NCBI RefSeq assembly: GCF_963675165.1
Contig: NC_087385.1
Span: 1,550,501-1,614,500, forward strand
From: Halichondria panicea
Taxonomy: Eukaryota > Porifera > Demospongiae > Suberitida > Halichondriidae
Length of the DNA stretch: 64,000 nucleotides
Direction: 5' to 3'
Positions within the stretch are counted from its first letter, which is position 1; each line of letters begins with the position of its first letter. The position numbers and the translations under genes are program-made. The notes beneath the pieces were generated by a model, which ran no database searches, was not told the origin of the DNA, and saw only the letters and a list, made by a program, of their open reading frames with translations. This document shows positions 1-64,000 of the stretch, piece after piece.

Positions 1-357
1 TGTTTTCTCTTCATCAAAGTTAACCGAAACATCATCTCCTATATATATCAGGGTGCACATAATTAGTGAGTACATGCATGCATGCATGGTTAAAGAGTGC
101 ATGCTAATATATAGCTTAAGTAACAATCTTTTAAGATTATTCGAATACAGTTATTGGCAGCATGCTGAATTAACCAGCTGCTTTCTCTCAGACTGAGGAT
201 AAAGTTCACATAGCAATTATAATTATATACTCAACAAAGTATATCAGCAATATTACTGGACCGGATGTGATACGGGATTAATAATTATAGTATACAAGTT
301 CCAGTGTATATATACATGCAGTAATATTATTTTATAGCACATCATGCATACGACCAT
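1..357. other. AT-rich sequence, no gene seen
   Basis: I see no coding exon here. The stretch is AT-rich with TGCATGCATG runs. Positions about 251-281 hold one copy of a ~31-bp sequence that recurs inverted at 63751-63781. Confidence 0.5.
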
Positions 358-1524
358 TCAGTATAATGGTGTATAATTATTGTACCATTTTGAACTTTGC
401 AGTGCTTCAAAAAACTCCTGAGATCTGTTGGTACTGGTGGTACCTGTGACTCCAAATACTGGCAGTGATCCTGACAAAAAGCTTTTCCAGGCATTGGCGG
501 ATAGGTGCACACATCTGGCATAGATATTGATGGAATTCAGTCCACAACATACTGTGAACGATGACAATAATAATAATACTGAATGTATATGCTGCAGGAC
601 TTGGATGATAATTTTTGTGCATTTACCTTCAGTCTGTGCATGCAATGTAGAAAAACAAGTTTCCAAATCCCGTCAGTAACCCACAGAGTGCCACAACCTA
701 TATTATAATGATAATAGCAATGTATATATTATTATTATTATTATGAGTAGAAAAACTTTCCTCTTTTCTTGCAAACAGCAGTGCAGTCAGTTTCACAGTG
801 AGGGTATATATACTGCATGAGCGAATTGTTTCAATCATTTCCATTGTTTCCTCTCTGTCACTGTCTCGTTTGAAGGTGAAATGACTTAGGGAAAAAGTAG
901 GATTGGTTGCTAGTACAAGAAACCTAATTTCATTCTCAATCTCTCCATTGTAGAATGCATCTGCTGCAATCTTTTCTGTCATGGCTGAATTAACAAGAAG
1001 TAAAATTAATGCGGATGCAAGCCATGTGTATATAATTGAATATATATATATTAATATATAATTATAGCATAAAACCTTGGTCCTTGTTGAGAGAATGAGT
1101 GTCATTGTATGTTTCACTAAAACCCTGGAAGGAAACCCATGAGTGCATGCATGGTTCCTGCGGAGTGATAAAACTTGATAGGAGCAAATGATTGCAATGA
1201 CCGTTATAATATAATAATACCATATACATATAGCCGAGGGGCTTAATTTTCACTGTTTTTGAGGGCTATATATATATAATATAGCAGTTAGGTGCAAAGA
1301 TAGAAAGCGTAACCTGCATGGGAGTGATTCCGGTAAGCAGTCAACCCAAAATTCCGCGCTATATATATATATACAGTGCATTATACATAATGTACTTACG
1401 CAAGGTAGCACTGAAATTCTAGGAGAGGCCGAGTGAAGAAAACGGTGTCATAAACTTCAATTAAATTTTGCTGGCTCTGATAGAATTCAAACGAATCCTC
1501 TCCGGGTAGAGGATACTCTAGATT
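358..1524 (-). CDS. unidentified multi-exon gene (3' part)
   Basis: I do not recognise this gene, but several blocks on the minus strand read like real exons. The last three fit together in phase: 1157-1076 (phase 0 in, 1 out), 984-814 and 551-358, ending in TGA at 360-358. Each is bounded by AG and GT. Residues are mixed polar/hydrophobic with no low complexity, for example segments ENEIRFLVLATNPTF and SLPVFGVTGTTSTN. Further upstream, 1524-1400 (containing EYPLPGEDSFEFY, donor GTAAGT) and 1358-1314 (AEFWVDCLPESLPC) also look coding, but their phases do not join cleanly to 1157-1076, so an exon boundary there is wrong or missing. No start codon was found. No signal peptide, zinc site or other known motif is apparent. 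Function unknown. Confidence 0.4.
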
Positions 1525-1535
1525 CTGACACCCAG

Positions 1536-1865
1536 TCCAAACTCATTGTGAAGCAAACCAGAGCAAAACGGTCAGCAAGAAGGAAGCGTGTACGACCACC
1601 TACAGATCCCTTGGTACAAGCTGCAAACAAACTTCAAGGGTGTTTAACAATTACAGCCTTGGAGGATGATCACCAGCACAAGTCAAAAAGAAAACGCACT
1701 AAGATTGACGAGTCGAGGTGCCATGTATGTAAAGAACCATTTATAGATGGTCAAGAAGCCAAGTGGGTGGGGTGTGACTTCTGTCCAAGGTGGTTTCATA
1801 AGAAATGTATAAAAGGGTATACGTACTCAAAAGGAAATGGAAATGTTCTTTCAAGCATTGACTAA
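1536..1865 (+). CDS. PHD/RING-like zinc-finger C-terminal exon
   Basis: An open exon follows a CCCAG acceptor at 1531-1535 and ends in TAA at 1863-1865. It begins with a basic stretch (TRAKRSARRKRVR), then a second basic patch, then a zinc-finger pattern C-x2-C ... W-x2-C-x2-C-x2-W-x-H-x2-C (CHVCKEPF ... WVGCDFCPRWFHKKC). This pattern is typical of the C-terminal PHD-like finger found in many animal pogo/jerky-type transposase proteins and in some host nuclear proteins. No DDE catalytic segment was found beside it, so it is either the last exon of a gene whose other exons lie elsewhere or a remnant of a transposase. It lies immediately next to, and antisense to, the unidentified minus-strand exon 1524-1400. 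Confidence 0.45.
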   Translation, partial: SKLIVKQTRAKRSARRKRVRPPTDPLVQAANKLQGCLTITALEDDHQHKSKRKRTKIDESRCHVCKEPFIDGQEAKWVGCDFCPRWFHKKCIKGYTYSKGNGNVLSSID

Positions 1866-2174
1866 TGAAACTTAATAATTCGAAATACGACTGACTATAT
1901 ATATAATCTGTTTTGCGTTTTAGCATGCGCATGTGCATGCATTATGTTGATTTTTCAACTCTTTTTTCTGGCAGTAAATCATTTAATCACATCATATTAT
2001 ATATTCTCTATTCATGCGATTATCGATTGATCGTATAATGAATATAGCAAAGTCAGTGTATTATTATATACATGTAGTGCTAATAATAGTATAAAATATA
2101 ATTATATCGTCGTGTATCAATAAATAACATGTATATAGGGTGAGGGTTAGGGTTAGTATAATTTATACATGCAT

Positions 2175-2274
2175 GCATAATTATATATACACATGCATGC
2201 ATGTGTATATATAATTATTTTACTGGTACTTATACGTTATGTGCATGCACATAACATATAAGTACCAGTAAAAT
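2175..2274. repeat. two adjacent perfect or near-perfect palindromes
   Basis: The sequence 2175-2218 reads ATAATTATATATACACATGC and back again. 2217-2274 is a second hairpin whose arms (TTTACTGGTACTTATA...) flank GTGCATGCAC. Both could extrude as cruciforms. The surrounding 1866-2340 is otherwise AT-rich without genes and includes a short TTAGGG-like pair near 2150. Confidence 0.7.
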
Positions 2275-2339
2275 TATCTTCTTAGTGCATGCATGTCAGT
2301 CAGTTGAACAGCTGTATAATATTTTCTTTGCGCTCCTGC

Positions 2340-3426
2340 ATCCAATTAAACCATTGTAAGGAATTTCTGTTTATGTAAGGAACTTTCAGAACATATACAC
2401 ACATGTGATGCATGCACATGCACCCATGCACATGCATGCATGTATAATTATACACAATGCGGACACTAATATTTTATTTGTAAGGAATTTCTTCTTACGT
2501 AAGGAACTTTCAGGCATACACACATGTGATGCACACCCATGTGTGATACACAATGAATAAAATTGGACACCATAATTTATTTGTAAGGAATTTCTCCTTA
2601 TGTAAGGAACTTTCAGGCATACACATGATGCACATGCACCCACATGTGATATACAATAAATTGGACACCATCATTTATTTGTAAGGAATTTCTCCTTATG
2701 TAAGGAACTTTCAGGCATACACACATGTGATGCACATGCACCCACATGTGATATACAATAAATTGGACACCATCATTTATTTGTAAGGAATTTCTCCTTA
2801 TGTAAGGAACTTTCAGGCATACACACATGTGATGCACATGCACCCACATGTGATATATACAATAAATTGGACACCATAATTTCTTTGTAAGGAATTTCTC
2901 CTTATGTAAGGAACTTTCAGGCATACACACATGCATGTGATGCACATGCACCCACATGTGATATATACAATAAATTGGACACCATAATTTATTTGTAAGG
3001 AATTTCTCCTTATGTAAGGAACTTTCAGGCATACACATGTGATGCACATGCACCCACATGTGATATACAATAAATTGGACACCATCATTTATTTGTAAGG
3101 AATTTCTCCTTATGTAAGGAACTTTGAGGCATACACACATGTGATGCACATGCACCCACATGTGATATACAATAAAATTGGACACCATAATTTATTTGTA
3201 AGGAATTTCTCCTTATGTAAGAAACTTTCAGGCATATACACATGTGATGCACACCCATGCATACATGCATGCACATGTGATACACAATACTTGTAAGGAA
3301 TTTCTCCTTATTGTAAGGAACTTTCAGGACATACACATGCATGCATGCATGCATATACAACGAAATTGCAACTATAATAATATTTGTAAGCAATTTCTCC
3401 TTATGTAAGGAACTGTCAGGGACATA

Positions 3427-3469
<43 letters not shown>

Positions 3470-3760
3470 TGTACATGCACATGCACACCCACATGCATGC
3501 ATGCATGTATGTGTGATCGGCACACATATTTGTAAGGGATTTATACTCATGTAAGGAACTTTAAGGACATGTATATACATGCATGTATACACAACAGACG
3601 CTGCATGTGTAATGAATTTATCTCTACATAAAGGGCGCATGCACATATACCATGCAACCCATATAACCGCATGCAAACAATGCACACTCAACTCACAGTC
3701 TGCCATTTGTAAGGAATTTATCTTGATGTAAGGAACTTTGTGGACACACACACACACACA
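2340..3760. repeat. ~100-bp degenerate satellite array
   Basis: About a dozen units carry the core TTTGTAAGGAATTTCTCCTT followed by ATGTAAGGAACTTTCAGG and then ACACATGTGATGCACATGCA. Core starts fall near 2357, 2485, 2587, 2685, 2787, 2891, 2999, 3099, 3202, 3297, 3390, 3535 and 3713, so the period is 95-108 bp in the well-kept middle and drifts at the edges. The distal units are interrupted by a (TA)n run (3430-3465) and end in a (CA)n run (3745-3765). Long minus-strand reading frames through the array are repeat translations, not genes. Confidence 0.9.
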
Positions 3761-4033
3761 CACATGCACACATGCATATCTACCTATATGGTACATGTAT
3801 AATTATGGTGGGTATAATTATCTTCGAGTGCTAATAATTATGTTTTGTCAATGTGCAATTCACAAATTGCACCAACCCGCGAAAATATCAACCGCAAAAA
3901 TTGCCTGTTCAGTTATAGATAGTACATGGGCATGAGGTATCTATGTGTTATAGTGTCCCATATCACGAGGGCTTTGCCCGAGGGATGAGGGACACTATAA
4001 CCATAGATACCGAATGCACATGTGCTAACTGAT

Positions 4034-4755
4034 TTAGATCCCACTTTTCATTGGCTGCCTCAGGCAAGAAGTGTATCTATAAAAGCAGCAAGCCTTAGCA
4101 ACAGCTTTATTTTTGAAAATGTCCTGTTCTGACAAGCTGGTCTAGATGATTTCTGCTAAAAAAAACCTTTGCATTGGCCTTGCTTCAACATTGGAATGGA
4201 CAAACTAGTGACTCCACCTTGTGCAGGAAGCGCTCTTCAACAAAATTAATGAGCCCAGCCCCCTCTTTCTCTGCACTCAAGCCCCACCCCAGCAAGCTTC
4301 TCAGTAAACTGTTCTGATCTGTACGGCTAGCTAGCAAGGAACAGCTTGCAGCAATGCTACAGTGCACTATCGTTCCCAAAAAGACACAGGAGTCTACTGA
4401 AGTAAACAATTTGAAACATGGCTGCAGGCTAGAAACAGAAGTCAGGAGGACGAAGTTGACAAATGCTACAAGTTGAAGACATGCTTTCATGCTTGTGACA
4501 ATGGACCCAGAACTGTTAAAATCATTGGCTCTTAGTGTTCCTCGTAGAGACAAGAAAAGATACTGGTGAACCCTACCATCAACCCAGCAAACGCTATAGA
4601 AACTGGTAGTGAAAAAACTGAACAGCCATAGCTAATTATCATGCAGCTACAGCTTTATTATCATTTCTGTACATTCAAAAATTATATATACTTGTACTTT
4701 ATACCCTCAAGCTTAGCTCATAATTCCCTGCTAAACACACACAAGTGGGATCTAA
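4034..4755. mobile_element. non-autonomous element with short terminal inverted repeats, copy 1
   Basis: It starts TTAGATCCCACTT and ends AAGTGGGATCTAA, a 13-bp perfect inverted repeat. The interior has no intact gene. Its second copy is 4878-5604. The family is not recognised. Confidence 0.55.
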
Positions 4756-4877
4756 GTTATAGATAGTACATGGGTATGAGGTATCTATGTGTTATAGTGT
4801 CCCATATCACGAGGGCTTTGCCCGAGGGATGAGGGACACTATAACCATAGATACCGAATGCACATGTGCTAACTGAT

Positions 4878-5604
4878 TTAGATCCCACTTTTCATTGGCT
4901 GCCTCAGGCAAGAAGTGTATCTATAAAAGCAGCAAGCCTTAGCAACAGCTTTATTTTTGAAAATGTCCTGTTCTGACAAGCTAGTCTAGATGATTTCTGC
5001 TAAAAAAAACCTTTGCATTGGCCTTGCTTCAACATTGGAATGGACAAACAAGTGACTCCACCTTGTGCAGGAAGCGCTCTGCAACAAATGAGCCCAGCCT
5101 CCTCTTTATCTGCACTCAAGCCCCACCCCAGCTCAAGCTTCTCAGTAAACTGTTCTGATATGTACGGCTAGCTAGCAAGGAACAGCTTGCAGCACAATGC
5201 TACAGTGCACTATCGTTCCCAAAAAGACACAGGAGTCTACTGCAATTTGAAACATGGCTGCAGGATAGAAACAGAAGTCAGAAGGACGAAGTTGACAAAT
5301 GCTACAAGTTGAAGACATGCTTTCATGCTTCTGACAATGGACCCAGAACTGTTAAGCTCTTAGTGTTCCTCGACAAGAAAAGATACTGGTGAACTCTACC
5401 ATCAACCCAGCAAACCCTATAGAAACTGGTAGTGAAAAAACTGAACAGCCATAGCTAATTATCATGCAGCTATACAGCTTTATTATCATTTTTGTACATT
5501 CAAAAAATTATACTTGTACTTATACCCTCAAGCTTATAATTCCCTGGGAAACTATGAGATTATGGCTCATAATTCCCTGCTAAACACACACAAGTGGGAT
5601 CTAA
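4878..5604. mobile_element. non-autonomous element with short terminal inverted repeats, copy 2
   Basis: Same 13-bp termini as the copy at 4034-4755, and the same interior with indels. The following 5605-5919 is AT-rich and shows nothing except the promoter-side flank of the first P450. Confidence 0.55.
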
Positions 5605-5919
5605 TGCATTATAGAGTCCACCCTTGAAAAATAATTACCCGCCAAAATTATAACATACACTGTACATAGTCTCGCAAGCCAGAGGTTATAATATACCAGG
5701 GTCTCCATGGGTCCGCGAGGTTACACTGTACACGCACAATAATTATCACTCCAAAAGCTGAGAGGTATAATTATACGTAAAGTCAACAGGCCTGGTCTCG
5801 AGGCAAGGCATGGCCCGGCCCAGGGTGGTACGAGTTATTTTACTTACGTCATCCCTTACCGCTGAACACACACAATTTATGTGCTCTCAAATCATGCATT
5901 ATATCCAATCGATCAAGCA

Positions 5920-8900
5920 ATGGCATTTCGAGCTAGTATTCTTTTGTATAGTGCAAGCAACACACGTAGATGTGCTCTACAGCATGTACTGCGTGCTTCC
6001 AAGAGCACAACTGCTACTTCTCAAGTATACGTAGGCAGTGGTGGAGAGTCTACCAAACCGTTTTCTGAGATGCCAGGTAGATTTCTATATTAAAACTCTG
6101 GGCCTAGACTCCCTAGCTAGAGGTATACTATGGTGTGATATTAGTGTCAAAATTAGGTAATATTTCAACGAGGGTTTGTTTTCATACATTGAGGGTGCTT
6201 TCTAATCTTATGAGGGTGTCTTTTCTGCCAGTGAGGGTGCTTGCTAATATAATGAAGGTGTACTTTCTGCCAGTGATGGTGCTTGCTAATCTTATGAGGG
6301 TGATCATTGCTGATCTTATAAAGGTGCGTTTTCATATATCGAGGGTACTCGAACTCGCTAATATGATGAGGGTGCTTGCTATTGTATAATCATACGAGCT
6401 CTTTTCTTTGAGCCAGTAACTTTGAGTGTGTACAATGATCTAAACAAAGCTAGGAAGTCCCTTGCTTGTGAGACTGTGTACCATGATGTAAGTAAACACA
6501 AGGGGGGGAGTCCCTTCATTGCTTGCAATAATAATAATACTACACCACACATGCAATGTGCAAACAAGAGTCCCTGCTTGCATGCTCCCTAGGCTATACC
6601 TCAAATAGTGTGAAAGTTGCTGCGATTGGCCGGGGAAAACACCAAAAAGCTAACTTAGCTACTTAGCAGCGTGCGAGGACATGCAGCCTGAGATCTGCCA
6701 CAACATCATTCACGTGCATGATATCTTTAAAGCGCTTTTTGGTGCTGCCCTTGCGACTCGCAAATTACATGTGTGGTGTAGTATTATTGCAAGCAAGGGA
6801 CTCCTCCCTCCCAGCTTTTATTTACATCATGGTACACAGTCCCAGAGGAGGTACGACAGGTGCAGTGAATATCTAATTATCCACCCACGCCCTGTGTTAT
6901 TGCTAAGTTTAATCAGAAGCTAGTTGCTTGAGCTGTACCGTGCCTGTCGTACCTCCTCTGACACAGTTCAATACATATGCAAGCAAGGGACTTTCCCATG
7001 CAGCTTTGTTTAGATCATGGTACACACCCAGAGTCACTGGCTCAAGAAAAGAGCTCGTATGATTATAAAATAGCAAGCACCCTCACCATATCAGCAAGTA
7101 CCCTCACTGTATGAAAACACACCTTCATAAGATCAGCAATGATCACCCTCACTGGCAGAAAATATACCCTCATAATAATATTATGAGGGTATATTTTCTG
7201 CCAGTGAGGATTATGAGGGTATATTTTCTGCCAGTGAGGGTGATCATTGCTGATCAATTAGCATTAATGATTATTAGCAAGCACCAGCTCACTGGCAGAA
7301 AGTACACCCTCATAAGATTAGCAAGCACCCTCATATGGCGCAATATTAGTGCCAAAATTAGAGTATATACGTATTTGTATCTAGGGGGTACTCTTTTTGT
7401 AAACTGGTATAGAAAATAAACATTCAGGGATACACTTTTTATCACTTGGGGGTACTCTTATGAGTTTAGGTACACAAATATTTCTTTTGAGGGTACCTAC
7501 TCTTCCATATTATAATGACCTGAAGAGTACCCTCAAATAAAAAGAGTACACCCTCAAATAAAAAGAGTACCCCCAAATAATTTCTAAGGTTAAAGTTCAC
7601 GTACTTTAACCTCTACGTGTATTTCTATTTAGAGCGCATCCTTAGACTTTGAGTACGTTTTGTCCATGTAATAAAAGCACCATAATTATTATCTAGTCTC
7701 ATAAAAATTAATAATAAACATCAATTTTGCAACTGCATGGTCTCGCCACCAGCATGTCCTCTAAAGATAGCGTGTGCTACATAGCCCAGGGCTTCTGCCT
7801 CTGTTTGACTCAACGAGCCATCAACAATATCAGTCAACAGTTCTCTATAAATCAGCTATCAGCAGCTTCCAGCGTAGTTACACCAGACTTCCAAGGGACT
7901 GTTCAATATAACCATAAAAATTAATATCATCCAAGGGACTGTTCGATCAATGATTAATATTGCTCACAATTCTAAAGGGCGCTCTAAATAGAAATACAAG
8001 CCACACCTCTAAGTAGAGGTTAAAGTGCTTGTACTTTACCTTAGAAATTATTTGGGGGCCGGTACTCTTTTTATTTGGGGGTACTCTTTTTATTTGATGG
8101 TACTCTTTTTATTTGAGGGTACTCTTTTTATTTGAGGGTATACTTTTTATTTGAGGGTACTCTTTTTAGTTCAGTACTCTCTTCAGGTCATTATAATATG
8201 GAAGAGTAGGTACCCTCAAACAAATTATTTGTGTACCTAAACTGATAAGAGTACCCCCAAGTGATAGTCTACACTAAAAAGTGTACCCCTGAATGTTTAT
8301 TTTCTATACCAGTTTACAAAAAGAGTACCCCCTAGATACAAATACGTATATACTCTAATTTTGGCACTAATATTGCGCCATACCCTCACTGGCAGAAAAT
8401 ATACCCTCATAAGATTAGCAAGCACCCTCACTGGCATAAAGGACACCCTCATAAGATTAGAAAGCACCCTCAATGTATGAAAACACACCCTCATTAAAAT
8501 TTTGCAGTAACCCTAATTTTGACACTAATATCACACCATGTTATTGAAAAATCATACAACTGTTTAACTATAAACGCTTATATTTCTCTCTGTGCCGCAG
8601 GGGATGCTGGTTGGCCTGTCGTCGGTGCTGTTAGGTCGATACCCGAACTGATTAGTGGGAAGGTTGGAAAAGAGTCGTATGTGTACAAGTTGTGTGCTAA
8701 GTACGGCACAATAGCCAGGGTGAATATTCCAGGTGAGTACATACGATTGCAGACCGAGGTGTGATTAGCTGCTTAATATTTATTGTGATGGAAGTAGTGA
8801 GTGTAGGCCTATATTGTGGTCACCCTTACCTTGTAAGCAGGTCACTATATATAATGTAGCCAGGTTAACGCAGGGGCGTAGGCAGGGGGGGGCTCATGGT

Positions 8901-11529
8901 GCTCAAGCACCCCCTTTCTATCTGAGATTGTACACAAAGTGTACCTGATTGTCAGGCTGAGCACCCCCTTCTCTTCCAGATCTTGCTGCAGTTAGCTAGC
9001 TAGTAGGCAAGCAAAACGAAGTGGTCTTTAAACTGTTAGCTATTCTGGCTTAGATCTATAGACTAGTTCTCTTTCGTAGCAAAATAGGCTTCTCTATGCA
9101 AATAGAAGATTGGGCCACGCCCAACTATTAAATATTACGTCATTAATAAGAGGTGTAGCCTTCGCGCCCTCTTTCGTCGTGGTAGCACCCCCTTCCTCAA
9201 AATCATGGCTACGCCCCTGTAACGGGCCCCCATAGGTGGTGGTTGGACCTGCGTAAGCAGGCCACCTCTTTATTACAAATGCTATTGGTCTGCTAGGGTG
9301 ACAATTATAGTTTCACTGAACACATACTGCACTGTATATGACTATATAGACAGGTTCACTGTGTGCTGATGTTAACCACCATATTCAGGTTTTGGTTGGA
9401 TGGTGTTTGTGAATGGCACAGAGGCAGTAGAAACAATGTTCAGAACAGAAGGAAAGTATCCTTCTCGTGGGGCTGTCTTTGAGCAAGCTGTCACCAACAT
9501 TTACAAGCATAGCAACTGGCCCTCAGGGTTGATTTTTGCGTCAGTTGTTTTTCACCTTCCTCTTTTCGTTTTCGGGTAAATAATTATCCTTCTATTGTAG
9601 GTACGGTGAGGACTGGAAAAGAATCCGTTCGGCCATTGGCAAGCAAGTGATCCCCAGGAGGGTTGGTAACCTCACTCCACCTCTGTGCAGTGTGACAGGC
9701 GACCTTTTAAACCACTTGGAGGAGACAACCTCAAGTAATGGAGGAAAGATTGAAGACGTCACACCAATACTGACAAAATGGGCCTTTCAAAGTACGTTGA
9801 ATCATAGATTGAAGAGTAGAGGGATAGGAAACGATTAGTGGTGCACGTGATGATTTTACATTGAATCTGCAGTGGAGCCTTGAAAATTATCCGCGCTACG
9901 CCCTATGAACGAGGCTATTAAGCACATTTTTGCCGGGTAACTCCCAAAGCTGTGTTTCCTCGAGACATCATCTCTTTCAGCAACTTATAACACGCCTAGT
10001 CCATGAGCCACGTGTAGTACTTGCTAATGACTGACCACACCCAGTAAAAAGAGACTTTCCAATAAAGTTATATGTTCCCAAGGCTGTTTTAGAGCTATTG
10101 GAACATGTAACGTGTAAGCGTGCTGGTTATGACTACTACAATAGGTATAGACCTTGAAATATAAGTGAGTTGCACGGACTAAGCACAGTTACTTGTAGTT
10201 TATTATGCACTGAGTGTAGAAATAGATATTGTTGTGATGGCCTCGATTAAACCGCACCGTAGCGCGGATGTTACTCGAGATACCAACCGTTTCCTATCCC
10301 TCTACTCTTCAATCTATGGTTGAATACAGCCTGTCTGCTTGTGGAATATACCTACATAATTATGTCCATCACAGATACTGCTTACTTTGTATTTGGGGAG
10401 AATCTTGAAGTGTACAACACAGACAAACAAACTCATCAAGAGTTTATGGAAGCTGGCCTAGAGTTCATTAAACAAGTTGGCTTGATTGTACCTCTACCGA
10501 TCTTCAAGTATTTTCCGTCAATCGCCTACCGGACATTTATTCAGGCTACCAAAAGAATGAGAGAATTAGGTATTAAGCCAGAATAATTTGTAAATTGTCG
10601 ATCAAAATCACAATTTTTGCTGAGGTCCTAGATTATTCTATTCCTCTGATTCAGGCAAGCAGGTAATGGAGAGGAAGGTGGTTGCTCTGAGTGAGGAAAT
10701 AGCGAGGGGTGTGGTGGATGAAACGAGGGCCGTGGGAATTCTGGAGCAGTGGCTCATTGAAGGGAAGCTAGAACCAGAGGATGCTCTCACTCAGGCTTGT
10801 GACTTGTTGTCAGCTGGCCTTGACACTGTGAGTTACTGTTCATACCTGAAATAAAATGATGTAAAAATGTTTCGCAGACGAAAAACACCAGTACATTCAT
10901 GCTTCATGAGCTTGCCAAGCAACCAGCACTGCAAGACCAACTGTGTGCTGAGATCAGGACTGTTCTTGGTGACAAGGTCAATCCATCCTGGGAGGACTTA
11001 CAGAACATCCCCCTCGTCCGCTACTGTCTCAAGGAGACACTTAGACTCTATCCAGCTGTGGAGATGAATACCCGGGAAATCACAACAGATGTTGTTCTCA
11101 ATGGCTATCAAGTCCCAGCAGGGGTGAGTGCTTTCGCAACTATCCCCCAGTCGTGTGTATTTGTCCATACAGACTGCAGTAATTTCTTGTAACAGTCTGA
11201 TGTCACACAGTACGGACTACTTTGATGAGCCGGATAAGTTCATTCCTGAGAGGTGGAATAAGAGCAAGGAGGACTCTATTCATCCGTTTGTGTCTCTACC
11301 CTTTGGGTTCGGACAGAGAGGATGCTATGGTAATTTGTCTGCATACAGCCATTGTTAACGTCTAGTATCACCCACAGGACGTCGTCTAGCTGAGCTGGAG
11401 ATATACATTCTCCTCACTAAGCTCATCCCCAGATTCACCCTTTCCACTGACCAAGACTCCATTGCTCTGTTTCAGGGGACAGTCCTCAAACCAAATGAAC
11501 CCGTCCCCATCACTATCAAGGAGAGATAA
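5920..11529 (+). CDS. mitochondrial-clan cytochrome P450, copy 1 (intact)
   Basis: Haem-thiolate monooxygenase, probably in the mitochondrial inner membrane and fed by ferredoxin, as is usual for this clan (family knowledge). Exons: 5920-6076, 8601-8732, 9389-9539, 9601-9791, 10375-10569, 10655-10827, 10878-11123, 11173-11329, 11378-11529. They sum to 1554 nt (517 aa) with all phases matching. The N-terminus MAFRASILLYSASNTRR is basic, Ser/Ala-rich and free of acids, like a mitochondrial presequence, with no ER anchor. Seen in order: I-helix AGLDTTKNT (exon 6/7 join), ExxR in KETLR (exon 7), and the haem loop [10 protein letters not shown] with Cys about 466 (exon 8). Intron 3 uses GTCAGT rather than the GTAAGT of its paralogues. 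Intron 1 is 2.5 kb of inverted repeats, while introns 6-8 are only 48-50 bp. Substrate unknown. Confidence 0.9.
6131..8538. repeat. 2.4-kb nested inverted-repeat complex filling intron 1 of P450 copy 1
   Basis: The outer ends are inverted copies (TGGTGTGATATTAGTGTCAA at 6131 and its complement ending at 8538). Inside are short tandem units of GAGGGTGCTTGCTAATCTTA type at 6180-6380, inverted at 7060-7330 and 8385-8500. One large palindrome has arms about 6400-6560 and 6760-7060, with a nested inverted pair AGAGGAGGTACGACAGG at 6846 and 6944. A second has arms about 7335-7650 and 7970-8390, built of GAGGGTACTCTTTTTATTT units. The central 7660-7970 is unique. The structure resembles fold-back elements inserted into each other. 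Confidence 0.75.
8871..9219. mobile_element. MITE with CAGGGGCGTAG termini and 5-bp target duplication
   Basis: It begins CAGGGGCGTAGGCA and ends TGGCTACGCCCCTG (inverted), flanked on both sides by TAACG (8866-8870 and 9220-9224). It lies in intron 2 of P450 copy 1. Termini of this kind are common on non-autonomous DNA transposons in marine invertebrates; the superfamily is not certain because the duplication is 5 bp. Confidence 0.8.
9803..10318. mobile_element. 516-bp MITE in intron 4 of P450 copy 1, with empty site in copy 4
   Basis: Termini CATAGATTGAAGAGTAGAGG and the inverted equivalent ending at 10318 extend for about 33 bp. The target duplication is GTTGAAT (9796-9802 and 10319-10325). 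In P450 copy 4 the same intron reads straight through AGTATGTTGAATACAGCCTG at about 20592, which is the unoccupied site. Confidence 0.85.
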
Positions 11530-11722
11530 TTGTAACAGTCTGTTTGTATAGCTATAAACAGGAGTGTATATATAATACATTATTATTGTTGTAAGCACCC
11601 TTTTTAAATATTATTTTACTTGATAAGTATACATGTGGGGAGGCTGGTATCGATATACATGTATATATTGTACATGCTATGCTATTAATTAACTTCCAGT
11701 TACTTTATAATAATGCTGATGT

Positions 11723-12284
11723 AATGAAAGCACCGCAGGTGCTGATGCCTCGGTGGAGATGCCAAAGCTACATAACATAAAGCTACTAATAGCTTATTTT
11801 TGCAATAATTATTTTGCTGCATGCAAACTCAAAGAGTGGGTAATGTTCGACAATGATTGTTGTTAAAAACGATTTATGCCAAAAGTTCAAGTCTAAAATT
11901 AATGGCTGCCATCAGCAGATCTGCAGAGCCTTGCAGCTCTCTTCTCACTCTTGCAGCTACCAATAGCTAGCGTTCTAGTGCAGAGCTAACTACTAAGTAG
12001 AGTAGTAACACTCGGTAAACAAGTTTGGCTACGTGCTCTTCTGAAAAGGCTGCAATGGCATTCCAAGTAAGCAAAACTAGGCATAACTCGAGAACGAAGC
12101 ATTATTTTGCAAATCCACGAATTATAATCCAAGAAAACATGACTAGAAGCTTATAGAAACTCTTACTTACATTTGATTCATCCTTGAGCAGCTGTAGCAG
12201 TCTACACGTACACACACACACACAGTACAGACAGACACACAAACACACTACCGATACCTCGCTTGCGCATGCACACCGAGGCAT
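11723..12284 (-). mobile_element. dispersed ~560-bp element, copy A (inverted)
   Basis: It is the reverse complement of copies at 42086-42623 and 49815-50403. The ends share CCTCGGTG/CACCGAGG and the GCGCATGCGCAAGCGAGG type terminus. The interior holds the segments TTGCAAAATAATGC and CGATCATTACCCACTCT type seen in the other copies. No coding capacity is apparent. The remaining intergenic DNA 11530-12495 shows nothing else. Confidence 0.85.
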
Positions 12285-13782
12285 AACTACAGCAGCTAGT
12301 TCGAGGAAGTGCGGCCTGGGATCGAGGCTAAGAGCTCTATAATTGAGGCATCATCAATCTATGATCCAATCTAGATATAGTGTAGTTCATTGTTCATTCT
12401 CTGGGGCATGAATGCAAAAATATGAGAGCTAGTGGGAAATTATATAAATTATATAGATCTATAGTGCTAAACATGCATTATCCTCATAATTGGTTCTAGG
12501 TATCAGATCTCTCCTTGACATTGATGATGACTGGTTCGTCTGGTCTAAGAATGAGACTTTGAAACAGAGTAATGGAGTCTTGGTTAGTGGAGAGGGTGAA
12601 TCTGGGGATGAGCTTGGTGAGGAGGATGTACATCTCCAGCTCAGCTAGACGACGTCCTGTGTGTGATACTAGACGTTACAAATAGCTGTATGCCAGTCAA
12701 ATTACCATAGCAACCTCTCTGTCCGAACCCAAAGGGTAGAGACGCAAACGGATGAATCAATGCGTCCTCTTTGTTCTTACTCCACCTTTCAGGAGTGAAC
12801 TTATCCGGCTCATCAAAGTAGTCTTCACTACTGGTCATTAGGCATTGGCTGGTAACTACCAAAGTCTGAATGACAACAATTCGATGATAATTTTTTAAGG
12901 AATCTTTAACTCACTCCTGCTGGAACTTTGTAGCCATTCATTACAGCATCTTCTTTAATATTCCGCATACTCATTTCTGCCGGTGGATACATTCTAAGCG
13001 TCTCTTTGAGGCAGTAGCGGACGAGGTGGATGTTCTGTAAGTCTTCCCAGGATGGATTGACCTTGTTACCAAGAACAGTCCTGATCTCAGCACACAGTTG
13101 GTCTTGCAGTGCTGGTTGCTTGGCAAGCTCATACAGCATGAATGTACTGGTATTCTTGGTCTGTATCAAAATATCACCTATGGTCATACCATTCACTATG
13201 CAGTGTTACCTACCGTATCTAAACCAGCAGAGAGAAAGTCACAAGCCTGAGTGAGAGCATCCTCTGGTTCAAGCTTCCCTTCAATAAGCCACTGCTCCAG
13301 AATTCCCACGGCCCTCGTCTCATCCACTACACCCCTCGCTATGTCCTCACTCAGAGCAACCACCTTCTTCTCCATTATTTGCTTCCCTGAATTACAAGAC
13401 CTAAAATTTTGATTGCATTCTGACCGACCTAATTTTTTGGCAACCTAACAGAGTATGGTAATACAATAACACTGATCATTTACAGCAGATGTTTTGTTTC
13501 ATCAACACACAATGCACTTCATACTGAAATGAAATGACCCACCAAATTTACGCATGAGTGGTTGTTTGGATGAACTTCTTGTAAGCTTTTGTGTGGTAGT
13601 ATTTGTAGATGGGAAGTGGATTCAATATTACAGCCTGTAGACTATTGAAGAAATCCAGTCCAGCAGCTATGAACGCCTGATTGTTAGCATTGCTTGTGTC
13701 GTATACATTCATGTTCTCTCCAAACACAAAATATGTGGTGTCTGAATATATATAAGAGAATGTGGTGATGGCAGGCTATAAT

Positions 13783-13901
13783 GGAAAAAATGATGTGTGG
13801 TTTTGACGCAGAGTGCGTGGCTATTGTGGCAAACGTGCGTTTTTTCCTTATAGTTGCCACAATAGTCACGCACTTGCGTCAAAACCACACACCATTTTTT
13901 A
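13783..13901. mobile_element. palindromic MITE in intron 4 of P450 copy 2
   Basis: The arms AAAAAATGATGTGTGGTTTT and GACGCA are repeated inverted (TGCGTCAAAACCACACACCA) around a short centre, giving an almost full-length hairpin of about 120 bp. Confidence 0.7.
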
Positions 13902-14393
13902 CAGTGTATATAAAGTTGTGTACACGTACTTTGAAATGCCCACATAGTCATGAGTGGTGTAATGTCTTCAATTTGACCATTTTTGTTGGAAACTACTTCT
14001 CTGAAGTACACGAGGAGGTCGTCTGTTATATCACAAAGTACTGGAGTGAGGTTACCAACCCTCCTGGGGATCACTTGCTTGCCAATGGCCGAACGAATTC
14101 TCTTCCAGTCTTCACCATCCCTATAATTAGGATAGACACAGAGTTTCACTTGAATTAATCCTTAGTTCATTTAGCACTTACGCAAAAAGCATAGGCAATG
14201 GCCATTTATTTATCGTGTGCAAATCGGCAACCATGCGACTGAGGAGAGCATTACGAGAAGGGTACTGTCCTTCTGCTCTGAACATTGCTTCAGTTGCCTC
14301 TGGTCCATTTGCAAACACCATCCACTTGTTGTCTAAGCCTGTGTACAATCAGATTACACATACTTAGCATACAATGTTTCATAGCTTCAAATC

Positions 14394-14421
14394 CACGCCG
14401 ATTAAAATTTTAATCGGCGTG
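14394..14421. repeat. 28-bp perfect palindrome in intron 2 of P450 copy 2
   Basis: CACGCCGATTAAAA followed directly by its reverse complement, with no spacer. It stands alone in a short intron. Confidence 0.9.
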
Positions 14422-14786
14422 AATTTGACTAAAATTAATGTTTCACTAACCAGGGGTCTTGAATTTTGCTATTGGCCCGTACTTGTCTCTCACTTCATGA
14501 AAAAATGACTCTTTACCAACTTTTCCATTTCCTAGTTTAGTTAACAGCTCAATGGCACCAATAATGGGCAAACCACTGTTTCCTACAGCAAAACAAACTA
14601 TTTTTTAAAGCTACACAAAGTTTTAATATGAGAAGGTTTACCTGGAATTTCAGAGAAAGGCTTTGCCTTTGGACTCTCTTGCTGATGCTGATCATGTGCT
14701 ACAGTTGTGCTTAGTGATGCAATGTGAAATACACCTTTGCATCCTGGAGTAAAGACCTTACTGGTAAGCTTGAACATCATGGGCAT

Positions 14787-14948
14787 CTTAGGAATGTGTT
14801 GTTAATTAACTCAGACGTGGGTGGCTCTAGACCACATTGGATAATAGGTGGGAGTGGCTGCAAGCTCTCCCACCATCAATTTTAGAGTTTAGAGTCACAT
14901 GTCATTTTCATGATTCTTTTCTACTAGTTTATTATAGTTTAATACACA
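14787..14948. promoter_or_regulatory. shared head-to-head promoter of P450 copies 2 and 3
   Basis: Only 162 bp separate the two divergent start codons, so both genes must take their core promoters from this segment or from overlapping 5' regions. No clear TATA box is assigned. Confidence 0.5.
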
Positions 14949-17233
14949 ATGGCATTTCGAGCTAGTATTCTTTTGTATAGTGCAAGCAACACACGTAGAT
15001 GTGCTCTACAGCATGTACTGCGTGCTTCCAAGAGCACAGCTGCTGCTTCTCAAGTAGCCAGTGATGGAGAGTCGACAAAACCTTTCTCTGAGATGCCAGG
15101 TACGTATTATTAATAACAGCTGGATAGACTGTGGCTAAAGCTAGCTTTGATGCTTTTAATAGCTGTCTTGTCTAGTCTAAGGCCCGGCCTTAGACTAGAG
15201 TCTGTGCAGGAGATAGATATAGATCTACTGAGATTCTATCAACATTTTAAATTATCTATGTCAAGAAATTATGAGTCTAGACGTAGATCTATACTGTAGA
15301 ACGTACATCGAAAACAACTGTAAAGTTAGGTATACATTTCTGTCTATGTAGGGGATGCTGGTTGGCCTCTCATTGGTGCCTTTGGGTCAATATCTGAACT
15401 GACAAGTGGGAAGGTTGGAAAAGAGTCGTATGTGTACAAGTTGTGTGCTAAGTACGGCCCAATAGCCAGGGTGTATATTCCAGGTGAGCATTTAACTATA
15501 TAGACTAGGTGTTTTCGTAGCATTACTACTACACCTCAATGTTGTGTGAAACGTAATTAAAAGATTATCACCATGTACATTGCATTTTCATCCACAGGTT
15601 TTGGTTGGACTGTGTTTGTGAATAGCGCAAATGCAGTGGAAACAATGTTCAGAGCAGAGGGAAAGTATCCTTCTCGTAGCTCTATGTTTGAGCACACTGT
15701 TACCAACATTCACAAGCATAGCAACTGGCCTTCAGGGTTGATTTTTGCGTAAGTTATTTTGCTTCAGGTAAAATTTAATGATATACTTACATTGTAGGCA
15801 CGGTGAGGACTGGAAGAGAATCCGTTCAGCCATTGGCAAGCAAGTGATCCCCAGGAGGGTTGGTAACCTCACTCCAGTTCTGTGTGATGTCACAGAAGAC
15901 CTTTTAAACCACTTGGAGGAGACAACAACCAGTAATGGAGAAAGGATTGAAGACATCACACTAATCATGACAAAGTGGGCATTTCAAAGTATGTTTCCAA
16001 CATACATTATGTCTAAACATGATTGTTATGTCCATCACAGACACTGCTTATTTTGTGTTTGGGGAGAATCTTGAAGTGTACAACACAGACAAACGAACAC
16101 ATCAAGAGTTTATGGAGGCTGGCCTAGAGTTTATTAAACAAGTTGGCTTGATTGTACCTCTACCGATCTTCAAGTATTTTCCGTCAATCGCCTATAGGAA
16201 ATTTATTCAGGCTACCGGGAGAATGCGAGAATTAGGTAAGCCCCACATGTAAGCCTACTCCCACTCAATTTCGTTTATTGCTGCTATGCTCCTTTGCCGT
16301 ACATTGTACAAGACTATTTCATTTACTTAACCTAGGCAAGCAGGTAATGGAGAGGAAGGTGGTTGTTCTGAGTGAGGACATAGCGAGGGGCGTAGTGGAT
16401 GAGACGAGGGCTGTGGGGATTCTGGAGCAGTGGCTCATTGAAGGGAAGCTTGAACCAGAGGATGCTCTCACTCAGGCTTGTGATTTGTTGTCAGCCGGCC
16501 TTGACACTGTGAGTGTTATTCATTCACGTTTGAAATCCTTATTATCCCTTTATTTAGACCAAGAACACCAGTACATTCCTGCTGTATGAGCTTGCCAAGC
16601 AACCAGCACTGCAAGACCAACTGTGTACTGAAATCAGGACTGTTCTTGGTAACAAGGTCAATCCATCCTGGGAGGATTTACAGGACATCCCCCTCATCCG
16701 CTACTGCCTCAAGGAGATACTTAGAATGTATCCCGCTACAGAGACGAACTTTCGGGAAATTGAAACAGATACTGTGATGAATGGCTATCAAGTCCCAGCA
16801 GGGGTGAGTGTTTTTCACAACCATCCCCTAATCATGATTGTGTATTCATTTTTGTACATGCAGACTTCAGTACTTTCCTGCAACAGTGTGATGTCATACA
16901 GTACGGACTACTTTGATGAGCCAGATAAGTTCATTCCTGAGAGGTGGAATAAGAGCAAGGAGGACTCTATTCATCCGTTTGTCTCTCTACCCTTTGGGTT
17001 TGGACAGAGAGGATGCTATGGTAATGTGATTACCTGCATATTATATCCATTACTAACGTCTAGTATCATTCACAGGGCGTCGTCTAGCTGAGCTGGAGAT
17101 ATACATCCTCCTCACCAAGCTCATCCCCAGATTCACCCTCTCCACTGACCAAGACTCCATTGCTCTGTTTCAGGGAACAGTCCTCAAACCAAACGAACCC
17201 GTCCCCATCACTATCAAGGAGAGATCACTGTGA
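14949..17233 (+). CDS. mitochondrial-clan cytochrome P450, copy 3 (intact)
   Basis: Exons 14949-15099, 15352-15483, 15598-15748, 15798-15988, 16041-16235, 16336-16508, 16558-16803, 16864-17020 and 17076-17233 total 1554 nt (517 aa), with every phase matching copy 1. The presequence-like N-terminus is nearly identical to copy 1 (MAFRASILLYSASNTRR). Key residues: I-helix AGLDTTKNT at about 327-336, ExxR as E384-R387 (KEILR), and haem loop [10 protein letters not shown] at 457-466 with Cys464 as the axial ligand. This is the most compact copy (2.3 kb), without large intronic insertions, so it is the best reference for the cluster. By family knowledge it is an oxidoreductase of sterols, vitamins or xenobiotics; the substrate cannot be told from sequence. 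Confidence 0.92.
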
Positions 17234-17370
17234 CAGTCATTATAATGATACATGTATTTTGTGAGCACATTTTGCATAATTATTATGAACTTTGTAGATG
17301 AATGTGGGGGAGAGGCTGGCTTAGATCTTGAGATAGGAGTGGCTTCGAGCTCAATTTTAGTATAAGCATA

Positions 17371-18100
17371 CAGTGCATCCAGTCTAGAGAGTAGAATACA
17401 AAAATTGGTGAGTAGTTGTACTTAGATGTATCTCAAGCTAGATTGGAACATTTCTAAGAAATTGTGCTGATACCATTGTATAGGTAAAAGAATAAGCTAC
17501 AACATGATTCAAAAATATTTCCCCAAAAGTTGTTGTAGTGGGAAATAATTTTAGGAGATAATGGGGGTGATCGTAAAAAAAATGTATGTAACATCAATTA
17601 TCTCTGGAACTAAAGTATTTTTGGAAAAATTTTTCTTATCAAAAGTTAGACAATTTATTCAAGCTTACTCCATGTAATTTTTAGACCTTAGCCGTGAGAT
17701 TTTCTTCAAATCTCTCCCTAACCGAAACGGCACTAAAAACTAGCAATTTTGAGCACTGCGGAGGATGTGTAGATATTTAAGTAACATCGAATCTTTCATA
17801 AGATAGCCAAACTATCTATAGATGTTGTGACAAAGTTCCAAACCTTAGCCGGAAACCGTTGGCCTTTTCTCTCCCTAACTGATTACCCACTATAACAATT
17901 GGGTACTGTTTTATTAATCACCACAAACCCACCACCTTATGTTGTCATGGAAATAATTTTGGATATGTTGTAGCTTATTCATTCACCTACACAATGGTAT
18001 CAGCAGATTTTCTTAAAAATGTTCCAATCATAAGATATTTACATTTAAGTACCACTACTCACACATTTTTGGTATTCTACTCTTTAGACTGGATGCACTG
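17371..18100. mobile_element. 730-bp inverted-repeat element between P450 copies 3 and 4
   Basis: It begins CAGTGCATCCAGTCTA and ends with the inverted TAGACTGGATGCACTG. Similarity continues inward through GTAGAATAC and CATTGTATAGGTAAA-like segments on both arms. The interior has no intact gene. It fills most of the 930-bp intergenic gap. Confidence 0.75.
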
Positions 18101-18636
18101 TAGTCTCTTTTATCTATGGTATAAGTCTAGCGTATAGCGTGATAGTCTAGTCCAGTAAAATACAATATGGCTCTTCGAGCTAGTATTCTTTTGTATAGTG
18201 CAAGCAACACACATAGATGTGCTCTACAGCATGTACTGCGTGCTTCCAAGAGCACAGCTGCTGCTCCAGTCTCAAGTAGATCTAGGTCTAGCCAGTGCCA
18301 CGCGCCAGTGGTGGAGAGTCTACAAAACCTTTCTCTGAGATGCCAGGTATTTGATAGATAGATTGTGGTTAGTTGATTCATTTCTAGATCTATGATGATG
18401 GAATTGTTTATAATTATTGTATCAGCTAAACCTATACTAGAGCGTAAATTGTATCCTTCTCTGGTGCAGGGGATGGTGGTTGGCCTGTCCTGTCATCGGT
18501 GCCGTTGGTTCAATACCAGAAATGATTAGTGGAAAGGTTCGAAAGGAATCGTATGTGTACAAGCTGTATGCCAAGTACGGCCCAACAGCCAGGGTGTATA
18601 TTCCATGCAGTGAGTATTGTATCCCCACAGAATTGA

Positions 18637-19471
18637 CTAGAGTAAACAACCGATTATCAAACACGTGCTATTTTCGAACGCTTATTCTCGAGGATTACGG
18701 CTCAGAGCACTAAGCTGATAGTACCTAGGTATAGACAAGGTAAAGCTCTATTCAAGTCCAAACTCACGGCCAACAAAAAACTTCTTTGGCAGAGTGACAG
18801 GGCCAAACACTCAACTAATGGAACAGATTTATTTCGAACATAGCCACGATTCTTCGAACTCTCTCTCTCGTATCAACAGAAGGCTCTAAGCAGCTAGCTA
18901 CAATGCATGACCGTAATCTACAACTAGTAAACTATGTACAGCTCCGGTTTCGAGGTCTGACTGCAAACCGTTAGATAATGGTGGCCTCTTGAAAAGTCCA
19001 GTATTGCCATCAAAATCCGAACAATTAATACCTTTTTGTTCGTAATCTCCATTTTTTTCCTAAAGTTGCATTCTTACATCATGGCTACACTGGAGATTAT
19101 AAAGAAAAAGGCAATAATCGTTCGGGGTTTTGATGGCAATACTGCACTTTTTCAAGAGGCCACCATTATCTAACGGTTTGCAGTCAGACCTCGAAACCAG
19201 AGCTGTACATAGTTTAGATTACGGTCATGCATTGTAGCTAGCTGCTTAGAGCCTTCTGTTGATACGAGAGAGAGAGTTCGAAGAATCGTGACTATGTTCG
19301 AACTAAATCTGTTCCAATAGTTGAGTGTTTGGCCCTGTCACTCCGCCGAAGAAGCTTTTTGTTGGGCGTGAGTTTGGACTTGATTAGAGCTTTACCTTGT
19401 CTATACCTATTATCAGCTTAGTGCAAGCGTTCGAAAATAGCACGTGTTCGATAATCAGTTGTTTACTCTAG
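18637..19471. mobile_element. 835-bp near-complete palindrome (fold-back element)
   Basis: Left arm from CTAGAGTAAACAACCGATTA (18637) to about 19053; right arm from about 19090 to 19471, ending GTTGTTTACTCTAG. Arms of about 400 bp are separated by only ~40 bp. It has few mismatches and no coding content. Confidence 0.85.
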
Positions 19472-19624
19472 CTGTTTAATACCGATCTTTGGCACGAGTG
19501 CAATCAAGTGCAATAATTATATCAACACTAAAAGTAGTCAAACACATCAAAGTGTGATAGCACTGCAGTGATCAGGCAACAAAGCCAACCAAATTTAATT
19601 GACACTAATACTCAGACAGGTTTC

Positions 19625-19829
19625 AATATAGTGGGTATAATTATTTCAAGGGTATAAACTTGCGTGTTATAAGCATGTGTATACCGCGAACATTTATACC
19701 CACTAACATTAATAAAATCGCATGCGCATGCATGTATAAGCGTCAAGGCGAAAATTAAATCCGCAAAATCCTAATTATGACGGTCTTTCCACGAAAGTTA
19801 ATACCCTCGAAATATACCTGCTATACGGT
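19625..19829. mobile_element. ~205-bp MITE, TATAGTGGGTATA family
   Basis: It begins TATAGTGGGTATAATTA and ends with CCCTCGAAATATACCTGCTATA. The same family occurs at 50671-50871 in TCF25. Confidence 0.65.
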
Positions 19830-20636
19830 AGAATACATGCATACTGCATGGTACATTGCTTTTGGTCTGCCCAAAGCCCCGTGACCTCTATACAAACAGG
19901 TTCACAGAAATCACAGTATACAGTTGCTAATGTATGTTAATTAACCCCCATATTCAGGTTTGGGTTGGATAGTATTCGTTAGTGGCACAGTGGAAACAAT
20001 ATTCAGAGCAGAGGGAAAAGTATCCTTCTCGTGGGGCTGTCTTTGAGCAAGCTGTCACCAACATTCACAAACATAGCAACTGGCATCCAGGGTTGATTTT
20101 TGCGTAAGTTGTTTTGTTGCATGTTTGAGCAAAAGACCACAGTTCAAATATTTCTTGCACGGTGAAGCCACGCACATCAAGCTAAGAGTAACCACAGTGC
20201 ATATGCAGCTGCAGTGCACTGTTGTCTGTCATTAGCCCACGCAACAAATCAGTTATAATTGCATCATCATTCACGCAACATGCCTGTTGGCTGCATAATA
20301 ATTAGTTGTATCGGCCCGACAATATCTGTGCACGTTGCACTCTTGCATGCTCAATATAACTATCTTCATTTTCGGGTAAATAGTATCCTTCCATTGTATA
20401 GGTACGGTGAGGACTGGAAAAGAATCCGTTCCGCCATTAACAAGCAAGTGATCCCCAGGAGGGTTAGTAACCTCACTCCACCTCTGTGCAGTGTGACAGA
20501 CGACCTTTTAAACCACTTGGAGGAGATAACCTCAAGTAATGGAGGAAGGGTTGAAGACGTCACACCAATCATGACAAAGTGGGCCTTTCAAAGTATGTTG
20601 AATACAGCCTGTCTGCTTGTGGAATATACCTACATA

Positions 20637-22020
20637 ACTAGAGCACTAAAGTGCAAACCCTCGGCTAGTGACATGATTATAAAGAAACCAGAAGACTGAT
20701 ATAATGCAGTGCATATAGTGATGTTGTTATCATCATCATGCATGACTTGCACAGCAACTCAGGAGCAATAAAACTAAACCAGACTGGAGGCACGCTGAAA
20801 CATTTGAGAACAGGTAGTAGTACTATAGATAATATGCACTGTGGATTAGGATCACAGCAAAGAAGCCTGGAGTCTCAGAGAAGTATGGCTCCAGGTCCTG
20901 CATGGATCCCAGTCAGCTAAAGCAAGCTTTCTACTTTAGTGACCCTGTTCCATTGTTCCTGGTATATACAGCTTTCTACTTTAGTGACCCTGTTCCATTG
21001 TTTCTGGACCTGGTACAGGATCACTTCAGTTATAAGTAACGCATGTGCAAGTTCTGTTCAAGCTACATTTTGCTCGCTTTTGTTAGACAAAGAAGCTTTA
21101 ACACCGAAAGCTGCCACTATTAGAAGTACTGACTTGTTGTGTGGAGGCTACCCATGCTGTAAACGCAGTGCTAGAGCATCCAGGTAAGCAGACCCAGTCA
21201 CAAGCTTGTTCAAGCTTCTTAGCTTTTACTCGACAAAGAAGCTTTAACATCACAATCTGTCACTATTTAAACCAAGATATTGTTGTGTGAAGGCTATCCA
21301 TGCTGTAAACGCAGTGCTGTGGCATCCAGGTGAGTAGATATACTCGTGACAAACAGACAAACAAACTAGAGCACTAAAGTGCAAACCCTCGGCTGGTGAC
21401 ATGAAACCAGAAATATAATGCAGTGCATATAGTGATGTTGTCATGTATGACTTGCACAGCAACTCAGGAGCAATAAAACTAAACCAGACTGGAGGCATGC
21501 TGAAACATTTGAGAACAGGTAGTGGTACTATAGATATATGCACTGTGGATTAGGATCACAGTAAAGAAGCCTGGAGTCTCAGAGAAGTATGGCTCCAGGT
21601 TCTGTATGGAGTAGGATCCCAGTCAGCAGCAGCTATAATTCAAACCCTGTTCCATTGTTCCTGGTATATACAGCTTTCTACTTTAGTGACCCTGTTCCAT
21701 CGTTCTTGGTACAGGATCACTTCAGTTATAAGTAACTCGTGTGTAAGTTCTGTTCAAGCTACATTTTGCTCGCTTTTATTAGACAAAGGAGCTTTAACAC
21801 CGAAAGCTGCCACTATCAAAAGTACTAACTTGTTGTGTGGAGGCTACTCATGCTGTAAACGCAGTGCTAGAACATCCAGGTAAGTAGACCTAGTCACAAG
21901 CTTCTTAGCTTTTGCTCGACAAAGAAGCTTTAATATCAAAATCTGCCGCTATTTAAATCAAGATATTGTTGTGTGAAGGCTATCCATGCTGTAAACGCAG
22001 TGCTGTGACATCCAGGTGAG
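20637..22020. repeat. ~728-bp direct duplication inside intron 4 of P450 copy 4
   Basis: Copy one 20637-21364 and copy two 21365-22020 both start ACTAGAGCACTAAAGTGCAA. Each copy also contains two shorter related segments ending GTAAACGCAGTGCTAGAGCA-TCCAGGT (near 21185, 21332, 21885 and 22017), so the motif occurs four times, each with a splice-donor-like GTAAG or GTGAG. Possible reading frames across it are short. It looks like a duplicated insertion. Confidence 0.8.
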
Positions 22021-22034
22021 TAGAAAAGCCCATC

Positions 22035-22190
22035 ACAAACAAACAAACCAACAGACTGCTATACCCGTGGCCGCCCACGCGCCTCGGGTAACAAACAGAC
22101 CAACAGACTACTATACCCATGGCCGCCCACGCGCCTCGGGTAACAAACAAACCAACAGACTACTATACCCGCTCAGCACGGCCTCGGGTA
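22035..22190. repeat. three ~52-bp tandem units
   Basis: Three copies of CAAACCAACAGACTACTATA followed by CCCATGGCCGCCCACGCGCC and TCGGGTA sit just upstream of exon 5 of P450 copy 4. The third copy is truncated in the GC-rich part. They are unusually GC-rich for this region. Confidence 0.8.
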
Positions 22191-23628
22191 ATTATGTCCA
22201 TCACAGACACTGCTTACTTTGTATTTGGGGAGAATCTTGAAGTGTACAACACAAACAAACCAGACACATCAAGATTTTATGGAGGCTGGTCTTGAGTTCA
22301 TTAAACAAGTTGGATTGCTTGTACCTCTACCAATTTTCAAACATATCCCATCAATAGCCTACCGGAAATTTATTCAGGCTACGGGAAAAATGCGAGCATT
22401 AGGTATAACCTTGTAACAGAATATGTAAGTTGATACTCCAAATTCATTTCATTGTTACCAAGGCCTTTTGTACTGGCTTTACAACATTCTTCTGATTCAG
22501 GCAAGCAGTAATGGAGAGGAAGGTGGTTGCTCTGAGTGAGGACATAGCGAGGGGTGTGGTGGATGAGACGAGGGTCGTGGGGATTCTGGAGCAGTGGCTC
22601 ATTGAAGGGAAGCTAGAACCAGAGGATGCTCTCACTCAGGCTTGTGACTTGTTGTCAGCTGAGCTTGACACTGTGAGTTTATACTGTTCACACCTGTTAA
22701 GATTTATTTCGTTCCTAGACCAAGAATACCAGTACATTCCTGCTGTATGAGCTTGCCAAGCAACCAGCACTGCAAGACCAACTGTGTGCTGAGATCAGGA
22801 CTGTTCTTGGTGACAAGGTCAATCCATCCTGGGAGGACTTACAGAACATCCCCCTCGTCCGCTACTGTCTCAAGGAGATACTTAGACTCTATCCAGCTCT
22901 GGATATGAACGTGCAGGAAATCAAAGCAGATGTTGTTCTCAATGGCTATCAAGTCCCAGCAGGGGTGAGTGCTTTTGCAACCATCCCCAGTCATGTGTAT
23001 TATAATTATGTCCATGCAGACTTTTGTAGTTTCCTGCAACAGTCTAATGTCACAAAGCATAGACTATTTTAATGAACCGGATAAGTTCATTCCTGAGAGG
23101 TGGAATAAAAAGAACAAGGAGGACTCGATTCACCCGTTTTCCTCTCTACCCTTTGGGTTCGGACAGAGAGGATGCTATGGTAATTTGTCTGCATACAGTT
23201 ATTGTTAGCATACCTAGTATCATCCACAGGGCGTCGTCTAGCTGAGCTGGAGATATACATCCTCCTCACCAATTAAGCTCATCCCCAGATTCACCCTCTC
23301 TACTGACAAGGACACCATTGCTCTATTTCAGGGTACAGTCCTCAAACCAAATGAACCTGTCCCCATCACTATCAAGGAGAGACATAATTAAATTTTACAT
23401 ATCACCATTTATATATGTGTATAATCTAGCTATAATAATTACATAACCTTCCCAACATAATTATGTATAATTATTTTTTTGCCATTTTGCCCAATAACCA
23501 GACATTGGTTTTACCCACATGCAAGTCACAATACTATAGCTATAGCATCTTCATCCATTGATGATAAGAAATAACAACAGATTAATAGAGTAAAGCCAAA
23601 AACGCACAAATCATATCAATAGAATAAA

Positions 23629-32196
<8,568 letters not shown>

Positions 32197-32396
32197 TGCA
32201 GTAGATGTTGATCTCTAGCTAACTCTAGGGGCGTTCAGACTGTAGTGGAACACGTGGAAATTGGGCTCATTAAATATTCACTTCCGGTATTGATTGATGA
32301 TTAACTTCTGCAGCAGTATTGAAAAGAAGGCAGTAACACCTCTCACATGCAATAAAAGGTATAAAGATAGCTAACCATAGTACAGTTCATCTGACA
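32197..32396. promoter_or_regulatory. bidirectional promoter, SPT16 / mucolipin
   Basis: The 200 bp between two divergent start codons contains a CACGTG E-box at 32251-32256 and an ETS-like ACTTCCGG at 32280-32287. CACGTG is the core of the TFEB/MITF-type CLEAR element that drives lysosomal genes, including mucolipin, in vertebrates; whether it works here is inference. Confidence 0.55.
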
Positions 32397-35300
32397 ATGA
32401 GCCATGTAAGTAGCTAGCTAGTAGTATTTAAATATAGCTGTAGCAATAATTTGCAAAGAATCATAAAAAACTGCAAAATCATGTATGTTTAATACTGTCC
32501 CTGCAGATGGCTTCTGTTGACCACATTGAGGGAGTGTACTCTCTCATGCCCGATGAAGCAGCTGCTAACAGTGGCACTGCTGGTGCTACTCGACCTCGTA
32601 TGAAATCATCTTCAGTTGTAGACAAATTATCGGCCAATCATGAGCACTCTCGCAGACTCACCGACATTGTGAAGAGAAAATCGAGAAGCTCCAGCACCAC
32701 TAGTGACACTCCTTTAATATCTCAGAACAAATTAGTGGATGGCTCTGAATCAGATGATAAAGCTACAGACCATATTACAATGCAGATGAATGAAGATGTA
32801 TTAATTAGTGAAGTTGAAGAAGATGATGTGCTAACACCACTATCAGAACCACCAAGCAAGCAAAAAGGAATACTAAAGCGCTCTGCAGTAGTGGATAGTG
32901 GTAACTTCGGTGGGGGTGTCTCATCTCCCATGTCCATCAATTCCTCACCACCACTATCTCCCTCCGTTAGTCCATCCAGTCGAGGGGGGTGGCGGAGAGA
33001 GTCCGAAGTTCAGTTCCAGCTCCAACCACCTAGTGACGCTACACTTGGTAAGTCACATGACTCCTGCATTAAATTTATTGTGCATTGTTTTATTGTACAA
33101 AAAAGTATTATAGCTCTGCTACTTGTGTGAGTATAGTAGTGTGTATTATGCTATTGCTATCATCATTATTACACACTCTCTATTTGTGCATCGTTTACAG
33201 TGGAGCTACAAACAATCAGCGATGAACCTGGAGGGAATTCAGAATTTGAACGCTTAGACAGTCTGGAGGAAGAATCCCAAACAATAGACCATCGCTTATT
33301 ATCAGGGAACAGGATTAGGTCCAGTCTGACCAAACTAACGAGATATCGTTCCAAAGGCAAAGGTGCTCCACCACCTAGGAAGAAGTTGCAAAGGTGAAAA
33401 AACTGTCGTGAAAACTTAATGCTTTGTTTTCTTGCACTTATAAGGATTGTTAGGTGGATGCATAATATCATTACGGTATATGTACATGGATGACTACAAT
33501 TATTGGTTTCATAATGTTAATCTTTTAGATACAAATACAAATAGAGTAAACACAGAGGTGTGTAATGATTTCTACCCTTTGCATATTCTCCATTGCACAC
33601 ATACCATGCTATTAATTACCCATGTACAATCTCCCAGGTTACAATCACAGCTGGATCTGGACGACCTCTCCCGGAATGAGGTGGAGCTCAAGGCCAACCT
33701 CTACTTTCACATCGGGAACCCCATTAAGAGGTGGAAGGTCGAGAGGGTGGTCCCGATTAAGCTCCTACTGCAGTTACTCAAAACGTTCTGCCTCATTGTA
33801 CAGGTGTGGGTACATACATCTGCTGTTACTATACACTTATGTACAGTGGCCTATTGTACGGGTCATTGAATCTTGGCCCAAATAAGTATCAACAGTGCAC
33901 TCTGTGTATGTCAATGATATATAGGGGAAAGTTTTTGTATTGGATTGGCCGTAATATCACAGCTGACTATATCGATCAACAACTACTGATAAGTCCATTT
34001 TTTAACCTTACATCTATTGGTATTCCTAAACCGGCTACATATATATGTACTACAGCATGCATAGCCACGGCTAGATACTCAGCAAAAACAATAGATTATA
34101 CCTGACAACGGTATGAATGTAGATTTGTGCCATAGAGACAGAACTGACAGTGCTTGGACTAATCCCCTGCAGGTGATACTGTTTACGACAACCTTGTCCC
34201 ATCAGAGGTCTGACTTCTTCTACAATAGTCGAGTGATCTTCGAGAGCCTGTTCATCCAGCGGTTCCAGAATGGAGTGACCATGCCCAGGGACACATACAC
34301 TGCATACAACATACAGGACATGTACAGCGAGTTTGAATACATCTCAAGACAGGTATGTAGGCATACGGGATCTACATTTAGATAATTGAGTTATCCAATT
34401 AGCATATTATTATTGTATGGCTATTTTTGGCTATATTGCAATATTGCGAAAGGTGTTCCTAAGTATTTACAAAAGTCACATGCACTAAAATAGAATGCAC
34501 TCACTGCTCTATTCCTTTACAGTACTTTAATCTTCGTGACATCACGATTGGTGGCTATGACTACGCCTCAGTGGATAACCAAGGCAATCCCACTCCCATC
34601 ATCATGGAGCTGACTCAGTTCACTGTGGCCGAGCTCAACACGGTCAACAACTCCTACGTACTCGATGGAACGCTCAACAAAAGTGAGTAGTACTGTTAAT
34701 GCTAATGTCAGTGCAAGTTTATGGACTGTTTGAATGGTATGAAAGCACACTCTCTTTTATAGCACTATTAAATGTTGGTGCTCCAAACATAAGTAACAGT
34801 TTCCAAACCTCTGTGCTCTTTTTTCCTTTGCAGCTGTATTCTACATCGGACAAAATGACAACGCAACATTAACGTATCTAGAGCATTCTCAAGACCCTTT
34901 ATTTCACAGGTATGTACGTATCTTGACAGTAATTATTGCACTCTACCTCTTTCTTGATTGTTTGGTTTTTAAGTTTATTTTTTGCTGCAGATTTATCTCT
35001 TTGACAGTGAGAATGCTTGTCAAGAACATTCGAGTGGTGCATGCAGAGAGAGCCGAGTGTTTCTTCATCAACGTGTCCGTAAGTTACTACCAATAATTAC
35101 GTGATTAGTATCAACGAGACCCTCACCCTCTCCAGCATATCTCCGTAGTGATATGTATGCTAGCCTCTGAATTAAATTATAGCGACTTTAACATATTATC
35201 TTCTCAGATTAACTATAATAACGAAGACAACGGAGGAAAAATTTTGTACCATTTGGAGGAAAAGCACGCTAACTTGGATTGTAAAAGCAGCATTCTGATG

Positions 35301-37728
35301 GGCTCAGGTATGCAAAATCTGAAACAATTGGCACATAGTTATAAACGCACTGCATGTGTACAGATAAGATTGTAGTGATCTATGGAGCAATGACCGCTTT
35401 GGACGTCATGATAATCATACTCTGCTGTTTTTCAATCGGTCTCACAATCAAGAGTCTTGAGCGAGCAAAAAAACTGGCAAAGGTAAAGTCAAAACTGAAT
35501 GCATGATGTGAATAGTCTGCTTTAGTGTAGGGCTTTTTTAACGTAAACATAATAATTCTTGTGAAAGTTATGACATGAATGCCATCAATTGTTGTCTGTT
35601 GTGAGATTCCCTTCAGTATTCAACCATATGCTAGTGTAACAAACAACTGATTCAACTCGTTGTTGTTGTTTTTATATCCGTAGAAATACCATCTGTTGTG
35701 TGAAAGCCCTCCCAAAATTTGATAATTTCATCAATGCTTACCTACTATCTATAAAACCCAAATTTGGAATTTGTTACCTGGTACGTACGTCACTCATTTC
35801 CCTGTAGAATGGTTAATTAAAGGAATAGGATAATATTGAAATCTGTATTCCCACTCACAGGCAATGGGGACCTTCTATCGGAGGGAGCTGGGTATCAAGC
35901 TCAGCTGGTGGGAGAGACGATCACTGTTCCCACTGTGGCATGCCCTCAATATCACCAGTGATCTGCTCATCATTGCAGGCAGCTTCTACAAGATCTTTGT
36001 GGACTATAGGGTGTGTGTGTGGGGGGGGGGGTTAGAGGTGTGTGTGGGTTAGGTGTGTGTGTGTGTGGGAGGAGGGGTTAGAGGTGTGTGTGTGTGTGTG
36101 CATGACTGTGTTATTACATCTTCCATACATGTATACAATGTCATACCTCGGGGATTTGTTGCAATATAGGGAAGTTTGTTTATCACTGTGTTTACAATGA
36201 TAATTATGAATTGCAGTGTAAGTGTTGTAATGCTGATATAAATCATAGTGTGGGTGTCTCTTACTTTAGGTGAATGACTTAGACGATGCCAACCCAACCA
36301 GCCTACTTCTTGGGACGGCTGTTCTCTGTCAAGCGGGCGTAATCCTTCGTTACATATCCTATTTCAAAGAACTCAATGTAAGTGCTGTTACAGTCAGTCA
36401 ACAGTCAGTCAACATACGTACCATCTAATAATTATGCTAGCCATGAAGAAGTACTAGTATTCACTTACCATCACTATAATTATGCTCACACCTACACCCT
36501 CTCCCAGGGCCACCCCCACACACTAACCTCTTCCCCACACACACCCCCACCACCCACCCACACACTAACCCTTCACCCATGCACCCCCACGCACCCCCAC
36601 ACACTAACCCTTCACCCACACACACCCCCACCACCCACCCACACAGGCACTCACTCGGACCATCTCCCTGGCCTTCCCCGAACTGGTCAAGTTCCTCCTC
36701 TGTGCAGGCATACTATTCTTGGCTTTCACTTTCAATGGATGGATAATCCTCGGTCCCTACCACGAAAAGTTTGTAGGTTTCGGTGGCTCCTTTGAAACCC
36801 TTTTCAGTTTGTTGAATGGAGATGACATTTACACCACATTCAATGGCATAGATATGGAGGACAGTGTAGCGGTGTACGTGTACAGTCGCTTGTACATGTA
36901 CGTCTTTCTTATCCTGTTCCTCTACTTTGTGCTCAACCTCTTCACGTCGTTGGTGATCTCCGCTTACGAGGCATCACAGGTGCGTCTGTTATGAGCTGTC
37001 TAGACTTAGATGTTTAGGTCGAGTGTGTATTAAGGCCATCCTTTTAATACCTGCATAGAACGTGATACTGAGTTAGGTCTTGGATATTTTTATGCATGCG
37101 TATGTGCACGAATGAAACTCAACCTGTGTAGTAAATATTTTCAGCCTAAAACTTAGTGATTCACATCTGGAAATCAGTAACACTGAAATGTACTGTCCTA
37201 TCTCATTCACTCCACACACACACATGCACACCTCCCCTCCACACGCACAGTCGTACAACACGGCCTATGACAATGAAGTGCGGAGGTTTGTCTTCTCTGG
37301 TCCACTCACTCCCAATGGAGCAGCTCTGAGGGATATCACCAGAACTAAAAAGTGAGAGCTGGTACAGTCATACATACCACCCTCATGCCATGTTTCTGTA
37401 GCAACAAATCAACATTAATGTGACTACAACTTGAAACATGCGGTACATAGGGAGCTTATAGCATGATTGTTTCTCATTTTTCGACGGCACCAAAAGGCCT
37501 CATATTTATATTTCCCCGTTCCCTATAATTATGGAGCTCTTACTAGAAAAGTTATATCACGATTGCAACTAGATGTAGCTACCACTTATGCAGTATTATT
37601 CAAATTCATGCAGTTACGTTGACCCTGAAGTTATTAAGAAGAGAATGAAGCAACCTCCCTCTGAGTCACCACAGCAGAAACGGAGAGGATATAGCTGGCT
37701 GCAAAGTGCAGAGACTGTTGATCAATAG
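32397..37728 (+). CDS. MCOLN: mucolipin-type TRP channel (TRPML)
   Basis: Cation channel of late endosomes and lysosomes. 15 exons total 2439 nt (812 aa): 32397-32405, 32507-33047, 33201-33393, 33638-33803, 34173-34352, 34523-34682, 34834-34909, 34991-35078, 35208-35307, 35364-35482, 35861-36010, 36270-36377, 36647-36979, 37251-37351, 37614-37728. A long Ser-rich cytosolic N-terminus (about 250 aa, longer than in vertebrates) precedes TM1 (KLLLQLLKTFCLIVQVILF), a large lumenal loop, then TM2 (IVVIYGAMTALDVMIIILCC), TM3-TM5 and the pore. The selectivity filter is FSLLNGDDIYTTF, matching the mucolipin NGDD signature. GWIILGPYHEKF before it is also diagnostic. The first coding exon is only MSH; translation could instead begin at the ATG opening exon 2 (32507). 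Confidence 0.93.
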
Positions 37729-37923
37729 ATCGAGCAATGCTCTTATATTTGTGTTATCTTTTTATTAGTTGTACTATACACATACACTTTTGAGCGGATG
37801 TCTTTTTCAAAACATTTTTACATCAATCACGGTGCATTTATTGAAAATTGAATAATGATGACAAGATAATGAATTGACTGGCAAAGAATGGTTGATAAAT
37901 AATAATATTCGAAATCGCAAATC

Positions 37924-40900
37924 TCATTTCATGAAAAAGTTCAGTTTATGCATGCCCTTAGGCATATAATCTTGGTCCACATTTTCCCCCTCAAAGTCAG
38001 GGTTGTACTTGTACCCTCGTCCGTAACCTAGTGACTTTGTGAGACGAGTGGGGGCGTTTCGTAGGTGTAGGGGTACGGAGGGGAGGGGTCCCTTGGTGTC
38101 CTTCACGCACTGCTTGGCTTTACTGTATGCTGAGTAGACCTGGATAGACTTGGGGGCCTGGGCCATGTACACCACTGCTTGGGCAAGGAGAACCTGCGGA
38201 AAATAACGATGAAACCTACTTAGCACAGGGTAAGCGACCTAACCTATAACAGTACTTACAAATCGTCCTGGTAACGAGGCTAGTAATAGTGTACCTATCA
38301 GAATAACACATAAGGAAGTACCCTCGTTCCACTCAACACATTGTTCTACAATTATGTAATACTGCTATACGGAGCTCATATACCTCACATTCGGGCATCC
38401 CGAGGAACTGACATCCTTGAAACGCAGCCACTGCTTGAGTGAGAGCATTGGGATCAGCCAGCCCTATACAGTTCGATTTTGCGCCAAATAATTATACATT
38501 TCTAACCGTTGTATTATGATTATGCAATTAGGGTAGATAATTAAGTTAACAAAGAAATCAATGTGTATGTTGAACAAAAAAGCAATATCTCTAGTACAAC
38601 TGTCAGTGGATGATACAGATACAGTAGCATTCAAGGAGTTGGCTTATTTAATATACAGGGTGTCTAACTAAAGTGGTTAGTAAGATCCACACTAAGAGCT
38701 CTGTATAACAATCCCCTCACCTATGTCCTCACTGGCGAACCTAACGATCCTCCTAGCCACATAGAGGGGGTCCTCCCCCCCACAGAGCATCCGGGCAAGC
38801 CAGTAGAGCGAGGCGTTAGTATCACCACCCCTCATCGACTTGTGGAGTGCTGAGATGATGTTGTAATGCTCGTCTCCAGCTCTATCGTAGATCAAGTGTG
38901 ACCTCTGCAAGCTCTCCTTAACGTCCTGTACAGTTACAATGATAGGTGGTGTATTAATTGTGTCCTTATTCTTTGATGAGTTTGAGTTTGTGTTAAGTTC
39001 ACTACTGGAACAAGTTGGAGTAGATTCTGCTGAAGAGGTTGGTTTGGAATTGACGGATGAAGAGTGTTCTTCTAAAGAACTTGTGGAGGGTGATTGGTTT
39101 CTAGTGAGCAGTGCTTGTTTGGCCTGCACTGCCAGCTGTAGACCATTGAGAGCGCTCCTAGCATCACCATCACACAGCTCAGCCAGTGTGGTCAGGGCAG
39201 CGTCCTCTATCAGCACTGGGCCATTAGCACCGCTGCAGGAGGATTTAGGAACGTTTACTTGCTTTATAAGAAGCTTAAAAGAGACTATGTAGACACAATG
39301 AAAGGTACTAGGCTTGCTGTTATTGATAGGGAGCTGTTCTCTTTAGCTAATTGCTAGCTGTGATGTACCACTTACTCATCCACACATTTTGAACACAGAA
39401 CTGTACACCACTACGACACCCCACATTAACTCCTAACCAGACTCCTCACCTGCCCTCATCGTTCAGCTCCACCCCCATCTGACGAGCAGCCCTCCGCAGC
39501 AGTACCCCTACATCTCCCACCTCCAGCTTCTCGAGCACGATCACCCGACAGCGACTGAGGAGGGCTGAGTTGAGTTGAAAGGAGGGGTTCTCTGTCGTGG
39601 CTCCGAGCAGGGTGATGGTACCGTCCTCCACATGAGGAAGGAACGTGTCCTGGTGGGGAGGAGGGGGGGTGAGTTAGTAGTTAGTGAGGCTTCATATGAG
39701 GATTGTTCACAGGACAGTACTAAAGATTGCAAATACGCCCCGAGGGAAAGAGTTATATTAGCAGTACATCATTACATTTGCTTGTAATAGACTACGGTAA
39801 AAGAACACTATACAATTACAGTAACAATACTTGCTGCAGTTTGTTGAATCGATGTATCTCATCCACAAACAAGATGGTATTCCTCCTGAATGCCTTCTCA
39901 TTCTTTGCAACCTTCACCACCTCTTTGACCTCATTAACCCCTGAAGTGGTAGCCGATAACTGCACAAACCGACATCCACACTTGTCTTTTGCTACCATGG
40001 CAACAATCCGAGCCAGAGTGGTCTGAAAGGGGAGTATTCAAACCGAACTTGTACAACTACACAATGACTATCTGTAGCATGTGAACATTTAGAATGTCTT
40101 GTGAATTTCCTTCCTCATTAGGACAACAACAACAGGGGAGTACACCACAAAAAGCTTGCAACAACCATGGCAAGTGTTGAATACAATCTATATGCTACAT
40201 GTATAAATAAGCTTAGAACAGGCTGTGGGCCTGTGGCCATTAAGATATAATTATGTCTACCCATTTATAGTGTCTTGTGAACTTCACCCTTTCTCTATAC
40301 TCTTTCCTTCAAGCATCAACAAATGACCTTGCAGGGAGTACATGTAAGCAATCACTAATTAATCCTAGCAACGTTGGTACCTTAATCCTCATAATTGGTG
40401 GCTATTAAGACATGTCTACACACAAAACACCCCACCTTCCCACATCCAGGAGGTCCCCAGAATATCAGTGAGGGCACCTGTCCCGTCTCCAAGATACTGC
40501 GCAGTATAGCATTCCTACCGATCACGCTCTCCTGTCCAACGTAGCCCTCTATGGAGGATGGACGCATCGCCTCGGCCAGGGGGGTGGGGAGGTTGGTAGG
40601 AGGTGGGGTAGCCGGGACTTTATGAATGGTGCTGTAACGAAGAAACTAGTCATTATATCTACCAAAGTTCGACAGAAGTGATCAGATAATCAGACACAAA
40701 TTGGGGAGGAGATTTAAACGACAAATGTACACCCCACAATTATTGGATAATACGAAGGAAATTTGAAGCTGCAAATTTACCGAGGGACTTCACTGAACTG
40801 TTGTGATGAAGTTGGTGTACCGGTCATCTTCCTCATCTTAGCTGGTGGTGGGTCACCCTCACTCTTGGGACTGAGGTGCAGTAAAGAGGAGGCCGTTGTA

Positions 40901-41151
40901 AACGAGAGTAAAGATTGCTTGCCCTTTGTTGAGGGAGAGGGCCTCTTCTTGGACGAGTGTGGCATGGTGGTGATGATGGAGGATTCTGTTTTGCTCTGCT
41001 TCTCTTTCCTCTTGTTCTCTGATGGAAGGCTTTGTCCTCCTGGCAATAGGCACACATCTATGTGACTGTTGATAATGTCCAAGGGAACAGACTTGTTGCA
41101 AATAGGACAGTTTGCAGCCCCGTCTGCTGGTGCATCCTCCTCACTCTCCAT
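37924..41151 (-). CDS. WRNIP1: WRNIP1-type AAA+ ATPase
   Basis: Replication-fork and DNA-damage ATPase (WRN-interacting protein 1 / Mgs1 / RarA family). Seven exons: 41151-40781, 40631-40436, 40022-39831, 39649-39450, 39232-38721, 38463-38384, 38193-37924; 1821 nt, 606 aa. A UBZ4 ubiquitin-binding zinc finger lies at the N-terminus (Cys15, Cys18, His30, Cys34 in [20 protein letters not shown]). Walker A GPPGCGK is at 183-189, with the following TT on the next exon. Walker B ILFVDE ends at 243-244. Sensor motif [11 protein letters not shown] and the C-terminal clamp-loader-like domain ([17 protein letters not shown]) are present, ending in the family's YKYNPDFEG-type tail. A Ser/Asn-rich insertion (about 365-420) interrupts the C-terminal half. 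It is tail to tail with mucolipin. Confidence 0.95.
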
Positions 41152-41594
41152 GCCTGCGCTGCACACTGAAAAAGGGTCGACCAACATTACAACAAATAAG
41201 TTTAAGCAAAAATATTCACTTGCTTGTGACACGATCTTTACTGCTAAAGAAAAGGGTCGATCGACTATAATAATAGTTATGCTGACTTCACAATACAATA
41301 AGTGCAAAAAACATTTCATGGAAAAAATGGGGAAGAGTAGGGTTGGAAAGTTCAAAAACAAGATTGTGGTTTGGTATAGTCTTGCATGCTCCAACTAGTT
41401 GGGGGTGGGGCACGATCTTTAACAGTTGGGTCCAGCACTATACATCTCATTACACCTCTATGAGATGCTCGATCACCTATTTGACCATTAACTTGCATGT
41501 GTTTCTACATAAGAATGACGCTTTGAATGAGACTTTTTCAAATTAACGTTTCTTTCTGTTAATGTTACAGCACCGAAACACATAGTGTAAAATT

Positions 41595-42062
41595 AATATT
41601 AATGTCCTCTACAATTGGATTAGCTTGCCCAGCTATAGCCTAAGAGCGTTACACTTATACAGGAGAAAGAGGAGGTTTGTGGGTACATCCAGGAATATCG
41701 ACAGATACGTACGTTGTCATGATTGACCTTGACCATGGTAAGTTTGTTTGTTTGTTTTTTACGTACAAATTGCAGCACTCTGCACACTAGAGCATTGGGG
41801 ATCATCAGCATTAACATGAGTTATATATATGTAGGTTCACAAACCCATGCACCCCACATTCACATAATTATATTGGATTATGTACGTAACGAGAGTGACT
41901 GCTAAAAGGTGTGTGTATGTGAAATCAATTAAATGTATTCCCCTCCCCTCCCTAGGCGGCTGGTGCCAGCTGGTGCAGAGGATGAGAACCCGTTCATGTT
42001 GTTCCTACGCTCAATGTTGCCCATTCAACACACAGATGCCCCCAATCCACTAGCAGGCGTGA
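41595..42062 (+). pseudogene. partial duplicate of TCF25 exons 15 and 17
   Basis: This segment matches 51985-52670 of TCF25. It keeps intron 14 sequence (TTAGCTTGCCCAGCTATAG), exon 15 from its CAG acceptor (with base changes and a 4-nt CGTA insertion), part of intron 15, then jumps over exon 16 and continues with the CCTCCCTAG acceptor and exon 17 up to its donor. It lies 5.1 kb upstream of the intact gene's start and cannot encode TCF25. The dispersed element at 42086 begins just after it. Confidence 0.88.
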
Positions 42063-42085
42063 GTCACACAATAAGACCTCATCTT

Positions 42086-42623
42086 TATGCCTCGGTGCGC
42101 ATGCGCAAGCGAGGTATACGGTAGTGTGTTTGTGTGTCTGTGTGTCTGTCTGTCTGTGTAGACTGCTACAGCTGCTCAAGGATGAATCAAGTGCAAGTAA
42201 GAGTTTCTATAGGCTTCTAGTCATGTTTACTTGGATTTTAATTCGTGGATTTGCAAAATAATGCTTTGTTCTCGAGTTATACCTAGTTTTGCTTACTTGG
42301 AATGCCATTGCAGCCTTTTCAGAAGAGCACGTAGCCAAACTTGTTTACCGAGTGTTGCTACTCTACTTAGTAGTTAGCTCTGCACTAAAACGCTAGCTAT
42401 TGGTAGCTGCAAGAGTGAGAAGAGAGCTGCAAGGCTCTGCTAATGCAGCCATTACTTGAACTTTTGGCATAGATCGTTTTTAACAATAATAATGGTCGAT
42501 CATTACCCACTCTGTGAGTTTTTGCATGCAGCAAAATTATCAAAGCTATTAGTAGCTTTATGTTATGTAGCTTTCATGAGCTTTGGCATCTTCACCGAGG
42601 CATCAGCACCTGCGGTGCTTTCA
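42086..42623 (+). mobile_element. dispersed ~540-bp element, copy B
   Basis: It starts TATGCCTCGGTGCGCATGCG and ends CACCGAGGCATCAGCACCTG-CGGTGC. Same family as 11723-12284 (inverted) and 49815-50403. Confidence 0.88.
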
Positions 42624-42798
42624 TTTAGCTATATTTTGTATTTAGCCTCCAAATGCAGTTATTGCGATTGTTCATGATTGTGTTCTCATTTCTACAGTTT
42701 ACTTTCCCCCCCGAAAATTAACCGCTGTACGGCACATGTGTATGTATAGCTATATTGATACTCTAAACTTATTGACCACCTCTCCACCTATTGCCCAG

Positions 42799-42944
42799 TT
42801 CCCGAGGTGCCCCCGGAAAAGCCTCACAAAAGCATCTCCCCATTCAAACCCGTGGCCAGGAAAAAAGAAGACAGCTGCGCAAGTCACAACATGATTGCAC
42901 ATAATGGATTTGGTCCCCACTCCCTACAATGTTTATGTTGTTGA
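42799..42944 (+). CDS. candidate terminal exon, unknown
   Basis: After TTGCCCAG, an open frame reads PEVPPEKPHKSISPFKPVAR then basic/acidic residues and ends LQCLCC before TGA at 42942-42944. It is compositionally protein-like and ends in a cysteine cluster that could be lipid-modified, but no upstream exon could be joined to it and no family is recognised. It may be a stray exon carried with the TCF25 fragment. The following 42945-43326 shows nothing. Confidence 0.25.
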
Positions 42945-43326
42945 TTGACTCACTAGTCACTACATGTACTACGTATCTACTGTTCTACTATCATTACCCA
43001 TACTGTCTATTGGAGTTGCATACTCTTTCCTTACCCATACTAGCATGCATTCTGTTGTGTCTATGTTGTTACTCTTCCCTTGACAAGTCTCTACAAAGAG
43101 TGTATACAAAACACAGTGTACATGTAATTGTTTGTTTGATAAAGCAAATAATTATTTGATGAGAAAAGGGTACACAGTGAACACCAAAAAATTGGATATT
43201 TTATTTATACAAATCAGCCTGCCCACTATAGATGTTATAAACGCATAGTACAACACATGCATGCATGCACAATGCACCGTGTAGAATGGCATGGACAAAA
43301 AAGACCTGGCCTGTTGGTATAGTCTA

Positions 43327-46300
43327 TTAAAAGGGTACTATTTTGTTCAGTTCCACGAGCACCTCGGACATACTGGGTCGATCACTGGGCTCTCTCTTAG
43401 TGCAGCGGACAATCAGGTCATACAGTGCAGGACGCTCTCTCTGTATTTGGTGCATCATGTCTCGATAATGTTCAGCACTTGGGAATCGACTAGCGGTCAC
43501 CTCACAGAGGACAATGCCATAGCTGTACACATCGATCTTGACAGACTGTCTCAGAGGGGGAGTGAGAAGATCAAAGGCTTGAGGGATAACTTCAGGAGGG
43601 GAGTAGACTATAGCCCCCTCTCCCATCGTCTGAGCATGTTGCAGGAAGTTGGCTGAGCCGAGGTCAGAGACCTTCCCCTTCCACTGGTGATTGGGCATTC
43701 GCTGGAGGAGGACGTTGGGAGCACTCACATCACGGTGGATGATGGGATCGTAGCGCTGGTGCAGGTAGTCCAGAGCTAGGGCAATGTCAATGAAGATTGA
43801 GAGGCGGTTTAATGGTACCAGTTGATTCGTCTCGTATGCTTGTCTAAGATTTATGTCAAGAAGCTCTGTAATGATGAGAGGAGGGGATTGATTGGCTTGA
43901 TTTTGCTCATCAAAAATAGCTCCAATGAATTGCACAAGGTTTGGATGTCGTACTTCAGCCAATAGCTTCATTTCTCTCTCCATTTTTTCGATGTGGATTG
44001 GGACAGCAATTTCTTTGTGTAGTTGCTTGATGGCCACCCTGACTGTTCCCTCCAGCACCTCCCCCCACCCTCCTTTGCCAATTCTCCTGCCAATGATCAC
44101 TCTGTTGGCCGGTATCCTCCACACCTCTGTGTTGTGTGCTGCCAACTCTTTCGTCTTGCCTTCTAACTCACTCCTGAGAGCTATGATTTGAGCACATAGG
44201 TCAGCTTCTCTTCTGTTGCCATCTTGGACTGTTTGTTGAGCTTCTCTGAGTTGTCTCTCAGTGTCTACACAGTGATGGTTGGCCTCGGTTAAGTTTCGTT
44301 TTTTTGTAGCTAATTCTTGACCTTGAGTAGCCAATTCTCGATCCTTATTTTGTAACAATTGTTCACAGCAACGTTGAGTGTCCTGTTCTCTCTGCTCTGC
44401 TGCTCGTAGCTGTTGTTCCAGAGCCCTCACCTGGTCTTGAGAGGAGTGGTCGCTGGTCACACTGACTGATGAGGCACGAGCAGTTTTTTGTCCGATCTCT
44501 ATCCTCTTTTCTCTCAGTCGCTGGCTGGAGCCTCTAGTGTTGTTGTGGGCCACATCAACAATAGCCCACTTCCCAGCTGTGGGTTCAGCACCAGACGTTG
44601 ATGGTCCAGTTAACTCTACGGGAAGTAATAAAATCATAACAGCATACACACAGTCGTATAGTACTATTATAGCCGAGTGTATTTGTCTACCAGATTTACA
44701 GCTATATGTACTCCTCTATCCTCACCGAATCTCAGTATGGTTGTCTCTGCAATGTTATCTCCCCCCCTCTCCCGACGGCCTCCAAACACGAGGACCTCAG
44801 TGACCCCTGGTCCGAGACTGGTGGCTGTGGTGGAGTGGTGACAACGTGGTTTCACAGAAGACTCAGGATGTGACACCTGGAGTCAAAACATGGGCTATAA
44901 ACATGGGCTATGATGTGTACGACAACCTGTTTGAGCAAAAGCAACGTGATTGGTGGCCTCGATCCTAGGCAGTACTTCCTCAAAGAGTGGGCCTGGTATC
45001 GACTGCTTGCGCATGCGCTAACCATTAGGCAGATACCGGCTAACGCAGGATAACAACGTGTATGCTCAGTACCGTATTACTGGAATGTTTTGCGAACTTT
45101 GCGATGGTTGATCAATTCACAACAATAAAACCCGCAAAACCTAGTAAATACACACGATCCTTGCCAAAACGCAATAGTTAGATAGTAAAGGGTTAAAATT
45201 TCTGCTGATTTGGCTCATTCGCAAAGGTTTTTCACCCGCAAAATATTCTAGTAATACGGTAAAACAATGACGTCGATCACAACGAACGGAAGTGGATTGA
45301 AGGAAGTACATAGAAAGTTCGATTGAAGCCCATCTGATAGCATTCTGATAGCTACCTGTAGCCTGCTATATTAACAAAAGACTCACAGCCTGCAACAGTG
45401 TAGATGACAATCGTCTGAACGGAGTGAGCTGACAACTAGGCTATATGGACAGGCCACGCCCATCTAATACCAACTTCGGTGAAAATCTACTATACTACTG
45501 CTACTGCAGAAAGAAAATAGCTGTACAACAAATCTACAGCTCTGTCTCTAGCTAGCTAGCTATAGAGCACTTTTAATAGTTTGTCCTGATAAATTTAGTA
45601 TTATAAGGAAATTTTACGGGAAAAAATATCCCAATAACTTTGCGCATGCGCAAGCAGTCATCTCCTCAGGGGAGGCCAGTGAAGGAGGCTATGTGATTGG
45701 TATCTAAATCTACAACAAAAGCTAGAGTAGCGCTGGCTGAAACTTACTTCTGCCCACTTGCCAGTGTCAACATCAAGTATCCACATGCCCCCCAGTGTCT
45801 TGTTGTAATTATCCAGTCCTCCATACACCAGTAGTTGAGGGTGGTCTTCGCTATAGTTGAGACAGCAGGCAGCATGGAATGCCCTCTCCACTGGCCATGG
45901 CTCTCCCTGTACTGGCTTCACCTTAGTCACCTCCTATATACATTGTACACACAGTGAATACATCTAACTTTGTGTGGTCAACCTAATTATACAACAAATG
46001 TGGCCATGTCAAATACAGGTGCTTACACACACATACAGGTGGTGTATTGCTGACTAATCTTATTGCTGACTAATCTTACAAACTCACCATTTTCCTGAAG
46101 TCGAAAACGTAGACATCATTAACCCTATGGTTTGGTTGTGTCCCTCCAAAGAGGACTGCCCTGTGCTGGTCCAACTTGGTGAATGAAAAGCCAGTACAGG
46201 GAGGAGGTCTCTCTCCTTTGAGTTCAGGGGACGACCAGACACCTGGAAGTGGGTTTGGATTGAGCAACTAGCCACAACTATTGTTGGATAGTATCACGTA

Positions 46301-46855
46301 GTCGATTTTATACAATTTACAAATTCTCTACTGTAAATAGCTCGCGTGCAGTGGTGATCGACACTTACCATTTTTTACATCAAAGAGATGGAACTCATTT
46401 GTCCATCCACGTCCATCAGTGTATCGTGTGTTCCTGGTGAATGTTGATCCTGGTTGTGTGGGACCAATACCGAGTCCTCCAAAGCAGCACAGAGTTCTCT
46501 CATCCACGCTGACAAGTCCACAGTAAGACTTTTTAACAGGTTGATCACCAGTGGTTTCAACTTCGGTCCACTGGAGAGTGTCCAGATCAAGCTTGTACAT
46601 GTCATTGACGTAATCATGCCCATGACTACAAAATGCGTAGAGGCAACGACCTACACAAACAGAGCAACCACCCCACTCTCCAGGGGGTGGAGGTCCAGTG
46701 GTGGGCAAGAGGCTCCACTGCTCAGTTCTTGAGTCATACACAGCAATGATGTTAGATCCCAGTCTATGACAAAGCCCCCTCCAATAGTAATGGCGTCCAT
46801 CAGCTTCAGCGGAGAATGGTAGCGCACAAGATGGTGGTTCAACAGGAGCTTGCAT
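43327..46855 (-). CDS. kelch-repeat / coiled-coil / TKL-like protein kinase
   Basis: Five exons: 46855-46369, 46242-46088, 45933-45748, 44876-44726, 44615-43327; 2268 nt, 755 aa, phases matching. Residues 1-326 form a kelch beta-propeller, with blades such as GEWGGCSVCVGRCLYAF, FGGTQPNHRVNDVYVFD and LLVYGGLDNYNKTLGGMWIL. Residues about 387-487 are a Gln/Glu/Arg-rich coiled coil. The kinase follows: glycine loop IGKGGWGE at about 505, VAIK lysine about 523, HRD at 620-622 with N627, DLG in place of DFG at 644-646, SPPEV in place of APE, and DVYSYGIVLCE. All residues needed for ATP and metal binding are present. The catalytic loop is HRDVSAPN, with Ser where Ser/Thr kinases usually have Lys. 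Sponge genomes carry expansions of such kinases (family knowledge, moderate certainty). No membrane segment was seen. Confidence 0.88.
45072..45259. mobile_element. Tc1/mariner-like MITE in kelch-kinase intron 3
   Basis: Terminal repeats CCGTATTACTGGAATGTTTT and its inverted near-copy (two mismatches in 23) are flanked on both sides by TA. Confidence 0.8.
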
Positions 46856-47137
46856 CGTCTGTAAAAAGTGAGTGAACAAATGAGAGTGACTAGATCACAC
46901 TCACACAACAGAATGATGACACTCACTAGTTGGTGCATGTGAGTGCATGTGAGTGTCTAGTTGGGCGGAGCCCGACCGTCCCTGACAACAGAAACACAGA
47001 AAAACTTCGCACATGTACCCAGGCCGAGTTGTGTCTAAAATAACGCTACACCTAGATCGAAATAAGCAAAAGATAAACAGATGATCTTTACCTTTTGCCT
47101 AGTATTGTAGCTACAAACTTACACTCCATGTAATAAG
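46856..47137. promoter_or_regulatory. head-to-head region, kelch-kinase / TCF25
   Basis: 282 bp separate the divergent start codons. A TTTTTACAG acceptor directly before the kinase ATG (minus strand, about 46861) suggests that a 5' untranslated exon of the kinase gene lies inside or beyond this interval. Confidence 0.45.
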
Positions 47138-50100
47138 ATGTCCTCCCGAGCTCTGCGACGGCTCCATGAGGAGCCCACTGTGATCAGAGTAGGGGAGCAG
47201 TCAGAGGAGGGTGAGGAGGAGAGTGGTCCTCTGTCAACCAGAGGGAGTAAACCACGCAACCTTTTTGCCATGGTGAGCTCATCATCATTGACACTTACAG
47301 TTCAACTTTTCCCTTGGTATGGTAGCTAGGTAGTAACGCACACACACCTACACAGCTGAATGAAGATCACGAGTCCAGTGATGCTGGTGATGAGGACGAA
47401 AGTGGTACTCCTGTCGCCAGCAGTCATGTGACACCGGTAACAAAGAAAAAGAAAAAGAAAAAGGGCAAAAAGAAAAACTCCAAACCTAATCAGGTTAGTG
47501 TTACTATATAATTGTCACATGACTGTCACATGATCTCTAGTCCCCAGACGAAGACGTTGATGCTGCTATACATGAGGTCAATCAAATGCTGGGTCAAGTG
47601 AAGGTACTGTCGAGTCCTGCTGTTGCCATGGCAGCAGTATACAAGTCCATCCTCTGTGTGGACAGAAGGTGTGTTGAACTCATGGCCTGTTTGAGATGTT
47701 AGCATTATAATAGCTGTTGTGTTGTGTGCAGTTTATCACTCTCCCGACCTCGTCTCCATAGGTTACTGAATGCTAATAGTGAGATGAGGAGGATCTTTGG
47801 GTCCAGAGTGGTGAGGGGGGAGGAGAGGTGGGTCACGCATCACTATCTTTGTCTGTACTGGTATATTTTGTCCTCTCTCCAGAGCACCGAAATCCCACAA
47901 AAGGACTCACCTCAGAACTACAGCGTGAGTATAATATTATTGGCTGGTTGATTATGCACCTGTACGTGTGTGAGACTTCTATAAGTATTGACTTGGGCAA
48001 AAAGTTTCACTGTACATTTGCCCATCTTTGTAGTATAGGAGTTGTGTATGATACGTACATTAGGGAAATTGTATTCTCCCTCAGTTTGGCCACTCCTCGA
48101 GACACCTGGCCAAAAATGGACAAGCCAGGGCTCTCAATGAGAATGGCCCAATCAAAGGATGGGTGAGTAACAACAGTTCGCTGGAAAGTCCACTCTCCAC
48201 CGATTAAACAAAGCACACTTCTTTTTTTCTATTTCCAGCTTTGATGAACATTAATTGTATGCATTATGTGTATCAAGCGAGAATCTCGTTTCTCTCTCTG
48301 TACAGGTGTCAGTATTTTGTGTTTGAGCACTCGAGTGAGTACCAGAAGGTCCAGTTCAAGTTCTGGGAGGCTACAGACACCTTTGACCCCAATGCAATTG
48401 CTGTGAGTCAGACAACAGAGTTTTGAATAATGAAAAACTGTTACTCCCTCTATTTTAGGCTGTACTCCATGCCCACCCCTACCACAATGACTCCCTCCTC
48501 CAACTCAGTGAGGTCTGCAAGATGAGCGAGGATGTACAGATGGCTGCCGAGCTTGTAGGTGAGTCACATGACTGTTACTTGATGATATAGTTTTCATACA
48601 CCCTCTCAGAGCGAGCACTGTACTGCTTCGAGTGTTCCTTCCACACTCTGTTCAACATCACTCAGGGCAACTGTCGACTCAGCTATTCCCTCGCTGAAAA
48701 CAGGTCTGTGCACTCTTACCCCGCCCCCCCTTACCTCTGACTGTGTTTCTACCCACTACTACCCCCTTGCCTCTGATTTTGTTTCCCCTCACTACTACCC
48801 CCTTACCTCTGACTGTGTCCCCCCCACTACTACCCCTTACCTTTGACTGTGTCCCCCCACTACTACCCCTTACCTCTGACTGTCCCCCACTACTACCCCC
48901 TTACCCCTATGTTCCCCCCACCCCCACTACTACCCCCTTACCCCTGACTGTGTCCCCCCACTACTACCCCTTACCTCATGTACCACTGACAATGTTCCTC
49001 CACTACTACTCCTTACCCCTGACTATGTCCCCCCACTACTACCCTTACCTCTGACTGTGTTTCTACCCACTACTACCTCCTTGCCTCTGATTTTGTTTCC
49101 CCTCACTACTAACCTCTCACCCTCTGACTGTGTCCCCCCCACTACTACCCCTTACCTCTGACTGTCCCCCCACTACTACCCCCTTACCCCTATGTTCCCC
49201 CCACTACTACCCTTACCCCTGACTGTGTCCCCCCACTACTACCTCCTTACATGTACCTCTGATAATGTCCCTCCACTACTACTCCTTACCTCTGATAATG
49301 TCCCCCCACTACTACCCCTTACCCCTGACTGTGTCCCCCCCCCCCCCACTACTCCCCTTACCTCTGACTGTGTCCCCCCACTACTACCTCCTTACATGTA
49401 CCTCTGATAATGTCCCTCCACTACTACTCCTTACCTCTGACAATGTCCCTCCACTACTACCTCCTTACCCCTGACTATGTCCCCCCACTACTTCCCTGAC
49501 CTCTGACTGTGTTTCCCCTCACTACTATCCCCTTACACCTTTGACTGTGTTTCTACCCACTACTACCCCCTTACCTCTGACAGTGTCCCTCACTACTAAC
49601 CCCCCTTACGTCTGACTGTGTTTCCCCTCACAGGCCATTCTTCATAGCTCTGTTCCGTCATCTAAACTATGTTGGAAGAAGAGGTGAGTACTAATACAGA
49701 GAGGGCTAGTACTAAATGATCATCTCCTCTTCCTCGCTCACAGGATGTCATCGCACAGCTTTGGAGTTCTGCAAGCTATTACTGAGGTACATGTACACAG
49801 TGCCTAAGACTTGTTATGCCTCGGTGTGCATGCGCAAGCGAGGTATACAGTAGTGTGTCTGTGTGTGTGTGTGTGTGGTCTGTGTAGACTGCTACAGCTG
49901 CTCAAGGATCAATCAAGTGCAAGTAAGAGTTTCTATAGGCTTCTAGTCATGTTTACTTGGATTTTCATTCATGAATTTGCAAAATAATGCTTCATTCTCG
50001 AGTTATGCCTAGTTTATTTGGAATGCCATTGCAGCCTTTTCAGAAGAGTGCGTAGCAAAACTTGTCCATGGAGTGTTGCTACTCTACTTAGTAGTTAGTT

Positions 50101-53013
50101 CTGCACTAGAATGCTAGCTATTGGTAGCTGCAACAGTGAGAAGAGAGCTGCAAGGCTCTGCTGTACTGATGCAGCCATTAATCTTAGGCTTGAACTTTTG
50201 GCATCGATCGTTTTTAATATCAATCATGGTCGATCATTACCCACTCTTTGAGTTCTGGATTCTGTCTGCATGCAGCAAAATTAATCAATGCAAAAATGTT
50301 CATCAAATATTCATGATTAAATGTGTGTATAAAAGCTATTAGTAGCTTTATGTTATGTAGCATGGCACCTCCACCGAGGCATCAGCACCTGCGGTGCTTT
50401 CATTCATGTGATAATCACTCCTAGAGTCGTACAAGTCCTTACTAAACTCACACACTGTCGTCTCAGCTAACAAATAAAACATGGCATTTATTCATGACAT
50501 AATAATTTATATATAATTATTATATTTTTGTGTATTTTCTGCTGACCCCTCCAGTTTAGACCCTGACGGAGACCCTCTGTGTGTCCTGCTCATGATTGAC
50601 TACCATGCCCTCAGGGCAGAGCAGTACACCTTCCTCACCGATCTCCACACACAGTGGGAGGTACGTTATACTGTATAGTGGGTATATTTGAGGGTAGAAA
50701 TTTTCGCGTAAATGCCTTTAGAAAAGTTTTTGCTGATTTAATTTTCGTGGAATAGCAGCCTTTTTGCAGTGTGCATGTATGCATATTAAATTCGTGGTTA
50801 TAAATATTCGCAGTATATACATGCTTAATCTGCGAAAACCATTATACCCTCGAAATATACCCGCTATACGATAATTATATATTGTTGGTTGACCACTCTT
50901 TGTAATTATACACTATTCACTATTGTGTTCATTTCTCCTTGCAGCCAAATCGTAATTTGAGTCAGCTTCCAAATTTCGCATTCTCCATACCACTGGCTCA
51001 GTTCCACTGCCGGTCACCATCATTGGAATCAGAGACAACTGTATCGGAATGTGACCGTGGCCTGCAGGAAGCTCTTATCATGTTCCCCAGTTTGCTGATA
51101 CCCCTACTGGACAAGTGTGGTGTGACCCTTGACCCCAATATTATGAAACATTACTTCTTCAGTACTGCTGACATGGGAAGGTAACCCATCTACTGTACTG
51201 TATGCAGTCACTGTAAAGGTTGCTGTATAGTGACCTCACTAACAACGTTACTGTCCTTACGGAAATGTGTCCGTTCTAGCTTACAATTATACAGTACTTA
51301 AATTTCTGTGTGTGTGTGTAACCACCATTATGTGCTTGATTTAATTAGTGTACATGATAATGATTATCTTTCAACACTATTTCACGTACCGTATAGCGCG
51401 AAATTTTCGAGGCACTTATATTTCGTGGATTGGCCTCTAAAAGCCATTTCGTTGCACAATGTTCGCGGAATGACTGCTTACCGGAAGCCACGCCTTTAAA
51501 TATTTGCATGATAGCAGGTAATTCTTATTAACGAACACTTTTCGTGGACTTAATTTTCGTGTAGAATTCCAACCCACGAAATCCGCGAAAATTAAGCCCC
51601 TCGAAAATTTCGCGCTATACGGTATCCCCAGGGAGCCCAAAAGTCTTCAGGTGTTGCTACAGCTGTATATAGAGCGAGGCCACTCCCTCTGGAAGGAGCC
51701 GGAGGTCCTCACTTGGCTGGAGGCCAACTCCCGACAGGTTGTGGCTAGGGTGAACTCGGGGGACCCTCTAGTGACACAGTGCACAGACAAGTGAGTCAGT
51801 GGAGATTAGTACATGCCTACACTACATACTGTGCTGGTAAAGAAATTTACCATCAGTGTCTTAATTATTATAGCCACCCACGCTTACATAAGATTGCTGT
51901 CTAGCTTGTAGGCCCAGTAAATAGAACAAGCCATGCTCGATAACATCCCTGGCCCTTTGATCATGTACCGACTGCATAACATTTATATTAATGTGCTCTA
52001 CAATTGCTTAGCTTGCCCAGCTATAGAGTAAGAGTGTTTCACTTATACAGGAGAAAGAGGAGGTTTGTGGGTACACCCAGGAATATCCACAGACATGTTG
52101 TCATGTCCGACTTTGATCGTGTAGCAGCTGCACTGCCCAGGGTACGTATGTTTAACCTACAGCACTCACACACACTAGAGCATTGTGGTAGAGTCATCAG
52201 CATCAGTTCACACAGTTTTAGATTGTTATCTCACGAACCCCTCACCCCCACACACAGGATCACGGTGAGTCTGCTATTCTCTCGTACGACCCTCTCCCCC
52301 CGACTGACTCAGTCTCTGCCTACACCAGACCTCCGAGGTAAGGATTACATGTACATGCCTTATGAAATTGAATTATAGTGTTAATGTCACTGGTTACTGA
52401 TCTTCTGGCTGGCTAGTTTTAGGTGAAATGTTCATGTGAACAATGTTATATTGATATAATTATGCAAACTGTACGTACAGTACTGCTTGGAAACATGTTT
52501 ATTCTTTTAGACAAATTCGATCATAGTACAATTAATGTTTTCCCCTCCCCTCCCCTCCCTAGGCGGCTCCTGCCAGCTGGTGCAGAGGATGAGAACCCGT
52601 TCATGTTGTTCCTACGCTCAATGTTGCCCACCTTCAACACACAGATGCCACCCAATCCACCAGCAGGGGTAAGCCCCGTCTCAATTATTCTGCTTTAGCT
52701 CTCACTTGACTGTACTGATTACTTTCGGGCCTAAATTAGAAGAAACAAAAGCTTTCCGTAGCTTCTCACAATCATCTTTACTAACTTATTAGTTCTCCTC
52801 ACTCTCTTGCAGGGTATGGCTGGGCACCGATTAGTCCCTGAGGCTGCAGTAGAAGATATGGGCGGAGCTCAAGGGGGCATGGAGGGTAACCCAGGGAGAC
52901 CGCTGGATCTACAGGCTACCGTCCAATCATTGATCAGAACACTCCAGGATGTTGTTCAATACGTACCCCAAGAGCCGGAGGAGGAGGGGGACTGGTCTAG
53001 TGACTCAAACTAA
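47138..53013 (+). CDS. TCF25: TCF25 / NULP1-type ribosome quality control factor
   Basis: Member of the Rqc1/TCF25 family, which works with the Listerin and NEMF complex on stalled 60S ribosomes. 18 exons total 1950 nt (649 aa): 47138-47272, 47356-47493, 47541-47668, 47762-47827, 47883-47924, 48085-48162, 48306-48402, 48459-48558, 48610-48703, 49634-49683, 49744-49786, 50555-50660, 50945-51180, 51632-51790, 52051-52141, 52258-52337, 52563-52668, 52813-53013. An acidic N-terminus leads to a lysine run (KKKKKKKGKKKN), then the conserved helical repeats: HPYHNDSLLQLSEVCK, ERALYCFECSFHTLFNI, LSQLPNFAFSIPLAQF and FVGTPRNIHRHVVMSD, with a Glu/Asp-rich C-terminus. Introns 9, 11, 12 and 13 carry a minisatellite, a dispersed element and two MITEs. 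Tail to tail with pirin (255 bp). Confidence 0.94.
48722..49630. repeat. C-rich minisatellite, TCF25 intron 9
   Basis: About 25 units of CCCCCCACTACTACCCCTTA-CCTCTGACTGTGT, 30-45 bp each, strongly pyrimidine-biased on the coding strand. It sits just upstream of the exon 10 acceptor and effectively forms a 900-bp polypyrimidine tract. Plus-strand reading frames through it are repeat translations. Confidence 0.93.
49815..50403 (+). mobile_element. dispersed ~590-bp element, copy C, in TCF25 intron 11
   Basis: TATGCCTCGGTGTGCATGCG to CACCGAGGCATCAGCACCTG-CGGTGC, same family as 11723-12284 and 42086-42623, with an extra GT run and a ~50-bp insertion near 50260-50335. Confidence 0.88.
50671..50871. 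mobile_element. ~200-bp MITE directly after the TCF25 exon 12 donor
   Basis: CTGTATAGTGGGTATATTTG to the inverted CGAAATATACCCGCTATACG, flanked by TA. It begins 10 nt after exon 12 ends at 50660. Related to 19625-19829. Confidence 0.75.
51387..51624. mobile_element. 238-bp Tc1/mariner-like MITE ending 7 nt before TCF25 exon 14
   Basis: Perfect 24-bp terminal inverted repeats (CCGTATAGCGCGAAATTTTC...) flanked by TA on both sides. Only TCCCCAG separates it from exon 14, so any polypyrimidine or branch-point sequence must come from the element itself or from immediately adjoining bases. Confidence 0.88.
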
Positions 53014-53267
53014 TAACTACAGAGTTGTGATGTGATTTGTTGTGTTATCAATTTCACATTAATTTTTTCATGGCTGCGATTTATAATTTTGACACATTGT
53101 ATCCGATAAACATACATGTCCAATTATAGCTACTATACATAGCTATAATTATACATGATCAAAGCATGAGATTATTATGACTGTATAATTATACATGTTA
53201 ACAGACTATAGCTACACATGCATGCATGATCGAGGTAATGCTGTATAACAAACAATGGTGGTAAAGT

Positions 53268-54221
53268 TCACAGTTCCTTATTCCCAGCTTGCCATGTTCC
53301 ACTCTCTTTCTGTCTTTGCTTGGCTTGTTGGGATGCTGCATACCTCTCCTCCGCCCCCTCAATCTTCCCCAGCTTCCCAGACCGATAGTCAGTAAACGCC
53401 TGCTCTATCTCCTCCCAAGTGTTCATCACAAATGGACCACGTCTGGCAACTGGCTCGTTGAGGGGAATCCCGGCAATTAGTAGCACACGGAGCTCGCTGT
53501 CCTCTCCACCTTCCATTCTGAACTCTGACCCCTTATCGAGCACCACCACTTGTCCCATCTCTGCTCCTCTCCTCTCAGCTCCAAGGTAGCCACGCCCCCT
53601 ATACACGTAACAGAATCCATCGTACTCCTCTGGCACGTGCTGTGAGAACACTGTCCCAGGTTGCAGTCGAATATCCAGGTACATCATCGGAGTTCTTGTC
53701 TCTATCACAGCTCGAGTGCCCAGGCTCTCTCCAGCAATTACTTTCACCCACACTTTCCCCTCCTGCTCTGTCACTGTAGGGATCAACTCAGCAGCCGTGT
53801 CCTGATAGCGAGGAGGAATCATCTTGTCTTTGGCCGGAAGATTTACCCAGAGTTGAAATCCCTCCACACGACCGCCATTCTTCATGATATCATCTCCAGG
53901 CATTTCAGCATGCACGACACCAGAGCCAGCAGTCATCCATTGCACCCAACCTTCCTTGAGGTGTCCCGAGTTGCCGACACTGTCCTTGTGTTGAAAGCTA
54001 CCCTCAATTATGTAGGTGACTGTCTCGAAACCTCTGTGTGGGTGATCAGGTGCTCCCACTGCCTCTCCTGGTTTGTGCACCACCGGTCCAAAATGGTCCA
54101 ACATGAGGAAGGGATCGGAATAGGATATTCGCCCACCGATGGGTCGCTTTACAATGAAACCAGCACCCTCCCTCTGCTGGTGAGCAGTCTCGAATTGTTT
54201 GATTCCTCTTTGCTTGGACAT
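53268..54221 (-). CDS. PIR: pirin
   Basis: Single-exon cupin protein, 317 aa. Pirin is a nuclear Fe-binding co-regulator (of NF-kB/Bcl-3 in mammals) with quercetinase-type dioxygenase activity. The metal site is intact: His60 and His62 in DHPHRGFETV, His104 and Glu106 in GSGVVHAEMPG, equivalent to the four ligands of human pirin. The remainder follows the two-cupin fold (GGRVEGFQLWVNLP, FCYVYRGRGYLG, RRGPFVMNTWEEIEQAF). The C-terminus is about 25 residues longer than in the human protein, Gln/Lys/Glu-rich. The start is MSKQRGIKQFE at 54221; the frame remains open further upstream into the assembly gap but nothing there resembles pirin. It is unusual for this region in having no introns. Confidence 0.95.
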   Translation of the reverse strand: MSKQRGIKQFETAHQQREGAGFIVKRPIGGRISYSDPFLMLDHFGPVVHKPGEAVGAPDHPHRGFETVTYIIEGSFQHKDSVGNSGHLKEGWVQWMTAGSGVVHAEMPGDDIMKNGGRVEGFQLWVNLPAKDKMIPPRYQDTAAELIPTVTEQEGKVWVKVIAGESLGTRAVIETRTPMMYLDIRLQPGTVFSQHVPEEYDGFCYVYRGRGYLGAERRGAEMGQVVVLDKGSEFRMEGGEDSELRVLLIAGIPLNEPVARRGPFVMNTWEEIEQAFTDYRSGKLGKIEGAEERYAASQQAKQRQKESGTWQAGNKEL

Positions 54222-54345
54222 CGTCAGACAACTGAAAATTGAGAACAGAAGTATTTGAAATTCCCTTTTGTACATTTTCAGTGAGGTACTCACTTGCCCT
54301 GTGGTTGAATGTGAGAAATATCGTCCTGTCAGATATTGGAGTCTT

Positions 54346-54545
54346 NNNNNNNNNNNNNNNNNNNNNNNNNNNNNNNNNNNNNNNNNNNNNNNNNNNNNNN
54401 NNNNNNNNNNNNNNNNNNNNNNNNNNNNNNNNNNNNNNNNNNNNNNNNNNNNNNNNNNNNNNNNNNNNNNNNNNNNNNNNNNNNNNNNNNNNNNNNNNNN
54501 NNNNNNNNNNNNNNNNNNNNNNNNNNNNNNNNNNNNNNNNNNNNN
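54346..54545. other. assembly gap (200 N)
   Basis: Exactly 200 undetermined bases. The real distance may differ. The gap cuts off the 3' part of the C2-domain gene. Confidence 0.99.
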
Positions 54546-57500
54546 CGGTTGTGTGGGAGTGTTGGTGAAGCGTGGGGCTGGGGCTGGGGTTGGTCTGGAG
54601 GGAGTGGCGGACGGAGCAGGCGGAGGAGGCTGTGTGCGTGTGAGGTGTGTGTGTGAATCAGAGCTCACAACAATGGTATTATTCTGACACGCATACACAG
54701 TTAATGTAATCTAATGGTCTACATGTATGTGCAGAATGAGCACAACAATTACACAGCAAGGTGATAAATCATAAGTCAATGGTGAATCCTTGCTGAATAA
54801 AAGCTGACAACACCTGCACTAGAGTAGAGTACATGCTGATGACTATGGCTAAGAATAGTGTCCAGTCTTTTGTGTACACAGACAGTCACAAACATAACGT
54901 ACAGTGACAATGGCCCTCACCCTTGTTGGTGGTGTGGGTGCAACCGTCCTCGGTGCCGGAGTGGGCGTGACAATCCGGGGAGCAGGAGTAGGTGTGGTCA
55001 CCTGGGGTGTGGGTGGGCGTGACAATCCGGGGAGCAGGAGTAGGTGTGGTCACCTGGGGTGTGGGTGTGGCATTACTTGCCGTGGGAGTACGCGGTTGAG
55101 CCGAGGATGCACCCAAAGCACCTGCAGCAGTCACCATCACATCTGGCAACAAACTATTAATAGACGAGGTTCCGTTTTGACCTCCCGTGGCACCGAGAGG
55201 ATCGCTACTATTTCGTCTGTGTTCATCGGGCGTATCAAGGTCGAGGAGGTCAATCCCGTTGGTAGTAGCCGCTATGTCTGTGTCTGTCTGTGACTCAGTT
55301 TCTCCTGATGACTGGTGAAAGTTGAGATCGTTTAGTTCAAAGATAATGTCTCCACCTTTCGTGTTGGACTTCTCTTTTGTTAGAGGTAGTGACAGTTGGA
55401 GATTGTTTACTGTGATGAATGATGGGATCTGATTAATATACATGTACATGTGGTATATACACATGAAATAATATTGAACTCGGTGGAATTCTGAGAAGAG
55501 GTCACAACAAATGGTGATTGGAATCTCAAATAAAATCCCCTTTAGCCATACAAGTACCTGAGGTTAGAGAGCATACTGTACATGCACTACGTGCAGTTCT
55601 GTACAGTGTGTATACGTGCACCTTCCCAAGTAGACAACAACCATTGAACATACATGCTCACAATGAATCTACTTGGCAGGATGGGATGCTCAGAGTCAGC
55701 TGATGTGTGATATCACAAGGAAACCAACACTCAAACAAACATGCTCAAGCCTACAAAATCACATTACATTGACAATACAACGTGCTCTACATTTAAAGCG
55801 AAAACAAACATTCTAGCTCATGTATATACATGATACTGCAGTGTCCTTACAGCTGGGTCCGTGACGTGCGACGAGCTCCCCTAAATTGAAGATGGCCACT
55901 CCATAGTTGGTGCTGAAGAAGGAGGACTGACTGTTCACTATCAGCTGCACCTTGCTCGATGACGTCACCAGTCTGTGGAAAGAGGGAGGGGGAGGAATCA
56001 AGGAGCATGTGCACGATGTACGAGCTAAATACTGTGACTGTCAAAACAGACACAACATGTACTTCATTTTAGCGGTACACGTAGTACGTTGCCACAAAAC
56101 CCTTTGCAAAGCTTCACGAACGGAAATTCGAACCACACACCTGAAATCTATCAATCAGGAAACCTATCACGAAACTTAGCGAGCTACCAAAGTGCAAAGC
56201 TTTTTTACAACCTACACGTACTTGTAGATGTACCATAGACACACTACTCTGTCTACAGAGTTTAAGAGGAAACAATGGAGAGGGCATATCGAGCTGCACT
56301 AATGTAGAGGGTTGATTCAGTAAAATTGCAATTATGGCAGGAAATGGTGGGGTTCTGTGATGTGGCTCTATATGTAAATGCACTCCTGATAAAATCTATA
56401 TAGCAGTGTATAAATGGGGGACATTATATAGACCACACACACACAGATCAAGCTGCTAATTATCAGATAGGAAAAGCTGTTCATATTGACAGTGATAGTA
56501 TCATAATGAGGTAAATAATACAATGTACACGTACAAACGTACACTGCAGGTTGTACAAAGTTACACAGCTGTTGGTGTGCTTAGTAAGTATATACACACA
56601 TCAGATGCATGGTATGTTGGTATACAAGCTAGTGCTGTGCGACTGTGTACTCACAAGGTGAACTCTTCGTCCCAATTTGGGGTGGCGGTTTTCTTTAGAA
56701 CATCCGTCTTGATGTTACCCTTCTGACCGTCGACTACGACCTCACAGAACGGGTTACAACGCGACACTCCTATAGGTACAACACATATGTGCTTTGTATT
56801 TAATCAGTATACTTCCTTCCCAAACAGGTGTGCTTTAGCAGTTTACATGTAGGGTAGATACACTGTGCATGTAGGGTAGATACACTGTACATGTACATTG
56901 TAAGTGCACGTGTACAATTTCTTAATTGAGGAACTAAGAGGAAACACTGGAGGAACACACGTTATACATGTAACTAAAGTGAGAGCGGGATGCTAGCGTA
57001 TAGCGTTAAACATCAATTTACTCAGTATACAAACAGTAGTTATGTGCTAGTACAAAACCCGTTCGTATTGTGCAAATGATGACAACTTGCCTGACGTGTC
57101 CAGGCTGGCACTGATCACTGGGAGGAAAATATAATATTTTGGGTAGATTATTAATATGAACAAGATCAAGCAAGCAATACACCCAGTGTCAAGCATAATA
57201 CAGTGACTGGTGCAAGTATTGGTGAAAACACAACAAGAGCTTCAAAGACCCTTCATGTGTGCAATTAACTGTAGGGAGTGTACAAACATGTGCTCTACAC
57301 AGAATAAGTGCCTACTGTCCCTAGGCAACTGATGACAGTCACCTGTGCAACAACCTACTCAGTACCTTACAAGTACCTCAAAGCACTTCACTAATACTCT
57401 CAGAAAATCCTTTAAAGGTTACAAAGCTCAAAAACCTAACTCTGCTTCTGTCTAGGGAATACCAAACTAATCATCTTTGGATACTCTTAACTTATGAACC

Positions 57501-57876
57501 GTTTCATTGTGTGCCCTTAGCACACTGTACTGTATATACATACGTATCCATGGCTACATTCAGAATTGTCACAACCATATACTCGTTCGTGAGCACATCA
57601 CTCACGGTAATGGTCAAACAATGGTGAGCCCAACAGAGCACTACAACGTTCTTACAAGGTCCTCTACACAACTCACCTCTTAGGGTCATCTGTGCATACG
57701 AAGGCATCACATACTCGCTACACAGGGCACAACAAGAGCATAATTATTGTAAATAGTAATAGTCATATGAGAGAAAAATCGTATAATGACAAAGTCTACC
57801 AGTGCAGTACAGTCCTTGTCATGTTGGCAGCTGTACTCTATACCTATAAATGTACGTACCTAGAGTTTCCTGCCAT
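54546..57876 (-). CDS. C2-domain protein, NEDD4/ITCH-like N-terminus (truncated by gap)
   Basis: Exons 57876-57860, 57717-57677, 57117-57091, 56769-56655, 55972-55851, 55409-55054, 55001-54921 and 54629 into the gap; all phases match. After MAGNSSEYVMPSYAQMT comes a C2 domain (LRVVISASLDTSG, CNPFCEVVVDGQKGN, KTATPNWDEEFTL, FFSTNYGVAIFNLGEL) ending in LQLSLPLTKEK and GGDIIFELNDLNF. This order and the closing GxxxxxLxxL strand resemble the N-terminal C2 of WWP/ITCH-type E3 ubiquitin ligases. A Ser/Thr-rich linker (LLDLDTPDEHRR) and a Pro/Thr/Ala-rich tail follow. No WW or HECT domain is visible before pirin begins, so these are either in unresolved sequence or absent. Intron 3 uses a GC donor (CAG-GCAAGT). 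Intron 6 is the 52-bp duplication. Confidence 0.72.
54961..55066. repeat. 52-bp tandem duplication acting as a GT-AG intron
   Basis: Two identical 52-bp copies of GGGCGTGACAATCCGGGGAG...GTGTGGGT type sequence (plus strand). On the coding (minus) strand the interval 55053-55002 begins GTGACCACACC and ends CCACACCCCAG. Removing it joins CCCCAG to GTGACC and keeps the Pro/Thr-rich frame, whereas reading through shifts the frame by one. Confidence 0.9.
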
Positions 57877-58384
57877 GGTCGATTTTCTACCCGACAATAG
57901 AGACCTTTGTTGGGCTGTATTGAACAAGAAACAGTGGACAGCTGTTACAAACAAACTTACTTTGGTGTGCAGTGTTGACTATACCACTGGATTGAATTAC
58001 AAACATGACTCACTTGAATGATCTTTTAGACTTGATCTAGACCTGTTTATCTCTATCAACTCTTCACTGTACTATAACACAACCTTTAGCTCCATAGTAC
58101 ATTCAGCATGGAGAGTTTTTAAATCTGTCCAGAACCAGAACAGTCGTCAGTACACAGTGTTGATTCAGGCAATCTCTATCACATGAGTGTTGTCTCATAA
58201 TAGATAAGGACATGACGCAACGGGATTTCCTCAAACTGGAAGGGACAGCCCCATACAAGCCACAAAGGGTGTGTCAGCTCAATTTTCTGCGCATGCCTAC
58301 TAATGTTGCTACAGGCTACCTGGCAGAAAAGAGGGGAGGGGCTTGTATTCTGTTTTCAGTGTGTCTTTCAGCTCAAACGTATAC
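57877..58384. promoter_or_regulatory. head-to-head region, C2 gene / CAP-Gly gene
   Basis: 508 bp between divergent start codons. No clear motif is assigned. An acceptor-like TTTCAG at 58368-58373 (plus) hints that a 5' untranslated exon precedes the CAP-Gly gene's first coding exon. Confidence 0.4.
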
Positions 58385-61300
58385 ATGATGTCTTCTACAG
58401 AAGTTGGAGCACCTACACAGGAGATAAGCAACATGGAAAGCCCTGAGGCTACAACTGAAGAGAATACTGAGCAATCTACAGCTGAAGCTAATCAGCAGGT
58501 AGCTCCCTAATGTCTCCCATTTAGCAACTTTAATAGTTCAATTTTCACCTTTTAATAGGTTGAGCCAGAAGCAGACACAACTCAGCTAACTGATGGTCTA
58601 TCACAGGAAAAAAACCCCACAGAACCAGTAGATGATCAGCAACCATCACCAGAAAATGTGGAGTCTGAGCAACAAGAAGGATCTCCTGATCAGGACATTG
58701 AGCAACAAAATGATGATACACTTCAACAAGGAACTACAACGTTAACTGAAGGAGAAGCTCCCACTGAAACTACTGCTACTGACACACAGCATGAGCAAGG
58801 TAAATAGACGCTCTAGCTCTTGCAGTTACTGTTAACTATGCTTTTACACTCTTCAGGTGAATCACAAGAAGTCAAGGAACCAATAGAAGCTGCCAACGAA
58901 ACTACAGAGGGAGAGGCCACTATACAGCCAGAGATAGACAATAGAGAAGCTTTAGATGAGAAAGAGATTGAGACGACAGAGCCAGAAACTAGTTCGGGTG
59001 AAGAACCAGTTAAGGATAAGAAGGAAGAACCAGTCGCCACTGAGATAAAGCAGACAAATGCTTCTCGGCCTGGTACTGATAAAAGTGCAACAGATGCAGA
59101 GAAGGTACAGCTATAATAATGTTTGTGTGTATATGCTTCAACCACATTAATTACAGGACAAAAAAGACAAAAAGAAAGAGAAGAAACGTGAAAAGAAAAA
59201 ATCCCGACAGGCCAGTAGAGATAATGAGAGGAAAAAGCTAACGTCTGCACCAGCAATTGCAACAAATCTTGAATCCATCTTACTCTCACACTTCCTAACA
59301 TCAGATCTTGAGATCAGTGGTCATGTGGACTCGGCAGTATTTTGGGAGGTGGGTCTGCAAGTTTTACCCTAAATTGACAATGTAGGCAAATATCATCAAT
59401 GTATATAGGATTTAGCTAGATCAAATGTTTTTTATTCTTTCCAATTCTGTCTGATCTATCTGTAGATCCTTCAATCCCCTGAGCTGAACCTCCAACTGGG
59501 TACTGAAGAACTATCCGCCCTGAATGGACTTGTTCAACAAGATCAATCGGGACTGATTGACTATGCTCAGTTCTCTTCTCAAGCAACTGAGCTCATCGCT
59601 TCCCTCTATCAACAGCAGCCAGCATCAGAGGAGCATTGGGTACAACTAACGGCTAAAGATGGGAGTGCAACTGTTTCCTACAACAAGCAAACTGGAGAAA
59701 CGAGGTAGATTAAAACATTGAGGGTAGATCCTCAAGGGTAGACGTTTAGCCTCGTAACTCAATTTTAGTAGCTATAGGATAAAAATATGTACAACACAAT
59801 CTTTAATTGCAGTGTGTGCTATAAAAAATTATTATCTCTGCAGAGAGAGTGCAGCAGAAGAATTAGACATTTTTGCTAGCACCATTGAAAACCTGTTTCG
59901 GAGCGCAGATGTGGAAAACAGAGGATACATCACACGGGACGAGTTTGCAAAGCTACTCCAGTCCGAACAAATGGCGGTGTACCTTTCTCACGAAGACATG
60001 TTGCAAATGCAGCAGTATTTCGACAACATACCTGACGGGATGGCTACCTACACAGACTTCTATCCATTGGGCAAAGAGATTATTCTGAGGCTGTACAGAG
60101 CTAGAGATACGTCAGATGTAAGATTCTTGTAGTCTTAGGTCCATTACACCATGTGTTGTTCTACATGTAGTCTGAATGGTGCCAACTGGACAGTACTCAA
60201 GGTGTTGTCTGGTTCAACAAGTTCACAGGAGAAACACGAAAAGAACCTGCTGATGACAGGTGAGCTATACTCCAGCGATACATGAGCTTTATATTACAAA
60301 TGCAATGATTTTATGCACAGATGTTTGTTTTGCTTTATACAGACAGCAAGAGATTGCTTTTCTGAATCAAGCCTATGCCCAAGTCGAGGCTGTGAACTTT
60401 GAGTTGGAGCAGTACAAGCAGCAGAACAAGGAGCTACAGAATGAGCTGGCACAGGCTGCAGAGGAACAGGAAACACTAGCCACACAGCTTTACGAGACGG
60501 GTCATCATTTGGACGAAGCTGGTGCTGAGGTACGTCTCTATATAGACACAATTCGGCAAGGCTCCCAGCCAAGCCAATTCCTTGCTATGGGTCCTATAGA
60601 GACGAGGCTAGAGAGATCAGTGTGAATTAACCTGTACAAACGTTTTCTTGCCCATAAGATTGAAGCAAAGGACAGAGAGTTAGAAGAGGCTAGAGCTATT
60701 ATTCAGAGCAAAGAACAAGATATTGAGCAAATTATGAGAAACAGTAAGTTGGAGTGCTCCTGTTGTGTGTATTAACATGAGTGTATGTATTTGTTCCAGT
60801 GGGTGAGTTTGAAGCACTCCAACAAAAACTGGAAGAAATGGAACACGATATGAAAATGGCTAGGTACCTTCATACATATAGTGTACTTCGCTAATAATAT
60901 TATATATTTTTCTGTACAGACAAACAGTAGCTGTTCGTGATCAAACAGTTGCTGATCGGGATACTAACATCTCAGAGCTGCAGAGAATATCTGAAGCTAT
61001 CACGGACAAGTTGAAGGTATTTGCCATAGACAAAATAATGATATCTATATACCATGATTATCATATTCTGTATAATACTTACGTACAGTCGGCACATGGT
61101 CATATGGACGCTAGGGACTCCACAATTGCTAGCCTACAGCACAAGCTAAACTTTCAAAAAATGGAAGCTACAAAGTACAGCAAACAAGTCGTGGAACTTG
61201 AGGAGACGCTTTCAGTCACAGAGCAAGAACTGACATCTACTAAAAAAAATTTGGAAGAGAAATCAGCTGCTCTCACTCAAGCTCGGAAACACCTCAAGAA

Positions 61301-63027
61301 CTCCAGAGAAAGGACTATGGTATGTAGTTCAATGTAGCTAGATATAATGTTGTCACATCTGTTTTAAATTTTTGTCTTAGGACCTAGAGAAAGACTCGGA
61401 TAAGCTGACACAAACACAAGAAAAGTTCCGCAGTGCAGAATGTGAGATTCGTACTCTCAAATCATTCCTCACTACAAAGACAGCCATGATTGAAAAGACT
61501 AAGAAGGAGCTTCGAGAGACTAGAGCCAAAGTGGCTGATTTGCAGGAGAAAGATCGTAGGAGAGCAATCATACTGGCTGATGTTCTTGAGAAGACAGCTC
61601 GACAGTTCCAGACTGGTACATCACCTACACGACTAGTACAGCTGGACCTAACACACACGCCCATGGATACAAGGTAGTGAAGTGGTCTATATGCTTAGAA
61701 AGCATACATGTATATAGTATGCATAGTGCTAAAAATGAGCTGTTACTGTAGTATAGCATCCAATGTTCCGTGCTCTACGTGCTGTGTACATCCATATTAT
61801 CGTACGTGCAATAATTATAAGTATATGCACACTCAGAATCTGCAGTACTACTTCTATGCTTCAAATACACTCAATCCACAGGCCAGCTAGTGCTCCAGCG
61901 CTACCACAAGATCAAGATGGGGACGAAACTGATGGACCAGTACAATCTTCAAACCCCCGAGTGCTGAAATCATACACTCTCGGCAAATCCACAGCTTCAC
62001 CATTTTACGGTGCTACTCGATCATCTCCTCCACAAAAACGAGCCAGCAAAGCCAAGCCAAGAGGAAGGGTATGTGGCAAAATAATTATGTCCATTATGTA
62101 CAATATACTTTATGTGGTTCATTTGCAGTCAAGAACCGTTCCCAAGCTTCCTCCAATTCCAAAAACTGGACTAGTTCAGAGGCCAAGTTCATTCGTTTTC
62201 CCGACACAAAATGACCTTCGAAAACAACATTTCGAGCGAGATAAACAAGTGTACGATCACGTTCCTTCGAATCCACAATGCACATGTGAGCTGTGTCAAA
62301 TGAATGCGTCTGTTGTCGGACCAAACACCCAGGGTCGAGAAACTGGTCAATCCGGTTTGTCAGGATTCCAAAGTGACATAGACCCCCGAGAAATGATAAT
62401 GGCTCGGCAGTTGAAAACTGGACAGAGAGTGGTTATTAGAATGAAGAAATCAGAATATGACTTTGAGCCACAGCAACTGACTGGAATTGTGAAATATGTG
62501 GGAAAGATAGACAGTGAATATATTGACAATAGGATCTACGTGGGAGTCAAGTTGGATGAAGCAGGTACAGTGTTGTGTGCATGCATGTGTGCGTGTGCGT
62601 GTGTATGCAAGTTAATTGTCCTTAAAAACCCTCTTATATACATGCATCCATGCACGAGGTTAAGCATACGCTATGTTCTGTATAGCTGGTGACACTGACG
62701 GATTGATTAAAGGAAAGAGGTACTTCACATGCCCACAAAAGCACGGAAAGATTGTACGCATCTCAAACGTAGTTGCTGTTCTACCCAACAAGGTACACAT
62801 GTATGATATCATGTTTACTGCTATGTAGTGCTATGGCAACGTGTGACAATGATTCTAGTTAACTTTCCCAATATTCATACTGTATACAATGCAACAAATA
62901 TAACGATCCACCACACCCACTCACTATACAGAGCGTATCCTACAAGCCACTCAAAGGCCTCACCAAGAGAAGCCCTTACGGAGGAGCAGCCCCCAAGAAA
63001 AGCACTAGTAGTGTAAAAGTTGTATAG
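58385..63027 (+). CDS. EF-hand / coiled-coil / CAP-Gly protein
   Basis: 17 exons total 3180 nt (1059 aa): 58385-58498, 58559-58799, 58857-59104, 59157-59348, 59466-59704, 59844-60117, 60171-60259, 60343-60529, 60659-60743, 60800-60863, 60920-61016, 61089-61319, 61381-61673, 61882-62068, 62129-62564, 62686-62792, 62932-63027. Layout: acidic Glu/Thr/Gln-rich region (1-200), lysine-rich patch (KKDKKKEKKREKKK), helical domain, WW-like motif (HWVQL...YNKQTGETR, about 322-345), EF-hand-like loop DVENRGYITRDE (about 365), second WW-like motif (EWCQL...FNKFTGETRKEP), coiled coil (about 467-780), CTCELC cluster, and a C-terminal CAP-Gly domain (about 943-1028; GIVKYVG, IYVGVKLDEA, GKRYFTCPQKHGKIV). 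CAP-Gly binds tubulin or EEY/F tails, so a microtubule or ciliary role is inferred. No named or orthologous protein is recognised. Confidence 0.8.
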
Positions 63028-63261
63028 ACACCTTTTATTAAGCACTCTTCATGTCTTCTTTTTGTGTATGTGTACGTCTAATTAGAAATTTCACCTGTAG
63101 CAATTTTTGTCTACCACAGTACACAACATTTTCATCTGAAGATTCCGTTATGCTAATTTGAACATAAATATTAAATGCACAAGCAGCAACATACAATACA
63201 CTACATGGTAAGACTACACATACAATACTAGACCATTTGGTTCACTAATGGAGTCAGAGAA

Positions 63262-63650
63262 CTAATTCTTGCCGGAGCTGAGACCTTCGATGGGGTTGGA
63301 TTTCTGTTGGAGCAGCTTCTCACGAGTAGCAGCTTCCCACTCTTTGTTTTGGAAGGTGGGAGGTCTCTTGGGCCCAACTGAGAATAAGGATAAGAGAACA
63401 CATTATAAATAGACAAAAGAAATTCCATCCTATCAAGCAATGCATTGCTAATACCGTATACTGGGTTCTTGCCCATTGCTATGTGGTTGCTTAGGTATAC
63501 AGTGGTTTATATACATGTACCATACACACCGTTATTAGTCTATAACTATAACTTTCGACTGCGTATAGTTGATCATTATTTTGCGAATGACACTGTACAA
63601 GCCTAATTTGGTTTATGCACATGCTCACCCTTTGTGTCTTTCATTGCAAT
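63262..63650 (-). CDS. COX4-like small mitochondrial protein (3' exons)
   Basis: The terminal exon 63377-63262 reads GPKRPPTFQNKEWEAATREK then LLQQKSNPIEGLSS before the stop. The pattern PxTFxxEWxxxxxxKxLxxKxNPIxGLSS matches the C-terminal part of cytochrome c oxidase subunit 4, but the usual WDY...W ending is replaced by GKN. A 22-nt upstream exon at 63650-63629 (IAMKDTK) joins in phase. An alternative upstream exon around 63500-63454 (MGKNPVYG) also joins in phase. Upstream exons, including any membrane helix, would lie beyond the window. Tail to tail with the CAP-Gly gene. Confidence 0.5.
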
Positions 63651-64000
63651 CTGTGTGAAAATTCACAATTGGCAAATCGAAAAAAGTTTCATATTTGTGT
63701 ACGGTAGCTATGATGGATGATGTGCTATTAGTGTACTAGATTTTGTACAGCAATTAATCCCGTATCAGATCCGGTCCAGTAATTGCACGTCGTCAATGAC
63801 AATGTCTGTTTTCAAATAACGGCCACGTCTGAAAATGCTATTAAAACTGCATCATAAACGATTAGTACGGATACTCGTGCAACAAGGGATTAACAGCACT
63901 CATAACAAGCACTGGCAAGGTTAATAGCACTTGGCTTCACCTCGTTTAACCAAACTATTAATTATTAATCACAGGCTGCGGTACTGGCCTATATGCTAGA
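63651..64000. other. AT-rich sequence with one inverted dispersed repeat
   Basis: No exon is evident. 63751-63781 (ATTAATCCCGTATCAGATCC...) is the inverted counterpart of 251-281. Confidence 0.5.

Follow-up and report, generated by a model that had tools for sequence, protein, structure and literature searches.

A candidate newborn intron in an exact 52-bp tandem duplication of a sponge C2-domain gene

In a 64,000-nt stretch of the Halichondria panicea genome (here termed the window), one coding exon of a C2-domain gene carries a 52-bp segment twice in tandem, with an AGGT in each copy. This raises the question of whether the extra copy is an intron, a frameshift mutation or an error of assembly. 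We propose, with a probability of about 0.4, that the locus holds an intron at or near its birth, gained by tandem duplication of a dual-specific AGGT site, and that this intron is spliced. In the mechanism that we envisage, 52 bp of the exon that encodes the Pro/Thr hinge of an ITCH/WWP-type gene would have been copied recently by a tandem duplication whose junction shows 3 bp of microhomology, the change running from one copy to two. The copied piece would bring with it CAG/GTGACC (a slash marks the splice junction), an AGGT site that may be read either as donor or as acceptor. The spliceosome would then use the first-copy GT as donor and the second-copy AG as acceptor, excising exactly 52 nt (55053-55002), and the mRNA and protein would remain as they were before the duplication.

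An exact duplication in the hinge exon of a C2-domain gene

The host gene lies on the minus strand (Table 1), and one exon peptide matches Pfam C2 with an E value of 4.2e-06. When exon peptides were joined, the best match among PDB chains, over 97 residues, was ITCH (2nq3; E = 5.1e-05), followed by SMURF2 (E = 5.5e-04). The C2 domain thus appears closest to that of ITCH, and the gene is probably, as judged by this domain, of the ITCH/WWP type. Exon boundaries were taken from a spliced alignment with an ITCH C2 query, and the exon numbers are our own; the junctions of this model also agree with the C2 frame. A WWP1 C2 query scored 60 against 76 for ITCH and gave a different second intron, and the ITCH model was preferred.

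Table 1 Features of the C2-domain gene and its surroundings (window coordinates)
Feature	Position	Strand	Evidence
Coding exon 2, aligned part, C2 domain	56655..56755	-	Pfam C2 (E = 4.2e-06), spliced alignment
Intron 2, 682 bp, phase 2	55973..56654	-	ITCH C2 spliced alignment
Coding exon 3, C2 domain	55851..55972	-	PDB match and spliced alignment
Intron 3, 441 bp, phase 1	55410..55850	-	ITCH C2 spliced alignment
Coding exon 4, C2 end and Pro/Thr hinge, 489 nt as assembled	54921..55409	-	Acceptor CATCACAG/TAA; donor AGG/GTGAGG, 7.55 bits
52-bp unit, mRNA-5′ copy	55013..55064	-	Match extends 3 bp to 55067
Predicted 52-bp GT-AG intron, CCCCAG/GTGACC...CACCCCAG/GTGACC	55002..55053	-	Donor 4.79 bits, acceptor 5.70 bits, G+C 0.65
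52-bp unit, mRNA-3′ copy	54961..55012	-	52/52 match to 55013-55064
Intron after exon 4, 291 bp, phase 0	54630..54920	-	Splice signals and frame; donor 7.55 bits, acceptor 11.32 bits
Exon 5 start, PPPPAPSATPSRPTPAPAPRFTNTPTQP, phase 0, open into gap	54546..54629	-	Frame and splice signals
Exactly 200 N in a row, within the gene	54346..54545		Read as scaffold gap
Pirin gene, one open frame, beyond the gap	54221-53271 (start = first likely ATG)	-	Pirin 1.2e-31, Pirin_C 2.9e-29

The perfect 52-bp tandem duplication that had been claimed from inspection of the sequence is present in the assembly, and the interval first given for it (54961-55066) is correct to within 1-2 bases. All 52 bases are identical between the two copies, and the identity continues for 3 bases past 55064; these 3 bp (GTG, or CAC on the complementary strand) constitute microhomology at the duplication junction. 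Each copy contains CAG/GTGACC once on the minus strand, giving a GT..AG pair 52 bp apart, just as the original prediction held. The locus therefore presents, in the assembly, a tandem duplication of exonic, AGGT-containing sequence of the kind from which AGGT intron gain starts. Tandem Repeats Finder reported a degenerate 27-bp period at the same site (63% matches), a context in which slippage would be expected. A search of the 131-Mb, 39-contig assembly for a 36-base core from the unit, with up to 3 mismatches allowed, hit two sites only. These sites are the copies themselves, which speaks against membership of the unit in a dispersed repeat family.

Other repeats were observed in the same material. 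The window contains a 47-bp tandem array at 29807-30291 (10.3 copies, 98% matches by Tandem Repeats Finder) and a 102-bp tandem array at 2461-3253 with additional, longer periods (312 and 414 bp). Between the exons of a NEDD4-like gene at another locus (L029, 6491-7375) lies a repetitive stretch in which several frames are open.

Without the extra copy, exon 4 is 437 nt long, ends in phase 0 and joins the exon at 54629 in phase (...QVTTPTPAPRIVTPTPAPRTVAPTPPTR), so that a single frame leads from the final strands of C2 through ...ATPTPQVTTPTPAPRIVTPTPAPRTVAPTPPTR and on into exon 5. By contrast, the exon as assembled leaves the Pro/Thr frame and reads ...THTPGDHTYSCSPDCHAHSG... and ...THTPGDHTYSCSPDCHAHSGTEDGC.... 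With the GT-AG intron 55053-55002 taken out, the coding sequence is, base for base, that of the exon before duplication, and the proposal that the Pro/Thr frame is lost unspliced, and kept in phase when spliced, is thus borne out. After the repeat, the combined share of P, T, A, R, V, S and Q, a residue set picked after the sequence had been seen, is 0.96 in the spliced frame versus 0.42 and 0.38 in the other two. Spliced and unspliced frames are both open as far as the gap downstream, and a stop in the unspliced form is therefore expected rather than seen.

The frame could also be rescued by a different splice, which we consider quite improbable. Removal of 55134-55002 (133 nt) restores the frame too, and its pairing of donor 55134 with the second-copy acceptor scores 10.71 bits versus 10.49 bits for the exact 52-nt removal. 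Alternatively, the donor at 55053 could be joined directly to the strong acceptor at 54629 (11.32 bits), phase 0 to phase 0, with loss of the end of exon 4. Both variants, however, lose hinge residues that the exact removal keeps, and in the second case the normal exon-4 donor at 54920 (7.55 bits) is stronger than that at 55053 (4.79 bits).

Splice signals, intron lengths and chance expectation

As a reference, introns were mapped with a purpose-written protein-to-DNA spliced aligner, by which 18 loci were aligned on both strands with three HECT queries. Fifteen HECT loci were kept, yielding 82 introns; L003 (no intron), L009 (the same gene as L029) and L006 (a near-copy of L005) were dropped. 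L013 and L046 are weakly aligned (scores 174 and 177), and L005 and L047 partially. A stricter set (n = 39) comprised 36 introns from six loci and the three of the C2 gene. The 82 introns range from 36 to 2336 bp, with a G+C content of 0.24-0.56 (median 0.40), and five are of 60 bp or less (36, 46, 49, 49 and 53). The two shortest are doubtful: the 36-bp intron (L039) is probably an alignment error, because GTGAGT follows its end, and the 46-bp intron has poor sites (1.4 bits). The 49-, 49- and 53-bp introns have fair to good sites (13.3, 11.1 and 15.3 bits, respectively). Among the introns mapped in this genome, 52 nt would thus be one of the shorter lengths, and the shortest intron of the stricter set measures 86 bp.

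The statement that other introns here measure 48-62 bp was not confirmed and does not hold for the C2 gene, whose three placeable introns are far longer (Table 1). In the neighbouring kelch gene, for which no model was mapped, none of that size was seen by eye around two exon junctions. A search among the 82 mapped introns for older products of tandem duplication gave a best splice-region identity of 0.58 over 24 positions, and therefore none of them resembles the 52-bp case.

The predicted donor, CAG/GTGACC, ranks at the 23rd percentile among the mapped donors (53 of 755 exonic GTs are equally good), and the predicted acceptor, CACGCCCACCCACACCCCAG/GTG, at the 30th percentile of mapped acceptors (38 of 830 exonic AGs are equally good); their sum is at the 22nd percentile among the 82 introns. 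The donor is weak, carrying C at both +5 and +6; at +5, none of the 39 donors of the stricter set has C and 35 have G. Ranked within that set, the predicted donor exceeds 5 of 39, the acceptor 9 of 39 and the sum 5 of 39. The G+C content of the segment is exon-like, above that of all 82 mapped introns and all 39 of the stricter set. Pairs of this quality recur in coding DNA: the mapped exons, 13.7 kb in all, contain 1517 GT..AG pairs spaced 40-80 nt apart, of which 13, or about 1 per kb, match the predicted one (that is, the sum is at least as high and neither site is more than 1 bit lower). These 13 are presumably not spliced. Exon 4 itself has a higher-scoring pair in its C2-coding part (55355-55305), away from the repeat. 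Given such equally good pairs elsewhere, scores like this one are compatible with splicing without demonstrating it.

How often would a duplication yield such a pair by chance? When 52-bp duplications were simulated in the mapped exons (n = 6504), 14.3% contained AGGT and 0.94% gave a pair at least as good as the predicted one. Within exon 4 (385 simulated 52-bp duplications), the corresponding values were 51.7% and 6.0%, and five other unit lengths simulated in the same exon gave a pair this good in 2.1-7.5%. Chance alone therefore explains the splice signals poorly, though it has to be reckoned with.

These rates bear on a second explanation, which we regard as somewhat unlikely: the duplication is real but spliced hardly or not at all, and is a frameshift allele, probably heterozygous, that lies on the assembled haplotype by chance. 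Consistent with this idea, exact tandem duplications are common (34 rows with a period of 20-200 in 269 kb, made up of the window and loci L027-L047, some rows belonging to one array), and the splice signals of the 52-bp segment are weak and exon-like. In addition, the assembly offers no second haplotype for comparison, as a 321-bp query matched one place only, its own locus. However, a frameshift allele should be rare where 52 nt break the frame of a conserved-domain gene, an exact duplication of this type within a coding exon probably being unusual, and the simulations seldom produced so good an AGGT pair.

Besides the 52-bp case, AGGT occurs on the strand read in two of the 34 rows. One is a 44-bp exact array of ~3 copies (L032 992-1122; C17:5306992-5307122) in a gene that we take to be TELO2-like; it spans the end of an open stretch together with the donor AAG/GTAGCT, and its extra copies could land in an intron at no cost. 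The array thereby sets several candidate donors in a row. The other (L040 3618-3730) looks non-coding, as each of its six frames is interrupted by stops in the stretch inspected.

Taken together, two facts favour a newborn intron: a gene with a conserved domain shows a frame-breaking duplication at all, and this duplication holds a usable AGGT. The C at +5, the high G+C content and the nearby gap hold this reading back.

The scaffold gap and the missing half of the gene

The C2 gene is cut, 415 bp from the repeat, by a run of N that we take to be a scaffolder's placeholder, and a Pirin gene follows (Table 1). Near C9:1.6 Mb, where the gene lies, the WW/HECT half expected of an ITCH/WWP-type gene was not found among the scored matches of a HECT scan (95) and a WW scan (39) of the assembly and of an ITCH WW/HECT query (57), searches that score their best candidates only. 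This putative 3′ half may lie in the gap, be unassembled, have been missed or be absent. Since the gap is followed by Pirin without WW/HECT sequence, the missing stretch is probably several kb long, or the join is wrong. Candidates elsewhere were rejected. Three WW-HECT loci (C7:5.50 Mb, C7:173-177 kb and C17:5.30 Mb) each have their own C2-like exons, as judged by eye except for one tblastn match at C17, and at C14:304 kb the HECT gene, presumably HECW, has a WW-like stretch upstream.

The gap and the missing half both lend weight to a third explanation, that the repeat arose in assembly or sequencing, close to the end of a contig, and that the genome holds a single copy. The copies, being 100% identical, carry no independent mark of two copies either. 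Nevertheless, the repeat is short relative to long reads, if such reads were used; one sponge genome is described as built from HiFi reads with hifiasm, purge_dups and YaHS (PMC12181767). Furthermore, frames are open in the exons on the repeat side and in the Pirin gene past the gap, and other exact tandem arrays sit in N-free stretches. We regard an artefact as unlikely, and the newborn-intron reading supposes that the animal carries both copies.

Relation to known cases of intron gain

If the 52-bp segment is a new intron, it would conform to the model in which tandem duplication of an AGGT-containing exonic sequence creates an intron, a model that has been tested experimentally (Hellsten 2011, as described in PMC4974935 and PMC3443670). 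As those two accounts relate, the gain of an intron in vertebrate ATP2A1 was dated to nearly 500 million years ago and reproduced experimentally. In both genes an exonic AGGT is tandemly duplicated, a GT in one copy is followed by an AG in the next, and removal leaves the coding sequence unchanged. Unlike the old and experimentally reproduced ATP2A1 intron, the sponge copies are identical, and the intron is predicted.

Dual-specific splice sites in tandem repeats, with splicing shown, are described for human UBC and VCX3A (PMC10809524). As in those genes, each sponge unit has one AGGT that can serve as donor or acceptor, and the length of the intron is a multiple of the unit, a single unit for the predicted sponge intron. 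By contrast, retention leaves the frame intact for the UBC units and for 45 of the 77 human cases in that account, but not for the 52 nt; moreover, splicing is demonstrated in the human genes, whereas in the sponge it is predicted. The sponge duplication would thus be a further example of a dual-specific-site tandem repeat, with frame breakage as an extra constraint.

In Drosophila, 5 of 31 novel intron positions are traced to coding sequence that carried a proto-splice site and was duplicated in tandem (PMC2891723). There, too, coding DNA was locally duplicated and one copy intronised, as predicted in the sponge, but the Drosophila inference draws on a comparison of 12 genomes and ours on one assembly. 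The potato RdRp gene likewise gained an intron by recent tandem duplication, in that case across an intron-exon boundary, with splicing confirmed by 106 RNA-seq reads (PMC4974935). According to the same source, its acceptor, branch site and G+C difference came from an older intron, whereas the signals of the predicted sponge intron are all exonic.

Within the literature on intron gain by tandem duplication and AGGT sites, in sponges and with presence polymorphism, we found no report of this 52-bp case. A still stronger statement, that a spliceosomal intron has been caught at birth, with undiverged copies, signals derived entirely from coding sequence, a broken frame when unspliced and possibly a polymorphic presence, is a tentative one and on balance doubtful. 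If true, such an undiverged, frame-breaking case would offer a direct measure of how efficiently exonic sequence is spliced at the birth of an intron.
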